From contig JARLIO010000085.1 of assembly GCA_031291675.1 (NCBI GenBank), forward strand, positions 1 to 64,000: 64,000 nt of DNA, written 5' to 3'. The notes beneath the pieces are model-generated. The model worked only from the letters and a program-made list of their open reading frames with translations. It made no database searches and was not told the DNA's origin. Made by a program: the position numbers and the translations under genes. The DNA comes from Azospirillaceae bacterium. Its GTDB lineage: Bacteria; Pseudomonadota; Alphaproteobacteria; Azospirillales; Azospirillaceae. This document shows, in pieces, positions 1 through 64,000 of the stretch; position 1 is the first letter of the stretch, and the number at the start of each line of letters is the position of its first letter.

Positions 1-2
1 CC

Positions 3-134
3 TATCTCATTCGCCGCGCCGTTGAATGCGCCACAATCACCTACGATCAGATTGTCGCCGGGGCTATGGACAGTGGTGCTATCCGAAATCCGCGTATTCC
101 CGCAATGGTAGCCGCACCTGCCTTAGCCGGATAG
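3..134 (+). CDS. C-terminal end of an unidentified protein (partial)
   Basis: An open frame enters from outside the window and runs 43 codons to a TAG stop at 132-134. The visible tail is mixed and not repetitive, ending in a small Ala/Pro-rich stretch. No domain or motif is recognisable in so short a piece. It lies about 65 bases before the AraC-type regulator and on the same strand. It could be a chance open frame, since only the end is visible. Confidence 0.3.
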   Translation, partial: YLIRRAVECATITYDQIVAGAMDSGAIRNPRIPAMVAAPALAG

Positions 135-199
135 GAAGAACGCAAAAAATTTTTTACATCTTGTCCGTGCTGTCGCCACAGTAAACAGGAGTCATATCA

Positions 200-1045
200 A
201 TGCTTGATCCTCTTGCGGGCAAAACGACGAAAGTGGTAACGACAGACGATGCATTGTGTTCCTTTGTCCGGAGAGCGCTCCCGCCGGGCCAGCCTTTCGA
301 AATGAAGAACGTCTTCCACGAAAAGGTGGTCATCCTTGCCTTTCGCGGTTCCATCTGGGAAAGCAAACAAGGCGGCAGAGCCTACGAGGAAACACCGGGG
401 TGCGTGGTATTCCGCGATGCCGGCCAGGTCTTCAGCACGAGGACCCTGATGTGCGACGAAAAAATCGGTTCGGATTGTCATGAGATCCATATCGATCGCA
501 CTGTCATGGAAGATCTGCTGAACGATCACCCATCGGGCCGCCGGAAATTTGATTTTTCCAGGCCGGTTTTCCGCAACGAGGGAATCCACCGGCGCATCAT
601 TCACACCCAGTCGGTCTTCGAGAACAGAGAATGTGCGCTGATGAGAAGCACTTGTCTCGCGGTCCTGCTCGCCGATATCGCGGCGGCCAATACCGATGAG
701 TCGTCGGCACGGCGCGATTCTCGGACATCCAGAAGGCATCACGCCGTGATCGAGTACATGCGTGAAAATTTTGATCAGGAAATCCGGCTTCAGGAACTTG
801 CAAACATTGCCAATCTCAACCAGTTCGTCCTGCTTCGTCAGTTTCGCGACGATTACGGCGTGACGCCCCACCAATATCTGCGAACATTTCGCGTCAACCA
901 GGCCATGAAATACATCGCCCAGGGGATGAAACTTGCCGATGTTGCGCAGTCGTGCGGTTTTTTTGACCAGAGCCACCTGAACCGCCAATTCAAGCAGACA
1001 GTCGGCGTCAGTCCTGGAAAATATTTCCGCCTTTCGGTCGACTGA
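200..1045 (+). CDS. AraC-family transcriptional regulator
   Basis: The 281-residue protein has the AraC two-part layout: about 170 N-terminal residues with no enzyme motif (probable effector or dimerisation part), then a C-terminal DNA-binding region of about 100 residues with two helix-turn-helix units (LQELANIANLNQFVLLRQF and LADVAQSCGFFDQSHLNRQF) and the family ending GVSPGKYFR. An AGGAG motif about 8 bases before the ATG supports this start. It lies 55 bases upstream of dps on the same strand, so control of dps is possible, but no operator is visible. The effector cannot be inferred. Family assignment is firm, target unknown. Confidence 0.9.
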   Translation: MLDPLAGKTTKVVTTDDALCSFVRRALPPGQPFEMKNVFHEKVVILAFRGSIWESKQGGRAYEETPGCVVFRDAGQVFSTRTLMCDEKIGSDCHEIHIDRTVMEDLLNDHPSGRRKFDFSRPVFRNEGIHRRIIHTQSVFENRECALMRSTCLAVLLADIAAANTDESSARRDSRTSRRHHAVIEYMRENFDQEIRLQELANIANLNQFVLLRQFRDDYGVTPHQYLRTFRVNQAMKYIAQGMKLADVAQSCGFFDQSHLNRQFKQTVGVSPGKYFRLSVD

Positions 1046-1100
1046 ACTTCAGGACTGTTATTGAGATTACTATTACACAACAAAAAAGAGGAGCTCCATA

Positions 1101-1631
1101 GTGAGCGAACGACCGGGCACCGAGCCGCATCGCCGTTACGATACCTTTTTCTCTCCGGAGGCGGTCTCCGATATCTCATCGGCCATGAATTCCATTCTGG
1201 CCGACGTCTTTTCCCTGTTGGTGAAGACGAAGAATTTCCATTGGCATGTGTCCGGACCGCATTTTCACGACTACCACCGGCTGCTCGACAATCAGGCACA
1301 ACAGCTCTTCTTGGCCGTCGACGGCATGGCGACACGGGTCCGCAAGATCGGCGGGACGACCATCCGTTCCCTCGGCCATATCGCAAGCCTGACCCAGATC
1401 CGGGACAATGACGAGGCTGCGGTGCCGGCCTCCGTCATGCTGGCCGAACTTTGCGCCGACAACGCGGCCCTGGCCGAACGAATGCGCCAGACCCACAGCC
1501 TGTGCGACGAGCATGGCGACATTGCCAGTGCCGGTCTGCTCGAAGGGTGGATCGACGAGGCCGAGCAGCGGATCTGGTTCCTGTCCGAGATCGGCAATGA
1601 CATTCCCTTGCCTTCGCGCGCGGCCGAATAG
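1101..1631 (+). CDS. dps: Dps-family DNA-binding ferritin-like protein
   Basis: This 176-residue protein matches Dps, the dodecameric mini-ferritin that oxidises Fe(II), stores iron and protects DNA in starvation or oxidative stress. The Dps signature KNFHWHVSGPHFHDYHRLLD is present at residues 44-63. By spacing to E. coli Dps, ferroxidase ligands His47, His59, Asp63 and Asp74 are conserved, but the position of the usual Glu (in DxxAER) is Thr78 (DGMATRVR). The GTG start at 1101 follows GAGGAG. There is no long Lys-rich N-terminal tail for DNA binding. It follows the AraC regulator and converges on dnaA. Iron oxidation may be altered; the fold call is secure. Confidence 0.93.
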   Translation: MSERPGTEPHRRYDTFFSPEAVSDISSAMNSILADVFSLLVKTKNFHWHVSGPHFHDYHRLLDNQAQQLFLAVDGMATRVRKIGGTTIRSLGHIASLTQIRDNDEAAVPASVMLAELCADNAALAERMRQTHSLCDEHGDIASAGLLEGWIDEAEQRIWFLSEIGNDIPLPSRAAE

Positions 1632-1784
1632 TTCCCGGGCCGGGATCGCGCAGACCAACCACGGCGTCCAGCGCGTCACGCGCCATCCAAGGGCGAATTG
1701 CGCAGCCGGGTCAAAGGCGGGATGAACGGTGTCGGTGCACCTGGGAGGCGGTGGCCTTTTTCAGGCCGCGCGGAACCGTAGAGC

Positions 1785-3230
1785 TCAGCTTTCCAGCATC
1801 CGGCGCAGCAGTTCGACATCCTCCGCGAAGGCCGGATCGAGGCTGCGTAACTCATCGACCTTGCGGACCGCGTGCATCACCGTGGTGTGATCGCGCCCAC
1901 CGAACTTGCGGCCGATCTCGGGCAGGGATCGTGCCGTCAATTGCTTGGACAGATACATCGCGACCTGGCGCGGCCGGGCCACGGCGCGGGCCCGGCGCGC
2001 CGAATGCATGTCGGCGAGACGGATATTGTAATGCTCGGCGACCTTCTTCTGGATCTCGTCGATCGTGATCCGGCGATCATTGGCCCGCAGCAGGTCATGC
2101 AGAACCTCCTGCGTCGATTCCAGCGAGATCGAGCGGCCCACCAGTTCGGAATGGGCCACGATGCGGTTGAGCGCCCCCTCCAGCTCGCGGACGTTGGAGG
2201 TGATCTTGTAGGCCAGGAATTCCATCACCTTGTCGGGAATCGCGACCGCCATGGTCTCGGCCTTGGCCTGCAGAATCCCCAGGCGCAGCTCATAAGTCGT
2301 GGGATGGATATCCGCCACCAGCCCCCAGCCAAGCCGGGAGCGCAACCGCTCTTCCATGCCTTCCAGGTCACTGGGCGACTTGTCGGCCGAGATGATCACC
2401 TGGCGATTCTGATCCACCAGCGCGTTGAAGGTGTGGAAAAACTCCTCCTGGGTCGAATCCTTGCCGCTGATGAACTGAACATCGTCGATCATCAGCACAT
2501 CCACCGAGCGAAACTGGTCCTTGAAGGCGACAGTGTCCTTGAAGCGCAGCGCCCGGATGAACTGATACATGAACTTTTCCGCCGAGACATAGAGCACCCG
2601 CCGACTCGGGTGCTTGCGGCGGATCGCCCAGGCGATCGCGTGCATCAGATGGGTCTTGCCCAGGCCGACGCCGCCATAGAGAAACAGCGGATTGAAGGTC
2701 ACGGCCTGGGCGTCGGCAACCCGGCGCGCCGCGGCATGAGCCAGCTCGTTGGGCTTGCCGACGACGAAATTCTCGAAGGTGAAGCGCGGATCAAGATGGG
2801 CAAACAGCTCGTCGCGTTCGTCGAGGCTGGCCGGCACGCCGGCGGGTTCCTCGCTATCGGCCAGGGACGCCATGACGATCGCAGGCGGCGCCGCCGACAC
2901 GAACGGTTCGCGATCATCCCCGACACCAGACCCGCTATCGGGCCCGGTGTCGGGTCCGACCGCGCCCATGGACGGCGCCGCGACCACGACCTCGACGGAC
3001 TCGACTCCCGGATTCTCGCCGGCCCACAGAGCGCGAATCCGGTCGGCATAATGGGCCACAACCCAATCCCGGAGAAACCGGGTCGGCACGACGATGCGCA
3101 CCTGGCTGCCTCTGATCTCGCTGACCGTGATCGGCTGGAGCCAACTCCGGAATGCCGTCTCTCCGACTTCCGTCTTCAGACGCCCCCGAACCCGCGCCCA
3201 CTGCTGATCGAGCGAGTTAGTGACAGACAT
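1785..3230 (-). CDS. dnaA: Chromosomal replication initiator DnaA
   Basis: DnaA binds DnaA boxes at oriC and opens the DNA for replication. The 481-residue protein shows domain I (about 1-80), a variable acidic linker (about 85-140), the AAA+ domain with Walker A GGVGLGKTHL (186-195) and Walker B MIDDVQF, and domain IV with the DnaA-box-binding signature GGRDHTTVMHA. I chose the ATG at 3230 because GGGGGAG lies just upstream and the protein then begins like other alphaproteobacterial DnaA; a longer frame reaches 3368 but adds unlike sequence. rpsT lies upstream on the same strand, the usual alphaproteobacterial neighbour. All key motifs are intact. Confidence 0.98.
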   Translation of the reverse strand: MSVTNSLDQQWARVRGRLKTEVGETAFRSWLQPITVSEIRGSQVRIVVPTRFLRDWVVAHYADRIRALWAGENPGVESVEVVVAAPSMGAVGPDTGPDSGSGVGDDREPFVSAAPPAIVMASLADSEEPAGVPASLDERDELFAHLDPRFTFENFVVGKPNELAHAAARRVADAQAVTFNPLFLYGGVGLGKTHLMHAIAWAIRRKHPSRRVLYVSAEKFMYQFIRALRFKDTVAFKDQFRSVDVLMIDDVQFISGKDSTQEEFFHTFNALVDQNRQVIISADKSPSDLEGMEERLRSRLGWGLVADIHPTTYELRLGILQAKAETMAVAIPDKVMEFLAYKITSNVRELEGALNRIVAHSELVGRSISLESTQEVLHDLLRANDRRITIDEIQKKVAEHYNIRLADMHSARRARAVARPRQVAMYLSKQLTARSLPEIGRKFGGRDHTTVMHAVRKVDELRSLDPAFAEDVELLRRMLES

Positions 3231-3945
3231 GGTGAAGTGCTCCCCCATCCGGTTCCCGCAAGCACCGCCCCAGGCCTGTGCCGCATCCCCGCCAATGTTC
3301 CAACCGGATACCGGGCCCCTCGCGGAGGCACCGATCGGAACGCAAGACAAAACCACACCCTTATGCACGGTCCCGCGACCCGCCCCGACGGTTCGCCGAT
3401 ATCATGACAAGAGCCTCTCCACAAAGCGGCATAGCGACCACATCGCGCCGGACCGCACCATCGCGGTTCCAGCACGTTGGCAAGCGAGACGGAGACCGTC
3501 CGGCCTGCAATCCTCGTCAATCTTCTCAAAAGAGACCCGCCGCCACCGAGGACGCCTCACCTGCGCCCGGTGTTGAACGGTCTGAATGCCCCAGCGGCGC
3601 TCGAACGACCGGCATTGCCGCGAAATGCCGGATCGCGGACGTGCCGGTCACCCCATCGCGAAAGTCTGCGAGGGCCGATGCGCGGTAACGTCCTCACCCG
3701 CCGACCATCCGTCCCTGCGCCAACCTTAGTCGCCTTGGTCACCACTGGCAATCGGACCGAAAGGGGAACAATGCAAAAAGAAAACATGGGTCCCGCAAGC
3801 GAATCGGAAACAAAGCCCGGTCACCGTCACAGGTGAACGGACAATTGGAAATTGCCATTTTTAGTTAAATTGACGTGGAAATAGTCGATAATCATTCTAT
3901 CAACGAATGATTTGCTTGTCATGAAGATCTACTTCGCCGCCTCGC
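3231..3945. other. Long non-coding region between rpsT and dnaA
   Basis: About 715 bases with no convincing gene; short open frames on both strands lack ribosome sites and family features. It must hold the dnaA promoter and leader. The part at about 3840-3945 is distinctly AT-rich for this genome. One near match to a DnaA box (TTATGCACG, 3361-3369) is present, too little to call an origin. Confidence 0.5.
3890..3912. promoter_or_regulatory. Perfect inverted repeat upstream of dnaA
   Basis: AATCATTC (3890-3897) and GAATGATT (3905-3912) form a perfect 8-bp inverted repeat with a 7-base centre, inside the AT-rich end of the rpsT-dnaA gap. The size and spacing fit a dimeric regulator site or a cruciform near the dnaA promoter. 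The binding protein is unknown. Confidence 0.4.
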
Positions 3946-3973
3946 AAATAAAAAGCGCCGCAATTGCGGCGCT
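3946..3973 (-). terminator. Intrinsic terminator of rpsT
   Basis: AGCGCCGC-AATT-GCGGCGCT (3954-3973) is a perfect 8-bp hairpin. Read on the minus strand it is followed by TTTTTATTT (3953-3945), the classic U-run. It lies about 100 bases after the rpsT stop, so rpsT probably ends here and dnaA needs its own promoter. Confidence 0.8.
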
Positions 3974-4070
3974 GTTTTATGCGAAGACACCCCGTCGCAT
4001 CCGACCGAGCGTCACCCGGTGACAAAACCCGTCATGACAAGACCGTGCGCCGATCCGCGTGTCAGCGCGC

Positions 4071-4331
4071 TCAGAGCGCTTTGATACGCTGCGCCAGGCG
4101 CGACACCTTGCGGGCCACGGTGTTGCGATGCAGAACACCCTTGCTGACCCCGCGCTGCAATTCGGGGGCCGCGTCCTTGAAAGCCGCCGCGGCAGCTTCC
4201 TTGTCACCGGTTTCGATCGCCGTCTCGACCTTCTTTACGAAGGTGCGAATGCGGCTGACACGGGCACGGTTGACGATCGTGCGCCGTTCGGTTTGACGGA
4301 TACGCTTTTCAGCGGACTTGTGATTAGCCAT
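4071..4331 (-). CDS. rpsT: 30S ribosomal protein S20
   Basis: An 86-residue basic protein starting [13 protein letters not shown], the hallmark of ribosomal protein S20, which binds 16S rRNA early in small-subunit assembly. The helical, Lys/Arg-rich composition and length fit the family, and the [16 protein letters not shown]-terminal region is typical. The ATG at 4331 is preferred over a start seven codons earlier because S20 begins at this Met. It is followed by an intrinsic terminator at 3946-3973 and then dnaA, a pairing common in alphaproteobacteria. Confidence 0.97.
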
Positions 4332-4526
4332 AACGCGAACTCGATCTCGCAATAACGGTCAGGAAACTTGATCTGGGACACACGCCTGCCCGCGATCGGG
4401 ACAGCCGGCCGCAGCGTGAGGGCGGTTTATACCCTCGCCACGGAACCGGCGTCAAGGGCAGGAGACATTTCGATGACGCCGGAGCGCGAGATTCAGCATA
4501 TCAACCGGGTCGGCTCCGGATTCACG

Positions 4527-5303
4527 TCATTGATTCTTGAATTCAGGGGGCCGCTTTTCAACGAAAGCGCTCATTCCCTCCTTCTGATCCGCCGTGGCGA
4601 AGGTCGAATGGAACAGACGCCGCTCGAATCGGACTCCTTCGGCCAGAGTCGTTTCGTAGGCACGATTGACCGCTTCCTTGGCCAGCAGCACGATCGGCCG
4701 TGACAAGGCGGCGATCTTCGCAGCGGTCTTGACCGCCTCTTCGACCAGTTCAGCCGCGGGGACGATCCGGCTGACCAGACCCGAGCGTTCGGCCTCGGTG
4801 GCATCGATCATGCGACCGGTCAGAACCATCTCCATCGCCTTCGACTTGCCGACGAATCGCGTCAGCCGCTGTGTCCCGCCCGCCCCGGGAATCGTGCCGA
4901 TCGTAATCTCCGGCTGGCCAAAGCGGGCCGTGTCGGCGGCGATGATGAAATCACACATCATCGCCAGCTCACAACCACCGCCCAGGGCAAAACCCGCCAC
5001 GGCGGCGATCACCGGTTTGCGGGCCTTGGCCACCTGTTCCCATTTCGCCGTGATGAAGTCGGCGAGATAGACATCGACGAAGCTCCGGCTGGCCATCTCC
5101 TTGATATCGGCACCGGCGGCGAAGGCCCGTTCGCTGCCGGTGATCACGATCGCGCCGATCGCGTCGTCGGCTTCGAACCCCGCCAGGGCGTGACCCAATT
5201 CCGTGACCAGGGCATCGGACAGGGCATTGAGCGCCTTGGGCCGATTCAGTGTGATCAGGCCCACCGCACCACGGGATTCGACCAGAATGTTGTCATAGGT
5301 CAT
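4527..5303 (-). CDS. Enoyl-CoA hydratase/isomerase (crotonase family)
   Basis: A 258-residue crotonase-family enzyme, probably hydrating trans-2-enoyl-CoA in fatty-acid or aromatic-acid breakdown. Visible signatures are the oxyanion-hole segment [11 protein letters not shown], the glycine-rich [15 protein letters not shown], and [19 protein letters not shown], which carries the two family Glu positions of hydratases. The ATG at 5303 has GGAG 11 bases upstream and gives the usual N-terminus (MTYDNILVE). It sits between rpsT and mutM on the minus strand, a conserved alphaproteobacterial position. The exact substrate cannot be told; PaaF- or short-chain-type hydratase is most likely. Confidence 0.93.
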
Positions 5304-5471
5304 GATGTTTCGAACTCCGCGATCGCGCCCCCCGCGATCGCAAAACGCGAAGAACAGCCCGAGGGGCACGGGCCACCGTGAAAACCCGAAAAACCGAACC
5401 GGGCGCGGCCAGCCACCAGCCCCGCGGGCAAAAGGGACAGCGCGGCACGACCAGACTGCGTCGCTGATACC

Positions 5472-6314
5472 TCAGCGCTGACGGTGAGGACAGAAGAAAG
5501 TCGAACGGTTGTTCTGAACGATTCGCTGGATCCCGCCGGTGCCCGCCGAATCGCAGCAGCACCCCGGACAGGGTTGCCCGGCACGGCCATAAACCGCAAA
5601 TTGATGCTGGAAATAGCCGGCTTCGCCCGACGACTGGACATAATCGCGCAGGCTCGAGCCACCGGCCGCGATCGCCTCGGTCAACACCGTGCGAATCGCG
5701 GTCACCAGGCGCTCGGCCTCGGCCGCGTCCAGCGACGCGGCAAGCCGTAGCGGGCTGATCCCCGACCGGAACAACGCCTCGGAGACATAGATGTTGCCCA
5801 GCCCGGCCACGATCGTCTGATCCAGCAACACCGCCTTGATGGAACGCTGGCGTCCGGCCAGGGCGGCGGCAAGCCGCAGCGCATTGAAGTCATTGCCCAG
5901 CGGTTCCGGCCCCAGATCGGCCAGCAGGGCGTGGCTGTCCAGCGCGTCACGATGGCTGAGCGCCATCAGGCCAAAGCGGCGGGCATCATTGAAGCGGATC
6001 ACTCCGCGGTCGTCGGTGAAGAACACGACATGGTCATGACGCCCCGGCGGGGTCTCGGGATCGTCGCCGATCACCATCCGTCCGGACATGCCCAGATGGA
6101 TCATCAGCACCGTGGCATCGTCGAGATGGACCAGGATATATTTCGCCCGCCGGCCGATGGTGACCACCCGGCGCCCGGTCAAACGGCCCGGCAGCCCCTC
6201 CGGCAGAGGCAAACGCAGGTCGGGTCGATACTGCTCGACCCGGATCAGACGGCGACCTTCCATCCGCAGCGCCAGACCGCGGCAGATCGTTTCAACTTCG
6301 GGAAGCTCGGGCAT
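5472..6314 (-). CDS. mutM: Formamidopyrimidine-DNA glycosylase (MutM/Fpg), altered zinc finger
   Basis: Fpg removes 8-oxoguanine and formamidopyrimidines by attacking with the N-terminal proline. The 280-residue protein starts MPELPEVE, giving Pro1-Glu2 after Met removal, and keeps the catalytic-loop Lys ([10 protein letters not shown]) and the helix-two-turn-helix region ([20 protein letters not shown]). The C-terminal zinc finger is unusual: cysteines occur at 249, 252, 253, 254 and 275, but the final ligand, normally Cys in FCPxCQR, is Arg278 (FCPHRQR, codon CGT instead of TGT). One of the extra Cys or His277 might substitute. It is divergent from ubiE with a 134-base gap. Identity is certain; full activity is not. 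Confidence 0.95.
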
Positions 6315-6448
6315 GGCATCCTGTCATCGGGTGCGACACGCAGCCCTGCGGCGGCCGCGCACCCCGGGGGAGGGGGCGAGAGCGAAAGGCCAGGGGCCCG
6401 ACCGTCCGCCACTGGAAAGCGTGATCCCAACCAGCTAAGGTGCCGCCC

Positions 6449-7234
6449 ATGGCCGATCAAGCACAATCCACCCCGCCCACCGCACCCGAGGCCCCCGAGG
6501 CGCGCTGGTTCGGTTTCCGCCCCGTCGATCCCGCGACCAAGGCATCCCTGGTCCGCGACGTGTTCGATTCGGTGGCCGGCAATTACGATCTGATGAACGA
6601 TCTGATGTCGGGCGGCATCCACCGCGCCTGGAAAGCCTATCTGATCGACCGGATCGCGCCGCGGCCCGGGATGATGCTGCTGGATGTCGCCGGCGGGACC
6701 GGCGACATCGCCTTCCGCTTTCTCGAGCGGGGCGGTCCGACCTGTCACGTCCATGTCTGCGATATCAACGAATCGATGTTGCGGGTCGGCCGCGACCGCG
6801 CCGTGGATCGCGGCTTGCTGAAGGGAATCGATTGGACCGTCGGCAACGCCGAGACGCTGCCGGTCCAATCGCGGTCGGTTGACGTCTATACGATTGCGTT
6901 CGGCCTGCGCAACGTCAGCCGGATCGATGCCGCGCTGGCCGAGGCCGCGCGGGTGTTGAAACCCGGGGGCCGGTTCTTTTGCCTGGAATTCAGCCGGGTC
7001 GTGCTGCCGGTGATGCGTGAAATCTATGATCGCTACAGCTTCACCGTCCTGCCCTGGCTGGGCCAGATCATCGCCGGCGACCGCGCCGCCTACCAGTATC
7101 TCGCGGAAAGCATCCGCCAGTTTCCCGACCAGGACAGCCTGGTGCGACGGATCGAAGCCGCGGGATTCGGTCAGGTTCGCTACCGGAACCTGACCAGCGG
7201 GGTTGCGGCGCTTCATTCAGCCTGGCGCATCTGA
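6449..7234 (+). CDS. ubiE: Ubiquinone/menaquinone biosynthesis C-methyltransferase UbiE
   Basis: UbiE adds the ring C-methyl group in ubiquinone (and menaquinone) synthesis using S-adenosylmethionine. The 261-residue product has the UbiE signature YDLMNDLMSGGIHRAWK, SAM motif I LLDVAGGTGDIAF, and the family segments YTIAFGLRNVS and PGGRFFCLEFS. The ATG at 6449 has AAGG eight bases upstream; a GTG three codons earlier is also possible. It is followed six bases later by ubiB, so the two quinone genes are probably one operon divergent from mutM. Confidence 0.96.
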   Translation: MADQAQSTPPTAPEAPEARWFGFRPVDPATKASLVRDVFDSVAGNYDLMNDLMSGGIHRAWKAYLIDRIAPRPGMMLLDVAGGTGDIAFRFLERGGPTCHVHVCDINESMLRVGRDRAVDRGLLKGIDWTVGNAETLPVQSRSVDVYTIAFGLRNVSRIDAALAEAARVLKPGGRFFCLEFSRVVLPVMREIYDRYSFTVLPWLGQIIAGDRAAYQYLAESIRQFPDQDSLVRRIEAAGFGQVRYRNLTSGVAALHSAWRI

Positions 7235-7240
7235 TTGGCG

Positions 7241-8812
7241 ATGATCCGCACCCTGCGCAATCTGGCACGCCTGGCGACGATTGCCCGGACATTCAGCCGT
7301 CACGACTCGCTGTTCGTCCACGAGCTGCGCGAGGTCGCGCCCCTGCTGGCGATTTTGGCCCGGATGGTGTCACGGCGATCGGTCCCGGGGCGCCCCGGCC
7401 AACGCCTGGCCGCCGCCCTGGGAGAGCTGGGGCCGAGCTTCATCAAGCTGGGGCAGATCCTGTCCACGCGATCGGACCTGGTCGGCGAGCAGGTTGCCGC
7501 CGACCTGTCCCAGCTTCAGGACAAGCTGCCACCGTTTCCGGCGAGCGAAGCCCGGGCCATCATCGAGCGGGAACTCGGGGCCCCGATCTCGTCCCTGTTC
7601 GCCAGCTTCGACGATCACCCGGTTGCCGCGGCCTCGATCGCGCAGGTCCATTTCGCGATCACCGTGCCCGAGGATGGCGAGCCGGGGCGCGAGGTCGCGG
7701 TCAAGGTGCTGCGCCCTCATATCGAGCAGAAATTCCAGCGCGATCTGGATCTGTTCCGCTGGCTGGGCCGCCTGCTGCTGATGGTCTATCCGCGGGCCAA
7801 GAGGCTGCGGCCAACCGAGGTCGTGGCCATTTTCGCCGACACGGTGCGGCTGGAAATGGACCTGCGCATGGAGGCGGCGGCGGCATCGGAGCTGGCCGGC
7901 AATTTCCGGGGCGACTCCAGCTTCAATGTCCCGGCCGTCGATTGGGACCGGACCAGCCGGCGCGTGTTGACGATCGCCTGGATCAACGGCGTCAAGGTCG
8001 ACGAGATCGACCGAATCGTCGCCGCGGGCTTCAATCCCGACGATATATTGGCGCAGGCCTCGGCCGCCTTTTTCAATCAGGTGTTCCGCGACGGCTTTTT
8101 CCACGCCGACCTGCACCCGGGCAATCTGTTCGTCAACGAGGATGGCAACCTCGCCGCCGTGGATTTCGGCATCATGGGGCGGCTGGACCGGACGACCCGC
8201 TATTTCCTGGCCGATATGCTGCTGGGTTTCCTCAACGGCGACTATCGCCGGGTCGCGGAGATCCATTTCCAGGCGGGCTATGTCCCGGCCCACCAATCGA
8301 TCGAGATCTTCACCCAGGCGTGCCGCGCCATCGGCGAACCGCTGCAGAACCGGCCGCTGCATGAGATCTCGATCGGCCGGCTGCTGGCCCAACTGTTCGC
8401 GGTCACCGAACAGTTCGAGATGGAAACCCAGCCCCAGTTGCTGCTGCTGCAAAAAAGCATGCTGACGGCGGAGGGTGTCGGGCGGACCCTCAACCCCACC
8501 ATTAATATGTGGGAGCTGGCCCGACCCTTGATCGAAGTGTGGATGCGCGAGAATCGCGGCCCCGAGGCCCGGATCGTCGATGAAGTCACCGGGATGATCG
8601 AGGCGATCCGGCGCCTGCCCAAGGCCCTGGTCCAGGTCGAACAGGCGGCGGCCGAAATCGCCGGCGGTACCCTGCGGATCCATCCCGACACCATCGCGCA
8701 GATGGTCGGTGCCCAGACGCGGCGCCACGGCCGGCTGGCCTGGCGCATCTGGGGTGCGACCGTGCTGGTCGCGGTACCGCTGGTGATCATCGTCGCGCTG
8801 ATCCTGTCGTGA
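7241..8812 (+). CDS. ubiB: UbiB-type atypical kinase/ATPase (ubiquinone biosynthesis accessory factor)
   Basis: UbiB (ADCK/ABC1 family) supports ubiquinone synthesis, probably as a membrane-bound ATPase acting on lipid intermediates. The 523-residue protein carries the family KxGQ motif (FIKLGQILSTRSDL), the Ala-rich loop (AAASIAQVHFA), an invariant Lys (VAVKVLRP), and DLHPGNLF...VDFGIMG for nucleotide and metal binding. The last 20 or so residues form a hydrophobic anchor. The ATG at 7241 is just after the ubiE stop; a TTG two codons earlier is an alternative. All kinase-like motifs are intact. Confidence 0.95.
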   Translation: MIRTLRNLARLATIARTFSRHDSLFVHELREVAPLLAILARMVSRRSVPGRPGQRLAAALGELGPSFIKLGQILSTRSDLVGEQVAADLSQLQDKLPPFPASEARAIIERELGAPISSLFASFDDHPVAAASIAQVHFAITVPEDGEPGREVAVKVLRPHIEQKFQRDLDLFRWLGRLLLMVYPRAKRLRPTEVVAIFADTVRLEMDLRMEAAAASELAGNFRGDSSFNVPAVDWDRTSRRVLTIAWINGVKVDEIDRIVAAGFNPDDILAQASAAFFNQVFRDGFFHADLHPGNLFVNEDGNLAAVDFGIMGRLDRTTRYFLADMLLGFLNGDYRRVAEIHFQAGYVPAHQSIEIFTQACRAIGEPLQNRPLHEISIGRLLAQLFAVTEQFEMETQPQLLLLQKSMLTAEGVGRTLNPTINMWELARPLIEVWMRENRGPEARIVDEVTGMIEAIRRLPKALVQVEQAAAEIAGGTLRIHPDTIAQMVGAQTRRHGRLAWRIWGATVLVAVPLVIIVALILS

Positions 8813-8820
8813 ACCGCGCC

Positions 8821-8876
8821 CCCGTAACAAGGCGCCCGTGACAAGGCGCCCGTAACAGGGCCCCCGTAACAAGGCT
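8821..8876. repeat. Four tandem copies of a 14-bp unit
   Basis: Directly after ubiB, the unit CCCGTAACAAGGCG and close variants occur four times head to tail (8821, 8835, 8849, 8863). Copies differ at one to three bases. The array is non-coding, fills much of the 141-base gap before coaBC, and looks like a minisatellite that may vary in copy number. Confidence 0.9.
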
Positions 8877-8953
8877 TGAATCGCGCGGATGTGCGCCGTA
8901 CAGCTTGACGGTAACGAAAGCCCGGCCGCAAGGCCACGTTCCAAGGTCCTCGC

Positions 8954-10198
8954 GTGAGCGATTTTCCGCAGCTTCAGGGCAAGCGGATCCTGCTGGTGAT
9001 TGCCGGCGGGATCGCGGCCTACAAAAGTCTCGATCTGATCCGCCGTCTGCGCGAGCGCGGCGTCGCCGTGCGGTGCATTCTGACCGAAGGCGGGGCGAAA
9101 TTCATCACCCCGCTCTCGGTCGCGGCCTTGTCCGAAGACAAGGTCTACAGCAATCAATGGTCGCTGACCGACGAATCGGAGATGGGCCATATCCGCCTGT
9201 CGCGCGAGGCCGATCTGGTCGTGGTCGCCCCGGCGACGGCAAACCTGCTGGCCAAGATGAGCGCCGGCATCGCCGACAATCTGGCGTCGACGGCGCTGCT
9301 GGCCACCGACAAGCCGGTTCTGGTGGCGCCGGCCATGAACAGCATGATGTGGGCCCATCCGGCGACCCAGGCCAATCTGGCAACCCTGGAACGCCGCGGC
9401 GTCCGCCGGGTCGGCCCGGGATCCGGCGAACTGGCCTGCGGCGAAACCGGGGCCGGGCGTATGGCCGAGCCGATGCAGATCGTCGCGGCCATCGCCGATT
9501 ATTTCACGGACAGCGCAGGGCCGCGTCCGCTGGCGGGGCGGACGGCCCTGGTCACCAGCGGTCCGACGCTCGAAGCCATCGATCCGGTGCGCTACATCGT
9601 CAACCGGTCATCCGGCCGTCAAGGCCACGCCATTGCCGCGGCGCTCGCGGCTGGTGGCGCCCAGGTCACGCTGGTTTCCGGACCCACGGCGCAACCGGAC
9701 CCGGCCGGCGTCCGGATCGTTCGGGTCGAAAGCGCGCGCGACATGCTGGCGGCCTGTCTGGCTCCCCTTCCCGTCGATATTGCGGTGTGTGCCGCCGCGG
9801 TCTCCGATTGGCGGGTGGAAAACGCCCGCGACCAGAAGCTGAAAAAGACCGGGGGCCAACCGCCGACCCTGATCCTGACCGAAAACCCGGACATCCTGGC
9901 AACGCTGTCGCAGCCGGGCGCGCAACGGCCGCATCTGGTGATCGGATTTGCCGCCGAGACCGAGAACCTGATCACGAATGCCCAGGCCAAACTGCGGCGC
10001 AAGGGGTGCGACTGGCTGGTCGCGAACGACGTCGCTCCGGGAACCGGGACCTTCGGTGGCGACGACAATACCGTGCATCTTCTGCGGGGTGATTCGGTCG
10101 AAAGCTGGCCAACCTTGACCAAAGAAGCCGTCGCCACCCGGCTGGTCGCGGCGATTGCCGCGGCGCTCCCGGCGTCACCGACCTCCCAGTCCTGTTGA
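8954..10198 (+). CDS. coaBC: Bifunctional phosphopantothenoylcysteine decarboxylase/phosphopantothenate-cysteine ligase
   Basis: CoaBC performs two steps of coenzyme A synthesis: CTP-dependent joining of 4'-phosphopantothenate with cysteine and FMN-dependent decarboxylation to 4'-phosphopantetheine. The 414 residues show the FMN-binding start (ILLVIAGGIAAYKSLDLIR), the PAMN motif (APAMNSMMW), the catalytic-Cys loop LACGETGAGRM, and the CoaB half beginning at about residue 195 (TSGPTLEAIDPVRYI, NRSSGRQG). The GTG at 8954 gives the expected N-terminus. dut follows 158 bases later, the usual alphaproteobacterial order. Length and motifs are complete. Confidence 0.96.
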   Translation: MSDFPQLQGKRILLVIAGGIAAYKSLDLIRRLRERGVAVRCILTEGGAKFITPLSVAALSEDKVYSNQWSLTDESEMGHIRLSREADLVVVAPATANLLAKMSAGIADNLASTALLATDKPVLVAPAMNSMMWAHPATQANLATLERRGVRRVGPGSGELACGETGAGRMAEPMQIVAAIADYFTDSAGPRPLAGRTALVTSGPTLEAIDPVRYIVNRSSGRQGHAIAAALAAGGAQVTLVSGPTAQPDPAGVRIVRVESARDMLAACLAPLPVDIAVCAAAVSDWRVENARDQKLKKTGGQPPTLILTENPDILATLSQPGAQRPHLVIGFAAETENLITNAQAKLRRKGCDWLVANDVAPGTGTFGGDDNTVHLLRGDSVESWPTLTKEAVATRLVAAIAAALPASPTSQSC

Positions 10199-10319
10199 TT
10201 TCCAGCTGGTCTTCACCGCGGGTCGGGGCCGCAATCGGGTTTGCCCCGCCATGGCGGGCAATCCGAATCGAGTCGATTCGCAGGCCCGTGGCGATCTCCC
10301 CTTTTCCACAACACCCGAA

Positions 10320-10340
10320 GTGAAATACAATTCAGTTCAC
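10320..10340. promoter_or_regulatory. Inverted repeat upstream of dut-rrf2
   Basis: GTGAA (10320-10324) and TTCAC (10336-10340) flank an 11-base AT-rich centre, 17 bases before dut. It could be an operator for the operon, perhaps for the Rrf2 regulator two genes into it. The half-sites are short, so this is tentative. Confidence 0.3.
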
Positions 10341-10356
10341 ACTGGTGGAGTGGAGT

Positions 10357-10857
10357 ATGATGCCGTTGTCGTTGACGCCTGAGATCGAGGTGAGGATCCT
10401 CAATCCCCGAATTCAAGCGTCGGGTTTACCGCGCTATCAGAGCGATCTTGCCGCGGGGATTGATCTTTATGCCTGCCTTGAGGAACCCCTGACGGTTCAC
10501 CCTCAGGCGCCCGCAGTGTTGGTCCCCACCGGGATCGCGATTCTGATGAACGACCCGCATCGGGCCGGACTGATCCTGGCGCGATCCGGCCTGGGCCATC
10601 GCAAAGGTCTGGTGCTGGGCCAGGGCGTCGGAACCCTTGATGCGGACTATGGCGCCGAGATCTTCGTCAGTGCCTGGCTGCGCACCCCGCCGGGGTCAGA
10701 GACGCTCACCATCAATCCCGGCGATCGCATCGCCCAGTTGGTGTTCGTGCCCATCCTTCGCCCCACCTTCCGCATTGTCGAGCAGTTTTCCACGACGACG
10801 CGGCGCGGTGACGGCGGATTTGGCTCGACCGGGATCGAAGCGACGGGAATCGAATGA
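10357..10857 (+). CDS. dut: dUTP diphosphatase (dUTPase)
   Basis: Hydrolyses dUTP to dUMP, keeping uracil out of DNA and feeding thymidylate synthesis. The 166-residue protein has all trimeric dUTPase motifs: AGIDLYAC, RSGLGHRKGLVLGQ, GTLDADYGAE with the catalytic Asp, GDRIAQLVF, and the flexible C-terminal RGDGGFGSTG. The start is one of two adjacent ATGs (10357, 10360), after GGAGTGGAG. The stop overlaps the next gene by four bases, so dut and the Rrf2 regulator are translationally coupled. A GTGAA/TTCAC inverted repeat (10320-10340) precedes the gene. Confidence 0.96.
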   Translation: MMPLSLTPEIEVRILNPRIQASGLPRYQSDLAAGIDLYACLEEPLTVHPQAPAVLVPTGIAILMNDPHRAGLILARSGLGHRKGLVLGQGVGTLDADYGAEIFVSAWLRTPPGSETLTINPGDRIAQLVFVPILRPTFRIVEQFSTTTRRGDGGFGSTGIEATGIE

Positions 10858-11312
10858 TGCTGCGGATCTCCAAGAAACTGATGTTTGCGATCGAGGCGGT
10901 TCTCGACATCGCCTACAATGCCGGGTCCGAACCGGTGCAAAGTGGTGAGATCACCCGGCGACAGGGGATCCCCAAGCGCTATCTTGAGCAGGTGCTGCAA
11001 CAGTTGGTGCGTGCCGGTGTCTTGAGCGGCGTTCGCGGACCGCGGGGCGGCTACCGGCTGGCCCGGGAACGTCGGCGGATTTCGGTGGGCGAAATCATGC
11101 GTATCGTTCGGGCGATGGAGACCGCGGCCGATCCGGTCGAGGATCCCGCCGGCTCGGAACTGGGGCACCGCGTGGTCCGACCGTTGTGGATCGAGCTGCA
11201 GGACGATTGCATGGTCAAGCTCGACAACACCTCGATCGAGGATTTGTGTCTGCGCGCCCACGAAGCCGGACTGGAAAGTGAGTCGCGCAGCAAGATTGAC
11301 TTCAGTATCTGA
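10854..11312 (+). CDS. Rrf2-family transcriptional regulator (no Fe-S cysteine triad)
   Basis: A 152-residue Rrf2-type winged-helix repressor: N-terminal helices (MMLRISKKLMFAIEAVLDIA), the recognition helix and wing (IPKRYLEQVLQQLVRAGVLSGVRGPRGGYRL). IscR and NsrR have three closely spaced cysteines after the wing; here only Cys119 and Cys132 exist, so an Fe-S cluster of that type is unlikely. It overlaps dut by four bases (ATGA) and is followed by cysK, which suggests a role like CymR-type regulators of cysteine metabolism. That role is inferred from context only. Confidence 0.9.
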   Translation: MMLRISKKLMFAIEAVLDIAYNAGSEPVQSGEITRRQGIPKRYLEQVLQQLVRAGVLSGVRGPRGGYRLARERRRISVGEIMRIVRAMETAADPVEDPAGSELGHRVVRPLWIELQDDCMVKLDNTSIEDLCLRAHEAGLESESRSKIDFSI

Positions 11313-11577
11313 CACCGCCGAATCGGGTGCCGCCGGCGCTGCGCCTTTGGCACCGGTGCGGTGCAATTCCGCGCCGCGGCATTGTACCTTTTATTTCGTC
11401 CGCGGACGGACCCCATTGACGGTCGGGCGATCCGATTGCCGGGCGAAAATCCTGATGCTCCACCGTTGATTTGAGGTCCGGGTACGATCAAAGCCCGCTC
11501 TTGGCGGGCGACTTCGTTTGATTTATGGTGCCCATCACAGGTGTTTATCTTTATTTCACATATTCGTTGAGGGAAAC

Positions 11578-12543
11578 ATGCCCACACCGACCCGGCCCGA
11601 GTTCCGCGGCAAGATCTATGACAGCATTCTCGACACGATCGGCGCGACCCCGCTGGTGCGGGTCAAGCGCCTTTGCGCGGAGCTCGGTGTCAAGGCGGAC
11701 ATTCTGGGCAAATGCGAGTTCTTCAATCCGCTGTCGAGCGTCAAGGACCGGATCGGACGGGCGATGATCGAGGCTGCGGAGGCGGAAGGCCTGCTCACCC
11801 CCGAGTCCGTTCTGGTCGAACCGACCTCGGGCAATACCGGGATCGCCCTGGCGTTTGTCGCCGCGGCCAAGGGCTATCGCCTGATCCTGACCATGCCCGA
11901 GAGCATGAGTATCGAACGGCGCCGGATGCTGAAACTGCTGGGGGCGGAATTGCAGTTGACCCCGGCATCCGAGGGCATGAAAGGCGCGATCCGCCGCGCC
12001 GAGGAGCTGGTCAAGACGCTGCCGCATGCCCTGATGCTGCAGCAGTTCAAAAACCCCGCCAATCCCGAGATCCATCGCCGGACCACGGCCGAGGAAATCT
12101 GGAACGACACCAATGGCGGTGTCGATATCCTGATCAGCGGCGTCGGAACCGGCGGTACCCTGACGGGCATCGGCGACGTTCTGCGGGCGCGCAAGCCCAG
12201 CGTGAAGCTGATTGCGGTCGAGCCCGAGGACAGCCCGGTGCTGTCCGGCGGTCTCCCGGGTCCGCACAAGATCCAGGGCATCGGCCCCGGCTTCGTCCCC
12301 GATACCCTGAATACCAAACTGATCGACGAAGTCATCCGTATCGCCAACCAGCGCGCCTTTGATACGGCGCGGCGCGCGGCGCGCGTCGAAGGCCTCGCGG
12401 TCGGCATTTCCTCGGGCGCGGCGCTGGCCGCCGCGTTCGAAATTGGCGCCCGACCTGGCAATGAAGACAAGCAGATCGTCGTGATCCTGCCGTCCTTTGC
12501 CGAACGCTATCTGTCCACGGCGCTGTTCGAAGGACTGGATTGA
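11578..12543 (+). CDS. cysK: Cysteine synthase (O-acetylserine sulfhydrylase)
   Basis: PLP enzyme making L-cysteine from O-acetylserine and sulfide. The 321-residue product has the PLP lysine in [11 protein letters not shown], the substrate loop TSGNTGIA, and the phosphate-binding glycine loop [11 protein letters not shown], with the C-terminal GISSGAAL. The ATG at 11578 follows GAGGGAAAC and gives the usual N-terminus. It lies 265 bases after the Rrf2 gene, a gap with no other gene, and before moeB, making a sulfur-assimilation and sulfur-transfer neighbourhood. CysK versus CysM cannot be fully separated, but length and motifs favour CysK. Confidence 0.95.
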
Positions 12544-12564
12544 TCGCCAAGGCGCGACGACGGG

Positions 12565-12581
12565 CGTCACGGACCGTGACG
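12565..12581. promoter_or_regulatory. 17-bp perfect palindrome between cysK and moeB
   Basis: CGTCACGG-A-CCGTGACG is a perfect inverted repeat 21 bases after cysK and 39 before moeB. Its centre is too tight for a typical terminator (at best 7 bp with a 3-base loop) and no T-run follows, so a protein-binding site is as likely. Confidence 0.45.
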
Positions 12582-12620
12582 GGTCTGGATTCCACGGATG
12601 GGGCGTGACAAATTCACGGC

Positions 12621-13457
12621 ATGGAATTCTCTGAAAGCCAAATGTCGCGGTATGCCCGGCATATCATCCTGCCCGAGATCGGCGGCCAGGGGCAGGCGCG
12701 CCTGCTCGACGCCAAGGTGCTGGTCGTGGGCGCCGGCGGCTTGGGATCGCCCTTGCTGCTCTATCTCGCCGCCGCCGGGATCGGAACGCTCGGGATTATC
12801 GACGATGACACCGTCGATCTGACCAATCTGCAGCGGCAGATCATTCATGACACGGCGTCGCTCGGACAGCCCAAGGTCGAAAGCGCCGCCCGGCGGATCG
12901 CCGCGATCAATCCCGATGTCCGTTTCGTCACCATCCCGGAGCGGCTGACCGCGGCCAATGTGGTGCGGTTGATCCAGGACTATGACCTCGTCGCCGACGG
13001 CAGCGACAATTTCGCGACGCGCTACCTGCTCGCCGATGCCTGCTTCCTGCAACGCAAGACGCTGGTTTCGGCGGCCTTGTTGCGCTTTGATGGCCAGATT
13101 TCAACCTACAAACCCTGGTTGCCCGTGAAACAGGCCTGTTACCGCTGCCTGTTTCCCGAACCACCGCCGCCGGGCCTGATTCCGGGTTGTGCCGAAGCCG
13201 GGATTCTCGGCGCCCTTGCCGGTGTCATGGGCTCGATGCAGGCGGTCGAAATCGTCAAGGAAGTGCTGGGTATCGGTGAAAGCCTGTCGGGCCAGTTGCT
13301 GATGTATGACGGCTTGAACGCTGTCGTGCGCAAGGTCGCGGTGCCACGCGACCCAAATTGTGCCCTGTGCGGGGATCACCCGACGATCCATGACCTTTCG
13401 GCCCACCTCGTCCCGGGTTCGGGCGCCGCAGCGGCGGATCTTTGTGTCCGGGGCTGA
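12621..13457 (+). CDS. moeB: Molybdopterin-synthase adenylyltransferase MoeB / ThiF-HesA family E1-like enzyme
   Basis: E1-like enzyme that adenylates the C-terminal glycine of a small sulfur carrier (MoaD or ThiS) so sulfur can be loaded. The 278 residues show the ATP-binding GAGGLGSPLLLYLAAAGIG, the Arg finger region DLTNLQRQIIHD, DGSDNFATRYL, and two zinc CxxC pairs (CYRC and CALC) with the PGCAEAGILG segment. There is no C-terminal rhodanese domain. The ATG at 12621 is the only good start. A DsrE-like gene overlaps its end. MoeB versus ThiF is not separable by sequence alone. Confidence 0.92.
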   Translation: MEFSESQMSRYARHIILPEIGGQGQARLLDAKVLVVGAGGLGSPLLLYLAAAGIGTLGIIDDDTVDLTNLQRQIIHDTASLGQPKVESAARRIAAINPDVRFVTIPERLTAANVVRLIQDYDLVADGSDNFATRYLLADACFLQRKTLVSAALLRFDGQISTYKPWLPVKQACYRCLFPEPPPPGLIPGCAEAGILGALAGVMGSMQAVEIVKEVLGIGESLSGQLLMYDGLNAVVRKVAVPRDPNCALCGDHPTIHDLSAHLVPGSGAAAADLCVRG

Positions 13458-13929
13458 GCCGGGATCACCGCCGCCCCGCGGAACGTCGGACCCGGCAACG
13501 GGGAAGTCGGCGCCCGGTCTGGCCATCGTGCTGTTTGCCGGCGGCTTTGATCGGGTTCATTACGGCCTGGCCCTGGCCGCCAGCGCCGCGGCGCTGAGCC
13601 GGCCGGTCCATCTTCTGTTCAGCGGCCGCGCCGTGCTCGCCTTGACCGCCGCTTCGCCGGCGAGGCCGGGTTGGCATCAACTGGACGCCGCCGACGATGG
13701 CGTCCCCGCGGCGCAACGGGACCAGGTGCTGGTGGCGCGCGGCGTTGCCGGCTTCGAGGAATTGCTGGAGGCCTGTGCCGCCCTTGAGGTGCAGGTGCTG
13801 GTGTGCGAGATGGCGCTGCGCGCTCTGGGTCTGGCCAACGACGCCCTGAGGCCCGATTTTCCGCATCAGATCGGCGGCATTATTTCGTTTCTGAGCCGCA
13901 CGCAATCGGCCCAGACGCTGTTCATTTGA
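13444..13929 (+). CDS. DsrE/DsrF-like family protein
   Basis: About 161 residues resembling DsrE/TusD-like proteins, small Rossmann-like folds linked to sulfur transfer: LAIVLFAGGFDRVHYGLALA at the start of the domain, HLLFSGRAVLAL, and VLVCEMALRALGL with a Cys at the position where family members carry one. I place the start at the GTG at 13444, overlapping moeB by 14 bases; earlier starts would read through moeB in another frame. The pairing with moeB and cysK suggests work in sulfur relay, an inference. The protein acts alone, with no DsrF/H partners nearby. Confidence 0.75.
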   Translation: MSGAEPGSPPPRGTSDPATGKSAPGLAIVLFAGGFDRVHYGLALAASAAALSRPVHLLFSGRAVLALTAASPARPGWHQLDAADDGVPAAQRDQVLVARGVAGFEELLEACAALEVQVLVCEMALRALGLANDALRPDFPHQIGGIISFLSRTQSAQTLFI

Positions 13930-13940
13930 GCCGCGCGGCA

Positions 13941-13961
13941 GGGACTCGGGACTCGGGACTA
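13941..13961. repeat. Three tandem GGGACTC heptamers
   Basis: GGGACTC, GGGACTC and GGGACTA lie head to tail in the 37-base gap where the DsrE-like gene and phoB converge. The array is short and probably slippage-derived. Confidence 0.7.
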
Positions 13962-13966
13962 GGCCC

Positions 13967-14671
13967 TCAAAGGGATTTGGCGTCGAGCGCGTAACCCGCG
14001 GACCGGACGGTGCGGATCAGGTCCATGTCTTCCTCGTCATTAAGCGCCTTGCGCAGCCGCCGGATATGCACATCGACGGTTCGCGGCTCGACATAAACGT
14101 CGTGACCCCAGACGATATCCAGCAACTGTTCGCGTGAGAACACCCGCCCCGGATGCTGCATGAAGTGGCGGAGAAGCCGAAATTCGGTCGGACCAAGATG
14201 AACGTCGCGCCCGTTGCGCCGCACGCGATGGGCCGCGAGATCCATAGCGACGTCGCCGAAAGTCAGCAACTCCTCGGCAATATTCGGCGTTGCCCGGCGC
14301 AGCACCGCCCGCATCCGCGCGACCAACTCGGTCGTCGAAAACGGCTTGGCGATATAATCGTCGGCACCGGAATTGAGGCCGCGCACCTTGTCCGCCTCTT
14401 CCCCGCGGGCGGTCAGCATGATGATGGGGATGTCCCGCGTCTTGGAGCTGCGGCGCAATTGACGACACACCTCCAGGCCCGACATCAATGGCAACATCCA
14501 GTCCAGCAAGACCATATGCGGCGTCTGTTCGGCCGCGAGCAACAGCGCCTCTTCTCCATCACCAGCAGCCAGGGTCCTGAAACCTTCCTTTTCCAAATTG
14601 TACTTCAGGAGCGTCACGAGGTCGACCTCATCCTCCACGACCAGGACGAGCGGTTTCAAGGGCGCGGTCAT
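13967..14671 (-). CDS. phoB: Phosphate regulon response regulator PhoB
   Basis: OmpR/PhoB-type activator of the phosphate-starvation genes, phosphorylated by PhoR. The 234 residues include a receiver domain with acidic pocket (VVEDEVD), phospho-acceptor Asp57 (VLLDWMLPLMSG), and Lys in AKPFSTTEL, then a winged-helix DNA-binding domain (LGPTEFRLLRHFMQHPGRVF, RTVDVHIRRLRKAL). It is the last gene of the phoR-pstCAB-phoU-phoB group, 16 bases after phoU. The Pho box at 19207-19235 is its likely target. Confidence 0.97.
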   Translation of the reverse strand: MTAPLKPLVLVVEDEVDLVTLLKYNLEKEGFRTLAAGDGEEALLLAAEQTPHMVLLDWMLPLMSGLEVCRQLRRSSKTRDIPIIMLTARGEEADKVRGLNSGADDYIAKPFSTTELVARMRAVLRRATPNIAEELLTFGDVAMDLAAHRVRRNGRDVHLGPTEFRLLRHFMQHPGRVFSREQLLDIVWGHDVYVEPRTVDVHIRRLRKALNDEEDMDLIRTVRSAGYALDAKSL

Positions 14672-14687
14672 GGATCCAGATCCTCAA

Positions 14688-15428
14688 TTACTTATTGTCG
14701 CCAGAAGCGGGTTGCTCCGACGGAGGAGTCACGACAGCGAAATTGGAGTCATCATTCTTTGGTCGCGCGTCCGTAATCGGTGTCCCGACCACGACATAAT
14801 GGATGGTTTCCGCAATATTTGTCGCGTGATCACCAATTCGTTCCAAATTCTTCGCGATAAACAAGAGATGCGTACAGGGCGTGATGTTCCGCGGGTCTTC
14901 CATCATATGGGTCAAGAGCTCCCGGAACAGGCTCGTATATAAATCGTCGAGCTCATTATCCCGGGCCCGGGCCGCAATCGCCTTGGTGACGTCCCAGGCG
15001 GTATAGGAATCGAGAACCTCTTTGACAATCTGCTGAACCAGCCGCCCCATCCGCGGGACCGACTGGGCCGGACGAACCGGCGGCAGCTGGCTCAGCGGGA
15101 TCGACCGCTTGGCGATATTGGCGGCATAGTCGCCAATGCGCTCGATATCCGTAGCGATCTTGAGCGCGGCGATGATTTCCCGCAGATCGAGCCCCATCGG
15201 CTGGCGCAGGGCCAACAGACGAATGGCCTCGGCGTCGATCTCACGTTCATAGCCGTCAACGCGCTGATCGGCGCCGATCACCTGGTTGGCCTGTTCGACA
15301 TCGCGGCGGAAGACCGCGGACACCGCGGCTTCCACCTGGGCCTCCGCGAGCCCGCCCATCTGGCTCACCAACGTCCGCAGCCGCTCGAGCTCCAACGAGT
15401 ACGACCGAACAATATGCTCGTTGCTCAT
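14688..15428 (-). CDS. phoU: Phosphate signalling protein PhoU
   Basis: PhoU links the PstSCAB transporter to PhoR and keeps the Pho response off when phosphate is plentiful. The 246-residue all-helical protein has the two PhoU repeats, each with the metal-cluster signature: ATDIERIGDYAANIAKR in the first and AKNLERIGDHATNIAE in the second. The last 30 residues form a disordered-looking Pro/Asp/Ser tail. It follows pstB by about 50 bases and precedes phoB by 16, consistent with one operon. Confidence 0.97.
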   Translation of the reverse strand: MSNEHIVRSYSLELERLRTLVSQMGGLAEAQVEAAVSAVFRRDVEQANQVIGADQRVDGYEREIDAEAIRLLALRQPMGLDLREIIAALKIATDIERIGDYAANIAKRSIPLSQLPPVRPAQSVPRMGRLVQQIVKEVLDSYTAWDVTKAIAARARDNELDDLYTSLFRELLTHMMEDPRNITPCTHLLFIAKNLERIGDHATNIAETIHYVVVGTPITDARPKNDDSNFAVVTPPSEQPASGDNK

Positions 15429-15480
15429 AAATCCCTGCCTTTAAGATCCCGGTCAAACGATACGCCGTGCTACGCCGCGC

Positions 15481-16305
15481 TCAACCGTAGCGGCCGGTGA
15501 TGTAGCCCTGGGTCCGTTCATCCCGCGGGTTGGTGAAGATTTCCTCGGTATCGCCGATTTCAACCATTTCCCCAAGATGGAAAAAGGCGGTCCGCTGGGA
15601 AACGCGGGCGGCCTGCTGCATATTGTGGGTCACGATCACGATCGTGTAATTTTCCCGCAGCTCGTCGATAAGCTCCTCGATATGGGCCGTCGCGATCGGA
15701 TCCAAGGCCGAGCACGGCTCATCCATCAGGATGACCTCGGGGCTGACCGCGATGGCACGTGCGATGCAAAGCCGCTGCTGCTGTCCACCGGAAAGACCGG
15801 TTCCCGGCTCACGCAAGCGGTCTTTGACCTCGGACCACAGACCCGCACGTTCCAGGCTGATCTGGACGATTTCGTCGAGCTCGTCCCGGGTGGTTGCCAG
15901 GCCATGGATCCGCGGACCATAGACGATGTTGTCGAAGATCGATTTGGGGAACGGATTGGGTTTCTGAAAGACCATGCCGACCCGAGCGCGAAGCTGAACA
16001 ACGTCGATGCTCTTGTCGTAGATGTTCTCGCGATCCAGCGTAATCAGCCCCTCGACCCGGCAGATCCCGATGGTGTCATTCATCCGGTTCAGACAACGCA
16101 GGAACGTGGACTTGCCGCAACCCGACGGGCCGATCAGCGCCGTGACCTGCTTTTCCCCGATCATCAGGTTGATCGCTTTGAGGGCGTGCTTGGGCCCGTA
16201 ATAGACATTGACGTTTTCGGCCGCGATTTTGACAGGAACCGTGGCTGACCGCGCCGGCGCCCGGCCGGACGCCTCATTGATCTGGGATCGCAGTTGCACG
16301 CTCAT
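15481..16305 (-). CDS. pstB: Phosphate ABC transporter ATP-binding protein PstB
   Basis: The ATPase that powers high-affinity phosphate uptake through PstCA. 274 residues with Walker [13 protein letters not shown], the ABC signature [14 protein letters not shown], Walker [13 protein letters not shown] and the switch His in IVTHNMQQA. The PstB-type segments [10 protein letters not shown] and [14 protein letters not shown] are present. The ATG at 16305 is two bases after the pstA stop; the upstream extension of the frame overlaps pstA and is rejected. The short Ser/Arg/Ala N-terminal tail is common in alphaproteobacteria. Confidence 0.97.
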
Positions 16306-16307
16306 TT

Positions 16308-17618
16308 CTACCAACGCCTCTCGAATTTCTTGCGGAAGTAAATCGCGATCGCATTCATGAAAACCAGGAACGCCAGCAGAATCATGATCGCGGCCGACGT
16401 CCGTTCGACGAAACCACGCTCCGGCTGGGCCGCCCATTTGTAAATCTGCACCGGCAACACGCTGGCGGGATCGGTGACCCCCCCCGGGACATCACCGACA
16501 AAGGCCACCATCCCGATCATCAGCAACGGCGCCGTCTCGCCCAACGCATGCGCCATGCCGATGATCGTTCCGGTCATAATCCCCGGTGCCGCCAAGGGCA
16601 GAACATGGTGGGTCACGACCTGGAGCGGCGATGCCCCGATGCCCAGGGCCGCTTCGCGGATCGAGGGCGGGACCGCCTTCAGGGCCGACCGTGCGGCGAT
16701 GATGATGATCGGCAACGTCATCAGCGCCAGCACGATACCCCCGACCAGGGGTGCCGACCGCGGCAAACCGAGAAAGTTCAGAAACACCGCCAAGCCGAGC
16801 AAGCCGAACACGATCGACGGCACCGCGGCCAGATTGTTGATGTTGACTTCGATCAGATCCGTCCAGCGGTTCTTGGGGGCGAACTCTTCGAGATAGACCG
16901 CGGCCGCCGTGCCAATCGGCACCGACATGCACAAGGTCACCATCATCGTCAGCAGCGAACCGACCACGGCGCCCAGAATGCCGGCCGACTCCGGCTGCTG
17001 GCTGTCGACATTGGCAAACAGGCGCCAATTGAAGGCCCGATGAACCACGCCGTCCTGCGACAAGGCCTCCAGCCACTTCCCCTGTTGTTCCGAGACACGG
17101 CCGCCGCCTTCGCCCGTGGTGTGCGGGATGTTGCCCTTGATATATTGGTCGATGTCCGACGCGATTGGCGCCGAGACCGTGACCTTCGTGCCGATCAGCG
17201 ACGGATTCGCCAGGACGATGTGCTGCAGATCCTCGGCCGAAACCGGGCTCAGCATCGCCGCCAATTGCCGCCGCTCGTCGCGGCCGGTCACCGTCGGGAA
17301 CCGTTCGTACAACCCGGCGCGCATCACCGCCTGGTAGTCGGCACTCCGCAGCGTCCAGCTGTCCCGCGTCCCGGCCGGGTCGATCAGCTGCGGATCGAGC
17401 ATCACCGTCATCGTGATCTCGGTGTCGTAAAAGGCCGTATAGCCTTTCAGGACGACACTTCCGACCAGAATGGCCAGCATCGACAAGGCCACCGCGATGG
17501 CCGCGATGCCGTAATACATGAAGCGTCGCTCGGCCTGATACCGTGCTTTCAATTGCTTCGTATAGTTTGCGCTGCGGTAGTCGGCGACAATGCGGCCGTT
17601 CGCGATCACGTTAGTCAT
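16308..17618 (-). CDS. pstA: Phosphate ABC transporter permease PstA (with extra periplasmic domain)
   Basis: Membrane permease subunit for phosphate uptake. The 436-residue protein is longer than E. coli PstA because, after the first membrane segment (about residues 33-55), it has a large extracytoplasmic insert of roughly 190 residues, a DUF3333-like arrangement seen in alphaproteobacteria. The permease core follows, with the EAA loop [21 protein letters not shown]. Its start overlaps pstC by eight bases and pstB begins two bases after its stop, indicating tight coupling. No substrate-binding pstS gene is in this cluster. Confidence 0.94.
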
Positions 17619-18993
17619 ATTTTTCCCGATACTTCTGCACCACGCGCAGGGCAACGAGGTTGAGGCACAGGGTGACGAAGAACAACACCAGTCCAAGACC
17701 GAACACCGACAGCGTCTTGGGGCTGTCGAATTCCTGGTCGCCCTTGATCAGGGATGCGATCTGGACCGTCACCGTTGTCACCGCTTGCAGCGGATTGATG
17801 GTCAGGTTGGCCGACAGCCCGGCCGCCATCACGACGATCATGGTTTCGCCGATCGCGCGGCTGAACCCCAGCAGCACGCCGCCAACGACGCCCGGCAGGG
17901 CGGCGGGCAAAATCACCTGGCGGATCGTTTCCGACTTTGTCGCACCCAGCCCGTAAGAGCCATCGCGCAGCGACTGCGGCACCGCATTGATCACGTCATC
18001 GGCCAGGGAGCTGACGAAAGGAATGATCATGATGCCCATGACCAACCCGGCGGCCAATGCCGATTCCGAACTGACGCTGAGCCCCAATGCCAGCCCGACA
18101 TCGCGGATGAAGGGCGCCATGGTCAAGGCGGCGAAGAAGCCATAGACCACCGTCGGAATCCCGGCCAGGATTTCCAGCAGCGGCTTGACCGTGGACCGCA
18201 CCCTCAGCGGGGCATATTCAGACATATAGATGGCGGACATCAGTCCGACCGGCACCGCGACCAGCATCGCAATGACGGCGATCAACATCGTGCCCAGGAA
18301 CAGCGGCACCGCACCAAATGCGCCGACAGCCCCGGTTTGATCGGAACGCATCGCGGTCTGCGGGCTCCATTGCAACCCGGTCAGAAAATCGAACAACGAT
18401 ACCCGCCCGAAAAACCGCAGCGCCTCGAACAGCAGCGACATCACAATCCCGATCGTGGTCATGATCGCAACCAGCGAGCACAAAATCAGGAAGACATTGA
18501 CGGTGCGTTCGACCTGATTGCGGGCGCGCAAGGCCGGCTTGATCCGCGTCCGGGCGGCGGAGAGCGCGAGCAGCGCGATCACCACCGCCAATCCGGTCAT
18601 CGCCCAACGCGCGATGCTGCGCAATTCCAGGTAATAAGCGGCGGCATTCAGCATCGAAGGATCGGGCGTTCGGCTCGCGCCGACGCCGGCCGCGAGGTTT
18701 TGCACGTCGGCACGCAGCAACGTCAATTCCTGGGCGCTGACATTGGTCATCGCCGCAGGCAGGCTGTTCATCACCAGGGCATCGACGATCGAGCCTTGAA
18801 GAACCAGCCACAGGATGGTGATCAGAAATGCGGGAAGGCCGGCCCACAGCGCCACGTAGAAACCGTAGTAGCTGGGTACCGAATGAAGGCGGGAGATTTT
18901 GCCGTCCACCGTGGCCACAGCCCGGTTTCGCCCCAGTTGGTAGCCGACGATGGACAGCAGCAGCAGAACCGCGAAGAGGAAGGAAAGCGGCAT
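17611..18993 (-). CDS. pstC: Phosphate ABC transporter permease PstC (extended N-terminus)
   Basis: Partner permease to PstA. 460 residues; the first membrane segment (MPLSFLFAVLLLLSIVGYQL) and a second near residue 30-50 are followed by a long non-canonical N-terminal part before the classic permease core (IGIVMSLLFEALRFF onward). The ABC-ATPase coupling loop is SYGLGATKSETIRQVILPAAL. The ATG at 18993 has AGGGGTCCG just upstream. It is the first gene after the Pho box at 19207-19235, so the pst genes are probably transcribed separately from phoR under PhoB control. Confidence 0.93.
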   Translation of the reverse strand: MPLSFLFAVLLLLSIVGYQLGRNRAVATVDGKISRLHSVPSYYGFYVALWAGLPAFLITILWLVLQGSIVDALVMNSLPAAMTNVSAQELTLLRADVQNLAAGVGASRTPDPSMLNAAAYYLELRSIARWAMTGLAVVIALLALSAARTRIKPALRARNQVERTVNVFLILCSLVAIMTTIGIVMSLLFEALRFFGRVSLFDFLTGLQWSPQTAMRSDQTGAVGAFGAVPLFLGTMLIAVIAMLVAVPVGLMSAIYMSEYAPLRVRSTVKPLLEILAGIPTVVYGFFAALTMAPFIRDVGLALGLSVSSESALAAGLVMGIMIIPFVSSLADDVINAVPQSLRDGSYGLGATKSETIRQVILPAALPGVVGGVLLGFSRAIGETMIVVMAAGLSANLTINPLQAVTTVTVQIASLIKGDQEFDSPKTLSVFGLGLVLFFVTLCLNLVALRVVQKYREKYD

Positions 18994-19206
18994 CGGACCC
19001 CTGACAACCTGACTGACTTTGACGAACCCGCGCACTGGCACCGGGCCGACGGCCGAGACGGCGCCACGCCCAACCCCACCGCACAATGATGGTCGCGGTG
19101 AAAATCTCACCCTGCATCCGGTCCCGCGGTCGTTTGAAATTCCGACCCGCGCCACCAGACGCCTTTAGGATTGCCCACAAGACTAGCGGCACCCCGCTAT
19201 AGATAT
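18994..19206. other. Leader region between the Pho box and pstC
   Basis: About 210 bases between the Pho box and pstC form the likely transcribed leader. TATAGC next to the box could serve as the -10. A frame continuous with pstC extends upstream through it but lacks a ribosome site and family features. I see no other gene. With the Pho box and hairpin this makes the 353-base phoR-pstC gap. Confidence 0.5.
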
Positions 19207-19235
19207 GTCACAGAAATATTACGATTTTATGATGG
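19207..19235 (-). promoter_or_regulatory. Candidate Pho box upstream of pstC
   Basis: Read on the minus strand, three heptamers with 11-base spacing resemble CTGTCAT: CCATCAT, TCGTAAT and CTGTGAC, separated by AAAA and ATTT. They match the consensus at 5, 4 and 5 of 7 positions. A TATAGC-like -10 follows at the right side for PhoB-activated promoters. Position before pstC in the pho cluster supports it. Confidence 0.65.
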
Positions 19236-19257
19236 CCCCCTTTAAGAGGGCCGTCAT
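19229..19257 (-). terminator. Hairpin after phoR
   Basis: A stem of 12 positions with one mismatch and one G-U pair (ATGATGGCCCCC against GAGGGCCGTCAT, loop TTTAA) begins 89 bases after the phoR stop. No long U-run follows, so termination may be partial. It overlaps the first heptamer of the Pho box. Confidence 0.55.
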
Positions 19258-19346
19258 GAATTGACATCACCGACGCCGGTGTTCGCGCCCCCGGGCCGCG
19301 GCACGAACGCGGCCAAAACCGCGCGCTTCGGATCCCTGCGCACCGG

Positions 19347-20825
19347 TTACGCTGCGGCACCGTTCGAGAGTGCCGGCGCGCGCGCCTGCTGTTCCCCGAT
19401 CGAAACCGGCAGATAGACGCTGAAAATGCTGCCGCGGCCGACCTCGCTTTCGATCGTCATGCGGCCACGATGGCGGTTGACGATGTGCTTGACGATGGCA
19501 AGCCCCAGGCCGGTGCCGCCCAGTTGGCGGCTCCGTGCCGGGTCGACACGATAAAACCGCTCGGTCAGACGCGGCAGATGCGTCCGCGGGATGCCATCAC
19601 CCTGGTCGGTGACGGCGATGCAGACCATCTTGTTGGCGGCCCGATCGCCGCCCCGCGACGCCCCGACCAGGGCGCCATCCACCAAGGTCACGGAAACCAG
19701 GATCTCGGTCTGTTCACGGGAATATTTGATCGCGTTATCAATCAGGTTTTGAAAGACCTGCGCGATCTGGTCGGCGTCGCCGAAGATCTCCGGAACCTCT
19801 TCGGGCATGTCGAGGTGCAAACGGGTCCGCCGCGCCGCGGCCTTCAATTCCAGACCGGCGACAACCGCGTCGACGACGCCGATGATATCGACCTTGCTGC
19901 TGGGCAAGGTGTGCTCATCCTGTTCGATCCGCGACAGCGACAGCAGATCGCTGACCAGCCGGGACATCCGCCCGGCCTGATCTTGCATGATCGACAGGAA
20001 GCGATCGCGCGCCTCGGGATCCTCCCGGGCCGGTCCCCGCAGGGTTTCGATAAAGCCCAGAAGCGCCGACAAGGGTGTGCGGAGCTCGTGACTGGCATTG
20101 GCAACGAAATCCGCCCGCATCTGTTCGGATCGTTTGACCGCCGTCATGTCATGAAACGTCAGGATCACGCTGCGATCCGGGGCCGCCGCGTCCGGCTGGG
20201 ACGATGACCCGGCTTCGCCGGTGTGGAAGGGTTTGATCCGGGCGTCATAGACGCGTTCAACCGGCCCCGGCATCAGGAATTCGACCGAGCGCGATCCGGC
20301 ACCGGCCAGAACCGCCTCGACCGCCGCCAGAACATGGGGATTGCGAATCGTCACCGGCAGATCGCGCTCGGCAATCCGCTCGCCCAGAAGATTGCGCGCG
20401 GCGCCATTGGCACGAACCACCCGGCGTTGCTGGTCAATCAGAATCAGCGGGTCATGCAACGCGTCCAGGATCAATTCGTTGGCCGCCAGCTTTCGTTCCA
20501 CCCCGTCGACACGACGCAACCAGTCACGGTGGAGGCGGGCCAGCCTTGTCGACACCGCACGAACCGCCGTCGGACACCCGTCGGGCAACGGGACGGGTTC
20601 CCGCTCCGACAATCGGGCGAGATACTCCAGGATCATCGCCTGATCCTGACCTGACGCGCGGACGGTCAAGGCCAGCAGAATGGCGATGGCAAGTCCCACA
20701 GCGATCACGATCGCCACGCACAAGGAAGCGGGGGGCGCCAACCACACCAGCATCGCCAGGGTCGGTAGCGCCGCCAGCAGCGCCGCCACAAGATGGCGGC
20801 CAAAAGGCAGCGACTTCGTCATCAT
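19347..20825 (-). CDS. phoR: Phosphate regulon sensor histidine kinase PhoR
   Basis: Membrane histidine kinase that phosphorylates PhoB at low phosphate. 492 residues: two N-terminal membrane segments with a very short loop (about 10-60), a PAS-like domain (about 120-215, LILDALHDPLILIDQQRRVVRANGA), the HisKA box FVANASHELRTPLSALLGFIETL, then the ATPase domain with N box QNLIDNAIKYS, G1 VTDQGDGIP and G2 GGTGLGLAIVKHI. The start is one of two adjacent ATGs (20825/20822) after a weak ribosome site; an upstream extension is unlikely. Almost no periplasmic part, as is typical of PhoR, which senses through PstSCAB-PhoU. Confidence 0.95.
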   Translation of the reverse strand: MMTKSLPFGRHLVAALLAALPTLAMLVWLAPPASLCVAIVIAVGLAIAILLALTVRASGQDQAMILEYLARLSEREPVPLPDGCPTAVRAVSTRLARLHRDWLRRVDGVERKLAANELILDALHDPLILIDQQRRVVRANGAARNLLGERIAERDLPVTIRNPHVLAAVEAVLAGAGSRSVEFLMPGPVERVYDARIKPFHTGEAGSSSQPDAAAPDRSVILTFHDMTAVKRSEQMRADFVANASHELRTPLSALLGFIETLRGPAREDPEARDRFLSIMQDQAGRMSRLVSDLLSLSRIEQDEHTLPSSKVDIIGVVDAVVAGLELKAAARRTRLHLDMPEEVPEIFGDADQIAQVFQNLIDNAIKYSREQTEILVSVTLVDGALVGASRGGDRAANKMVCIAVTDQGDGIPRTHLPRLTERFYRVDPARSRQLGGTGLGLAIVKHIVNRHRGRMTIESEVGRGSIFSVYLPVSIGEQQARAPALSNGAAA

Positions 20826-21068
20826 CGTCAACAACACCAACACTCGCACCCGATCCCCGGCATGATCTCGTTCCGATGTTTCACCATCAGCGCACCGCCT
20901 TACAGCCCGCCGATGCAGCAACACGCTCTCATGCGACGCGCGCAACGCTTCGCGCTGCGACGTCAAATAACCCGATCCACCAGACCATAGCACACGCTTG
21001 ACATGTGCGCGGCCGGTTGTCGGGTCTTGTCGATCGAGGATCGCCACACCAATACCAATCTGGACGGA

Positions 21069-21211
21069 CCGGTACCGGGTTCGACGATGCCCATGGCAGC
21101 GAAACCGGTACCGTTTTTCGGTTCTGCGTCGAGATCCCGACACCCTGGCGACCGTCGGGCGCGCCGATTGAAGCATAAATCGACACAAAAGCAGGCTTAA
21201 ATCCGGTACCG
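21069..21211. promoter_or_regulatory. Three CCGGTACCG sites upstream of phoR
   Basis: The 9-base motif CCGGTACCG, itself containing palindromic CGGTACCG, appears at 21069-21077, 21105-21113 and 21203-21211. Three copies within 143 bases of non-coding DNA are unlikely by chance and suggest operator sites for an unknown regulator. Confidence 0.4.
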
Positions 21212-21231
21212 TCACGAAATATTAATCTAGG

Positions 21232-21271
21232 ATACTCCTTTAGCGCCGCTGCGCGGCGAATCCCGGAGTAT
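21232..21271 (-). repeat. Compound palindrome after maeB with repeated TACTCCTTTAG
   Basis: Outer arms ATACTCC (21232-21238) and GGAGTAT (21265-21271) enclose an inner GC hairpin (CGCCGC against GCGGCG). TACTCCTTTAG of the left arm occurs again at 21275-21285. It lies 28 bases after the maeB stop and could terminate maeB or be a REP-like element. I saw no other copy here. Confidence 0.55.
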
Positions 21272-21299
21272 TGCTACTCCTTTAGTTGCTACTTTGGGG

Positions 21300-23570
21300 T
21301 TAGCGGGTCAACGAATCATGAGCGGCGAGTACCGCGGCATTGACGATATCGCCCACCGTGGCCCCCATCGGCAGAATCTGCACTGGCTTGTCCAGACCGA
21401 TCAGCAGCGGACCGACGAACTGGCCGGAACACAGTTTCTGCAGAAGCTTCGCGCCAATATTCGCGGCGTGAAGGGCCGGCATGATCAGGATATTGGCCGG
21501 ACCGGACAGGCGACAGAAGGGATACAGCCGCTTCATCAGCTCACCGTCCAGTGCGACGTCGGCGGCCATTTCACCGTCATACTCGAAATCAACGCCGCGA
21601 CGGTCGAGCTCGCTGACCGCATCGCGCACATGCTCGGCCCGGCCATGAAGATGTTCGCCGTAGCTCGAGAAGGACAGCAACGCGACCCGGGGCTCGTGCC
21701 CCATCTTGCGGGCCTTCGCCGCCGTCTGGACCGCGATATCCGCCAATTGCTGGGATGTGGGCAACTCGTTGATCTGGGTATCGGCGATGAAGACGGTTCG
21801 GCTGCGGGTGACCATCACCGTCAGCCCGAAGACACCGTCGCCCGGCCGCGGGTCGATGACGCGGCTGATCTCTTCAAAGCAGACGCCAAAATTACGCGTC
21901 AGGCCGGTGATCATGGCATCCGCATCACCCAGGGCCACCATCAGGGCGCCAAAGATGTTGCGATCGAGATTGACCATGCGCTGGCAATCGCGGAACAGCC
22001 CACCGCGACGCTGCAAACGATCATAGAGAAAGTTGGTGTAGCGCTCGATCTTGTCGGACAAACGCGAATTATGGATTTCGAGATGGTTCTCGCCGTGGAG
22101 ATTGAGTTGCTTGACGCGGTCGTGGATCACGTCCTCGCGACCGATCAGAACCGGCGTCCCATAGCCAGCCGCCCGGAACGCCAATGCCGCGCGAATCGAA
22201 CGCTCCTCCTCGCCCTCGGCGAACACGACACGGCGCGGGTTGGACCGGACCTTGTCAAAGATCAATTCCAGGCTGTCAGCGGTCGGATCGAGGCGGGCCC
22301 GCAAACCATGGCGGTAAGCGTCGAAATCGGCGATCGGGCGCCGCGCCACGCCGGTTGCCATCGCGGCCTGCGCCACGGCGACAGGGACGGTCACGATCAG
22401 GCGCGGATCGAACGGCACCGGGATGATATACTCCGGCCCATAACTCAGGCGTCGGCCGGAGTAGGCGGCATCGACCTCGTCGGGAACATCCTCGCGTGCC
22501 AGCTCGGCCAGCGCCATCGCCGCCGCGATCTTCATGTCATCATTGATCGTCGAGGCCCGGACGTCGAGCGCCCCGCGGAAGATGTAGGGGAACCCCAGAA
22601 TGTTGTTGATCTGGTTGGGATAGTCGGAGCGACCCGTCGCCATGATCGCGTCGCTGCGGACCGATCGAACCTGTTCCGGCGTGATTTCAGGATCCGGGTT
22701 GGCCAACGCAAAGATGATCGGCCGGTCGGCCATGGAACGGACCATCGCCGCGGTGACCGCGCCTTTGACCGACAGGCCAATGAAGGCATCGGCGCCGCGC
22801 AGCGCTTCCTCCAGGGTCCGGGCCTCGGTGTCGACGGCGTGGGCCGATTTCCACTGATTCATGCCCTCGGTGCGGCCGCGAAAGACCACGCCCTTGGTAT
22901 CGCACAGGATCGCGTTGCCCGGGGGAAGCCCCATCGTCTTGATCAGCTCGACGCAGGCGATCGCCGCGGCACCGGCCCCGTTGATCACGAGCTTGACGTC
23001 CTTGAGCGTCCGGCCGGTCAGATTGCAAGCATTGATCAGGCCGGCGGTGACGATGATCGCGGTGCCATGCTGATCGTCATGAAACACCGGGATATCCATC
23101 AGCTCGCGCAACCGTTGCTCGATCACGAAGCAATCCGGAGCCTTGATGTCCTCGAGATTGATGCCCCCGAAGGTCGGGCCCAGGAAACGCACGCAGTTGA
23201 CAAATTCATCGACATCGTGGGTATCGACCTCAAGGTCGATACCGTCGACATCGGCAAAGCGCTTGAACAGAACCGCCTTGCCCTCCATGACGGGTTTCCC
23301 CGCCAACGCCCCGAGATCACCAAGCCCGAGCACCGCGGTACCGTTGGAGATGATCGCGACCAGATTGCCCTTGGCCGTATAGTCATAGGCCAAGCTGGGG
23401 TCGTCATGAATTCGCAGACAGGGTGCCGCGACACCAGGGGAATACGCCAACGACAGGTCGCGCTGCGTCGCCAACGGTTTCGTCGCGGTGATTTCGAGTT
23501 TGCCGGGACGGCCGCTGGAATGCAGCAGCAAGGCCTCTTCGTCGGTGGTGTGTTGATCGTTCTTGGCCAT
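21300..23570 (-). CDS. maeB: NADP-dependent malic enzyme with phosphotransacetylase-like C-terminus
   Basis: Oxidatively decarboxylates malate to pyruvate, producing NADPH. The 756-residue protein has the two-part MaeB build: a malic enzyme domain (about 1-430) with [13 protein letters not shown], the [12 protein letters not shown] metal/substrate motif, the NAD(P)-binding [15 protein letters not shown] and [14 protein letters not shown], then a phosphotransacetylase-like domain (about 430-756; [44 protein letters not shown]) that in this family is regulatory rather than catalytic. The ATG at 23570 gives the usual N-terminus. It is divergent from mutS across about 500 bases. Confidence 0.96.
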
Positions 23571-24074
23571 GGTTTCCTCGAGATATCCGCGCTCTTGGTT
23601 GTTGTCTTTCGTCGGGACTTCGGGTCCGGTGGGCGCGGCGGCTGCATGGTAGTATTGATACGATCGAGCCGCCAGCCTCGAAACCGTCGCCGGGGTCGTC
23701 CGATGGCCTGGATGAGCCCCGCCCGGGCGGCTCCAGGGGTCCCTGGCGAGGCCGATTTTCGTCCCGAATCAAGGGATAACCATCTCTGGTCCCGCGACGG
23801 GTGTCACCGATCCGAATCCTTGGCGCTGCGGCCGGGGTGTGACGATATGACAATCGCTGTTTCGGCCGCGGTTTCGGCCACGGCGGCGACGGATCCGGAC
23901 CGGGCCCGCAGCCGCCTCATTTGCCGGTCCGGCCGACCGCTTTCCGGCGCCTCTTTCTGGCGCCCGAGACTCCATGCTACGGTGCCGCCGCACCCCGGGC
24001 TACGGTGCCGCCGCACCCCGGTGGCGCCGCGCCCCCGTGATTTCCCCTCCCGATAGAATTGACCCTGCATCCTC
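23571..24074. other. Divergent intergenic region between maeB and mutS
   Basis: About 500 GC-rich bases hold the promoters for maeB (left) and mutS (right). No gene, tRNA or strong terminator is visible. The only clear structure is a 23-bp perfect tandem duplication at 23976-24021. Confidence 0.5.
23976..24021. repeat. Perfect 23-bp tandem duplication upstream of mutS
   Basis: The 23-base unit beginning GCTACGGTGCCGCCGC occurs at 23976-23998 and again, unchanged, at 23999-24021, ending 53 bases before mutS. The exact match suggests a recent duplication, possibly changing spacing in the mutS promoter or leader. Confidence 0.9.
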
Positions 24075-26843
24075 ATGGCTCTTGCGGATTCGACCGACAG
24101 CCGGCCCGGCCCGTCACCCCTGCCCGCCCCGGAAAACATCGCGGGTTTTGCGAACACCGCGGATGCAACCACGCCGGCCGCGCCAGCGCCGCCGGCATCG
24201 CCGATGCTGGCCCAATATCTTGAGATCAAACGGGCTCATCCCGATTGCCTGTTGTTCTACCGGATGGGCGATTTCTATGAGATGTTCTTCGAGGATGCGG
24301 TCGCCGCGGCCGGAGCGCTCAACATCACGCTGACCCGGCGCGGGCGCCACGAGGGCGACGACATCCCGATGTGCGGGGTTCCGGTTCACAGCCATGACGC
24401 GTATCTGTCGCGCCTGATCCGCCAGGGGTTCCGCGTCGCGATCTGCGAACAGATCGAAGATCCTGCCGAATCGCGCAAGCGCGGCAGCAAGTCGGTCGTC
24501 CGCCGCGCCGTGATCCGGATCGTCACGCCAGGGACCCTGACCGAGGACAGCCTGCTCGACGCGCGCGCCAACAATCATCTGGCGGCGGTTGCCGATGCCA
24601 ATGGTGCCCTCGGCCTGGCTTGGCTTGATCTGTCGACCGGCGAGCTCAGCCTGCAAGCCGTCGGTGTCGATCAACTGCCGGCGGCGCTGGCCCGGCTTGA
24701 CCCGCAGGAACTGCTGATCCCGGAACGCCTGGCCCAACGACCCGCCCTGTTCGACCTGCTGGCGGATTGGAAGCCGCGCCTGACGGTTCAGCCCACCGCC
24801 CGATTCAACAGCGACAATGGCCGCGAACGGTTGCAGGCGGCCTATCAGGTCGGCACCCTGGATGCCTTCGGCAGCTTCACCCGGGCCGAGATTGCCGCGG
24901 CCGGCGCCGTGGTCGACTATGTCGAACTGACCCAGAAGGGCCGGATGCCCCGGCTGATGCCGCCACGCCGCCTGGCCGAGGGCTCGGCGATGGAGATCGA
25001 CGCCGCGACCCGCCGCAATCTGGAGCTGACCCGAACGCTGGGCGGCGACCGTGCCGGCAGTCTGCTGGCAACGATCGATCGGACGGTGACCGGGCCCGGC
25101 GCGCGCCTCCTCGCCGGCTGGCTCTCCGCTCCCCTGGCCGACGCGACCGCGATTGCCGGGCGGCTTGATATGGTCGAATTCCTGGTGTCCGATGAACCGC
25201 TGCGTCAGGGCCTGCGGGGATTGCTGCGGCAAACCGCGGACATGGAACGGGCCTTGGCCCGCCTGTCGCTGGGGCGCGGCGGTCCGCGCGATCTGGCGGC
25301 GATCCGCGATACGCTGACCCGGGTTGCCGATATCGCCCGGGCCTTGCGCGCGCTCGATCATCCCGCGGCCGGGCTGGCCGAGGCTGCCGCCGAGATGGGC
25401 GAGCACAGCGCACTGATCGACCGGCTGCAACGCGCCCTGGCCCCGGAGCTGCCGCTGGTGAGCCGTGACGGCGGCTTCATCGCCCGGGGCTATGCCGCGG
25501 CGCTCGACGAGCTGGTCGGCCTGCGCGATGACAGCCGGCGCCTGATCGCGGGCTTGCAGAATGACTACCAGGTGCGGTCGGGGGTCACGACCCTGAAGAT
25601 CCGGCACAACAACGTGATCGGTTATTATATCGAAGTCACGCCGGCCCATGCCGACAAGCTGATGGTCCGAAGCGCCGACAATCCGTTCATCCATCGCCAA
25701 ACCATGGCCAACGCGGTTCGCTTCACCACCGTGGAACTGGGCGAGCTGGAACGGCGGATCAGCGAGGCCGGCGATCGCGCCCTGGCCCTGGAGCTGGCGC
25801 TGTTCGACGATCTGGTCGGCGAGATCGCTGGCCGCGGCGACGTCATCGGCCGCGCGGCCCGCGCCCTGTCAACCATCGATGTCGTGGCCGCACTGGCGGA
25901 GATCGCCGGCGAACGGCGCTGGTGCCGACCCGAGCTGGACAAGGAGCGCGATTTCCGGATCGAGGGCGGTCGTCACCCGGTTGTCGAGGCCGCGTTACAG
26001 GCCGCCGACGGCGGTCCGTTCGTCGCCAATGACTGCGATCTGTCGGACACCCAGCGGTTATGGCTGTTGACCGGCCCCAACATGGCGGGCAAATCGACCT
26101 TCCTGCGCCAGAATGCCGTGATCACGATCCTGGCCCAGGTCGGCAGCTTCGTTCCCGCCGAGCGCGCCCGAATCGGCATCGTCGACCGGCTGTTCAGCCG
26201 TGTCGGCGCCGCCGATGATCTGGCGCGCGGCCGGTCGACCTTCATGGTCGAAATGGTCGAAACCGCGGCCATCCTCAATCAGGCCGGACCGCGCTCGCTG
26301 GTGATCCTTGATGAGATCGGCCGCGGTACCGCGACCTTCGACGGTCTGTCGATCGCCTGGGCCTGTGTCGAACATCTTCATACGGTGACCCGGTGCCGGG
26401 CGCTGTTTGCCACCCATTATCACGAGCTGACCGCGCTGGCCACGAAACTGCCGGCATTGTCGTGCCACACCATGCGGGTCAAGGAGTGGCACGGCGACGT
26501 GGTGTTTCTGCACGAGGTCGCCGCCGGTGCGGCCGATCGATCCTACGGGATCCATGTCGCCCGGCTGGCCGGATTGCCGGCCCCGGTGCTGAAACGGGCC
26601 GAACATGTGCTGCGGACGCTGGAAAGCGGTCAGCAAAGCAACAGCATCGCCAATCTGGCCGAGGATTTGCCGCTGTTCACCGCCGCGTTACGCCACACGC
26701 CGCCCGCCGAATCGGCACCGGTCGTGGTCCCCGAAACCACAGCAGCGCCGGCCCTGGAAGCCGCCCTGCGCGACCTCAATCCCGACGATCTGACGCCACG
26801 GCAGGCTTTGGAGGCGCTTTATCGCCTGCGCAATCTGCTGTAA
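24075..26843 (+). CDS. mutS: DNA mismatch repair protein MutS
   Basis: MutS recognises mismatches and recruits MutL. The 922-residue protein has, after a 45-residue Ala/Pro-rich tail, the mismatch-binding Phe-Glu motif in [15 protein letters not shown], the connector and lever/clamp regions, and the ATPase with Walker [14 protein letters not shown], the ST motif ([21 protein letters not shown]) and Walker [17 protein letters not shown]. The C-terminus contains a [19 protein letters not shown] segment like the MutS dimer/tetramer helix. In many alphaproteobacteria mutS sits directly beside glnD; here STAS, MCP and metZ genes intervene. Confidence 0.97.
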
Positions 26844-26859
26844 TCGCGGCTGCGGCGTC

Positions 26860-27201
26860 TCAGGACGCCGACACCGTCGCGACATAGGCCTCGCGGCTAT
26901 CGTAAATCGGAATGATCAATTTCAGCTGTGTGCTCTCGATCAAGCGCCGGACCAGGCTGTCACCAACGATCACGCTCAGCGTCTTCCCGAGCTTTGTCGC
27001 CTCGCCATTGATAATCAACAGCATTCCGATTGCAGACGAATCCATGAATTCCAACTTGGAAACATCTATAACATAGTTTTTCGTCGCGTTTGCTTTGATA
27101 TCAATAATGATTTCTTTAGAAATGTCACCGTCCTGAACCGTGAAGCGGCCCGTGGTAACAATTTCTGTAAAATTTGTGTCATTTTTTTTAAGGTATTTCA
27201 T
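26860..27201 (-). CDS. STAS-domain protein (anti-sigma-factor-antagonist-like)
   Basis: A 113-residue single STAS domain, the fold of SpoIIAA-like proteins whose conserved Ser is phosphorylated by a partner kinase. The core KNYVIDVSKLEFMDSSAIGML shows the expected DSSAIG phospho-site, and VIVGDSLVRRLIESTQL the second half. The ATG at 27201 follows AGGGTG; a longer frame to 27441 adds unrelated sequence. No anti-sigma kinase or phosphatase is nearby; a chemoreceptor lies upstream on the same strand. Its codons are more AT-rich than those of the flanking genes, suggesting acquisition by transfer. It could act on sigma factors, cyclases or chemotaxis. Confidence 0.85.
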   Translation of the reverse strand: MKYLKKNDTNFTEIVTTGRFTVQDGDISKEIIIDIKANATKNYVIDVSKLEFMDSSAIGMLLIINGEATKLGKTLSVIVGDSLVRRLIESTQLKLIIPIYDSREAYVATVSAS

Positions 27202-27503
27202 GATCACCCTATAGCCCATCTCTTGGCGCGGTTGGGCCATTTCTGATATTGGCGCAAGCTCGCACGAAGTCCAATGATGACACCCGATCGATGATGAGCG
27301 GCGCGCGGTTATCCATTCCTTCTGACTGAAACAGCTTAAACAATTCCAGACCTGCGCGCCACCCACGTTATGCGTAATATTCAGGTCATCTCTTGCCTGT
27401 CGCGTTGAGACCGACACAAGCGACATCGGGAGATGCCTCACGCGCTCCTTGAGCGCCCGGGTTGGCTCCCGGGCGGCCGTTCAAGGTGTCGGATCGTTCC
27501 CGG
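27202..27503. other. Gap between the chemoreceptor and the STAS gene
   Basis: About 300 bases on the minus strand between the two genes. It contains the hairpin at 27454-27475 just after the chemoreceptor and no credible gene. An open frame continuous with the STAS gene extends through it but lacks a ribosome site and family similarity. Confidence 0.45.
27454..27475 (-). terminator. Hairpin after the chemoreceptor gene
   Basis: CGCCCGGG-TTGGCT-CCCGGGCG is a perfect 8-bp stem starting 29 bases after the chemoreceptor stop. No U-run follows, so it may be an inefficient terminator that lets some transcription reach the STAS gene. Confidence 0.5.
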
Positions 27504-29180
27504 TTATGCGCTTCTTACTTTGGCAAGGAAGTTGCCGACCTCGCCGCGCAGCTTTTCCGCGTTGTGGGCGAGATCCCCGGCCGAACTCAGCACCTGTTCG
27601 GCCGCTGCGCCCGTACTCGTCGCGGCCTCCATCACACCTTCGATGTTACCGGAAACCTCCTGGGTGCCCTGCGCCGTCTGGTGGACGTTGCGGGCGATTT
27701 CCAGGGTCGCGGCCCCTTGCTCCTCGACCGCCGCGGAGATGCCCGCGCTGATGTGCCGGACCCGTTCAATGGTGCTCCCGATACTCTTAATGGCCTCGAC
27801 CACCCGGCCCACTTCGTGCTGCACGGTGGAAATCTGGCTGCCGATCTCGTCGGTCGCGCGGGCGGTCTGATTGGCGAGGGCCTTGACCTCGCTCGCCACC
27901 ACGGCAAAGCCCTTGCCCGCCTCGCCAGCCCGCGCCGCCTCAATGGTGGCATTGAGCGCCAGCAGGTTGGTCTGGCTGGCAATATCGCTGATCAAGCTGA
28001 CAACTTCGCCGATTTTATCGGCAGCGGAGGCCAAGGCGACGACCATCATGTTCGTGTGGGCCGCCTCTTCGGATGCGGTTGTGGAAATTCTCGCCGATTC
28101 GGCAACCTGACGGCTGATCTCGGCAATTGAGGAAGACAGTTGTTCGGCTGCCGAGGCGACTGTCTGGACATTGCATGTCGCCTGCTCTGCCGCGGAAGCC
28201 ACGGTGGTCGCCTTTGCGCTGGCCTGTGTCGCCTTCGACGACATCAATTGCGCCGTTGCCCGCATCTCGCTTGCCGACGAGGAGACAACCTTGACCACGC
28301 CCATGACGCTCGCTTCGAAATCATCCGCCATTCCATGCATCATCGTTTTGCGTTCGGCCGCGGCGCGGGTTGCGGCTTCCTCCTGCTCGCGGGTCAAGCG
28401 CACGACGCAGGCGGCGTTGTCCTTGAACACCTGGACGGCCCGCGCCATGTCGCCGATTTCATCCCTGTTGCTCGCAGAGGGGATCTCGACGGCCAGGTCT
28501 CCGCCTGCCAGCTTGCCCATCGCGATGGTCATCGCCTTGATCGGAACGACGATGCCGCGGCCGATGACCCAGGCTGCCGCCAGACCCACCAGCACAGCGA
28601 TCACGCCGCCGAAAGTGGCCAACGCCTTCGACTGTTCGAGTTGCCGTTGCGCTTCGGCGCCGCCTTGATCGGCGAGGCTCTTGTAAAATTCACCAGCCTT
28701 GCTGTTCGCTTCGGTGTAGCGCGTTGCCGCGGCGTCGATATCGTGAACCGCCGCAACATAGTCGGGCTCTGTGGTGGCAACGCCCGCCGTTTTCAGAGCG
28801 TCAAACCGAAGCGCGCTGGCTTCGAAAACGACCACCGCGTCATCATAGTCGCGGCACAGCCGCTTGCCCTCAGAGCTCAGCAGGCGCGACTCCACGTCGG
28901 CAAACTGCTTGTTGAACTGAGCGAAGGCGGCATCCCTCCCCTTGATATAGGCGTCATCACCGATCGTCGCATAGCTCCAGGCCATGACGCGCCCTTGTTG
29001 GACGCTGAGCAGGCTATCCTTGAGCAACAGGGCGATGTCGGAGGTCTGCTGTGCTTTCAGCGTGGCCAACTCCGCCTTGCCGCTCCAAACCACGGAAATA
29101 CCGGACAATCCGGCAATCAGAGAAACCAGCAGGCCGAAGCCGACGATCATCCGGGTCGAGATTCTTAAATTACGCAGCAT
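27504..29180 (-). CDS. Methyl-accepting chemotaxis protein
   Basis: A 558-residue transmembrane chemoreceptor: first membrane helix at about 8-30 (MIVGFGLLVSLIAGLSGISVVW), a periplasmic four-helix-type sensor of about 150 residues, second helix around 190-205 (FGGVIAVLVGLAAAWVI), a HAMP domain (VPIKAMTIAMGKLAGGDL), and a long coiled-coil signalling domain with the hairpin core DIASQTNLLALNATIEAARA. No C-terminal CheR-binding pentapeptide. The ATG at 29180 is preceded by AGAGAGAAAG, better than the ATG eight codons earlier. The ligand is unknown. It stands with the STAS gene in an accessory patch. Confidence 0.95.
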   Translation of the reverse strand: MLRNLRISTRMIVGFGLLVSLIAGLSGISVVWSGKAELATLKAQQTSDIALLLKDSLLSVQQGRVMAWSYATIGDDAYIKGRDAAFAQFNKQFADVESRLLSSEGKRLCRDYDDAVVVFEASALRFDALKTAGVATTEPDYVAAVHDIDAAATRYTEANSKAGEFYKSLADQGGAEAQRQLEQSKALATFGGVIAVLVGLAAAWVIGRGIVVPIKAMTIAMGKLAGGDLAVEIPSASNRDEIGDMARAVQVFKDNAACVVRLTREQEEAATRAAAERKTMMHGMADDFEASVMGVVKVVSSSASEMRATAQLMSSKATQASAKATTVASAAEQATCNVQTVASAAEQLSSSIAEISRQVAESARISTTASEEAAHTNMMVVALASAADKIGEVVSLISDIASQTNLLALNATIEAARAGEAGKGFAVVASEVKALANQTARATDEIGSQISTVQHEVGRVVEAIKSIGSTIERVRHISAGISAAVEEQGAATLEIARNVHQTAQGTQEVSGNIEGVMEAATSTGAAAEQVLSSAGDLAHNAEKLRGEVGNFLAKVRSA

Positions 29181-30032
29181 TTCTTTCTCTCTGTTGGAAC
29201 CCATTGAAAGCCCGGACGATATGCGCCGAGCGCGAACTGAGCCGAAAACAGCGCTCCCCGAATGGGAATTGCGGTCTTGTTGCGCCGTTTCTTGAAGCTG
29301 CGGGCCGTGTTCGGAAGGGAAATCGCGACCGTCTTCTCTGGGGCAGCTCCTGCCGATTGGGTGACATCGGCGCGCACCGACGTTAACCCCCTATGTGGCG
29401 TGTGTTCGTCTTAAGCGGATAAGGAGAATTCGTGCAAACTCGAATGTTCAGAATATTTGTGATAACATCAATCCAATGAGATGGAACTAATCACAATAAA
29501 TTCTGGCAAAACTGTAATATTATTTGGCTATACCTATTACATGTATATAATTTCTAATTAAAAATGTCCATATCGACATCATTCATTAAATGATATCAGT
29601 ATCGAAACAATGTCATTTTTATTTATACATCATGGCGACTCAGGTCGCGCATCGTGGCGGTAGATCCACTTTTCGGTGGTTTTTATCAGTTTATTCCGAT
29701 CTTTAAAAACATTATGGTGCTTTCATCGAAGATTGGTGAAACACGATCTGTGCACCTCGACATGCTTACACGCCCCAATCGACGGAGTCCTTCAAGGTTT
29801 TCTGTGTTTTTTGGCATCCAGCCGATGACAGGACATTTCATCCTGATGTCCCGGTCATATCCCGCGGACGGAAATTCGTAACGCGGGGTTGGACTTTGTC
29901 CGGCTGTCGAGCTTTGGACAAAGGCATGGCGGCGTGGTCGAAGGGACCCGGACCGCGAAATCCGGGCTTCGTCCTGACAAACGCCGGCATCGTCGCACAA
30001 TTCGCTGTCCCGATGCCGGCGCCGGCTTCAAC
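29181..30032. other. AT-rich non-coding region
   Basis: About 850 bases without a convincing gene. The stretch at about 29400-29640 is strikingly AT-rich against the GC-rich genome, followed by a small hairpin with a T-run (CCAC/GTGG then five T at 29666-29684). Overlapping short frames on both strands between 29654 and 30000 lack ribosome sites and family features. It probably holds the chemoreceptor promoter and may be transferred DNA. Confidence 0.6.
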
Positions 30033-30374
30033 TCACGGCGTCGGCGTCCCGGTACCGGGCTGGGCCGGCATCACCGCAACCTGACCGGTCGTTGACCCGC
30101 CGGTTTCTGTGGCCGCAAGAGCCCGTTGCTGCGGCAAAGACCCCGCCTGCTCGGCGATCGCCAAGTCAGCACCGGTGTAGTTGTCACCACCGCGGAAATC
30201 GCCGGTCTCGGCCAGGGTCGGCGCACGGCCACCATATGGCACGTTTGGTTGCATCGCGGCATTGGTCTGTACAACCGGCGTATTCATATCACTGGATGAT
30301 TGAGCCTCCGCGCTGAGCGCGGTCCCCAGGGACAGGCTGACAGTCAAAGCGGCGATTTTGAGGATATTTCGCAT
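30033..30374 (-). CDS. Small exported protein of unknown function
   Basis: A 113-residue protein with a clear signal peptide (MRNILKIAALTVSLSLGTALSAEA, cleavage probably after AEA), leaving about 89 residues rich in Gly, Thr, Ala, Pro and Gln with no cysteines. A GGAAGG ribosome site nine bases upstream supports the start. Mature composition suggests an unstructured periplasmic or surface protein. No family is recognised. It is in the accessory patch between mutS and metZ, in the same direction as the chemoreceptor but separated by about 850 non-coding bases. Confidence 0.7.
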   Translation of the reverse strand: MRNILKIAALTVSLSLGTALSAEAQSSSDMNTPVVQTNAAMQPNVPYGGRAPTLAETGDFRGGDNYTGADLAIAEQAGSLPQQRALAATETGGSTTGQVAVMPAQPGTGTPTP

Positions 30375-30453
30375 CGTAACTTACCTTCCCATGATGTCAG
30401 GGTTACTTGCGAGCGCCCTTCTTCGGTGCCCATTCTTGAGCTGGGAGCGGATC

Positions 30454-30603
30454 ATGAACGAATCCCTTCAGGATTATGAATTCCTTGTTACGAAGCGCGA
30501 CCGGCCATCGGCCCCAGACCGCGACGGACCGGTGATGTTTGGCCTGTTGGCGCCCGGCCCCTGTTGGTGCTCGGCCTTGACGTCGCCGTCGCCCGGGCCC
30601 TAA
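30454..30603 (+). CDS. Possible 49-residue small protein
   Basis: An ATG at 30454 with GGGAG eight bases upstream opens a 49-codon frame (MNESLQDYEFLVTKRDRPSA...) ending five bases before the SAM-II riboswitch. The first half has mixed polar composition; the second half is Pro/Gly-rich and low in complexity. No family is recognised. It could be a leader peptide-sized gene or chance. The strong ribosome site is the main support. Confidence 0.3.
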   Translation: MNESLQDYEFLVTKRDRPSAPDRDGPVMFGLLAPGPCWCSALTSPSPGP

Positions 30604-30608
30604 TCTGG

Positions 30609-30671
30609 GTCCTGTGGTGATTTGGCGACCGGCTTGCGGACCACGAAAAATAAACCGCTAAAGAGGTTGTG
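30609..30671 (+). ncRNA. SAM-II riboswitch upstream of metZ
   Basis: The segment matches the compact alphaproteobacterial SAM-II (metA) aptamer: P1 formed by GTGGT and ACCAC, the conserved loop GATTTG, the CGGCTTGCGG segment, the A-rich stretch after P1, and the hallmark 3' GCTAAAGAGG that makes the pseudoknot and carries a ribosome-site-like AGAGG. SAM-II switches are known before metA, metX and metZ genes and lower expression when S-adenosylmethionine is plentiful. Here it precedes metZ directly, though about 40-65 bases from the possible starts. Confidence 0.88.
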
Positions 30672-30736
30672 CCGCGAACGCGTTTCGGCCCCTGCCGGTT
30701 GACCTTCTTGACGTGCAACACCGCGGGACCGTACCG

Positions 30737-31960
30737 ATGACCTCCGACACACCTTTTGTCCTGACACCTGTCGACCACCCAACCGACGTCGATGGCCTCC
30801 GGCCACGGACCAGACTGGTCCATGCCGGCGTCAATCGCTCGCCCTTCGACGAGACCTCCGAGGCGCTTTATCTGACCTCAGGCTACGTCTATCAGAGCGC
30901 CGAGGAGGCCGAGGCCGCCTTCGCCAACGACAAGATCCGCTACGTCTATTCCCGGTTCCGCAACCCGACGGTCCAGGCGTTCGAAACCCGGCTCGCCGCC
31001 TATGAGCAGGCCGAGCGCTGTTTCGCCACGGCCACGGGCATGGCCGCGGTTCACGCCGCCTTGCTGTCACAGATCAGGGCCGGCGATCACATCGTGGCGC
31101 CGCACGCGATGTTCGGCTCCTGTCTGTGGATCCTCAAGCAACTGGGCACCCAGTATGGGGCCGATGTCACCTTTGTCGACGGCACCGACCTTGATCAGTG
31201 GCGCAGCGCTCTGGCCCGGCCCACCCGCCTTGTCTTTCTTGAGACGCCATCCAACCCGATGCTGGACATCGTCGATCTGGCGGCGGTTTCGGCCTTGGCC
31301 CATGCCGCCGGGGCCCTGGTCATCGTCGACAATGTGTTCGCGACGCCGGTGCTGCAGCGACCTTTGACCCTGGGCGCCGATGTCGTGGTCTATTCCGCGA
31401 CCAAGCACATTGATGGCCAGGGGCGTTGCCTGGGCGGCGCCATTCTGTGCAGCGAGGACTTTGCAACGACGCTGGCGCCATTCCTGCGCAACACCGGCCC
31501 GGCCCTGAGCCCGTTCAACGCCTGGGTGCTGTTGAAAGGGCTGGAAACGATGGAACTGCGGGTCCGCGCCCAGGTCGAAGCGGCGACGGCGATCGCCCGC
31601 GCCCTTGAAAGCCACCCCAGGGTGGCGCGTGTGCTGTATCCGGGGCTGGAAAGCCACCCCCAGTTCGCCCTGGCACGCCGGCAGATGAAGGCAGGCGGCA
31701 CCTTGATCGCGTTCGAGCCGATCGGTGGCAAGGCCGAGGCCTTCCGCCTCAGCAATCGCCTGCGTATCATCCGGATTTCCAACAATCTGGGCGACAGCAA
31801 GAGCCTGGTCACGCACCCGGCCACAACCACCCACCAGAAACTCACCGACGACGAGCGTGGCCGGGTTGGTATCGGCGCCGCCAGCCTGAGGCTTTCGGTC
31901 GGCCTGGAGGATCCCCAGGATCTGATCGACGATCTGAACCAGGCGCTCGACGCCTTGTGA
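30737..31960 (+). CDS. metZ: O-succinylhomoserine sulfhydrylase MetZ
   Basis: PLP enzyme of the Cys/Met metabolism family that makes homocysteine from O-succinylhomoserine and sulfide. 407 residues with YSRFRNPTVQAFETRLAAYE, the PLP lysine in VVYSATKHIDGQGR, LETPSNPMLDIVD, and the C-terminal GDSKSLVTHPATTTH and LRLSVGLEDPQDLIDDL. The ATG at 30737 is chosen; a GTG at 30713 in the same frame is possible. The SAM-II riboswitch upstream strongly supports a methionine role. It lies between the accessory patch and glnD, with a partial dispersed repeat behind it. Confidence 0.95.
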   Translation: MTSDTPFVLTPVDHPTDVDGLRPRTRLVHAGVNRSPFDETSEALYLTSGYVYQSAEEAEAAFANDKIRYVYSRFRNPTVQAFETRLAAYEQAERCFATATGMAAVHAALLSQIRAGDHIVAPHAMFGSCLWILKQLGTQYGADVTFVDGTDLDQWRSALARPTRLVFLETPSNPMLDIVDLAAVSALAHAAGALVIVDNVFATPVLQRPLTLGADVVVYSATKHIDGQGRCLGGAILCSEDFATTLAPFLRNTGPALSPFNAWVLLKGLETMELRVRAQVEAATAIARALESHPRVARVLYPGLESHPQFALARRQMKAGGTLIAFEPIGGKAEAFRLSNRLRIIRISNNLGDSKSLVTHPATTTHQKLTDDERGRVGIGAASLRLSVGLEDPQDLIDDLNQALDAL

Positions 31961-31967
31961 CCACCCC

Positions 31968-32003
31968 GAGCGGTTTTCGATCCGCCGTGATCGCAAACCG
32001 CTC
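31968..32003 (+). terminator. Hairpin after metZ
   Basis: GAGCGGTTT (31968-31976) pairs perfectly with AAACCGCTC (31995-32003), and an inner CGATC/GATCG lengthens the stem. It starts eight bases after the metZ stop. No U-run follows, so it may stabilise or weakly terminate the transcript. Confidence 0.5.
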
Positions 32004-32014
32004 TGGTACCGGAT

Positions 32015-32097
32015 CAGAGGGAGATTCGGGGTTCACCCCGAGCGGGTGCGGGCGGCAGCCCGCGGGCCGACAGCCAAAATGAGAAGGGCTGTCGGCC
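32015..32097 (+). repeat. Partial copy of the dispersed palindromic repeat (copy C)
   Basis: Matches the right half of the repeat seen in full at 50318-50474 and, inverted, at 39626-39783: the CGGGGTTCACCCCG hairpin, the GCGGGCGGCAGCCCGC hairpin and the end GCCAAAATGAGAA. The left half is missing. Immediately after it, GGCTGTCGGCC repeats the element's end in inverted form, so 32065-32097 makes a perfect 11-bp inverted repeat with an 11-base loop. It lies between metZ and glnD. Confidence 0.85.
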
Positions 32098-32196
32098 TGT
32101 GGCCGGGCTGGCGCCGGGTGGTACCATCGTGCCACAATAGCGCGGCGCCGGGACTTCGTGCCGGCGCTTCGGTCCCTATTGCTGGCCAGATGTTCA

Positions 32197-35058
32197 ATGT
32201 CCATCCCCGCGTTGCACAACCTGTCAACGGTCAATCCACCGCATGGGGTTGCCCCGGAACCTTCCGGCATTGCCGGCGGGCTCACGCTGGCGGCCCAGCT
32301 TGACGCCCTGGCCGCCGATCACAAAGGCGAAGCCAACGACACGCTACGCCGCGCGGTGTTGACACTGCTGCGCGCGACACTGGCGGCCGGGCGTGCTGAA
32401 ATCCAGCAGCGCTTTGAAGCGGGCGCCGGCGGCGACGTCTGCGTCCGGGACAACACGCTTTTGGCCGACCACATCATTTGCGCCCTGGCCGATTTTGCTT
32501 GCGATCACGCCTATCCCAGCGCCGGCCCGACCGTGGCCGAGCGGTTCTGCATCGTCCCGGTCGGCGGTTACGGTCGCGGTGATCTCGCCCCGTTTTCGGA
32601 TATCGATCTGCTGTTCCTGCTGCCCTACAAGCGGACCCCACGGGTCGAGCAGATCGTCGAGTACATGCTGTATCTGATGTGGGACCTGGGGGTAAAGGTC
32701 GGCCACGCCGTGCGTTCGGTCGATGAGAGCATTCGTCAGGCCCAGGGCGATATCACCATCCGCACCAGTGTTCTGGAGTCCCGCCACCTGTGGGGGGAGC
32801 AGAAGCTGTTCACCGAGATGCGTCGCCGCTACAACCGGGAGATCGTCGCCTCCAGCGGGTCGGCCTTCATCGAGGCCAAGCTGGCGGAACGCGACCAGCG
32901 CCATCAGCGGTTGGGCGACAGCCGCTACCTGCTCGAACCCAACGTCAAGGACGGCAAGGGTGGCCTGCGTGATCTCCAGACCCTGTACTGGATCGCGAAA
33001 TATTATTACCAGGTTAATGCGGTCGACGATCTGGTCAGCCGCGGCGTGCTGTCGAGCGAAGAGGCCGCCCGTTTCGACAAGGCGCAGAGTTTTCTGTGGA
33101 CCACGCGCTGTCACCTGCACTATCTGACCGGACGCGCCGAGGACCGCCTGACCTTCGATGTCCAGACCCAGATCGGGCGTCGCCTGGGATACACCGATCA
33201 CGCCGGAACCAGCGGCGTCGAGCGCTTCATGAAGCACTACTATCTGGTTGCCAAGGATGTCGGCGACCTGACGCGGATTTTCTGTGCCCATCTGGAGCAT
33301 GAGGCGAAACGACCGCCCCGGTTCCAGTTCCTGCGGCTGGGGCTCGGCCGCAAGGAGATCGAGGGCTTTGCCCTCGATAGCGGCCGGCTCAATGTCCGCA
33401 ACGAGCACCAGTTCCGCGACAATCCCGTCGACCTGATTCGGCTGTTCCATGTCTCGCAGAGCAGCGATCTCGACATCCACCCCATCGCGCTGCGGGCGAT
33501 CACCCGCTCTCTGGGGGTGATCGGGCCGAAACTGCGCAACGATCCCGAAGCCAACCGGTTGTTTCTGGAAATCCTGACCGCGGAGAAGGACCCGGAAATC
33601 CCGTTGCGACGGATGAATGAAGCCGGCGTGCTCGGTCGTTTCGTCCCCGATTTCGGCCGCATCGTCGGTCAGATGCAGTACGACATGTATCATGTCTACA
33701 CCACGGACGAGCACACGCTGTTCGCCCTGGGCATCCTGCACAAAATCGAGGGCCAGTCCCTCGACGACCAGCCGCTGGCCTGTGAGGTCGCCAACAAGCT
33801 GGTGTCGCGCCGGGCGCTCTATTGCGCGCTGCTGCTCCATGACATCGCCAAGGGCCGGGGCGGCAACCATTCGGTGCTGGGGGCCAAGATCGCCGAGCAT
33901 CTGTGTCCGCGACTCGGCCTGAGCGCCGAGGAAACCGAGACCGTGTCCTGGCTGGTGCGCTGGCATCTGATCATGTCGAACGCCGCGTTCAAGCGGGACC
34001 TCGAGGACGAGAAGACCATCCGCGATTTTGTCGAGCTGGTCCAGTCACCGGAGCGGCTGCGCCTGTTGCTGGTTCTGACCACCGCCGACATCCGCGCCGT
34101 CGGCCCCGACCGCTGGAACAACTGGAAAGCGACCCTGCTGGCGGAACTGTATCATCGGGCCGAGGATCTGATGTCGGAGGTTGCCCATCCCGCGCGCCGT
34201 CAGCAGCGAATCCAGGCTGCGCAAAATGCCGTTCGCGCCCTGCTGCCCAACTGGACCGCGGCGGCACTCGACCGGCATTTGGCCCTGGGGTATCCCAGCT
34301 ACTGGCTCAGCTTCGATCCCGAGACCCATGCCCGTCACGCCCGCATGCTCGTCGAGGCGGAAGCCACCGGTGCGCCGCTGACAATTGATACCCGGATCGA
34401 TCACGGCCGCGCCGTCACCGAAGTCACGGTTTATACCGACGACCATCCCGGCCTGTTCTCCCGCCTGGCCGGAGCGCTGGCGCTTTCCGGTGCCGACATC
34501 GTTGATGCCAAGATTTTTACCATGACCAACGGCATGGCCCTCGATGTGTTCAGTATTCAGGGCGCCAATGGCGAGCCGTTCGACAGTAGTGACAAGCTGG
34601 CGAAACTGTCGGTGTTCATGGAACGGACACTGGCGGGGCAATTGCGGCCGATGGAGGAACTGGCCAGACGCAAGATCGGGATGATTTCGCGGACGCACGT
34701 CTTCGAGGTGCCGCCGCGGGTGCTGATCGACAACAAGGCCAGCACCACCCACACGGTGATCGAGGTCAACGGACGCGATCGGCCCGGCCTGCTCTACAGC
34801 CTGACTCAGTCCCTGACGAACCTCAGCTTGCAGATTTCTTCGGCCAAGATCTCGACCTATGGCGAGAAGGCGATCGACGTCTTCTACGTCAAAGACGTTT
34901 TCGGCATGAAGATCAACCACGAGGCCAAGTTGGCGCAGATTCGCGAGAACCTGCTGATGGCCCTGGCGGACCCGGCCCTGGACGTCGAGGTTCCGCCGCC
35001 GCCGGCATCAAGGCGCCGCCCGCCGGTGCGCCGCGCCAAGGCGGCGGGAGAGCCGTGA
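32197..35058 (+). CDS. glnD: Bifunctional uridylyltransferase/uridylyl-removing enzyme GlnD
   Basis: Main nitrogen sensor; it uridylylates PII proteins at low glutamine and removes the group at high glutamine. About 953 residues: a nucleotidyltransferase domain with GGYGRGDLAPFSDIDLLFLLP, a connecting region (LEPNVKDGKGGLRDLQTLYW), an HD domain for removal (LLLHDIAKGRGGNHSVLGAKIAEH), and two C-terminal ACT domains (about 735-810 and 860-930) that bind glutamine. The start at 32197 is uncertain, with a weak ribosome site; an ATG 13 codons earlier exists. All catalytic motifs are intact. murJ follows by 43 bases. Confidence 0.95.
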   Translation: MSIPALHNLSTVNPPHGVAPEPSGIAGGLTLAAQLDALAADHKGEANDTLRRAVLTLLRATLAAGRAEIQQRFEAGAGGDVCVRDNTLLADHIICALADFACDHAYPSAGPTVAERFCIVPVGGYGRGDLAPFSDIDLLFLLPYKRTPRVEQIVEYMLYLMWDLGVKVGHAVRSVDESIRQAQGDITIRTSVLESRHLWGEQKLFTEMRRRYNREIVASSGSAFIEAKLAERDQRHQRLGDSRYLLEPNVKDGKGGLRDLQTLYWIAKYYYQVNAVDDLVSRGVLSSEEAARFDKAQSFLWTTRCHLHYLTGRAEDRLTFDVQTQIGRRLGYTDHAGTSGVERFMKHYYLVAKDVGDLTRIFCAHLEHEAKRPPRFQFLRLGLGRKEIEGFALDSGRLNVRNEHQFRDNPVDLIRLFHVSQSSDLDIHPIALRAITRSLGVIGPKLRNDPEANRLFLEILTAEKDPEIPLRRMNEAGVLGRFVPDFGRIVGQMQYDMYHVYTTDEHTLFALGILHKIEGQSLDDQPLACEVANKLVSRRALYCALLLHDIAKGRGGNHSVLGAKIAEHLCPRLGLSAEETETVSWLVRWHLIMSNAAFKRDLEDEKTIRDFVELVQSPERLRLLLVLTTADIRAVGPDRWNNWKATLLAELYHRAEDLMSEVAHPARRQQRIQAAQNAVRALLPNWTAAALDRHLALGYPSYWLSFDPETHARHARMLVEAEATGAPLTIDTRIDHGRAVTEVTVYTDDHPGLFSRLAGALALSGADIVDAKIFTMTNGMALDVFSIQGANGEPFDSSDKLAKLSVFMERTLAGQLRPMEELARRKIGMISRTHVFEVPPRVLIDNKASTTHTVIEVNGRDRPGLLYSLTQSLTNLSLQISSAKISTYGEKAIDVFYVKDVFGMKINHEAKLAQIRENLLMALADPALDVEVPPPPASRRRPPVRRAKAAGEP

Positions 35059-35101
35059 ACCGATTGCCGCCGACGCGGGAGCGGCTCCGTCCCGGCACGC
35101 G

Positions 35102-36679
35102 ATGATCGGTTCGACCAAGCGGATATCATTTGGCCGCGCCATCGCCACCGTCGGCGGGCTCACCGGGCTCAGCCGTATCGCCGGGTTTGCCCGCGATGTC
35201 GTCACCGCCGCCGTTCTGGGAGCGGGGCCGGGTGCCGACGCGTTTTTCGTCGCCCTGAAACTGCCAAACCTGTTCCGCCGGCTGTTCGCCGAAGGCGCCT
35301 TCGGGGTTGCCTTCGTTCCGCTGTTCACCGCGACGCTGACCCGCGAGGGACCAGCGGCCGCCCGGGCCTTTGCCGGGCGGGCGATGTCGGTGCTGATCGT
35401 CACGCTGGTTCCGGTCATCATCGCGGCCGAGCTGGCGATGCCGGCCGTCATCGCGGTGATCGCGCCCGGCTTTACCCATGACCCGACCCGCCAGATCATG
35501 GCGATCCACCTGGCACGACTGACCTTCCCCTATCTGCTGCCGATCTCGCTGGTGGCGCTGCTCGGCGGTGCGCTCAATGCGGTCGGGCGCTTCGCCCCGG
35601 CGGCCGGCGCGCCGGTTCTGTTCAATCTCAGCCTGCTGGCAGCCCTGGCAACCGCCGCCGTGCTCAACCTACCCCCGGGTCCCTGCCTCGCGATCAGCGT
35701 CGCGCTGTCCGGTCTGGCCCAACTGGTCCTGCTGGCGATCGCCGCCCACGCTGCCGGCCTCGCGATTCTCCTGCCGGCGCCGCGCCTGACCCCGGCGGTT
35801 CGCCACCTGTTTCGGATCATGGCGCCCGCGATATTGGGCGCGGGTGTCGTTCAGCTGAACACCTTCATCAATATCGTCCTGGCCTCGCTCCTGCCCCCGG
35901 GCGCGATCTCGGTGCTCTACTACGCTGACCGGCTGCAGCAACTACCGCTTGGCATTGTCGGCGTCGCGATCGGCACCGCCCTGCTGCCGGTGCTGGCCCG
36001 ACACGTCGCCCGCGGCGATCACGACCAACTGCGTCATGATCTCAGCCGCGGGCTCGAAATCGGACTTCTCCTGGCCTTGCCGGCGGCGACGGCGCTGATC
36101 GCCGCCGGTCACCCGATCGTCCAGGTCCTGTTCCAGCGCGGCGCCTTCGGCTCCGATCAGACCGCGCTGACGACGGCGGTCCTGGCCGCCTACGCCGTCG
36201 GCATCCCGGGTTTCGTGCTGTCCAGGGTCCTGAATACCGCCTGCTATGCCCGCCAGGACACCGCGGGCCCTGTGCGCGTCGGCGCGGTCGTGACAGCGGC
36301 CAACGCCGCCCTGGGCTTGCTGTTGCTGGTCCCCCTGGGCGCCACGGGTCTCGCGCTGGCGACCGGGATCAGCGGTTGGCTCAATGCCGGATTGCTGGTC
36401 GTCCATCTGCGCCGGCGCGGCCTGTTCAACCCCGACGACCGGCTGCGGCGCCGCGTCTTTTTGATCCTGGGCGCCAATCTGGGCATGGCCCTGGCACTGC
36501 TCGCCGTGAGGCGAATCCTCGACCCGGCGCTCCAGGGCTCCGGCCTGACCGCCTTTGCCGCGCTGGGCGGGCTGGTGGCCACCGGTGCGGCGGTGTATTT
36601 CGCCCTGTGCCATCTCAGCGGCGCCGCCACGCTGCACGATTTGCGCGGGTTGCTTGACCGGCCCCCGACAGAAGATTAA
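35102..36679 (+). CDS. murJ: Lipid II flippase MurJ (MviN)
   Basis: Flips the peptidoglycan precursor lipid II across the inner membrane. 525 residues with about 14 membrane helices; the N-terminus shows the MviN signature GLTGLSRIAGFARDVVTAAVLGAGPGADAF interrupted only by normal variation, followed by FKLPN-like ALKLPNLFRRLFAEGAFGVAFVPLF with the conserved Arg and Glu positions. The ATG at 35102 gives the usual start. It lies between glnD and trpS, a frequent alphaproteobacterial order, and probably shares their transcript. Confidence 0.96.
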   Translation: MIGSTKRISFGRAIATVGGLTGLSRIAGFARDVVTAAVLGAGPGADAFFVALKLPNLFRRLFAEGAFGVAFVPLFTATLTREGPAAARAFAGRAMSVLIVTLVPVIIAAELAMPAVIAVIAPGFTHDPTRQIMAIHLARLTFPYLLPISLVALLGGALNAVGRFAPAAGAPVLFNLSLLAALATAAVLNLPPGPCLAISVALSGLAQLVLLAIAAHAAGLAILLPAPRLTPAVRHLFRIMAPAILGAGVVQLNTFINIVLASLLPPGAISVLYYADRLQQLPLGIVGVAIGTALLPVLARHVARGDHDQLRHDLSRGLEIGLLLALPAATALIAAGHPIVQVLFQRGAFGSDQTALTTAVLAAYAVGIPGFVLSRVLNTACYARQDTAGPVRVGAVVTAANAALGLLLLVPLGATGLALATGISGWLNAGLLVVHLRRRGLFNPDDRLRRRVFLILGANLGMALALLAVRRILDPALQGSGLTAFAALGGLVATGAAVYFALCHLSGAATLHDLRGLLDRPPTED

Positions 36680-36769
36680 CCAGAAGCGCGGATCGGCCGG
36701 ACAAGTCGGCTGGCCGGCCCGCGTGCCCGGCAGGCACGCCTTCCCCGTACCGACCCGGAGTCCTCTTTG

Positions 36770-37768
36770 GTGAACCGCATCTTCTCCGGCATGCAGCCGA
36801 CCAACAAACTCCACCTCGGCAACTATCTGGGGGCGTTGCGCAATTGGGTGGCTCTGCAGGGCGGCTACGACAGCATTTTCTGCATCGTCGACCTGCATTC
36901 GTTGACCCTGCCGCAGGAGCCGGCGGCCTTACGGCGCAACACCCGCGAGTTGACGGCGGCCTATATCGCCGCGGGTGTCGATCCGTCGCGCTGCATCATC
37001 TTCGCGCAAAGTTCGGTCCCAGCCCATAGCGAGCTGTCCTGGATCCTGTCGTGCCATGCGCCGCTGGGCTGGATCAACCGCATGACCCAGTTCAAGGAAA
37101 AGGCCGGCAAGCATCGCGATGCCGCCTCGCTGGGTTTGTACAGCTATCCGGTGCTGATGGCCGCGGACATCCTGGTCTACAAGGCCACCCATGTCCCGGT
37201 CGGTGAGGACCAGAAACAGCATCTGGAATTGACCCGCGATATCGCCGGAGCCTTCAACCGCGCCTATGGCGTCGACTATTTCCCCTTGCCGGAACCCCAG
37301 ATCCTGGGCGCTGCGGCGCGGGTCATGTCGCTGCGCGACGGCACCAAGAAGATGAGCAAATCGGACGAGTCGGATTGGTCGCGAATCAACCTGACCGACG
37401 ACGCCGACATGATCGCCCAGAAGTTCCGCAAGGCCAAAACCGACCCCGAGCCGCTGCCGGAAACCGTGGAGGCGCTGCAGCAACGCCCGGAAGCCGATAA
37501 CCTGATCACGATTTTCGCAGCACTCGACGATTGCGAGCGTCAGGCCGTGCTCGACCGGTTTGCCGGAGCACAATTCTCGACCTTCAAGACCGCGCTGTCC
37601 GATCTGGCGGTGGCCCGGCTGGCCCCAATGACCGAGGAAATGCGGCGCCTGCTGGCCGATCCCGGGGAAATCGACCGGATTCTGCGCAGCGGCGCCTTGA
37701 AGGCCGCGGAACTCGCGAACCGCCATCTGGCGGAAATCCAGGAAATCATCGGCATCCTGCGTCCGTGA
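36770..37768 (+). CDS. trpS: Tryptophanyl-tRNA synthetase
   Basis: Class I synthetase charging tRNA(Trp). 332 residues with the HIGH-equivalent [12 protein letters not shown], the segment [38 protein letters not shown], and the KMSKS loop KKMSKSDES. The GTG at 36770, nine bases after CGGAG, gives the usual [11 protein letters not shown] start; a TTG one codon earlier is possible. A strong hairpin at 37777-37811 closes the gene. Confidence 0.96.
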
Positions 37769-37776
37769 GACCCGTC

Positions 37777-37811
37777 CGGGCCGGCCGGCGCCAAACCCGG
37801 CCGGCCCGTTT
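37777..37811 (+). terminator. Strong hairpin after trpS
   Basis: CGGGCCGGCCGG (37777-37788) and CCGGCCGGCCCG (37797-37808) make a perfect 12-bp GC stem with an 8-base loop, followed by TTT. It starts nine bases after the trpS stop, a good transcription end despite the short T-run. Confidence 0.75.
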
Positions 37812-37904
37812 GATCGGATAACACCGTGACCGGCAGCGCCCCGTCTTGGCGGCGCCGATGAAAACCGTATAGGCTGTGACTCCGCCGGCCGTACGGGATC
37901 CGCC

Positions 37905-38879
37905 ATGCAGGTCTATCTGCCGATCGCTGAGATGTCGGTCAACGCTCTGGTCATCCTTGGCCTCGGGGCGCTGATCGGGTTCCTGTCGGGACTGTTCGGG
38001 GTCGGCGGTGGCTTTCTGATGACCCCGCTGCTGATCTTCATCGGCGTGCCGCCCGCGGTCGCGGTGGGCACGCAGGCCAACCAGCTGGTCGGGGCCAGCG
38101 TCTCCGGGGTCATGGCGCATTGGCGGCGGCACAATGTCGACATTGAACTCGGCCTGGTCATGCTGGGCGGTGGCGGCGTCGGTACCGCGCTCGGGGTCTG
38201 GGCTTTCAGCGTCCTGACCCGGCTGGGTCATATCGATCTGGTGATTTCCCTGACCTATGTGCTGTTCCTGGGCGGCATTGGCGGCCTGATGCTGGTCGAA
38301 AGCCTGGGCGCCCTGATCCGGGGCCGCCGGGCGCCGATCCGGCGCAAATTGCACCAGCACAACTGGCTGCACGGCCTGCCCTTCAAGATGCGGTTTCATC
38401 GCTCAAAACTCTATATCAGCGCCCTGCTGCCGGCCGCGATCGGCTTTGTCGGCGGGTTCCTGGTAGCCATCATGGGAATTGGCGGCGGCTTTCTGCTGGT
38501 GCCGGCGATGATCTATCTGCTGGGGATGCCCACCGGCCTGGTCGCGGGCACATCACTGTTTCAAATCATCTTCACCACCGCGACCGCCACAATCCTTCAG
38601 GCCGCCACCAATCAGACCGTCGATCTGATGCTGGCCCTGCTGCTGCTGGTTGGCGGCGCGATCGGCGCCCAGGTCGGTACCCGTGTCAGCGGCTCGCTGC
38701 GCGGGGAACAGTCGCGGGCACTTCTGGCCGTGATCGTCGTCGGCGTCGCAATCAAGCTGGCAATCGATCTGTTCACGCCACCCGTCGACGCTTATTCCAG
38801 CACCACCATTGGCACGCCCGACCATCCCGACACCGACCCAACCCCCGCCGGGGCCACGCCAGCGCCACCGAGCCGATAG
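37905..38879 (+). CDS. TauE/SafE-family (TSUP) membrane permease
   Basis: A 324-residue permease of the TSUP family, linked to export or uptake of sulfite, sulfonates or related anions. It has about eight membrane helices in two repeats, each with the glycine motif: GFLSGLFGVGGGFLMTPLL near residues 25-43 and FLVAIMGIGGGFLLVPAMIYL in the second half. The C-terminus is a soluble Pro/Thr/Asp-rich tail. In related genomes it often neighbours the TIGR02186-type protein; here the two are separated by the TetR/AKR cassette. The substrate is not known. Confidence 0.9.
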   Translation: MQVYLPIAEMSVNALVILGLGALIGFLSGLFGVGGGFLMTPLLIFIGVPPAVAVGTQANQLVGASVSGVMAHWRRHNVDIELGLVMLGGGGVGTALGVWAFSVLTRLGHIDLVISLTYVLFLGGIGGLMLVESLGALIRGRRAPIRRKLHQHNWLHGLPFKMRFHRSKLYISALLPAAIGFVGGFLVAIMGIGGGFLLVPAMIYLLGMPTGLVAGTSLFQIIFTTATATILQAATNQTVDLMLALLLLVGGAIGAQVGTRVSGSLRGEQSRALLAVIVVGVAIKLAIDLFTPPVDAYSSTTIGTPDHPDTDPTPAGATPAPPSR

Positions 38880-38967
38880 ACGCCGTCCGCCTCAACCTGA
38901 TCCTCAACGATCTCCGGCCGGCGCCGCATCAAACGCAAGCGCGGGGCAGGGCGGAGTCATGCGGAGG

Positions 38968-39576
38968 CTACCGGGCGGTGCGCTTCAAGCCGCCCATGAT
39001 GAGAGATACGACCTCGCTCAGTGCAGCGGATTGCGCATCAGGGGGCCCGCCTGTCGCGACCAGGTCCGGGTGATGGTAGCGAAAGGTTGCATTCAAAATC
39101 GCGATTGCCGTCGATTGCGGATCTCGAACGCCGGGTAATGTTCCGTCCTCCCGCCCATCTTGAAGAATCTGCACGACCTGAGCCGTCAATCGTGCAGAAT
39201 GCCCTTGCTCGACCTGAGGCGATTCTCTGACAACCTTCGCCGCGGCAGCAAGCATCTCGGCATCATCGATAACTTTATGCTGCTTGATCGTGGCCAGTCC
39301 CGTCAGCCACTCTTCCAAGCGAATATCCGCAGAACCGTCTTTTCTCGCGATGGCGTCGGTTTGCTCGGCAACTCGATTGAGCCAACGCTCGATCACCGCG
39401 GCGCGCAGCGCCGCCTTGCTTGGAAAGTATCGGTATACGTTCCCGTGGCTCATATTCAGAGCGCGCGCGACGTCGATCACGGTGAGCTTCTCGGGCCCAT
39501 GCCGACGAAGCAATGTCTCAGCGGCGTTGAGGATGCGGGCGCGCATTTCGCCGGCATCGGTGTAAGTTGGCTCCAT
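38968..39576 (-). CDS. TetR-family transcriptional regulator
   Basis: A 202-residue TetR-type repressor: N-terminal helix-turn-helix ILNAAETLLRRHGPEKLTVIDVARALNMSHGNVYRYFPSKAALRAAVI with the typical YRYFPSKAAL, then a helical ligand-binding part with no recognisable family. It lies downstream of an aldo-keto reductase gene on the same strand, with the dispersed repeat (39626-39783) between. It probably controls that gene, but no operator is certain. The inducer is unknown. Confidence 0.93.
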   Translation of the reverse strand: MEPTYTDAGEMRARILNAAETLLRRHGPEKLTVIDVARALNMSHGNVYRYFPSKAALRAAVIERWLNRVAEQTDAIARKDGSADIRLEEWLTGLATIKQHKVIDDAEMLAAAAKVVRESPQVEQGHSARLTAQVVQILQDGREDGTLPGVRDPQSTAIAILNATFRYHHPDLVATGGPPDAQSAALSEVVSLIMGGLKRTAR

Positions 39577-39625
39577 TTTCTTATTATGATGCGGGCGGAC
39601 GGACGCTGTCGAGCGCCGTCACAGC

Positions 39626-39783
39626 CGTTCTCATTTTGGCTGTCGGCCCGCGGGCTGCCGCCCGCGCCCACTCGGGGTGAACCCCGAATCTCCGCTATTT
39701 TGACAAAAACAAAGGGGTCTGGGGCATGGCCCCCGTTGGGTTTGGCCGAAAGCCCAACGCGTCGTCGCCAAAATGAGAACCGC
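39626..39783 (-). repeat. Full copy of the dispersed palindromic repeat, inverted (copy B)
   Basis: Begins CGTTCTCATTTTGGC and ends GCCAAAATGAGAACC, so the ends form terminal inverted repeats of about 14 bases. On the minus strand the interior matches copy A (50318-50474) nearly base for base, including four internal hairpins. It lies between the TetR and aldo-keto reductase genes, touching neither reading frame. Confidence 0.9.
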
Positions 39784-39791
39784 TGGCGCCG

Positions 39792-40754
39792 TCACTCGCG
39801 CGCTTTCATAAAACGGTCTCCGCTGACCGCGTCTTCCGGGACCGCCTCCTCGATTGCGGACCGGGCGCTCGCCGAAAGCTGCAAGGGCGACGTCAGCGCT
39901 TCGGTCAGCCGCGCAACGGTGCGCGCACCGACCAGCGGAATGATATCCTGACCCTGACTTGCGACCCATCCGATCGCCGCCTGGGCCGCGGTGATCCCTT
40001 CGCTTTCGGCAACCTTGGCCAGCGCATCGGCGAGCCTCTCATTGCGCTTCAGGTTGTCGCCCTGGAAGCGCGGGTAATAGGTACTGCGAAGATCACCTTC
40101 GCCGCTTCCCTTGCTGCCGCTCAGCAATCCTCTGCCCAGGACTCCGTAAGCCGTGATGCCAATTCCGAGCTCGCGGCACGGCGGTAGAATGTCCCGCTCG
40201 ATGTCACGCGACATCAGGCTGTATTCGAATTGCAGTGCCGTGATCGGATAGATTTTGTGCGCACGACGGATTGTGTCGGCGTCAACATTCGTGACACCGA
40301 CATAACGCACGTAGCCCTGCTGCACCAATTCGCCAATTGCGCCGATCGTCTCTTCGATCGGCACCGCCGGATCCAATCCAGTCTGATAGAGATCGACATA
40401 GTCGGTCCCCAAGCGCTGGAGGCTATAGGCCAGCGCGGTTTTCACCGCGGCAGGGCGAGTGTCGATGCCAAGGAAGGAACCATCCGGGCCGCGTTGCGGA
40501 CCAAACTTGACCTGGATGAAGGCCTTGTCGCGCTGACCGCGCAGCGCCTCGGCCAGCAACATCTCGTTGTGACCCATTCCGTAGAAATCGCCGGTGTCAA
40601 ACAAGGTGATACCGGCTTCGAGCGCGGCCGCGATCGTGGCCAGCGACGCCGCGCGATCACTGCGGCCATAGAACTCCGACATGGCCATGCAGCCCAGGCC
40701 AAGCGCCGAAACCGCCGGGCCGGTTCTGCCCAAAGAACGTGTTGCGAAAGCCAT
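39792..40754 (-). CDS. Aldo/keto reductase
   Basis: A 320-residue NADPH-dependent oxidoreductase with the TIM-barrel aldo/keto reductase pattern: LGLGCMAMSEFYG, catalytic-type Asp and Tyr in LFDTGDFYGMGHNEMLLAEAL, Lys in IQVKFGPQ, and the cofactor end IPLVGARTVARLTEAL. The usual fourth tetrad residue, His in DLYYxHRxDP, is not there: the segment reads DLYQTGLDP. Some homologs share this variant, so activity may be shifted rather than lost. It pairs with the TetR gene as a cassette inserted between the TSUP and TIGR02186 genes. Substrate unknown. Confidence 0.9.
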   Translation of the reverse strand: MAFATRSLGRTGPAVSALGLGCMAMSEFYGRSDRAASLATIAAALEAGITLFDTGDFYGMGHNEMLLAEALRGQRDKAFIQVKFGPQRGPDGSFLGIDTRPAAVKTALAYSLQRLGTDYVDLYQTGLDPAVPIEETIGAIGELVQQGYVRYVGVTNVDADTIRRAHKIYPITALQFEYSLMSRDIERDILPPCRELGIGITAYGVLGRGLLSGSKGSGEGDLRSTYYPRFQGDNLKRNERLADALAKVAESEGITAAQAAIGWVASQGQDIIPLVGARTVARLTEALTSPLQLSASARSAIEEAVPEDAVSGDRFMKARE

Positions 40755-41012
40755 TTCAGACCCCTGATCGAGTGAGCGGACTTCAAGCTATCCCGGTTAA
40801 TGACAAATGACAATAGACAGATTTTGTTATTCCGTAGCGTCGTGGTGGTTCGTCAAACTCAAGACGAAAAAGTCCGGGTCGGTGGCAGACCCGCTCTGTC
40901 CGATCCTTGATGCGGGCCGGTTCGCGCTTCAATGCGGCTCGGTGCTATGTCGCAAGCGACGCTTCCGCGCTATGCTCCAACGCGACCCAACCGCGAATGC
41001 GGAGACGCAGAG

Positions 41013-41828
41013 ATGACGACGATCCCGCGGTCGGCTACGCCCAAGGGCAACGGCTGCCAGGCCATCGCGGCCAACCGGTTCCGCCGACGCCTGCGGGACC
41101 TCGCCATCGGCATCGGCGTCTCCATCGCCTTTGTGGCCGGCCCGGCCGGCGCGCAGGCGCTGGTCGCCGACCTCTCGAGCCATCTGATCGCGATCACGAC
41201 CGGCTTTACCGGCGCCCAGGTCGTGCTGTTCGGGACCGTCGAACGCCAGGGCGACGTCGCCGTCGTTGTCGAAGGGCCGCCCCACGATGTCGTGGTGCGT
41301 CGCAAGGACCGCATGGCCGGAGTCTGGATCAACAGCCTGGCCCTGGCCTTCGACCAGGTCCCCAGTTTCTACAGCCTGGCGACGAGCCGGCCCCTGGATC
41401 TGCTTGTCGAGCCCGCCGTGCTGACCCGCCACGCCCTCGATCTCGACCATCTGCGCCTGGTGCCGCGCACGCCGGTCAGCCCGGAGAAAGCCGCGGCCTT
41501 TCGCGCCGCCCTGATCCGCAACAAACAGGCGGCGGGGCTGTATTCGGTGGCGCCCAATCCGGTGATTTTCCTGGGCCAGCGTTTGTTTCGCACCTCCTTG
41601 TTCTTCCCCGCCAATGTGCCCACCGGGAACTACATGATCAGCGTCTATCTGTTGAATGACGGCAACGTCGTCAGCGCCCAGACGACTCCGCTGGTGATCA
41701 GCAAGGTTGGTTTCAGTGCGGACATCTTCGATTTCGCCGAACATGAATCCATCCTGTACGGCGTCGCGTCCGTCATCGTCGCGGTTGCCCTCGGCTGGCT
41801 GGCGGGCGTGATTTTCAGAAAGGTCTAG
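41013..41828 (+). CDS. TIGR02186-type conserved alphaproteobacterial membrane protein
   Basis: A 271-residue protein with an N-terminal signal or anchor (about residues 28-50, LAIGIGVSIAFVAGPAGAQA), a periplasmic beta-rich region (ITTGFTGAQVVLFGTVE, VVVEGPPHDVVVRRKDRMAGVWIN) and a C-terminal membrane helix (ILYGVASVIVAVALGWLAGVIF). This layout and the GxxVxLFG start match the TIGR02186 (Alph_Pro_TM) family of unknown function, often next to TSUP permeases. GGAG at 41001 supports the ATG at 41013. The Usp gene starts three bases after its stop. Likely partner of the TSUP permease at 37905. Confidence 0.85.
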   Translation: MTTIPRSATPKGNGCQAIAANRFRRRLRDLAIGIGVSIAFVAGPAGAQALVADLSSHLIAITTGFTGAQVVLFGTVERQGDVAVVVEGPPHDVVVRRKDRMAGVWINSLALAFDQVPSFYSLATSRPLDLLVEPAVLTRHALDLDHLRLVPRTPVSPEKAAAFRAALIRNKQAAGLYSVAPNPVIFLGQRLFRTSLFFPANVPTGNYMISVYLLNDGNVVSAQTTPLVISKVGFSADIFDFAEHESILYGVASVIVAVALGWLAGVIFRKV

Positions 41829-41831
41829 CCG

Positions 41832-42311
41832 ATGAACGGTTGTGCCGAGCGGTTGTTCCTGGTCGTGATCGACGAATCCGAGGAAATGCGGGTCGCCCTG
41901 CACTATGCCGCCCGCCGGGCGGCCCATACGGGCGGCCGCGTCGCCCTGGTGACCGTGATCGAACCGCCGGACCAGGATGTCCAGCACTGGATGGCGGTCG
42001 AAGATCTGGTGCGTGAAGAACTCCGGCAGAATGCCGAACAGGCCCTGCAGCACTATGCCGAGGAGGTGGTGGCAATCTGCGGCACGCTCCCGGTGCTGTA
42101 TATCCGCGAGGGCGAGCGGCGCGACGCCGTGCTGAGGCTATTGGCCGAGGAGCCCTCGATTTCGGTCCTGGTCCTTGCGGTCGGCACGGGCCCCAACGGC
42201 CCCGGCCCGCTGATCAGCTATTTGTGCGGCAAGGGCGTCGGACGCTGGCATGTTCCCGTAACCCTGGTCCCGGGCAATCTCAGCGACGCGCAACTCGACG
42301 CCATCACCTGA
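41832..42311 (+). CDS. Universal stress protein (UspA family)
   Basis: A 159-residue UspA-like alpha/beta protein: LFLVVIDESEEMRVALHYAARRA at the N-terminus, GGRVALVTVIEPP, and the C-terminal SVLVLAVGTGPNGPGPLISYL...VPVTLVPG. The ATP-binding signature G-2x-G-9x-G is only roughly present (GTGPNGPGPL). It is almost certainly cotranscribed with the preceding membrane protein. In related genomes a Usp gene follows trpS and precedes the Nfu gene; here the spacing is widened by inserted genes. Exact role unknown. Confidence 0.88.
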   Translation: MNGCAERLFLVVIDESEEMRVALHYAARRAAHTGGRVALVTVIEPPDQDVQHWMAVEDLVREELRQNAEQALQHYAEEVVAICGTLPVLYIREGERRDAVLRLLAEEPSISVLVLAVGTGPNGPGPLISYLCGKGVGRWHVPVTLVPGNLSDAQLDAIT

Positions 42312-42339
42312 GGCGCCGCGCTGCCGGCGAGGCTGACGG

Positions 42340-43551
42340 TCACGCGGGCTCCATTCCGAACACCTCGACCGGCTCCTTCAGGCCGCGCACCGGCTGCCAG
42401 CCCAGTGACAGCAGGCGGCCACCGCTGACGGTTCGGCCGAACACCGCCGAACTCAGCACGACGCGATCGAGTCGCGAACACAGGCCTTCGATTCGCGTGA
42501 CCAGATTGACCGCGGGCCCGATCACGGTGAAGTCCAGGCGGCTGGGCGCCCCGATATTGCCGTACATCACGTCACCGAGATGCAGGGCGATGCCCGCCTT
42601 GAGGATCGGCTGGCCCCAGGCCGCGCGCTCGGCATTCAGTTCGGCCATCCCCTTCAAGGCCTCTTCGGCGGCTTCCAGCGCCATATCGCAGACGGCGGCG
42701 GGATCGCGGTCGCCCAAGGGAAACACCGCCAGCATGGCGTCGCCGATGAATTTCAGGATGTCGCCGCCCCGGGCCTGAACCGGCAGCGCCATGCATTCGA
42801 AATAGCCGTTGAGCAGGCCGATCAGCTCGTCGAGCGGCAGCCGATCCGCCAGATTGGTGAAACCACGCAGGTCGCAATACCACAGCACCGCGCCCATGGT
42901 GACCGCGGTGCCGCGGCGGATGTCACCGGACAGGACGCGCAGACCGGCGTCGCGACCGACATAGGTGTCCAGGATATTGACCACGAGCCGGCGCAACGAC
43001 TTGGCTTCGATGATCGCGGTCAGTGCCGGCAGCACATCATAGAGCAACCCCAGCGTTGCCGGATCGAACCCGCCGGGGCGATCGGATGCAAAGGAGACGA
43101 CATTGTTGTGACCCGAGCTGAAGCGGATTGGCATCGCGACATAGTCGGTCGCGCCCTGGGCTTGAAACTCGGTGAGGATGGGATAGGGATGGGGTGGCGG
43201 CAACTGGTCGATGCGGTAGCGCAAGCCATCGACACCATCGTCGAAGATCCCGCGCAGCGGACTGTTGCGATATTCCTCCGTCTCCTCGCCACCGTGAGCG
43301 TGCACGACTTCGCGGAACCCGTCGCGATCGCGCCACCAGACATAGCTCCAGCCCCAAACCAGCGGATGCAAGGTTCGCAGATGAAGACTGCCGCGCCACA
43401 GCGGGACGCCATAGCCGACCAGGCGCCGACAGAACAGATCCATCAACGCCGCGATCGATTCGGTTCGTGGGCCCTCGGTCAAAAGCCAGTCGATCAGGGC
43501 TTCCTTGTTCCACGAGCCTGAGGTTTCCTGCTTCGCCAAAAACTCGGCCAC
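42340..43551 (-). CDS. Class III adenylate/guanylate cyclase domain protein
   Basis: A 403-residue soluble protein with a C-terminal class III nucleotide cyclase domain (about 205-390): the first metal Asp in LWYCDLRGFTNLAD, the hairpin KFIGDAMLAVFP with the second Asp, and the transition-state region DFTVIGPAVNLVTRIE with the Asn/Arg pair. The N-terminal 200 residues resemble a GAF-like sensor (TDYVAMPIRFSSGHNNVVSFASDRPGGF). There is no membrane segment. Makes cAMP or cGMP from ATP or GTP; which one is not certain. It is antisense to the Usp and Nfu genes, standing alone. Confidence 0.92.
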   Translation of the reverse strand: MAEFLAKQETSGSWNKEALIDWLLTEGPRTESIAALMDLFCRRLVGYGVPLWRGSLHLRTLHPLVWGWSYVWWRDRDGFREVVHAHGGEETEEYRNSPLRGIFDDGVDGLRYRIDQLPPPHPYPILTEFQAQGATDYVAMPIRFSSGHNNVVSFASDRPGGFDPATLGLLYDVLPALTAIIEAKSLRRLVVNILDTYVGRDAGLRVLSGDIRRGTAVTMGAVLWYCDLRGFTNLADRLPLDELIGLLNGYFECMALPVQARGGDILKFIGDAMLAVFPLGDRDPAAVCDMALEAAEEALKGMAELNAERAAWGQPILKAGIALHLGDVMYGNIGAPSRLDFTVIGPAVNLVTRIEGLCSRLDRVVLSSAVFGRTVSGGRLLSLGWQPVRGLKEPVEVFGMEPA

Positions 43552-43733
43552 GTCACACGCCCTCTCTTGCGGCTACCGTTGCCAGCAACCTATACCACCG
43601 AAGCGCAGGTTCGCCGACATCGCCAACGGCGGTAGGCGCGGCGTCGAGTCTCAACGCGACACCGGCGCTTGATCTCTCGGCCGATTCTGCCCACCTTCAA
43701 GGCGTCCCGCCACTTCATAAGGCGGAAGGAGAG

Positions 43734-44291
43734 ATGTCAATGTTCATCCAGACCGAACAGACCCCCAATCCGGCAAGCTTGAAATTCTTGCCCGGCGTCC
43801 CCGTGATCGATCGGGGCAGCGCCGATTTTCCGGATCGCGGCACCGCGGATCGTTCGCCCCTGGCGCAAACCCTGTTCGAGATCGAGGGGGTCACGCGTGT
43901 ATTCCTGGGCGCGGACTTCGTGACCGTGACCAAGGCCGATGAACAAGATTGGTACGTGCTCAAGCCGTCCGTTCTTGGCGCGCTGATGGAGCATTTCTCC
44001 AGCAATCGCCCGGTGCTGCTGGAAGACGCGGGCGATGGGCATGCCGACAGCGAAAATGACAGCGACGTCGTTTCGCAGATCAAGGAATTGCTCGACACCC
44101 GGGTCCGTCCGGCCGTGGCCCAGGATGGCGGCGATATCACCTTCCATGGCTTCGAAAAGGGCGTCGTCTACCTGACGATGAAGGGGTCCTGCTCGGGCTG
44201 CCCCAGCTCGACGGCGACGCTCAAGGCCGGCATCGAGAATCTTCTGCGTCACTTCGTTCCCGAAGTGACCGAGGTCCGGGCGGTTCGCTGA
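43734..44291 (+). CDS. NifU/Nfu-type iron-sulfur cluster scaffold protein
   Basis: A 185-residue Nfu protein that carries and transfers Fe-S clusters: an N-terminal Nfu_N domain (MSMFIQTEQTPNPASLKFLPG, GVTRVFLGADFVTVTK) and a C-terminal NifU-like domain with the cluster-binding CxxC in MKGSCSGCPSSTATLK. The ATG at 43734 follows GGAAGGAG. Length and motifs match alphaproteobacterial Nfu proteins, usually placed before tsaB. Here two envelope genes intervene. Confidence 0.95.
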   Translation: MSMFIQTEQTPNPASLKFLPGVPVIDRGSADFPDRGTADRSPLAQTLFEIEGVTRVFLGADFVTVTKADEQDWYVLKPSVLGALMEHFSSNRPVLLEDAGDGHADSENDSDVVSQIKELLDTRVRPAVAQDGGDITFHGFEKGVVYLTMKGSCSGCPSSTATLKAGIENLLRHFVPEVTEVRAVR

Positions 44292-44352
44292 CCCCGCCCG
44301 CTGCGATCCCGGCGGCACGACGACCCGGTCGCGCCGCCGGGACCGCGTTCGA

Positions 44353-45459
44353 TCAGTCGGGCACGAAGAACTGGATTCCGAACCAGCGCCAACGGCCGTC
44401 ATCGGCCGGCAAGGTGCAGTTGACCCGGGCGCGACCGGGCGGAAAGGCTTCGGGGATGCGAACTTCGACGCGATCATCGAGCCACTCGACATTGGCGCGA
44501 CCCTGACCCGAGGCAAAACAGGCCAGGCGGGTTTTGTTCGCCAACCTGTCGGGAAGCGTGAACCCCAGATTGGGGGGATTGCTTTCGGTCAGCTCGGGGT
44601 CCGCCGGCGTCACATCACGCACCGGCAACGGCAGGGCATTGGCAGCAAGGCGAAACCGGTCGATGCCGCCAAAGCTCTCATTCATGACGAACCGCGGCAG
44701 GGCAAAACGATCCGAGGCGTGATAGGCGACACCGGAATTCTGCGCCAACGCCGCCGCATAGTTCCGGCCGGCGACCAGATCACGCATCCCCCGGCTGTAT
44801 TCACCGTAGGGATAGGCAAACAACGCCGGCGGCGTCCCGAGTTCCTGCGTCAAGCGGCGCTCCGCCCGTTCGATGGATGACTTCGCCTCATCCTCGTCCA
44901 GGCTGGGCAGCGATTCCGGGGACGCCGCCAGCGACCCGATCGTGGCGCCGGCTCCCGCCATTTCCCGGATTTCGCGCCATGTCAGCTGGGCCTCCCCGCC
45001 ACGATCGATCGCGTCGGTCGAGACAAACAGCGTGAAGGGCAAATGGGCGGCGCGCAGCCGGGGAAAGGCCTCCTGGTAGACCGAAGCGTAGGATTCGTCG
45101 ATCGTGATCGCAACCGTGCGCTCCGGCAACACCTTGCCGTCACGCAGCGCAGCCACGATGTCGTTGAGCGGCATTACCGTATAGTCGCCGCTGGTCAATT
45201 CGGCGATGTGAGCCTCGAACTGATCGAGGCGAATGCTGGCCGAGGGAAACGCATCCTCGCCAAAGCGATTATAGGCAAAGATCACGGCGCCATGATCATC
45301 GTTATCGTCGTCGTCCGCCGGGGATCCGAGATCCGCGGCGCCGGCCGGCAACGCGAACCCGGACATCAAGCCGATCAGGACGGCAAGGCACCGCACCATC
45401 GCCAGGCCACACCGGCGTCGCATCAGGCCAAGGCCGGAACCCCGACGGGTTAAGGGCAT
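44353..45459 (-). CDS. NodB-like polysaccharide deacetylase-family protein, apparently lacking zinc histidines
   Basis: A 368-residue exported protein with a signal region (about 21-42), an acidic stretch (DDDDNDD) and a NodB-type fold: TVAITIDESYASVYQEAFPRLRAAHLPFTLFV and ALFAYPYGEYS. Active members have TFDDG and an HxxxH zinc motif. Here motif 1 is TIDES (Asp121-Glu122) and motif 2, usually IGAHSxSH, reads IGSLAASP (173-181), so both zinc histidines are absent. Catalysis is doubtful; it may bind glycans. GAGG ten bases upstream supports the start. It precedes no obvious partner except the VanX-like gene upstream. Confidence 0.85.
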   Translation of the reverse strand: MPLTRRGSGLGLMRRRCGLAMVRCLAVLIGLMSGFALPAGAADLGSPADDDDNDDHGAVIFAYNRFGEDAFPSASIRLDQFEAHIAELTSGDYTVMPLNDIVAALRDGKVLPERTVAITIDESYASVYQEAFPRLRAAHLPFTLFVSTDAIDRGGEAQLTWREIREMAGAGATIGSLAASPESLPSLDEDEAKSSIERAERRLTQELGTPPALFAYPYGEYSRGMRDLVAGRNYAAALAQNSGVAYHASDRFALPRFVMNESFGGIDRFRLAANALPLPVRDVTPADPELTESNPPNLGFTLPDRLANKTRLACFASGQGRANVEWLDDRVEVRIPEAFPPGRARVNCTLPADDGRWRWFGIQFFVPD

Positions 45460-45473
45460 TTCGTTTCAGCCTC

Positions 45474-46070
45474 TCACGAAACGGCAGACATCAAACGATT
45501 TCCAATCGCGCTATCGGACCATAGTGGATAGGTTGCAGCCGCCGGCAACTCATAATGCCACCATTCGTACGAATAGTGGCGCCAACCTGCCGCGGCCATC
45601 AGCCCCAGCAGCTGGCTGCGATGGCGCTGTGCCTGAACCGACACGGTGACCGCGCCATGATGGGCTTCAGGCGTCATGTCGTCGAACGCCGTGCCCATAT
45701 CGAGCAGCCGGCCCGCCGTGTCCTGCAAGGTCAGATCGACCGCAACGCCGCGGCTATGGTGCGAGCCCAGGCGAGGATCGGCGACAAAGCGCGGGTCGGG
45801 GGCGGCGTGCCACAGCCGCCATTGTGCCTCGACCGGCCGGAAGGCATCGAGAATGCACAGCGTCAAATCCTGGTGCCGGGCCAGCACAGCGGCACGACGC
45901 AGGGCTGCGGCGGCGTGGGCATGAAGCAGGCACAGCGAACGTTGGTAAAGCGGCCGACCGGTCAGATTGTTGTCCCCGGCATAGCGCAGGTCGATTGTCA
46001 CCGGCCAATCGGCGGTGATCTCAACCAGAGAATCGGTGGCGGGATCAGAAACGCGGCGTGATTCGAACAT
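45474..46070 (-). CDS. ddpX: D-alanyl-D-alanine dipeptidase (VanX/DdpX family)
   Basis: Zinc peptidase that cleaves D-Ala-D-Ala, used in peptidoglycan turnover or vancomycin-type resistance. 198 residues with the VanX pattern: ILDAFRPVEAQWRLW (Arg for transition state), SHHSRGVAVDLTL with His and Asp zinc ligands, and EWWHYEL giving the catalytic Glu and third ligand. No signal peptide, so cytoplasmic as in DdpX. It lies 14 bases before the NodB-like gene on the same strand, suggesting an envelope operon. Resistance is not implied, since no vanH/A partners are here. Confidence 0.92.
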   Translation of the reverse strand: MFESRRVSDPATDSLVEITADWPVTIDLRYAGDNNLTGRPLYQRSLCLLHAHAAAALRRAAVLARHQDLTLCILDAFRPVEAQWRLWHAAPDPRFVADPRLGSHHSRGVAVDLTLQDTAGRLLDMGTAFDDMTPEAHHGAVTVSVQAQRHRSQLLGLMAAAGWRHYSYEWWHYELPAAATYPLWSDSAIGNRLMSAVS

Positions 46071-46152
46071 GGACAGATTCCGGACGGCATGCTGGCGATG
46101 CCTGGGCGAGGTGCGTTATGGTATCCCCCCTTTACAGCCGGACGAGCATGTT

Positions 46153-46872
46153 GTGAAGATCCTGGCCCTGGATGCCGCCGGTGCCGTGTCGTCGGTGGCA
46201 CTGACCATTGATGGACGATTGGCGGCCCGCCGTGATTATGACCGTGCCCGCGGCCAAGCGGAAATCCTGATCCCTTTGATCGAGGCGGTCCTGGCGGAGG
46301 CTGGGTGCGCCATCGACGCGATCGATCGATTCGCCGTGGGGATCGGGCCCGGGGGCTTCACCGGTCTGCGGATCGCCATTGCCACGGCGCGCGGCCTGGC
46401 CCTGGCAACGGGTCGGCCGCTGATCGGAATTTCCGGCTTTGAAGCCCTGGCGCATGGCCTTGACCCCGCGATTCGCCGCAATCGAACGGTTGTGGCGGTG
46501 ATCGACTCGCAGCGCGCCGACCCTTATCTGCAAGGCTTCGACGCCGATCTCGTGCCCCTTGGCGCGCCGATCACCGCAACCGCGGGCTCGCTGCCTGCCC
46601 TGCTGATCCGCCACGCAACCGGTCCGGCCGGCGCCGATCTGGTCGGCGCCATTCTGGTCGGCGACGGCATCGACCGGCTGCGCGCCGATCTGGCCGGAAT
46701 CCCGGACCTGGTGCTGCGGCCGGCGGCCGTCGACGCCGCGGTGATCGCCGGTCGGGCCGAATGCCGGCCCCTGCCCGCGCCCCTGCCGTCGCCGCTTTAT
46801 CTGCGGCCACCCGATGTCACGCTGCCAGCGGGCCAACCGGACGCGGATCGATCCGGGCAGGTGGTGTCATGA
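46153..46872 (+). CDS. tsaB: tRNA threonylcarbamoyladenosine biosynthesis protein TsaB
   Basis: Partner of TsaD/TsaE in making t6A on ANN-decoding tRNAs. 239 residues with the ASKHA-type start KILALDAAGAVSSVAL, the segment AVGIGPGGFTGLRIAIATARGLA and ISGFEALA, all typical of TsaB. The GTG at 46153 gives the right N-terminus; upstream extension to 46015 overlaps the VanX gene antisense and is unlikely. It overlaps rimI by four bases, the standard arrangement. Confidence 0.93.
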   Translation: MKILALDAAGAVSSVALTIDGRLAARRDYDRARGQAEILIPLIEAVLAEAGCAIDAIDRFAVGIGPGGFTGLRIAIATARGLALATGRPLIGISGFEALAHGLDPAIRRNRTVVAVIDSQRADPYLQGFDADLVPLGAPITATAGSLPALLIRHATGPAGADLVGAILVGDGIDRLRADLAGIPDLVLRPAAVDAAVIAGRAECRPLPAPLPSPLYLRPPDVTLPAGQPDADRSGQVVS

Positions 46873-47405
46873 GCGGCTCCCCTCCGCTTGCTTTCGGTGC
46901 GCCGCCCGCCTTGCGGCCCTTGACTTTCTGGGACGTCGCGACGGCCTCGGCAATCCATGCCGTCTGTTTTCCCGAAGACCCGTGGTGGCCGCTCGCGATC
47001 AGTACCCTGTTGGCCAGCCCCGGTAATTTCGGCCTGATCGCGCTCGCCACCGATCTGCCGGAACCGCAGCCCCTGGGTTTCGTGATGGCGCGCGCCGTTG
47101 CCGACGAAGGCGAAATCCTGACGATCGGCTGCCGGTCCGAGGCGCGGCAGCGCGGCGTCGGGCGCTTGCTGCTCGACGCCGCGATTGCCCAGGCGGCACA
47201 AGCCGGGGCGCGGACGATGTATCTCGAAGTCGCGGAGGACAATGAGCCGGCGCGCCGGCTCTACGGCGCCGCTGGTTTTGAATTCATCGGTCGCCGCCCG
47301 GGCTATTACCGCCGCGTCCAGGGCGCCGTCGCCGCACTGGTCCTGAAGCGCAGCCTGCAGGACCCCGATCCGGTGATCAGCCGCACTTCTCAACCCACAA
47401 TCTGA
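46869..47405 (+). CDS. rimI: Ribosomal protein S18-alanine N-acetyltransferase RimI-like
   Basis: A 178-residue GNAT acetyltransferase. The acetyl-CoA loop is RQRGVGRLLLDAAIAQA, preceded by ILTIGCRSEA and followed by MYLEVAEDNEPARRLYGAAGFEFIGRRPGYY, the RimI pattern. The ATG overlaps the tsaB stop by four bases. Its 3' end overlaps the oppositely oriented TusA-like gene by 29 bases. RimI acetylates the N-terminus of S18; other targets are possible. Confidence 0.92.
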   Translation: MSGSPPLAFGAPPALRPLTFWDVATASAIHAVCFPEDPWWPLAISTLLASPGNFGLIALATDLPEPQPLGFVMARAVADEGEILTIGCRSEARQRGVGRLLLDAAIAQAAQAGARTMYLEVAEDNEPARRLYGAAGFEFIGRRPGYYRRVQGAVAALVLKRSLQDPDPVISRTSQPTI

Positions 47406-47622
47406 AAATCCCGGGTGCGGTCGCTTCGGGTTCAAGCATCAGAATCCGGTGGCCAAGCTCGATCAAAGAGCGTGGAACGTTTTCGAGCGGTTCACCGTCC
47501 CTCAGTCGGACTTCAAGCACCTGGCCAACCGCCATCGCCTCGATTCGGAGCTTGGTTTTCACGAATGTGAGTGGACACACCGCGCTGGTAATGTCCAGAA
47601 AGTAATGGGCTGTCTTTGGCAC
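47377..47622 (-). CDS. TusA-family sulfurtransferase protein
   Basis: An 81-residue TusA/SirA-like protein with the signature cysteine near the N-terminus: HYFLDITSAVCPLTFVKTKLRIEAM, where the CP motif carries the persulfide sulfur. The usual second feature, Gly-rich turn before the last strand, is present as GHRILMLEPEA. TusA proteins relay sulfur for tRNA thiolation, molybdenum cofactor or respiratory enzymes. It overlaps rimI tail to tail by 29 bases. Its specific partner is not visible; moeB, a possible user, is far away. Confidence 0.88.
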   Translation of the reverse strand: MPKTAHYFLDITSAVCPLTFVKTKLRIEAMAVGQVLEVRLRDGEPLENVPRSLIELGHRILMLEPEATAPGIFRLWVEKCG

Positions 47623-47718
47623 GGGTCAACATTTCTCTTCATCGTGGACGTTTGGTTATTGCGTTACCGCTCTAGATTTCTTATACCGGCGGGAATCGGG
47701 GACCTGGAGCAAGGATAA

Positions 47719-48135
47719 ATGAGCATCGAAATACCATCCAACGAGTTGTTGTCTCTCACGACAGAGATCGTCGCGGCCCATGTCTCCAACAATACGGTGC
47801 CGGTGACAGATCTTCCACAGCTCATCGAACAGGTCTTCAAGTCGCTTGCGACCGTGGGTACCGAGCCGCCTTTGGTCGTGGAGCGGCCGCAACCCGCCGT
47901 GCCGATCAAGAAGTCGGTCACGCCGGAATTCATCATCTGCCTTGAAGACGGCAAGAAACTGAAGATGCTCAAGCGGCATCTGAAGACGGCCTATGACATG
48001 ACGCCCGAGGACTATCGTGAGCGCTGGGGCCTGCCGACCGACTATCCCATGGTCGCCCCGAACTACGCCAAGCAGCGCAGCCGCCTGGCCAAGGAAATCG
48101 GTCTGGGCACGCGGGCGAAGCGCGGCGAGGAATAA
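47719..48135 (+). CDS. MucR/Ros-family transcriptional regulator
   Basis: A 138-residue MucR-type regulator, a global regulator of surface polysaccharides, motility and cell cycle in alphaproteobacteria. The zinc-finger region reads FIICLEDGKKLKMLKRHLKTAYDMTPEDYRERWGL with the C-terminal DYPMVAPNYAKQRSRLAKEIGLG. Ros uses a C2H2 finger; here only one Cys and one His of the set are present (the second Cys is Asp and the second His is Tyr), a state also known from Mesorhizobium Ml proteins that bind DNA without zinc. Context upstream is a clear gap. Targets unknown. Confidence 0.93.
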   Translation: MSIEIPSNELLSLTTEIVAAHVSNNTVPVTDLPQLIEQVFKSLATVGTEPPLVVERPQPAVPIKKSVTPEFIICLEDGKKLKMLKRHLKTAYDMTPEDYRERWGLPTDYPMVAPNYAKQRSRLAKEIGLGTRAKRGEE

Positions 48136-48555
48136 GCGCAAGCCGGCGCGACCCGTCCCGTTGCGCCCGATGGCCGCGGGATCCTGTTGATGGGTGCGCC
48201 GTTGCGTGATTTCCATCGCCGGACCCCGTCGGGGTTCAGCCTGGAGTCGCGCCATACAAAGGTACCCACGGCGACGGGGAATGGCCTGCCGGGCCGATCT
48301 GTCCGGTTCGGCAGAGAAAATCCGGGGTCGCGGGTCCCGTTCTGGCGGGGAAAGCATCTTGTTCACGGGACGGAATATCGACGGCCGACGGCCGTCCCGG
48401 GGACGGCGGACCGCCGCGTGGGACTCTGTTTTGCGGGTCACGTCTCCTAACAATCGCATCGAGCCTGGTTGACCGGATGCGGTCGCTTCATGATATGGCT
48501 ATTACTCGAACCGCGTCGGGTTGATCCACGCATTCTTGATGACTGTGAACCAAGC
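48136..48555. other. Intergenic region between mucR and olsB
   Basis: About 420 bases with no credible gene; several short overlapping frames lack ribosome sites. It must hold the olsB promoter, and possibly a MucR binding site, but I see no distinct inverted repeat or terminator. Confidence 0.45.
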
Positions 48556-49377
48556 ATGGCCGACCTTTCCACCGCACCGCTGAGCCAGAGCGATTTGTGC
48601 ATGGGTAATCTTGAGGTACGCCTGGCCCAGAACGAAGCGGAAGTCGACGCCGCCCAGGCCTTGCGCTATCAGGTTTTCTATAGTGAGATGGCTGCCCGGC
48701 CAACGCCGGAGCTGGAGCTGTTGCGGCGTGATATTGACCGCTTCGATCCGCTGTGTGACCATCTGCTGGTGATCGATCACGACCGCGGCACCGGGCCGGA
48801 GAGCGTGATCGGGACCTACCGGCTGATCCAACGCCCCGCCGCGGAGCGTGCCGGGTCCTTCTACTCCAGTGCCGAGTACGATATCGGCATGCTGGCCGGC
48901 TATCCCGGTGAGGTGCTGGAGCTCGGGCGGTCCTGCGTCCACGCCGATTATCGCAACCGGCCGACGATGCAGCTGCTGTGGCGCGGCATCGCCGCCTACA
49001 TTTTTCAATATGACATCGCCTTGATGTTCGGCTGCGCCAGCCTCCCGGGCACCGACCCGCAGGCCCTGGCCTTGCCCTTGTCCTATCTCTATTATCATCA
49101 TCTGGCGCCACCGGCGCTCCGGCCCGCGGCCCTGGCGGGGCAATATGTCGATATGCGGCTGCTGCCACCGGAGCAGATCGATACCCGCCAGGCGCTGAAC
49201 GAATTGCCGCCGCTGATCAAAGGCTATCTGCGGCTCGGCGGCTTCGTCGGCGACGGCGCCGTCATCGACCATCAATTCAACACGACCGACGTTTGTGTGA
49301 TCGTCAAGACCGAACTTGTCACAGAAAAGTACTACAAGCATTACGAAAGGCGCAGCAAGGACGCTGGGGCCTCATAA
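48556..49377 (+). CDS. olsB: Ornithine N-acyltransferase OlsB
   Basis: GNAT-related acyltransferase making lyso-ornithine lipid from ornithine and 3-hydroxyacyl-ACP. 273 residues with the OlsB features: LEVRLAQNEAEVDAAQALRYQVFYSEM, DHLLVIDHD, VIGTYRLIQ, and EVLELGRSCVHADYRNRPTMQLLWRGIAAYI. The start at 48556 is chosen for a normal N-terminus; the ribosome site is weak and the frame is open upstream to 48469. It is followed 52 bases later by an acyltransferase (olsA), completing the ornithine-lipid pathway. Ornithine lipids often replace phospholipids at low phosphate. Confidence 0.93.
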   Translation: MADLSTAPLSQSDLCMGNLEVRLAQNEAEVDAAQALRYQVFYSEMAARPTPELELLRRDIDRFDPLCDHLLVIDHDRGTGPESVIGTYRLIQRPAAERAGSFYSSAEYDIGMLAGYPGEVLELGRSCVHADYRNRPTMQLLWRGIAAYIFQYDIALMFGCASLPGTDPQALALPLSYLYYHHLAPPALRPAALAGQYVDMRLLPPEQIDTRQALNELPPLIKGYLRLGGFVGDGAVIDHQFNTTDVCVIVKTELVTEKYYKHYERRSKDAGAS

Positions 49378-49429
49378 CGGCGGTTCATGACGGGCGGTCA
49401 TAAGCGCAGGACTTTCACGGGGAACAGGT

Positions 49430-50308
49430 ATGGGGGTTTCTCTTCAGGGGTCGCTGATCCTGGGTTTGTTTCGCCTGATCGGCTTCGGCCTGTGGACCAT
49501 CATGATGGTTCCCGTCCAGGCAAGCGCCCTGGCCCTGAAGCTGCAGCACCATACGGTTATCATCCCGCGCCTCTTTCACCGCGTCTGCGCCCGCCTGCTG
49601 GGCTTTCGACTGACTGTCATCGGCACGCCATCGACAAGGCGGCCGACATTGTATGTCGCCAATCACTCGTCCTACATGGATGTTGTCGTTCTCGGCGGCC
49701 TGATCGAAGGCTCGTTCGTGGCCAAGACCGAGGTCGCGGGCTGGCCGCTCTTCGGCATGCTTGCCAAATTGCAGCGGACCGTATTCGTTGCCCGCCGGGT
49801 TCGGAAGGTCGCGGCCGAACGCGATGACATCAAGACGCGGCTTCTGGCTGGCGACAATCTGATTCTGTTTCCCGAAGGCACATCGTCGGATGGCAATCGG
49901 ACTTTGCCGTTCAAAAGCGCGTTGTTCAGCGTGGCGTCAACACAGATCAACGACGCGCCGATCGCGGTGCAGCCGATCTCGGTGACGTGCACTGCTCTGG
50001 ATGGGATCCCGCTGGGCTGGACGTTGCGGTCGATTTACGCATGGTATGGCGATATGGACCTGGCGCCCCATATCTGGAACATGGTGCAGCTCGGGCGCCT
50101 GACGGTGGTGGTCGAATTTCATGAGCCGGTGACATTGGACGATTTCAGCTCCCGCAAGGCGCTGGCGGAGTTTTGCCAGGCCACGATCGCCGCCGGGGTG
50201 GGTCGTGCCATCGCGGGCTGGCCGTCACCGACACCGGTTTTTGTCCCCAGCGAAGACACCGGAATCGAATCGGCCGAGTCGGCCGAGTCGATTGAAATGC
50301 CGGCATGA
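49430..50308 (+). CDS. olsA: 1-acyl-sn-glycerol-3-phosphate acyltransferase / OlsA-type O-acyltransferase
   Basis: PlsC-family membrane acyltransferase of 292 residues. Hydrophobic N-terminus (about 5-35), HX4D motif in VANHSSYMDVVV, the substrate motif FPEGTSSDGNRTLPFKSALF, and VQPISVT. Next to olsB this is best read as OlsA, which adds the second acyl chain to lyso-ornithine lipid; acting in phosphatidic acid synthesis is the alternative. The ATG follows GGGGAACAGGT. The last residues contain a small Glu-Ser-Ala repeat (SAESAES). Copy A of the dispersed repeat follows at once. Confidence 0.9.
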   Translation: MGVSLQGSLILGLFRLIGFGLWTIMMVPVQASALALKLQHHTVIIPRLFHRVCARLLGFRLTVIGTPSTRRPTLYVANHSSYMDVVVLGGLIEGSFVAKTEVAGWPLFGMLAKLQRTVFVARRVRKVAAERDDIKTRLLAGDNLILFPEGTSSDGNRTLPFKSALFSVASTQINDAPIAVQPISVTCTALDGIPLGWTLRSIYAWYGDMDLAPHIWNMVQLGRLTVVVEFHEPVTLDDFSSRKALAEFCQATIAAGVGRAIAGWPSPTPVFVPSEDTGIESAESAESIEMPA

Positions 50309-50317
50309 CCCTGCAGT

Positions 50318-50474
50318 GGTTCTCATTTTGGCGACGACGCGTTGGGCTTTCGCCCAAACCCAACGGGGGCCATGCCCCAGACCCCTTTGTTTTTGTCAAA
50401 ACAGAGGGGGATTCGGGGTTCACCCCGAGCGGGTGCGGGCGGCAGCCCGCTGCCGACAGCCAAAATGAGAACGG
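50318..50474 (+). repeat. Full copy of the dispersed palindromic repeat (copy A)
   Basis: About 157 bp with ends GGTTCTCATTTTGGC and GCCAAAATGAGAAC as terminal inverted repeats. Four internal hairpins are readable: GTTGGGC around TTTC, GGGGGCCATGCCCC, CGGGGTTCACCCCG and GCGGGCGGCAGCCCGC. It is nearly identical to copy B (39626-39783, inverted) and copy C (32015-32086, right half). It starts nine bases after olsA and fills half of the 329-base gap before miaB; the rest of the gap has no gene. It is non-coding, without transposase. Confidence 0.92.
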
Positions 50475-50637
50475 CTGATGACCCTGGCAGCAATTGTACA
50501 TGGCTGGGGAAACACGCTACAAATCGGCTGCGATGCCGCGTTCCCGTCGCGCGATCACCCGCTTGATGCGGGACGGCGCCGGGGTGACTTCAGCATTTCC
50601 GGGCCCCGATGCCTCGGGGGGGGGAGGATGTGAGGAT

Positions 50638-52047
50638 TTGAGCAAGACGCTGTTCATCAAGACCTGGGGTTGCCAAATGAATGCCTACGACTCCGCGCGA
50701 ATGGCGGACGTCCTGGCCCCACTGGGTTACCGTCCGACCGACAGTGCGGATGGTGCCGACATGGTCATCCTGAACACCTGCCACATCCGCGAAAAAGCCG
50801 CGGAGAAGGTTTTTTCGGAACTCGGGCGGTTGCGCGAGCTCAAGAGCGAACGCGCCGATCAGGGCCAGCGGGTGATTCTGGCGGTTGCCGGTTGCGTCGC
50901 CCAGGCCGAGGGTGCCGAGATCATGGCGCGCGCCCCCTATGTCGACATCGTGTTCGGACCTCAGACCTACCACCAGCTCCCCGAGATGGTCGACCGCGTC
51001 ACGCGCCCCCATGGCGGTCGCGTGATTCGCACCGATTTCCCGCCCGACAGCAAATTCGACAGCCTCCCCGCGGACACCGCGGGCCAGGGCGTCACCGCGT
51101 TCCTGTCGGTGCAGGAAGGGTGCGACAAGTTCTGCACTTTCTGCGTCGTGCCCTATACAAGGGGCGCCGAGTTTTCCCGCCCGGCCACATCCATCGTGGC
51201 CGAGGCGCAGCGCCTGGTCGCCGCCGGTGCGCGCGAAATCACGCTGCTGGGACAAAACGTCAATGCGTATCATGGAGAGGCGCCGGACGGGACAAGCTGG
51301 GGTCTGGGGCGTCTGATCCGGATGCTCGCCGACATCCCCGAGCTGGCGCGACTGCGCTACACCACCTCGCACCCCTGTGACATGGATGATGACCTGATCG
51401 CCGCCCATGCGACGGTGCCCCAGTTGATGCCGTTCCTGCATCTGCCGGTCCAGAGCGGTTCCAACCGCGTCCTGGCGGCGATGAACCGCAAGCACGACAG
51501 CGACGACTATCGCCGTATCGTCGAGCGGATTCGCGCGGCGCGGCCCGATCTGGCCCTGTCATCCGATTTCATCGTCGGCTTTCCCGACGAACAGGAGCGG
51601 GACTTCGAGGACACCTTGCGTCTGGTCGACGAAATCGGATTTGCGCAGGCCTATTCCTTCAAGTACAGCCCGCGCCCGGGAACGCCGGCGGCCGGAATGA
51701 TTCGAAATCAGATCCCGGAACAGGTCAAGATTGAACGGTTGGCGGCGCTGCAGGATCTGATCAATCGCCAGCAGCTCGCCTACAACCGCAGCTTCATCGG
51801 CCGCACCGTGCCGGTGTTGTTCGATCGTCGGGGAAAACGCCAAGGCCAGATCATGGGACGGACGCCCTTCATGCAATCGGTCTATGTCCATGCCCCGGAT
51901 CGTGGTCTGGCGACGATCGCCGAGGTGACCATCACGGGAGCCCACGCCAACAGCCTGTCCGGAACGCTGGCCGGAACGGCCGCGGCGATGACATTGCCCC
52001 TGGTTCCGGCCCGCGCGGCAGCGATGGCCGTGGAGGTCGCTTCTTGA
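50638..52047 (+). CDS. miaB: tRNA-2-methylthio-N6-dimethylallyladenosine synthase MiaB
   Basis: Radical SAM enzyme that adds a methylthio group to i6A37 in tRNA. 469 residues from the TTG start: N-terminal MTTase domain with cluster cysteines in [21 protein letters not shown] and AVAGCVAQ, the radical SAM CxxxCxxC (GCDKFCTFC), and a C-terminal TRAM domain. The TTG at 50638 is preferred because GGAGG lies nine bases upstream and family proteins begin SKxLFIKTxGCQMN; a longer frame to 50494 adds low-complexity sequence. phoH overlaps its stop by four bases. Confidence 0.95.
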
Positions 52048-53174
52048 CCGCGCTGCCCGAGCGGCGCATCGAGCTGCGATTCGACGACAACCGGCTGTTG
52101 CCCCTGCTCTATGGCGGCCATGACAGCCATCTGGTCCGCATTGAGGCGCAGTTGGGTGTCACCCTGATCTCACGCGGCAATGTCCTGGTGATCAGCGGTT
52201 CAACCGCGGCGGCGGAGACGGCAAAGGCCGCATTGGAATCGCTGTGGCAGCGCTTGTGCCAAGGGATGCCGGTCGGTTCGGCCGAGGTCGATGCCGCCTT
52301 GCGGATGGAGGCCACGGCCCTGCTGCCCCGGCCGGGACGCGAGGGGCCACCGACGCCAGGCCGTGCCGAACTGACCGTGGTCAAGACCAAACGCCGGGCC
52401 ATTTCGCCCCGATCCCCGGTCCAGGCGCAATATATGCAGGCCCTGCAGGACTCGGAGCTGGTGTTCGGCCTGGGGCCGGCCGGAACCGGCAAGACCTATC
52501 TGGCCGTGGCCCAGGCGGTCGTGATGCTGACGGCGGGTCAGGTCGACCGGATCATCCTGTCGCGACCGGCCGTCGAAGCGGGTGAGCGCCTGGGCTTCCT
52601 TCCCGGCGACATGCGCGACAAGGTCGACCCCTATCTACGCCCGCTCTACGACGCCCTTTATGACATGATCCCGGCCGAGCAGGTCGCCAAACGCCTGGCC
52701 AATGGCGACATCGAGGTCGCACCGCTGGCCTTCATGCGCGGCCGCACCCTGGCCAACGCCTTCGTGATCCTGGACGAAGCGCAAAACACCACCCCGATGC
52801 AGATGAAGATGTTCCTGACCCGCCTGGGCGAAAGCAGCCGGATGGCGATCACCGGGGACATCACGCAGATCGATCTGCCCGCGGGAACGCGTTCCGGCCT
52901 CAAGGACGCGCTTGAGGTGCTCCGCGATGTCGAGGGTGTCGAATTCGTCAATTTCACCGATGCCGACGTGGTGCGCCATCCGCTGGTCGCCCGCATCGTC
53001 CGTGCCTATGATCGTCGCGACCGTGATCGGACACTCCCGGTGGCCAGCGCTCCGCCCGGGGCGGGAACGTCCGCTTCACCGGCCGGCGCTCGCGAAATCG
53101 CGGTGCCTGAGACGCCTGCCGCCGCGTCATCCACGGCGACAATCCCAGACGCAACCCTGCCAAGGACGCCTTGA
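52044..53174 (+). CDS. PhoH-like ATPase (PhoH/YbeZ family)
   Basis: A 376-residue PhoH-family ATPase thought to act with YbeY in RNA metabolism. Walker [14 protein letters not shown], Walker [22 protein letters not shown], and the family segment [33 protein letters not shown] are intact. An N-terminal KH-like part (about 10-75) is present, and the C-terminus is a 40-residue Pro/Ala/Thr tail. The TTG start overlaps the miaB stop; ybeY starts at the last base of its own stop. Gene order miaB-phoH-ybeY-corC-lnt is standard. Confidence 0.94.
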
Positions 53175-53743
53175 TGACGACGGATCACCATCCCCCCGCC
53201 TCCACCGCGTCAACTTCGCTTCTGACGATCACGACAGACATCGAGGATTTGCGCTGGACCGTCGCCGATCCCGATCTGGCCGCGCACTGCGAACCGATCA
53301 TCCATGCCGTGTTCTCGAAAGCCGAACTCCCCGCGCTTGCCGTCGGACGCGCCGCGGAAATGGGCCTGCTGTTCTCCGATGACGCGGTGGTCCAGGAACT
53401 CAACCGGCATTACCGCGGCCAGGACAAGCCGACCAACGTCCTGAGCTTCGCCCTGCTCGAAGGCGGGCAGGCCACCGATCCGGAGATTCCGCTGCTGTTG
53501 GGCGATGTCATCCTGGGTTACGATACGGTCGCGCATGAATCCCAGGAACAAGGCAAACGCCTCATCGACCACACCATCCATCTTGTTGTTCATGGTGTTT
53601 TGCACCTGCTCGGCTATGATCACACGTCCGAGTTCGATGCTCAACGGATGGAACAACTGGAGACCCAGATCCTCGCCGGCTTTTCGATCGCCGACCCTTA
53701 CCGGGACTCCCATGATCCGGATGTCGACGCCGAAATCCATTGA
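53174..53743 (+). CDS. ybeY: rRNA maturation endoribonuclease YbeY
   Basis: Metal-dependent endoribonuclease for 16S rRNA 3'-end maturation and ribosome quality control. The 189-residue protein has the invariant zinc motif HGVLHLLGYDH (H3XH5XH) and the preceding NRHYRGQDKPTNVLSFAL and LGDVILGYDTV. The ATG at 53174 overlaps the phoH stop by one base. An N-terminal extension of about 30 residues is longer than in E. coli. Downstream is corC after 81 bases. Confidence 0.96.
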   Translation: MTTDHHPPASTASTSLLTITTDIEDLRWTVADPDLAAHCEPIIHAVFSKAELPALAVGRAAEMGLLFSDDAVVQELNRHYRGQDKPTNVLSFALLEGGQATDPEIPLLLGDVILGYDTVAHESQEQGKRLIDHTIHLVVHGVLHLLGYDHTSEFDAQRMEQLETQILAGFSIADPYRDSHDPDVDAEIH

Positions 53744-53824
53744 CCGACCTTCGGCAATGGACCGGAACGCACCCAGATCCGCAAGGGGGTGCGACAGCCG
53801 GACCGGCTTTGCCTCAAAGACACC

Positions 53825-54736
53825 ATGACCGATATACCAGGCAGTAGACCGCCCCAAGACGGGGCCGATGAACAGAGTTCCTTCCCGCAGCAGTTTCGTC
53901 ATTGGCTGCAGGCCATTCTTCACGGCCGGGCGGACACCACGTTACGCGACACGATCGAGGAGCTGATCGAAGAGCAGGACGAGGGCTCGCTCGCCGCCGA
54001 TGAGCGGCAATTGCTCGCCAATATCCTGAAACTGCGCGATCGCACCGCCGCCGACTGCATGGTGCCCCGCGCCGACATTGTCGCCGTCGACGTCGAGACC
54101 AACCTCGACACCTTGATCAAATGCCTGGCCGAAGACAGCCACAGCCGCATGCCGGTTTACCGCGACACCCTTGATGACGTGATCGGCATGGTTCACATCA
54201 AGGATGTCGTCGCGTGCCTCGCCGGGGGTAAGCCGTTTAATCTCAAGGAGATCGTTCGCGAAATCCCGATCGTCGCCCCCAGCATGCCGGTCCTCGATCT
54301 GTTGTTGCAGATGCGCCAGACCCGTCAGCACATGGCCCTGGTCATCGATGAATTCGGCGGCATCGACGGTTTGGTCACGATCGAAGACCTGGTCGAGGAG
54401 ATCGTCGGCGAGATCGAGGACGAGCATGACGAGACCACGCCACCACGGATGATCAATCGCACCGACGGAAGTCTGATCGCCGACGCCCGGGTCCCGATCG
54501 AGGATTTCGAGGCCCAGGTCGGCCCGGTGCTCGACGACGAGGAACGCGAAGACATTGATACGCTGGGTGGCTTGGTTTTTGCGCTGGCCGGCCGTGTTCC
54601 GGCGCGCGGCGAGCTTCTGAAACATTCATCCGGATTGGAGTTCGAAATCATTGATGCCGATCCTCGCCGAATCAAGCGTTTGCGCGTTCGGAACCTGCCA
54701 CATCCCCCCATCGTGAGCGACCACCCGTCATCATGA
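53825..54736 (+). CDS. CorC/HlyC-family CBS-domain protein
   Basis: A 303-residue soluble protein with paired CBS domains (about 70-195: RDRTAADCMVPRADIVAVD, HSRMPVYRDTLDDVIGMVHIKDV) and a C-terminal CorC_HlyC domain (about 220-290: DTLGGLVFALAGRVPARGE). It lacks the DUF21 membrane part of CorB-type proteins. CorC proteins are linked to magnesium and cobalt efflux, and to protein or transport regulation; the role here is inferred from family and order (ybeY-corC-lnt). Its stop overlaps lnt by four bases. Confidence 0.92.
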   Translation: MTDIPGSRPPQDGADEQSSFPQQFRHWLQAILHGRADTTLRDTIEELIEEQDEGSLAADERQLLANILKLRDRTAADCMVPRADIVAVDVETNLDTLIKCLAEDSHSRMPVYRDTLDDVIGMVHIKDVVACLAGGKPFNLKEIVREIPIVAPSMPVLDLLLQMRQTRQHMALVIDEFGGIDGLVTIEDLVEEIVGEIEDEHDETTPPRMINRTDGSLIADARVPIEDFEAQVGPVLDDEEREDIDTLGGLVFALAGRVPARGELLKHSSGLEFEIIDADPRRIKRLRVRNLPHPPIVSDHPSS

Positions 54737-56352
54737 TCGACGTCGAAACGACCGACGGCACCAGCGCGCCCGCAGCGATCGAGGCACGATCCCGGCGGCG
54801 CACGCTGGCGGCGCGCCTGGCCGGCCTGACCGGATGGCGGCGTCACGCCGCGGCCCTGGGCCTGGGCGCGGTGTCCAGTCTGGCCCTGCCCCCGGCCTAC
54901 GCGGTCCCGGTCCTTGCCATTGCCTTCCCCGGCCTGCTGTGGCTGCTGGCCGGTGCGACCCGGCCCCGCACCGCCTTCGCCCTGGGCTGGTGGTTCGGCT
55001 TCGGCCAGTTCGTCCTGGGGCTTTATTGGATCAGTTTCGCCCTGCTGGTCGACATCGACAAGTTCTGGTGGATGATGCCGTTCGCGGTTGCCGGTTTGCC
55101 GGCCGTGCTGGCCTGCTACACCGGTGCTGCGACCGCGACCCTGTCCTGGGCACAACGCCGGTGGAATCTCGGCGGGCCGGCCTCGGTCCTGGGTCTTGCC
55201 GTGGCCTGGACGGTCTGGGAGTTCGCCCGCGGGCATCTGTTCACGGGCTTTCCCTGGAACCTGGTCGGCTATTCCTGGGTCGCCGTTTTGCCCATGCTGC
55301 AATTCGCCTCGGTAGCCGGGATTTATGGCCTCAGCCTGATCACGGTCGCATTGGCCGGTGTTCCGGCCTTGTTCGGGCTACCCGGCACGTCGCGACGCCT
55401 CGCCATCCGTTCCAGCATCACGGCCGTCGTGGTGATGGCCGGCCTGTTCGCCTTTGGCACCCTGCGTCTACACGGTGATGACGGCGCGACGGTTCCCGGT
55501 GTAATGCTTCGTCTGGTCCAGGGCGACGTCCGGCAGGTGATGAACTGGAGCCCGCTCGACCGCGAACGAACCTTCCAGCATCACCTGTCGCTGAGCGCCG
55601 AACGCGGCCGGGAGACGACGGTGATCTGGCCGGAAACCGCGGCGCCCTTCTTTCTGCAATACGACATGCCCCATCGTCTGGCGATGGCGGCGGTGACGCC
55701 GCCCGGGGGTCTGATCCTGACCGGCACGGTGCGGGCCGAACAGCGCCCCGACGAAGCCGAGCCCCGGATTTTCAACAGCCTGATGGCGGTTGACGGCAGC
55801 GGTGCCATTCTCGCCAGCTATGACAAGGCCCATCTGGTGCCCTTCGGCGAGTATGTGCCCCTGCGCGGCCTGCTGCCCATCGCGGCGCTCGCCGCCGACC
55901 GGGGTGATTTTTCCGCGGGGCCGGGGCCACGCACCCTGCATCTGCCGGGACTGCCACCGGTCAGTCCGCTGATCTGCTACGAAGCGATCTTTCCGGGTGA
56001 AGTGACGGCGCGCGATGACCGGCCACAATGGTTGCTGAATATTACCAATGATGCCTGGTATCTCAACAGCGCGGGTCCTCATCAGCATTTCGCCATCGCC
56101 CAGGTTCGCGCCGTCGAGGAGGGTCTGCCCCTGGTGCGCGCGGCCAACACTGGAATATCCGGCGTTGTCGATAGCTATGGCCGCATCACCGCCCGGCTCG
56201 GCCTGGGCCAATCGGGGGTAATTGACGCGAATCTCCCGCAAGCTCTACCTAATCCGACGCTGTTCAGCCGCTTTGGGCACATGACTGTGGGGGTAATGCT
56301 TTTTATTTTTACCCTCGCAGCGGCTAGGGCTCGACACTGGGGCCGAGGGTGA
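54733..56352 (+). CDS. lnt: Apolipoprotein N-acyltransferase
   Basis: Integral membrane enzyme adding the third acyl chain to lipoproteins. 539 residues: about seven N-terminal membrane helices (residues about 30-245), then the nitrilase domain with the Glu-Lys-Cys triad in VIWPETAAPFF, YDKAHLVPFGEYVPLR and PLICYEAIFPGE, and a final anchor helix (FGHMTVGVMLFIFTLAAA). The ATG at 54733 overlaps the corC stop, showing coupling. All catalytic residues are in place. Confidence 0.96.
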   Translation: MIDVETTDGTSAPAAIEARSRRRTLAARLAGLTGWRRHAAALGLGAVSSLALPPAYAVPVLAIAFPGLLWLLAGATRPRTAFALGWWFGFGQFVLGLYWISFALLVDIDKFWWMMPFAVAGLPAVLACYTGAATATLSWAQRRWNLGGPASVLGLAVAWTVWEFARGHLFTGFPWNLVGYSWVAVLPMLQFASVAGIYGLSLITVALAGVPALFGLPGTSRRLAIRSSITAVVVMAGLFAFGTLRLHGDDGATVPGVMLRLVQGDVRQVMNWSPLDRERTFQHHLSLSAERGRETTVIWPETAAPFFLQYDMPHRLAMAAVTPPGGLILTGTVRAEQRPDEAEPRIFNSLMAVDGSGAILASYDKAHLVPFGEYVPLRGLLPIAALAADRGDFSAGPGPRTLHLPGLPPVSPLICYEAIFPGEVTARDDRPQWLLNITNDAWYLNSAGPHQHFAIAQVRAVEEGLPLVRAANTGISGVVDSYGRITARLGLGQSGVIDANLPQALPNPTLFSRFGHMTVGVMLFIFTLAAARARHWGRG

Positions 56353-56398
56353 TACATATATAGGTATGCACGCGAGGCCTACGTCACCTGGTCTACTG

Positions 56399-56428
56399 TT
56401 GACTGCATACCATTGTATGCCGTAGTAC
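56399..56428 (+). promoter_or_regulatory. Promoter with internal operator before the xre gene
   Basis: TTGACT (56399-56404) and TAGTAC (56423-56428) are spaced 18 bases apart, and the spacer carries the perfect inverted repeat GCATAC-CATT-GTATGC (56405-56420). A third GTATGC half-site stands upstream near 56367. A dimeric repressor bound there would block polymerase, so autoregulation by the downstream Xre protein is likely. Confidence 0.6.
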
Positions 56429-56459
56429 TCCGTGTAAACATCATATTGGGGTATTGCGC

Positions 56460-56933
56460 ATGGACACGACAGCACAGACTCAAAAGGGTACCGGCGGGCG
56501 CCCGAAGCTTGGAAAGCCCAATCCGATCGACGTTCATGTCGGATCACGCGTCCGACTGCGTCGCACGCTCCTCGGCATGAGCCAGGAAAAGCTGGGCGAG
56601 GCCATTGGCCTGACCTTCCAGCAGGTTCAGAAATACGAACGCGGTGCCAACCGTATCGGCGCCAGCCGCCTGTTCGACCTGTCCCGGGTTCTCGACGTGC
56701 CGGTATCGTTCTTCTTCGACGACATGTCGGCGGACGGCGTCAGCAACCAGCCGATCGACCGCCCGGCCCTGGCCGAGGATCGTGGCGCCGCCTACGAGCC
56801 GGATCCGATGGCCAAGCGCGAGACCCTCGAACTGGTCCGCGCCTACTACCGGATCACCGATCCGGCGGTCCGCAAGCGCTTGTTTGAATTGACCAAAGCG
56901 CTGGGAAATGCCAGCGAACCCGTCGCCGCATAA
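56460..56933 (+). CDS. Xre/Cro-CI-type helix-turn-helix regulator
   Basis: A 157-residue regulator: N-terminal Cro/CI-type HTH ([45 protein letters not shown]), then a [11 protein letters not shown] motif common to this alphaproteobacterial group and a short helical C-terminus ([20 protein letters not shown]). It sits between lnt and metK, a conserved position. The upstream perfect inverted repeat is a likely autoregulatory site. It may also control metK or cell-cycle genes, which is not shown here. Confidence 0.93.
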
Positions 56934-56942
56934 TCGAAGACA

Positions 56943-56978
56943 GCGGAAGCGTCCGGGGGGGACTTCCCGCGCTTCCGC
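56943..56978 (+). terminator. Hairpin after the xre gene
   Basis: GCGGAAGCG (56943-56951) pairs perfectly with CGCTTCCGC (56970-56978) around an 18-base loop that can itself form GGGGG-type pairing. It starts nine bases after the stop. No clear U-run follows, so strength is uncertain. Confidence 0.5.
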
Positions 56979-57055
56979 CCTTCGCGCCGCGAAAAACCAA
57001 CGGAATTCCTTGTAAAAATGCTCGCCGCAATTCGGGCTTCATTCTGCGATGATGC

Positions 57056-57083
57056 TTGACCGCGCCGATTGAACTTGTAAAAA
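57056..57083 (+). promoter_or_regulatory. Candidate metK promoter
   Basis: TTGACC (57056-57061) and TAAAAA (57078-57083) are 16 bases apart, about 60 bases before metK. A GCCGATT/AATCGGC inverted repeat (57064-57089) overlaps the spacer and -10, so it could instead be a leader hairpin if transcription begins further upstream. Confidence 0.4.
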
Positions 57084-57145
57084 ATCGGCTGTTAGAGGCG
57101 TACCACACTTCACGGTCCGCCGTTCCCTGGCGTCAGAGGCAGCCC

Positions 57146-58327
57146 GTGGCTAAAGATAACTATGTTTTCGCAAGTGAGTCGGTTTCCGAAGGGCATCCGG
57201 ATAAGGTGTGTGACCGCGTTTCAGACGCTATTGTCGATTTGTATCTCGGAGCCGATCCTCAGGCTCGCGTCGCGGTCGAGACGCTGGCAACCACCAACAA
57301 AGTCATTCTCGCCGGCGAGGTTCGGGGTCCAGCATCGATCACCCACGAGCTGATCGCGGCGACAGCCCGCGAAGCAATCCGTGAAATCGGCTACGAACAG
57401 CAGGGCTTTCATTGGCGTGACGCCGACGTCACCGTCCTGATCCATCAGCAGTCGGCCGACATTGCCGTTGGCGTCGACGCGACCGATAGCAAGGATGAGG
57501 GCGCCGGGGACCAGGGCATCATGTTCGGCTACGCCTGCCGCGAGACCGACGCGTTGATGCCCGCCCCGATCTATTACGCCCATGCCATTCTGCGCTCCCT
57601 GGCCGAGGCCCGCCATTCCGGCGCCGCGCCGTTGCTCGGTCCCGATGCCAAGAGCCAGGTCAGCCTGCAATACGAGGCGGGCAAGCCGGTTCGCGCCACC
57701 TCGGTCGTGGTCTCGACCCAGCATGATGGATCGATCGACCAGCGCGAGGTCCGCGAGATCGTCCGTCCTCACGTTCTCCGCGTCCTGCCCGAAGGCTGGA
57801 TGTGCGAAGAGACGAGTTTCTATGTCAATCCGACCGGACGGTTCGTGATCGGCGGGCCCGATGGCGATGCCGGACTGACCGGCCGCAAGATCATTGTCGA
57901 CACTTACGGCGGCGCCGCGCCCCATGGCGGCGGGGCCTTCTCCGGCAAGGATCCGACCAAAGTCGATCGCTCGGCGGCATACGCCGCCCGTTATCTGGCC
58001 AAGAATGTCGTCGCCTCGGGCCTCGCGGAAAAATGCGTGATCCAGCTCAGCTACGCGATCGGCGTGGCCCGGCCGCTCTCGGTCTATATCAACACCAACG
58101 GCACCGGCAAGGTCGACGAGGACCGGCTCTCCGCGGTGTTGCAGGAGCTGGTTGATCTCCGTCCCCAGGGCATCCGCACCCATCTCGGCCTCAACCGGCC
58201 GATCTACAAGCGGACCTCGTCCTACGGACATTTCGGCCGGACGCCCGACGCCGATGGTGGTTTCAGCTGGGAACGCCTTGACCTGGTCGATGCGCTGCGC
58301 GCAACGTTCGGCAATGCGGCCCGATAA
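57146..58327 (+). CDS. metK: S-adenosylmethionine synthetase
   Basis: Makes S-adenosylmethionine from methionine and ATP. The 393-residue protein starts at a GTG (57146) giving [28 protein letters not shown], with the ATP-binding [12 protein letters not shown] and the P-loop-like [19 protein letters not shown]. The product feeds the SAM-II switch before metZ. It lies after the Xre gene and overlaps trmB by 14 bases. The catalytic segments are complete. Confidence 0.97.
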
Positions 58328-59111
58328 CCCCCCGGGTTCGGGGGCGGACTGCGCTCCGGATCCGAACCCGGAAACACCGGAAACCAGGACGCTGCCCGCG
58401 AGGGCAGCGTTTCCGTTCCCGGGCCTGTCTTCTGTCGACACCAAGCTTTATGGCCGCCGTCGGGGCCGGCCGATCCGGGTCCACAAGACGGCTCTTCTTG
58501 AGAACCTGTTGCCACAACTGCGCTTCGACCTGCCCGCGGCCGGGATGCTGGATCCGGTCACGCTGTTCCCGAGGCCCGTCGACGATGTCTGGCTTGAGGT
58601 CGGCTTCGGCAGCGGCGAACATCTCGCCGAGCAGGCCGCACAGCATCCGACGATCGGCATGATCGGCTGCGAGCCCTTCCTCAATGGTGTCGCCAGTCTG
58701 CTGCAGCACATCGACGAGCGCGCGCTGACCACGATCCGGGTCTATCCCGACGATGCCCGGCCGGTTCTCGATGCCCTGCCCGACCGGTCGATCGGCCGCT
58801 GTTTCGTGCTGTTCGCCGATCCCTGGCCCAAGAAGCGTCACCACGATCGCCGTTTCATCGGCCCGGCCAACCTGGCCCGTCTGGCGCGCGTCTTGAAACC
58901 GGGTGCCGAATTGCGCCTGGCCAGCGATGACCGCAGCCTGCTCGCCTGGATGTTTGATCATAGCTGGCGCCACCCCGATTTCGAGTGGCTGGCCCGCGGT
59001 GCCAGCGACTGGCGCCAACGCCCGACCGACTGGCCGCCGTCGCGCTACGAACAAAAGGCGATCGAAGCCGGCCGCACACCGGTTTTCCTGCGGTTCCGCC
59101 GCCGGTCGTAA
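58314..59111 (+). CDS. trmB: tRNA (guanine-N7-)-methyltransferase TrmB
   Basis: Methylates G46 of tRNA using SAM. 265 residues with the TrmB features: [23 protein letters not shown] motif [13 protein letters not shown], the [13 protein letters not shown] segment, and the signature [16 protein letters not shown]. The ATG at 58314 overlaps metK by 14 bases in another frame; a Pro/Asp-rich leader of about 45 residues precedes the domain. Coupling to metK, the enzyme supplying its methyl donor, is common in alphaproteobacteria. Confidence 0.94.
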
Positions 59112-59248
59112 GCCCGATCCGGCGCCAGGCCGTGACAACCGGGCACAGCCCCGCGGATCGCGAACATTCTGTCATCAAATTGCGATCTGACGCTGTCGCT
59201 TTCGTCACGAAGCCGACATACAAAATGTCGACGCCCCCCTGAGAACCC

Positions 59249-59276
59249 TTGCGATCACGGCCGGAATGGTTATATT
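59249..59276 (+). promoter_or_regulatory. Promoter of the rimP-nusA-ylxR-infB operon
   Basis: TTGCGA (59249-59254) and TATATT (59271-59276) have 16-base spacing, close to consensus for the main sigma factor. Transcription would start near 59283, about 100 bases before rimP, inside a structured leader. Confidence 0.55.
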
Positions 59277-59280
59277 TCCC

Positions 59281-59323
59281 CGTGATCCCAACGGATCCGG
59301 TGGTCCCGCCGCATGGGTTCACG
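59281..59323 (+). other. Leader hairpin upstream of the rimP terminator
   Basis: CGTGATCCCA (59281-59290) pairs with TGGGTTCACG (59314-59323), nine of ten positions, directly upstream of the intrinsic terminator. The first arm begins where the operon's transcript is expected to start. It could influence whether the downstream terminator forms. Confidence 0.5.
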
Positions 59324-59338
59324 GGAATCTTTAATCGG

Positions 59339-59362
59339 GTGGGCCCCTGGCCCACTTTTTTT
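59339..59362 (+). terminator. Intrinsic terminator in the rimP leader (attenuator candidate)
   Basis: GTGGGCC-CCT-GGCCCAC (59339-59355) followed by seven T (59356-59362) is a textbook terminator. It ends only 19 bases before the rimP start and after the promoter at 59249, so transcription of rimP, nusA, ylxR and infB must pass it. That position fits attenuation rather than a terminator for trmB 230 bases upstream. Confidence 0.85.
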
Positions 59363-59381
59363 ATTCTTGCGCTGTGGTGGA

Positions 59382-59867
59382 ATGGAAGCAACCAGCCGGA
59401 TAGAGCGCCTGATCACGCCGTCGATCGAAGCCATGGGGTATGAGATCGTGCGCGTCAGCTTGTCTGCCGGGCAACATGCCATCGTCCAGATCATGGCGGA
59501 ACGCCATGATGGTGTCACGATGACCGTTGAGGATTGTGCCGACATCAGCCGCGCGGTCTCCGCCTTGCTGGACGTCGAGGATCCGCTGCCGACTGCCTAC
59601 ACGCTGGAGGTCAGTTCGCCCGGAATTGACCGCCCGCTGACCCGCCCCAAGGATTTCGAGCGTTTCGCCGGTTTCGAGGCGCGGATCGAAACCCGGGTCG
59701 CGCTCGACGGCCGCAAGCGTTTTCGCGGGCGGCTCGGCGGGCTCGACGCCGGCAAAATTCGACTCGACACCGACACGGGTCTCGTTTTGGTCCCGGTTGA
59801 GACGGTGCAACGGGCCAAGCTGGTGCTGACCGACGAGTTGATCGCGGCCACCGCAAGCCAGCATTAG
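59382..59867 (+). CDS. rimP: Ribosome maturation factor RimP
   Basis: Small protein for 30S subunit maturation. 161 residues: N-terminal alpha/beta domain with GYEIVRVSLSAGQHAIVQIMAER, the family VEDCADISRAVSALLDVEDPL and YTLEVSSPGIDRPLTRPKDFERFAG, and a C-terminal SH3-like domain. The ATG at 59382 follows TGGTGGA. It is the first gene of the rimP-nusA-ylxR-infB operon, behind the leader terminator at 59339. Confidence 0.95.
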   Translation: MEATSRIERLITPSIEAMGYEIVRVSLSAGQHAIVQIMAERHDGVTMTVEDCADISRAVSALLDVEDPLPTAYTLEVSSPGIDRPLTRPKDFERFAGFEARIETRVALDGRKRFRGRLGGLDAGKIRLDTDTGLVLVPVETVQRAKLVLTDELIAATASQH

Positions 59868-59935
59868 CCGCAAACACCTCGTTTTCGCCCTCAATCGACG
59901 CGACGCGACGTAACGAAGAGCCAGGAACGTCTGGA

Positions 59936-61438
59936 ATGGAACTACTACAAGTGGCTGACGCGGTCGCCCGCGAAAAGAACATCGACCGGGACGAAGTCCT
60001 GGATGCGATGGAGCAGGCGATTCAAAAAGCGGGTCGCTCGAAATATGGTCACGAGCATGACATTCGGGCGCGGATCGATCGCAAATCCGGCGAAATCCAC
60101 CTGCTGCGCTATCGCGAAGTCACCGAGACCATCGAGAACGAAGCGACCCAGATCAGTGTCGACACGGCACAGCGCCTGAAAAAGGACGCCAAGCCGGGCG
60201 ATTTCCTGACCGACGAACTGCCGCCGATCGATTTCGGGCGTATCGCCGCCCAGACCGCCAAGCAGGTTATCGTCCAGAAGGTCCGTGAAGCCGAACGTCA
60301 ACGCCAGTTCCGGGAATACAAGGACCGCATCAGCGAGATCGTGAACGGTCTGGTCAAGCGGGTTGAATATGGCAATGTCACGGTCGATCTCGGCCGCGCC
60401 GAAGCGATCCTGCGCCGCGATGAGTTGCTGCCGCGGGAGCATTTCAAGAATGGCGACCGGGTTCGCGCCCTGATTTATGATGTCCGTTCCGAAGTGCGCG
60501 GGCCGCAGATTTTCCTGTCGCGGACCCATCCGCAATTCATGGCCAAGCTGTTCGCACAGGAAGTGCCCGAGATCTACGATGGCGTCATCGACATCAAGTC
60601 GGTCGCCCGCGACCCCGGCAGCCGGGCCAAGATTGCGGTTCAGTCCTCCGACAGCTCGATCGATCCCGTCGGCGCCTGCGTTGGTATGCGCGGCAGCCGG
60701 GTTCAGGCGGTCGTCGGCGAATTGCAGGGCGAAAAGATCGATATCATTCCCTGGTCGTCGGATCCGGCGACCTTCGTCGTCAACGCGCTCGCCCCCGCCG
60801 AAGTCGCCAAGGTCGTGCTCGACGAGGAAAGCAAGCGCATCGAGGTCGTGGTTCCGGACGATCAGCTCAGTCTGGCCATCGGCCGGCGTGGGCAGAATGT
60901 CCGGCTGGCGTCGATGCTGACGGGCTGGGATATCGACATCCTGACGGAGAACGAAGAATCCGAACGGCGTTCGGAAGAGTTCCGGACCCGGTCGGATCTG
61001 TTCACCGAGGCGCTTGATGTCGACGACGTCATCGCCCATCTGCTCGTCGCCGAAGGCTTTACCTCGGTTGAGGAAATCGCGTTTGTCGAAACCGACGAGT
61101 TGGCGGAGATCGAAGGCTTCGATGCCGATGTCGCCGACGAGTTGAAGGCCCGGGCCCGCGTGTTTCTGGAGCAACAGGACGAGATCATGACGGCGAAAAG
61201 CCATGCTCTCGGCGTTACCGAAGAGGTTGCCCGGACGACCGGTGTCTCGCCGACATTGTTGGTGAAATTGGGCGAGAATGGCGTAAAAACACTGGATGAT
61301 CTGGCAGATCTGTCGGGTGACGAACTCCGTGATATCATCGGCAAGGACGCCTTGACGCTGGAAGGCGCCAACGAAGTCATCATGGCGGCACGTGCCCATT
61401 GGTTCCAGGAGGGGTCGACCGAGGCGGCGAAGGACTGA
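59936..61438 (+). CDS. nusA: Transcription termination/antitermination factor NusA
   Basis: RNA polymerase-binding factor for pausing, termination and antitermination. 500 residues: N-terminal polymerase-binding domain (1-125), S1 domain (about 130-200), two KH domains (GACVGMRGSRVQAVVGELQGEKIDIIPW and LAIGRRGQNVRLASMLTGWDIDI), then acidic C-terminal repeats with helix-hairpin-helix segments (about 360-490). Length matches alphaproteobacterial NusA. In E. coli NusA represses its own operon; the leader terminator upstream of rimP may serve that here. Confidence 0.97.
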   Translation: MELLQVADAVAREKNIDRDEVLDAMEQAIQKAGRSKYGHEHDIRARIDRKSGEIHLLRYREVTETIENEATQISVDTAQRLKKDAKPGDFLTDELPPIDFGRIAAQTAKQVIVQKVREAERQRQFREYKDRISEIVNGLVKRVEYGNVTVDLGRAEAILRRDELLPREHFKNGDRVRALIYDVRSEVRGPQIFLSRTHPQFMAKLFAQEVPEIYDGVIDIKSVARDPGSRAKIAVQSSDSSIDPVGACVGMRGSRVQAVVGELQGEKIDIIPWSSDPATFVVNALAPAEVAKVVLDEESKRIEVVVPDDQLSLAIGRRGQNVRLASMLTGWDIDILTENEESERRSEEFRTRSDLFTEALDVDDVIAHLLVAEGFTSVEEIAFVETDELAEIEGFDADVADELKARARVFLEQQDEIMTAKSHALGVTEEVARTTGVSPTLLVKLGENGVKTLDDLADLSGDELRDIIGKDALTLEGANEVIMAARAHWFQEGSTEAAKD

Positions 61439-61479
61439 GCCACTCCGGGGTTGACCTTCATCATGGCAGGAAACAAGGC

Positions 61480-62196
61480 TTGACGGCATTGGTAGCGAAT
61501 CAGGAGCTTCCGAGCAGCGAATCGGAGCAGGATGCAACGCACCCGGGCGACGGCGACTCCGACTTTGTCGGGGATCGGCGCAGCCCGTTGCGTCGTTGCA
61601 TCGTGACCGGTGTTGTGCAGAACCGCGAAGCCTTGATCCGTTTTGTCGTCGGGCCCGATAACACGATCGTTCCCGATGTCGAAGGGTCACTCCCCGGGCG
61701 CGGCTATTGGGTCGTCGCTGACCGCGCCGCCCTCGAAAAGGCGATCGCGAAAGGCAGCTTTTCCCGCGCCGCCCGTCGCAGCGTCCAGGTCCCTCCGGAT
61801 CTCGTCGATCGGGTCGAAGCCCTGCTGGAACGCCATTGCCTCGACCTGATCGGTCTGGCGCGACGCGCCGGCCAGGCCGTCGCCGGCTTCGAAAAGGTCC
61901 GCTCCGCGTTGCAGCGGGGACAGGTCGGTGTGCTGCTCGCAGCCGCCGACGGCGCCGCCGATGGCCGCGGCAAACTTCAGGCCCTCGCCGGCACGTTACC
62001 CGTCGTCGTGGCATTCGATGCCATCCGCCTCGGGGCAACGCTGGGCCGCGAGCAGGCCGTACACGCCGCCCTCGCCCCCGGGGCGCTGGCGGCGCGTTTT
62101 CTCGCCGAATCCCGACGTTTCGCCGGGATTAGGCAATATCGGGATTGCCAGGTCGGCGTTGTGCCGACCGGTTTGCCCACCCAACGGACGAGCTAG
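61480..62196 (+). CDS. YlxR-domain RNA-binding protein fused to an L7Ae-like domain
   Basis: A 238-residue protein with a YlxR (DUF448) domain (about 30-105, [40 protein letters not shown]) joined to an L7Ae-like RNA-binding domain (about 115-210, [20 protein letters not shown]). Such fusions are typical in alphaproteobacteria between nusA and infB. The TTG at 61480 is one choice of start; the ORF is open upstream to 61399 inside nusA. Function is thought to be RNA or ribosome binding. Confidence 0.9.
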
Positions 62197-62207
62197 TCGA
62201 ACGACAC

Positions 62208-64000
62208 ATGACGGACAGCAACGACCAAGACCGCAGCAAGAAGCTCAGCCTTTCACCGGGCAAGGGCAAAATAGAGTTGAAGAAGACGGTCGAAACCGGG
62301 TCGGTTCGGCAAAGCTTTTCTCATGGGCGCTCCAAGACCGTCGAGGTCGAGGTCAAGAAGAAACGCGCCGTGGACAAAGGCGCCGCGCCCGGGATCGCCG
62401 ATGGCGGTGCCGCGGCGCGCCGCGCCGCCGAGGGCCTGCCGACCAAGGCGACCCCGGGTCGCGGTGGCAGCAAAGGCGGGACAACGGCCCGTCAGCTCAC
62501 CCCGCAAGAACGCGAGCTGCGCGAGCGCGTTCTGCGCAATGCCAAGATCGAAGAGAAGCGGCGGCAGATCGAGGATGAGCAGGTCGTCGAGGCGGCAATC
62601 GAGCAGCCCGCCACCGAACAGCCGGTGATCGAACAGCCCGTCGCAATCGATGTTCCGCTCGACGATGACACGTTGCGGCGCCAGGAACTCGAAGAGCTGC
62701 GGCAAATCCAGGAGGTCGAGCGCGCCCAAGCCGAGGAGCTTGAGCGCAAGCGGCTTGAGGAAGAGACCCGGCGCAAGGAAGAGGAAGCCAAGCGCAAGGC
62801 CGAAGAAGACCGCAAGAAGCCACCGGCACGGCCCACCGACGGCGCCCGGGCGCCGGCGCGCGGTACCGATGGCGCAGCGGCTCCGGTGGCACGGCCGGCC
62901 ACGTCGGTCGCAGCGCCCGCGGCTCGTGTCGCGGCCGGCGCCACCGACGGTGACGATGACGCGCCCCGCGCCCGCAAGGCGACGGCTGGCATCGGCCCCA
63001 ACGCGGCCAAAGCCCCCGCGGTCAAGCCCGCCGCGCCGCCCCGCGTCAAGGGCTCCGAGAAACGCCGCGGCAGCGGCAAGCTGACCGTCAGTCAGGCGCT
63101 CAGCGGGGATGATGCGGAAAAGACCCGCAGCCTCGCCGCGCTGCGTCGCGCCCGGGAACGGGAACGCCTGCGCCTGGCCAGCCGCCAGGAGGTCCAGAAG
63201 GTTACCCGTGACGTCATCGTCCCCGAAGTCATCACGGTTCAGGAATTGGCCAACCGCATGGCCGAACGCGGCGCCGACGTCATCAAGGCGCTGATGCGTA
63301 TGGGCGTCATGGCGACGATCAACCAGACCATCGACGCCGACACGGCCGAGCTGGTGATTGCCGAGTTTGGTCACCGTGCCCGCCGCGTGTCCGAATCGGA
63401 TGTCGAGCTGGGCATCCGCGGTGAGGTCGACGGCGACGAAGTGATGCAGTCCCGGCCCCCGGTGGTCACCGTCATGGGCCATGTCGACCATGGCAAGACC
63501 TCGTTGCTCGACGCCCTGCGATCGACCGACGTCGCCAGCCATGAAGCCGGCGGCATCACCCAGCATATCGGTGCCTATCAGGTCGTGTTGCACGGCGACA
63601 GCCGGATCACCTTCATTGACACCCCCGGTCACGCGGCCTTCACCGAAATGCGGGCCCGCGGCGCCAATGTCACCGACGTCGTGGTCCTGGTCGTCGCCGC
63701 CGATGACGGCATCATGCCGCAGACGATCGAGGCGATCCGTCATGCCAAGGCGGCCAAGGTGCCGATCATCGTCGCCATCAACAAGTGCGACCTGCCCGAC
63801 GCCAACCCGGCGCGTGTCCGCCAGGAACTGTTGCAGCACGATCTCGTCGTCGAGGAAATGGGTGGCGACATCCTGGCCGTCGATGTCTCGGCCAAGACCC
63901 GGCTCGGCCTGGATCGGCTGGAAGAGGCGATCCTGCTGCAGGCGGAAATCCTCGAACTGCGCGCCAATCCCGATCGCATCGCCGAGGGCGTGGTCATCGA
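62208..64000 (+). CDS. infB: Translation initiation factor IF-2 (partial, runs off the window)
   Basis: GTPase that brings fMet-tRNA to the 30S subunit. The first 597 codons are visible. From the ATG at 62208: a basic N-terminus ([21 protein letters not shown]), a long charged Ala/Glu/Arg-rich linker (about 60-300), the N2 region ([29 protein letters not shown]), then the GTPase with G1 [14 protein letters not shown]2 [11 protein letters not shown]3 DTPGHAAF and G4 NKCD. The end is missing at base 64000. The start is 11 bases after the ylxR stop. Confidence 0.96.

Follow-up and report, generated by a model that had tools for sequence, protein, structure and literature searches.

The rimP-nusA-ylxR-infB operon of an Azospirillaceae bacterium is preceded by a promoter-like site and a terminator-like hairpin, which raises the question of whether this leader is an attenuator and what sets its termination. 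The window, the whole 64,000-nucleotide stretch analysed here, carries metK, trmB, rimP, nusA, ylxR, and infB in this order, all on the + strand. trmB ends at 59111 and the rimP ATG is at 59382; both the promoter-like site and the terminator lie between them. NCBIfam gene identities place the element in the 5′ region of the operon: rimP (59382-59867, 161 aa; NCBIfam RimP NF000932.0, E 3.2e-63), the first gene under its putative control; nusA (59936-61438, 500 aa; TIGR01953, E 1.1e-132), encoding the candidate effector; the ylxR/L7Ae-like RNA-binding protein gene (61399-62196, start codon uncertain; NF006622.0, E 4.4e-71 for 61429-62193); and infB (IF-2, 62205-63998; TIGR00487, E 6.7e-112), which is cut by the window end. 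Just 5′ of metK, a 159-aa ORF (56454-56933, +) had by eye the look of an XRE-type helix-turn-helix regulator.

The initial annotation had described an intrinsic terminator 19 bases before rimP, and this terminator was present on the + strand at 59337-59362. Its stem is formed by GGGTGGGCC (59337-59345) and GGCCCACTT (59349-59357) around the loop CCT (59346-59348), with the T-run at 59356-59362, giving the rimP-leader signature GTGGGC...GCCCAC with a T7 tract. Folding of the stretch 59330-59368 resulted in an MFE of −14.9 kcal/mol (z −2.8). The distance from the T-run end (59362) to the rimP ATG (59382) is 19 nt. The motif GTGGGCN{2,7}GCCCACNTTTT was found only once in the 5.87 Mb genome (99 contigs), at the rimP leader, and a backwards control of the motif gave 0 matches in the same genome. 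A purine-rich AGGTGGA-like stretch (59374-59384) abuts the rimP ATG with almost no spacer, an unusual Shine-Dalgarno arrangement, and this near-zero spacer was conserved in many family members.

The promoter that had been called good was equally well borne out. The sigma70-like site TTGCGA-16-TATATT (59249-59276, +; 9/12 matches) consists of a −35-like TTGCGA (59249-59254), a 16 nt spacer, and a −10-like TATATT (59271-59276). Its position was conserved in relatives, and it recurred at a fixed distance in Azospirillaceae. From the −10 position, we infer a transcription start near 59282-59285. Among 56 alphaproteobacterial leaders, 44 had a promoter of the TTG...−10 type 20-140 nt 5′ of the terminator, against a chance count of 4.9 on average and 12 at most in mononucleotide shuffles. 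The −10 to terminator distance had a median of 47 nt class-wide and was about 61 nt in Azospirillaceae. With the start codon just 19 nt beyond the T-run, there is no room in the window for a promoter after the terminator. The promoter itself is located 3′ of trmB and 5′ of the terminator, so that the terminator falls inside the rimP transcript and is not merely the end of trmB. The promoter-leader-terminator-rimP order was conserved across Alphaproteobacteria, which supports a leader of the attenuator type. The presence of a promoter and a strong intrinsic terminator directly upstream of rimP was confirmed.

The leader RNA between the likely start, placed from the −10 site, and the terminator (59282-59336, +) was hairpin-prone in folding. 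The long hairpin annotated there (59281-59323) held up only in part. Given transcription of the whole stretch, it folds as 59279-59325 with −25.2 kcal/mol and z −2.4. Its outermost pairs coincide with the likely start site (59282-59285) or lie 5′ of it, and in an RNA begun at 59282 the hairpin was no better than shuffles (z −0.7). When leaders were compared in relatives for conserved structure, the terminator was conserved and the long hairpin was not. Of the features observed, the long hairpin is the least secure, and it looks dispensable by sequence, since the window leader is without the second-hairpin form of its relatives (see below). A search for known Rfam families or riboswitches gave no gathering-score match in 59100-59500, and the matches with E ≤ 10 were far below the cut-offs. 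Elsewhere in the window, a SAM-II riboswitch (SAM_alpha, RF00521; 30604-30682, +, 57.3 bits) stands directly before a 415-aa ORF at 30713, presumably a PLP-dependent homocysteine-forming enzyme of the metZ type. A SAM-II riboswitch before such a gene is ordinary in Alphaproteobacteria.

The pattern GTGGGCN{2,6}GCCCRCN{0,2}TTTT was searched in a class sample of 142 alphaproteobacterial genomes and found at 62 distinct places. At rimP, that is, within 420 nt upstream on the same strand, were 51 of the 62, in 51 genomes; here, as in all class and family counts, related genomes are taken individually and kinship is uncorrected. Of 87 class leaders scanned independently of the motif, 66 had a terminator no more than 300 nt from rimP, and 51 of these 66 were of the GGGC...GCCC form. 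The other 21 leaders showed no terminator in the 300 nt before rimP, so the element is not obligatory. GTGGG was present in the 5′ half of 52/66 terminators, and in 23/66 the 5′ GUGGG stood opposite CCCGC (U-G wobble) rather than CCCAC. Because GUGGG persists whether its U faces A or G, the 5′ arm looks constrained as sequence and not just as a fold. GTGGG...CCCA/CCCG terminators before rimP were also seen in single MAGs labelled gammaproteobacteria, deltaproteobacteria, Oligoflexia, and Hydrogenedentota. In a broader phylum sample, 42 of the 200 genomes contained the exact motif, wherever in the genome it lay. In many relatives within the family, an A between the terminator stem and the main T-run (CACTTATTTTTTT) interrupted the proximal U-tract, which may make these leaders more factor-dependent.

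We interpret the element, with a probability of about 0.72, as a rimP-leader attenuator whose termination is set by a protein, NusA being the foremost candidate. RNA polymerase would start at the promoter (59249-59276), make a leader of ~80 nt, and at the terminator (59337-59362) either stop or read through into rimP-nusA-ylxR-infB. How often it stops most likely depends on a protein that acts on the polymerase and on the terminator RNA as it emerges. The leading candidate is NusA, the second gene's product; at high levels it would stimulate termination and reduce expression of the operon. The case for NusA draws on published E. coli, B. subtilis, and S. agalactiae work. Naville & Gautheret (2010) defined rimP-leaders by a GGGc...gCCC terminator before rimP-nusA-infB; they concluded on a protein effector for these leaders generally, with NusA proposed as the best candidate (PMC2965389). 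In B. subtilis, NusA is reported to stimulate termination in its own leader (PMC12288461, PMC6200986). In S. agalactiae, a single start site yields the long mRNA as well as a short, terminated RNA, and NusA feedback was suggested (PMC4448216). The mechanism put forward in the initial annotation is most likely correct. NusA feedback at rimP leaders is already a published idea and is not new.

An unregulated partial terminator would look identical in sequence, from which regulation alone cannot be shown. Its role would be only to hold read-through from a strong promoter at a constant low level, or to block read-in from metK and trmB, which share the direction of rimP, and no feedback would be involved. 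We consider this explanation unlikely, as the conserved promoter puts the terminator inside the rimP transcript and the stem sequence, beyond its fold, was conserved and largely rimP-specific; NusA feedback has moreover been reported at the equivalent B. subtilis leader.

A second hairpin bears on the identity of the effector. Order-level and family-level genome searches gave the same 82 genomes, all of one family (Azospirillaceae). Most of their leaders run, from promoter to terminator, as CCCAUA, hairpin P1 (36-39 nt), CUUUG, and CGGGUGGGCC. The promoter-terminator stretch folded better than shuffles, with a mean z of −2.7 over 31 leaders, a set that includes the window and a few others without the standard P1 form. 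With MAFFT/RNAalifold on whole leaders the terminator was misaligned or the consensus was empty; base-anchored P1 halves were used instead. In the alignment joined from the two halves, which leans on the assumed hairpin base, paired cells were 79% (69% in shuffles), double-changed cells 35 (15.9 in shuffles), and the covariation score 0.37 (0.22 in shuffles, and ≤0.10 when slid by 1-3 columns). Compensatory changes were present in most Azospirillaceae leaders. The P1 model (R1) showed strong matches at rimP in the family and no match on the window's own leader, and class-wide, leaders exceeded control sequence in structure by only a small margin (z −0.66 vs −0.12). Judged by these comparisons, P1 is therefore a lineage feature, of which the window genome has a diverged form. 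As a multi-gene signal P1 was rejected: matches away from rimP were scattered and weak (~31 bits at most), and no regulon was evident. A weak GC-rich match in the window (44292-44353, −; 15.4 bits, E 0.04) is probably due to chance.

Tentatively, and with considerable doubt, the CCCAUA box, P1, and the CUUUG linker might form a module at which NusA, or a different protein of the operon, specifically docks and which makes the feedback tunable; the lineage of the window would have lost it and kept the core. The papers found do not describe this extra module. Another effector could also bind the leader RNA in place of NusA, namely RimP or the YlxR/L7Ae-like protein. Both are RNA-associated, RimP was named as conceivable by Naville & Gautheret (PMC2965389), and the conserved Azospirillaceae hairpin could serve as a binding site. 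That hairpin, however, was undetectable in the window and weak class-wide, whereas the terminator was conserved, and the reported feedback is by NusA, which makes this alternative improbable.

An RNA switch, in which the early leader pairs with the terminator 5′ arm as an antiterminator under ligand or ribosome control, is very improbable: leaders cut before the 3′ arm often paired GGGU with upstream ACCC/AUCC in MFE folds and the CCCAUA box is conserved in most Azospirillaceae, but arm-leader pairing was not above dinucleotide shuffles (family p 0.25, 31 leaders; class p 0.13, 57 leaders), the leader region had no Rfam match, and Naville & Gautheret reported no antiterminator outside some Gammaproteobacteria (PMC2965389). 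A specific candidate from the MFE folds, CCCAU(ACG) with (C)GGGUGGG, was rejected, since its partner probabilities did not exceed those of shuffled leaders. The negative antiterminator result speaks against an RNA switch, and a stem that is conserved in sequence yet faces no rival structure suggests that the effector is a protein, as in the NusA reading.

Compared with the rimP-leaders of Naville & Gautheret (PMC2965389), the window element has the same site before rimP-nusA-infB, the same G-rich 5′ arm, C-rich 3′ arm (GGGc...gCCC), and T-run, and likewise no antiterminator was found. Its terminator-gene gap of 19 nt lies within their 4-130 nt. The difference is that most Azospirillaceae add a second hairpin and a CCCAUA box, unreported in PMC2965389, while the window has no recognisable hairpin of this kind. 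The B. subtilis ylxS(rimP)-nusA leader (Mondal et al. 2016, as cited in PMC12288461 and PMC6200986) shares the terminator before rimP and nusA; NusA dependence is reported there, whereas in the window we infer it. The S. agalactiae leader (PMC4448216) is similar in its short and long RNAs from one start and its proposed NusA feedback, with a stop 31 nt after the start, compared with a likely 80 nt or so in the window. Rfam RF01770 'rimP' shares name and position, but its covariance model, which describes a narrower form, matched nothing in the window genome and, of 14 control genomes, only E. coli. The window element is a member of the published rimP-leader kind, an ordinary and very widely conserved bacterial control element.

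The present analysis extends this published but little-studied attenuator family across Alphaproteobacteria and puts numbers on its specificity. What it adds is a class-wide specificity measure, a one-sided pattern of conservation that favours the 5′ arm, a negative test for an antiterminator, and a hairpin particular to the family. We found no test of NusA feedback in Alphaproteobacteria. The family hairpin, present in most relatives and unrecognisable in the window, offers a natural comparison. The evidence argues for protein recognition of the terminator 5′ arm over an RNA switch, and should NusA prove to be the effector, a general termination factor would have its level set by the very process it controls.
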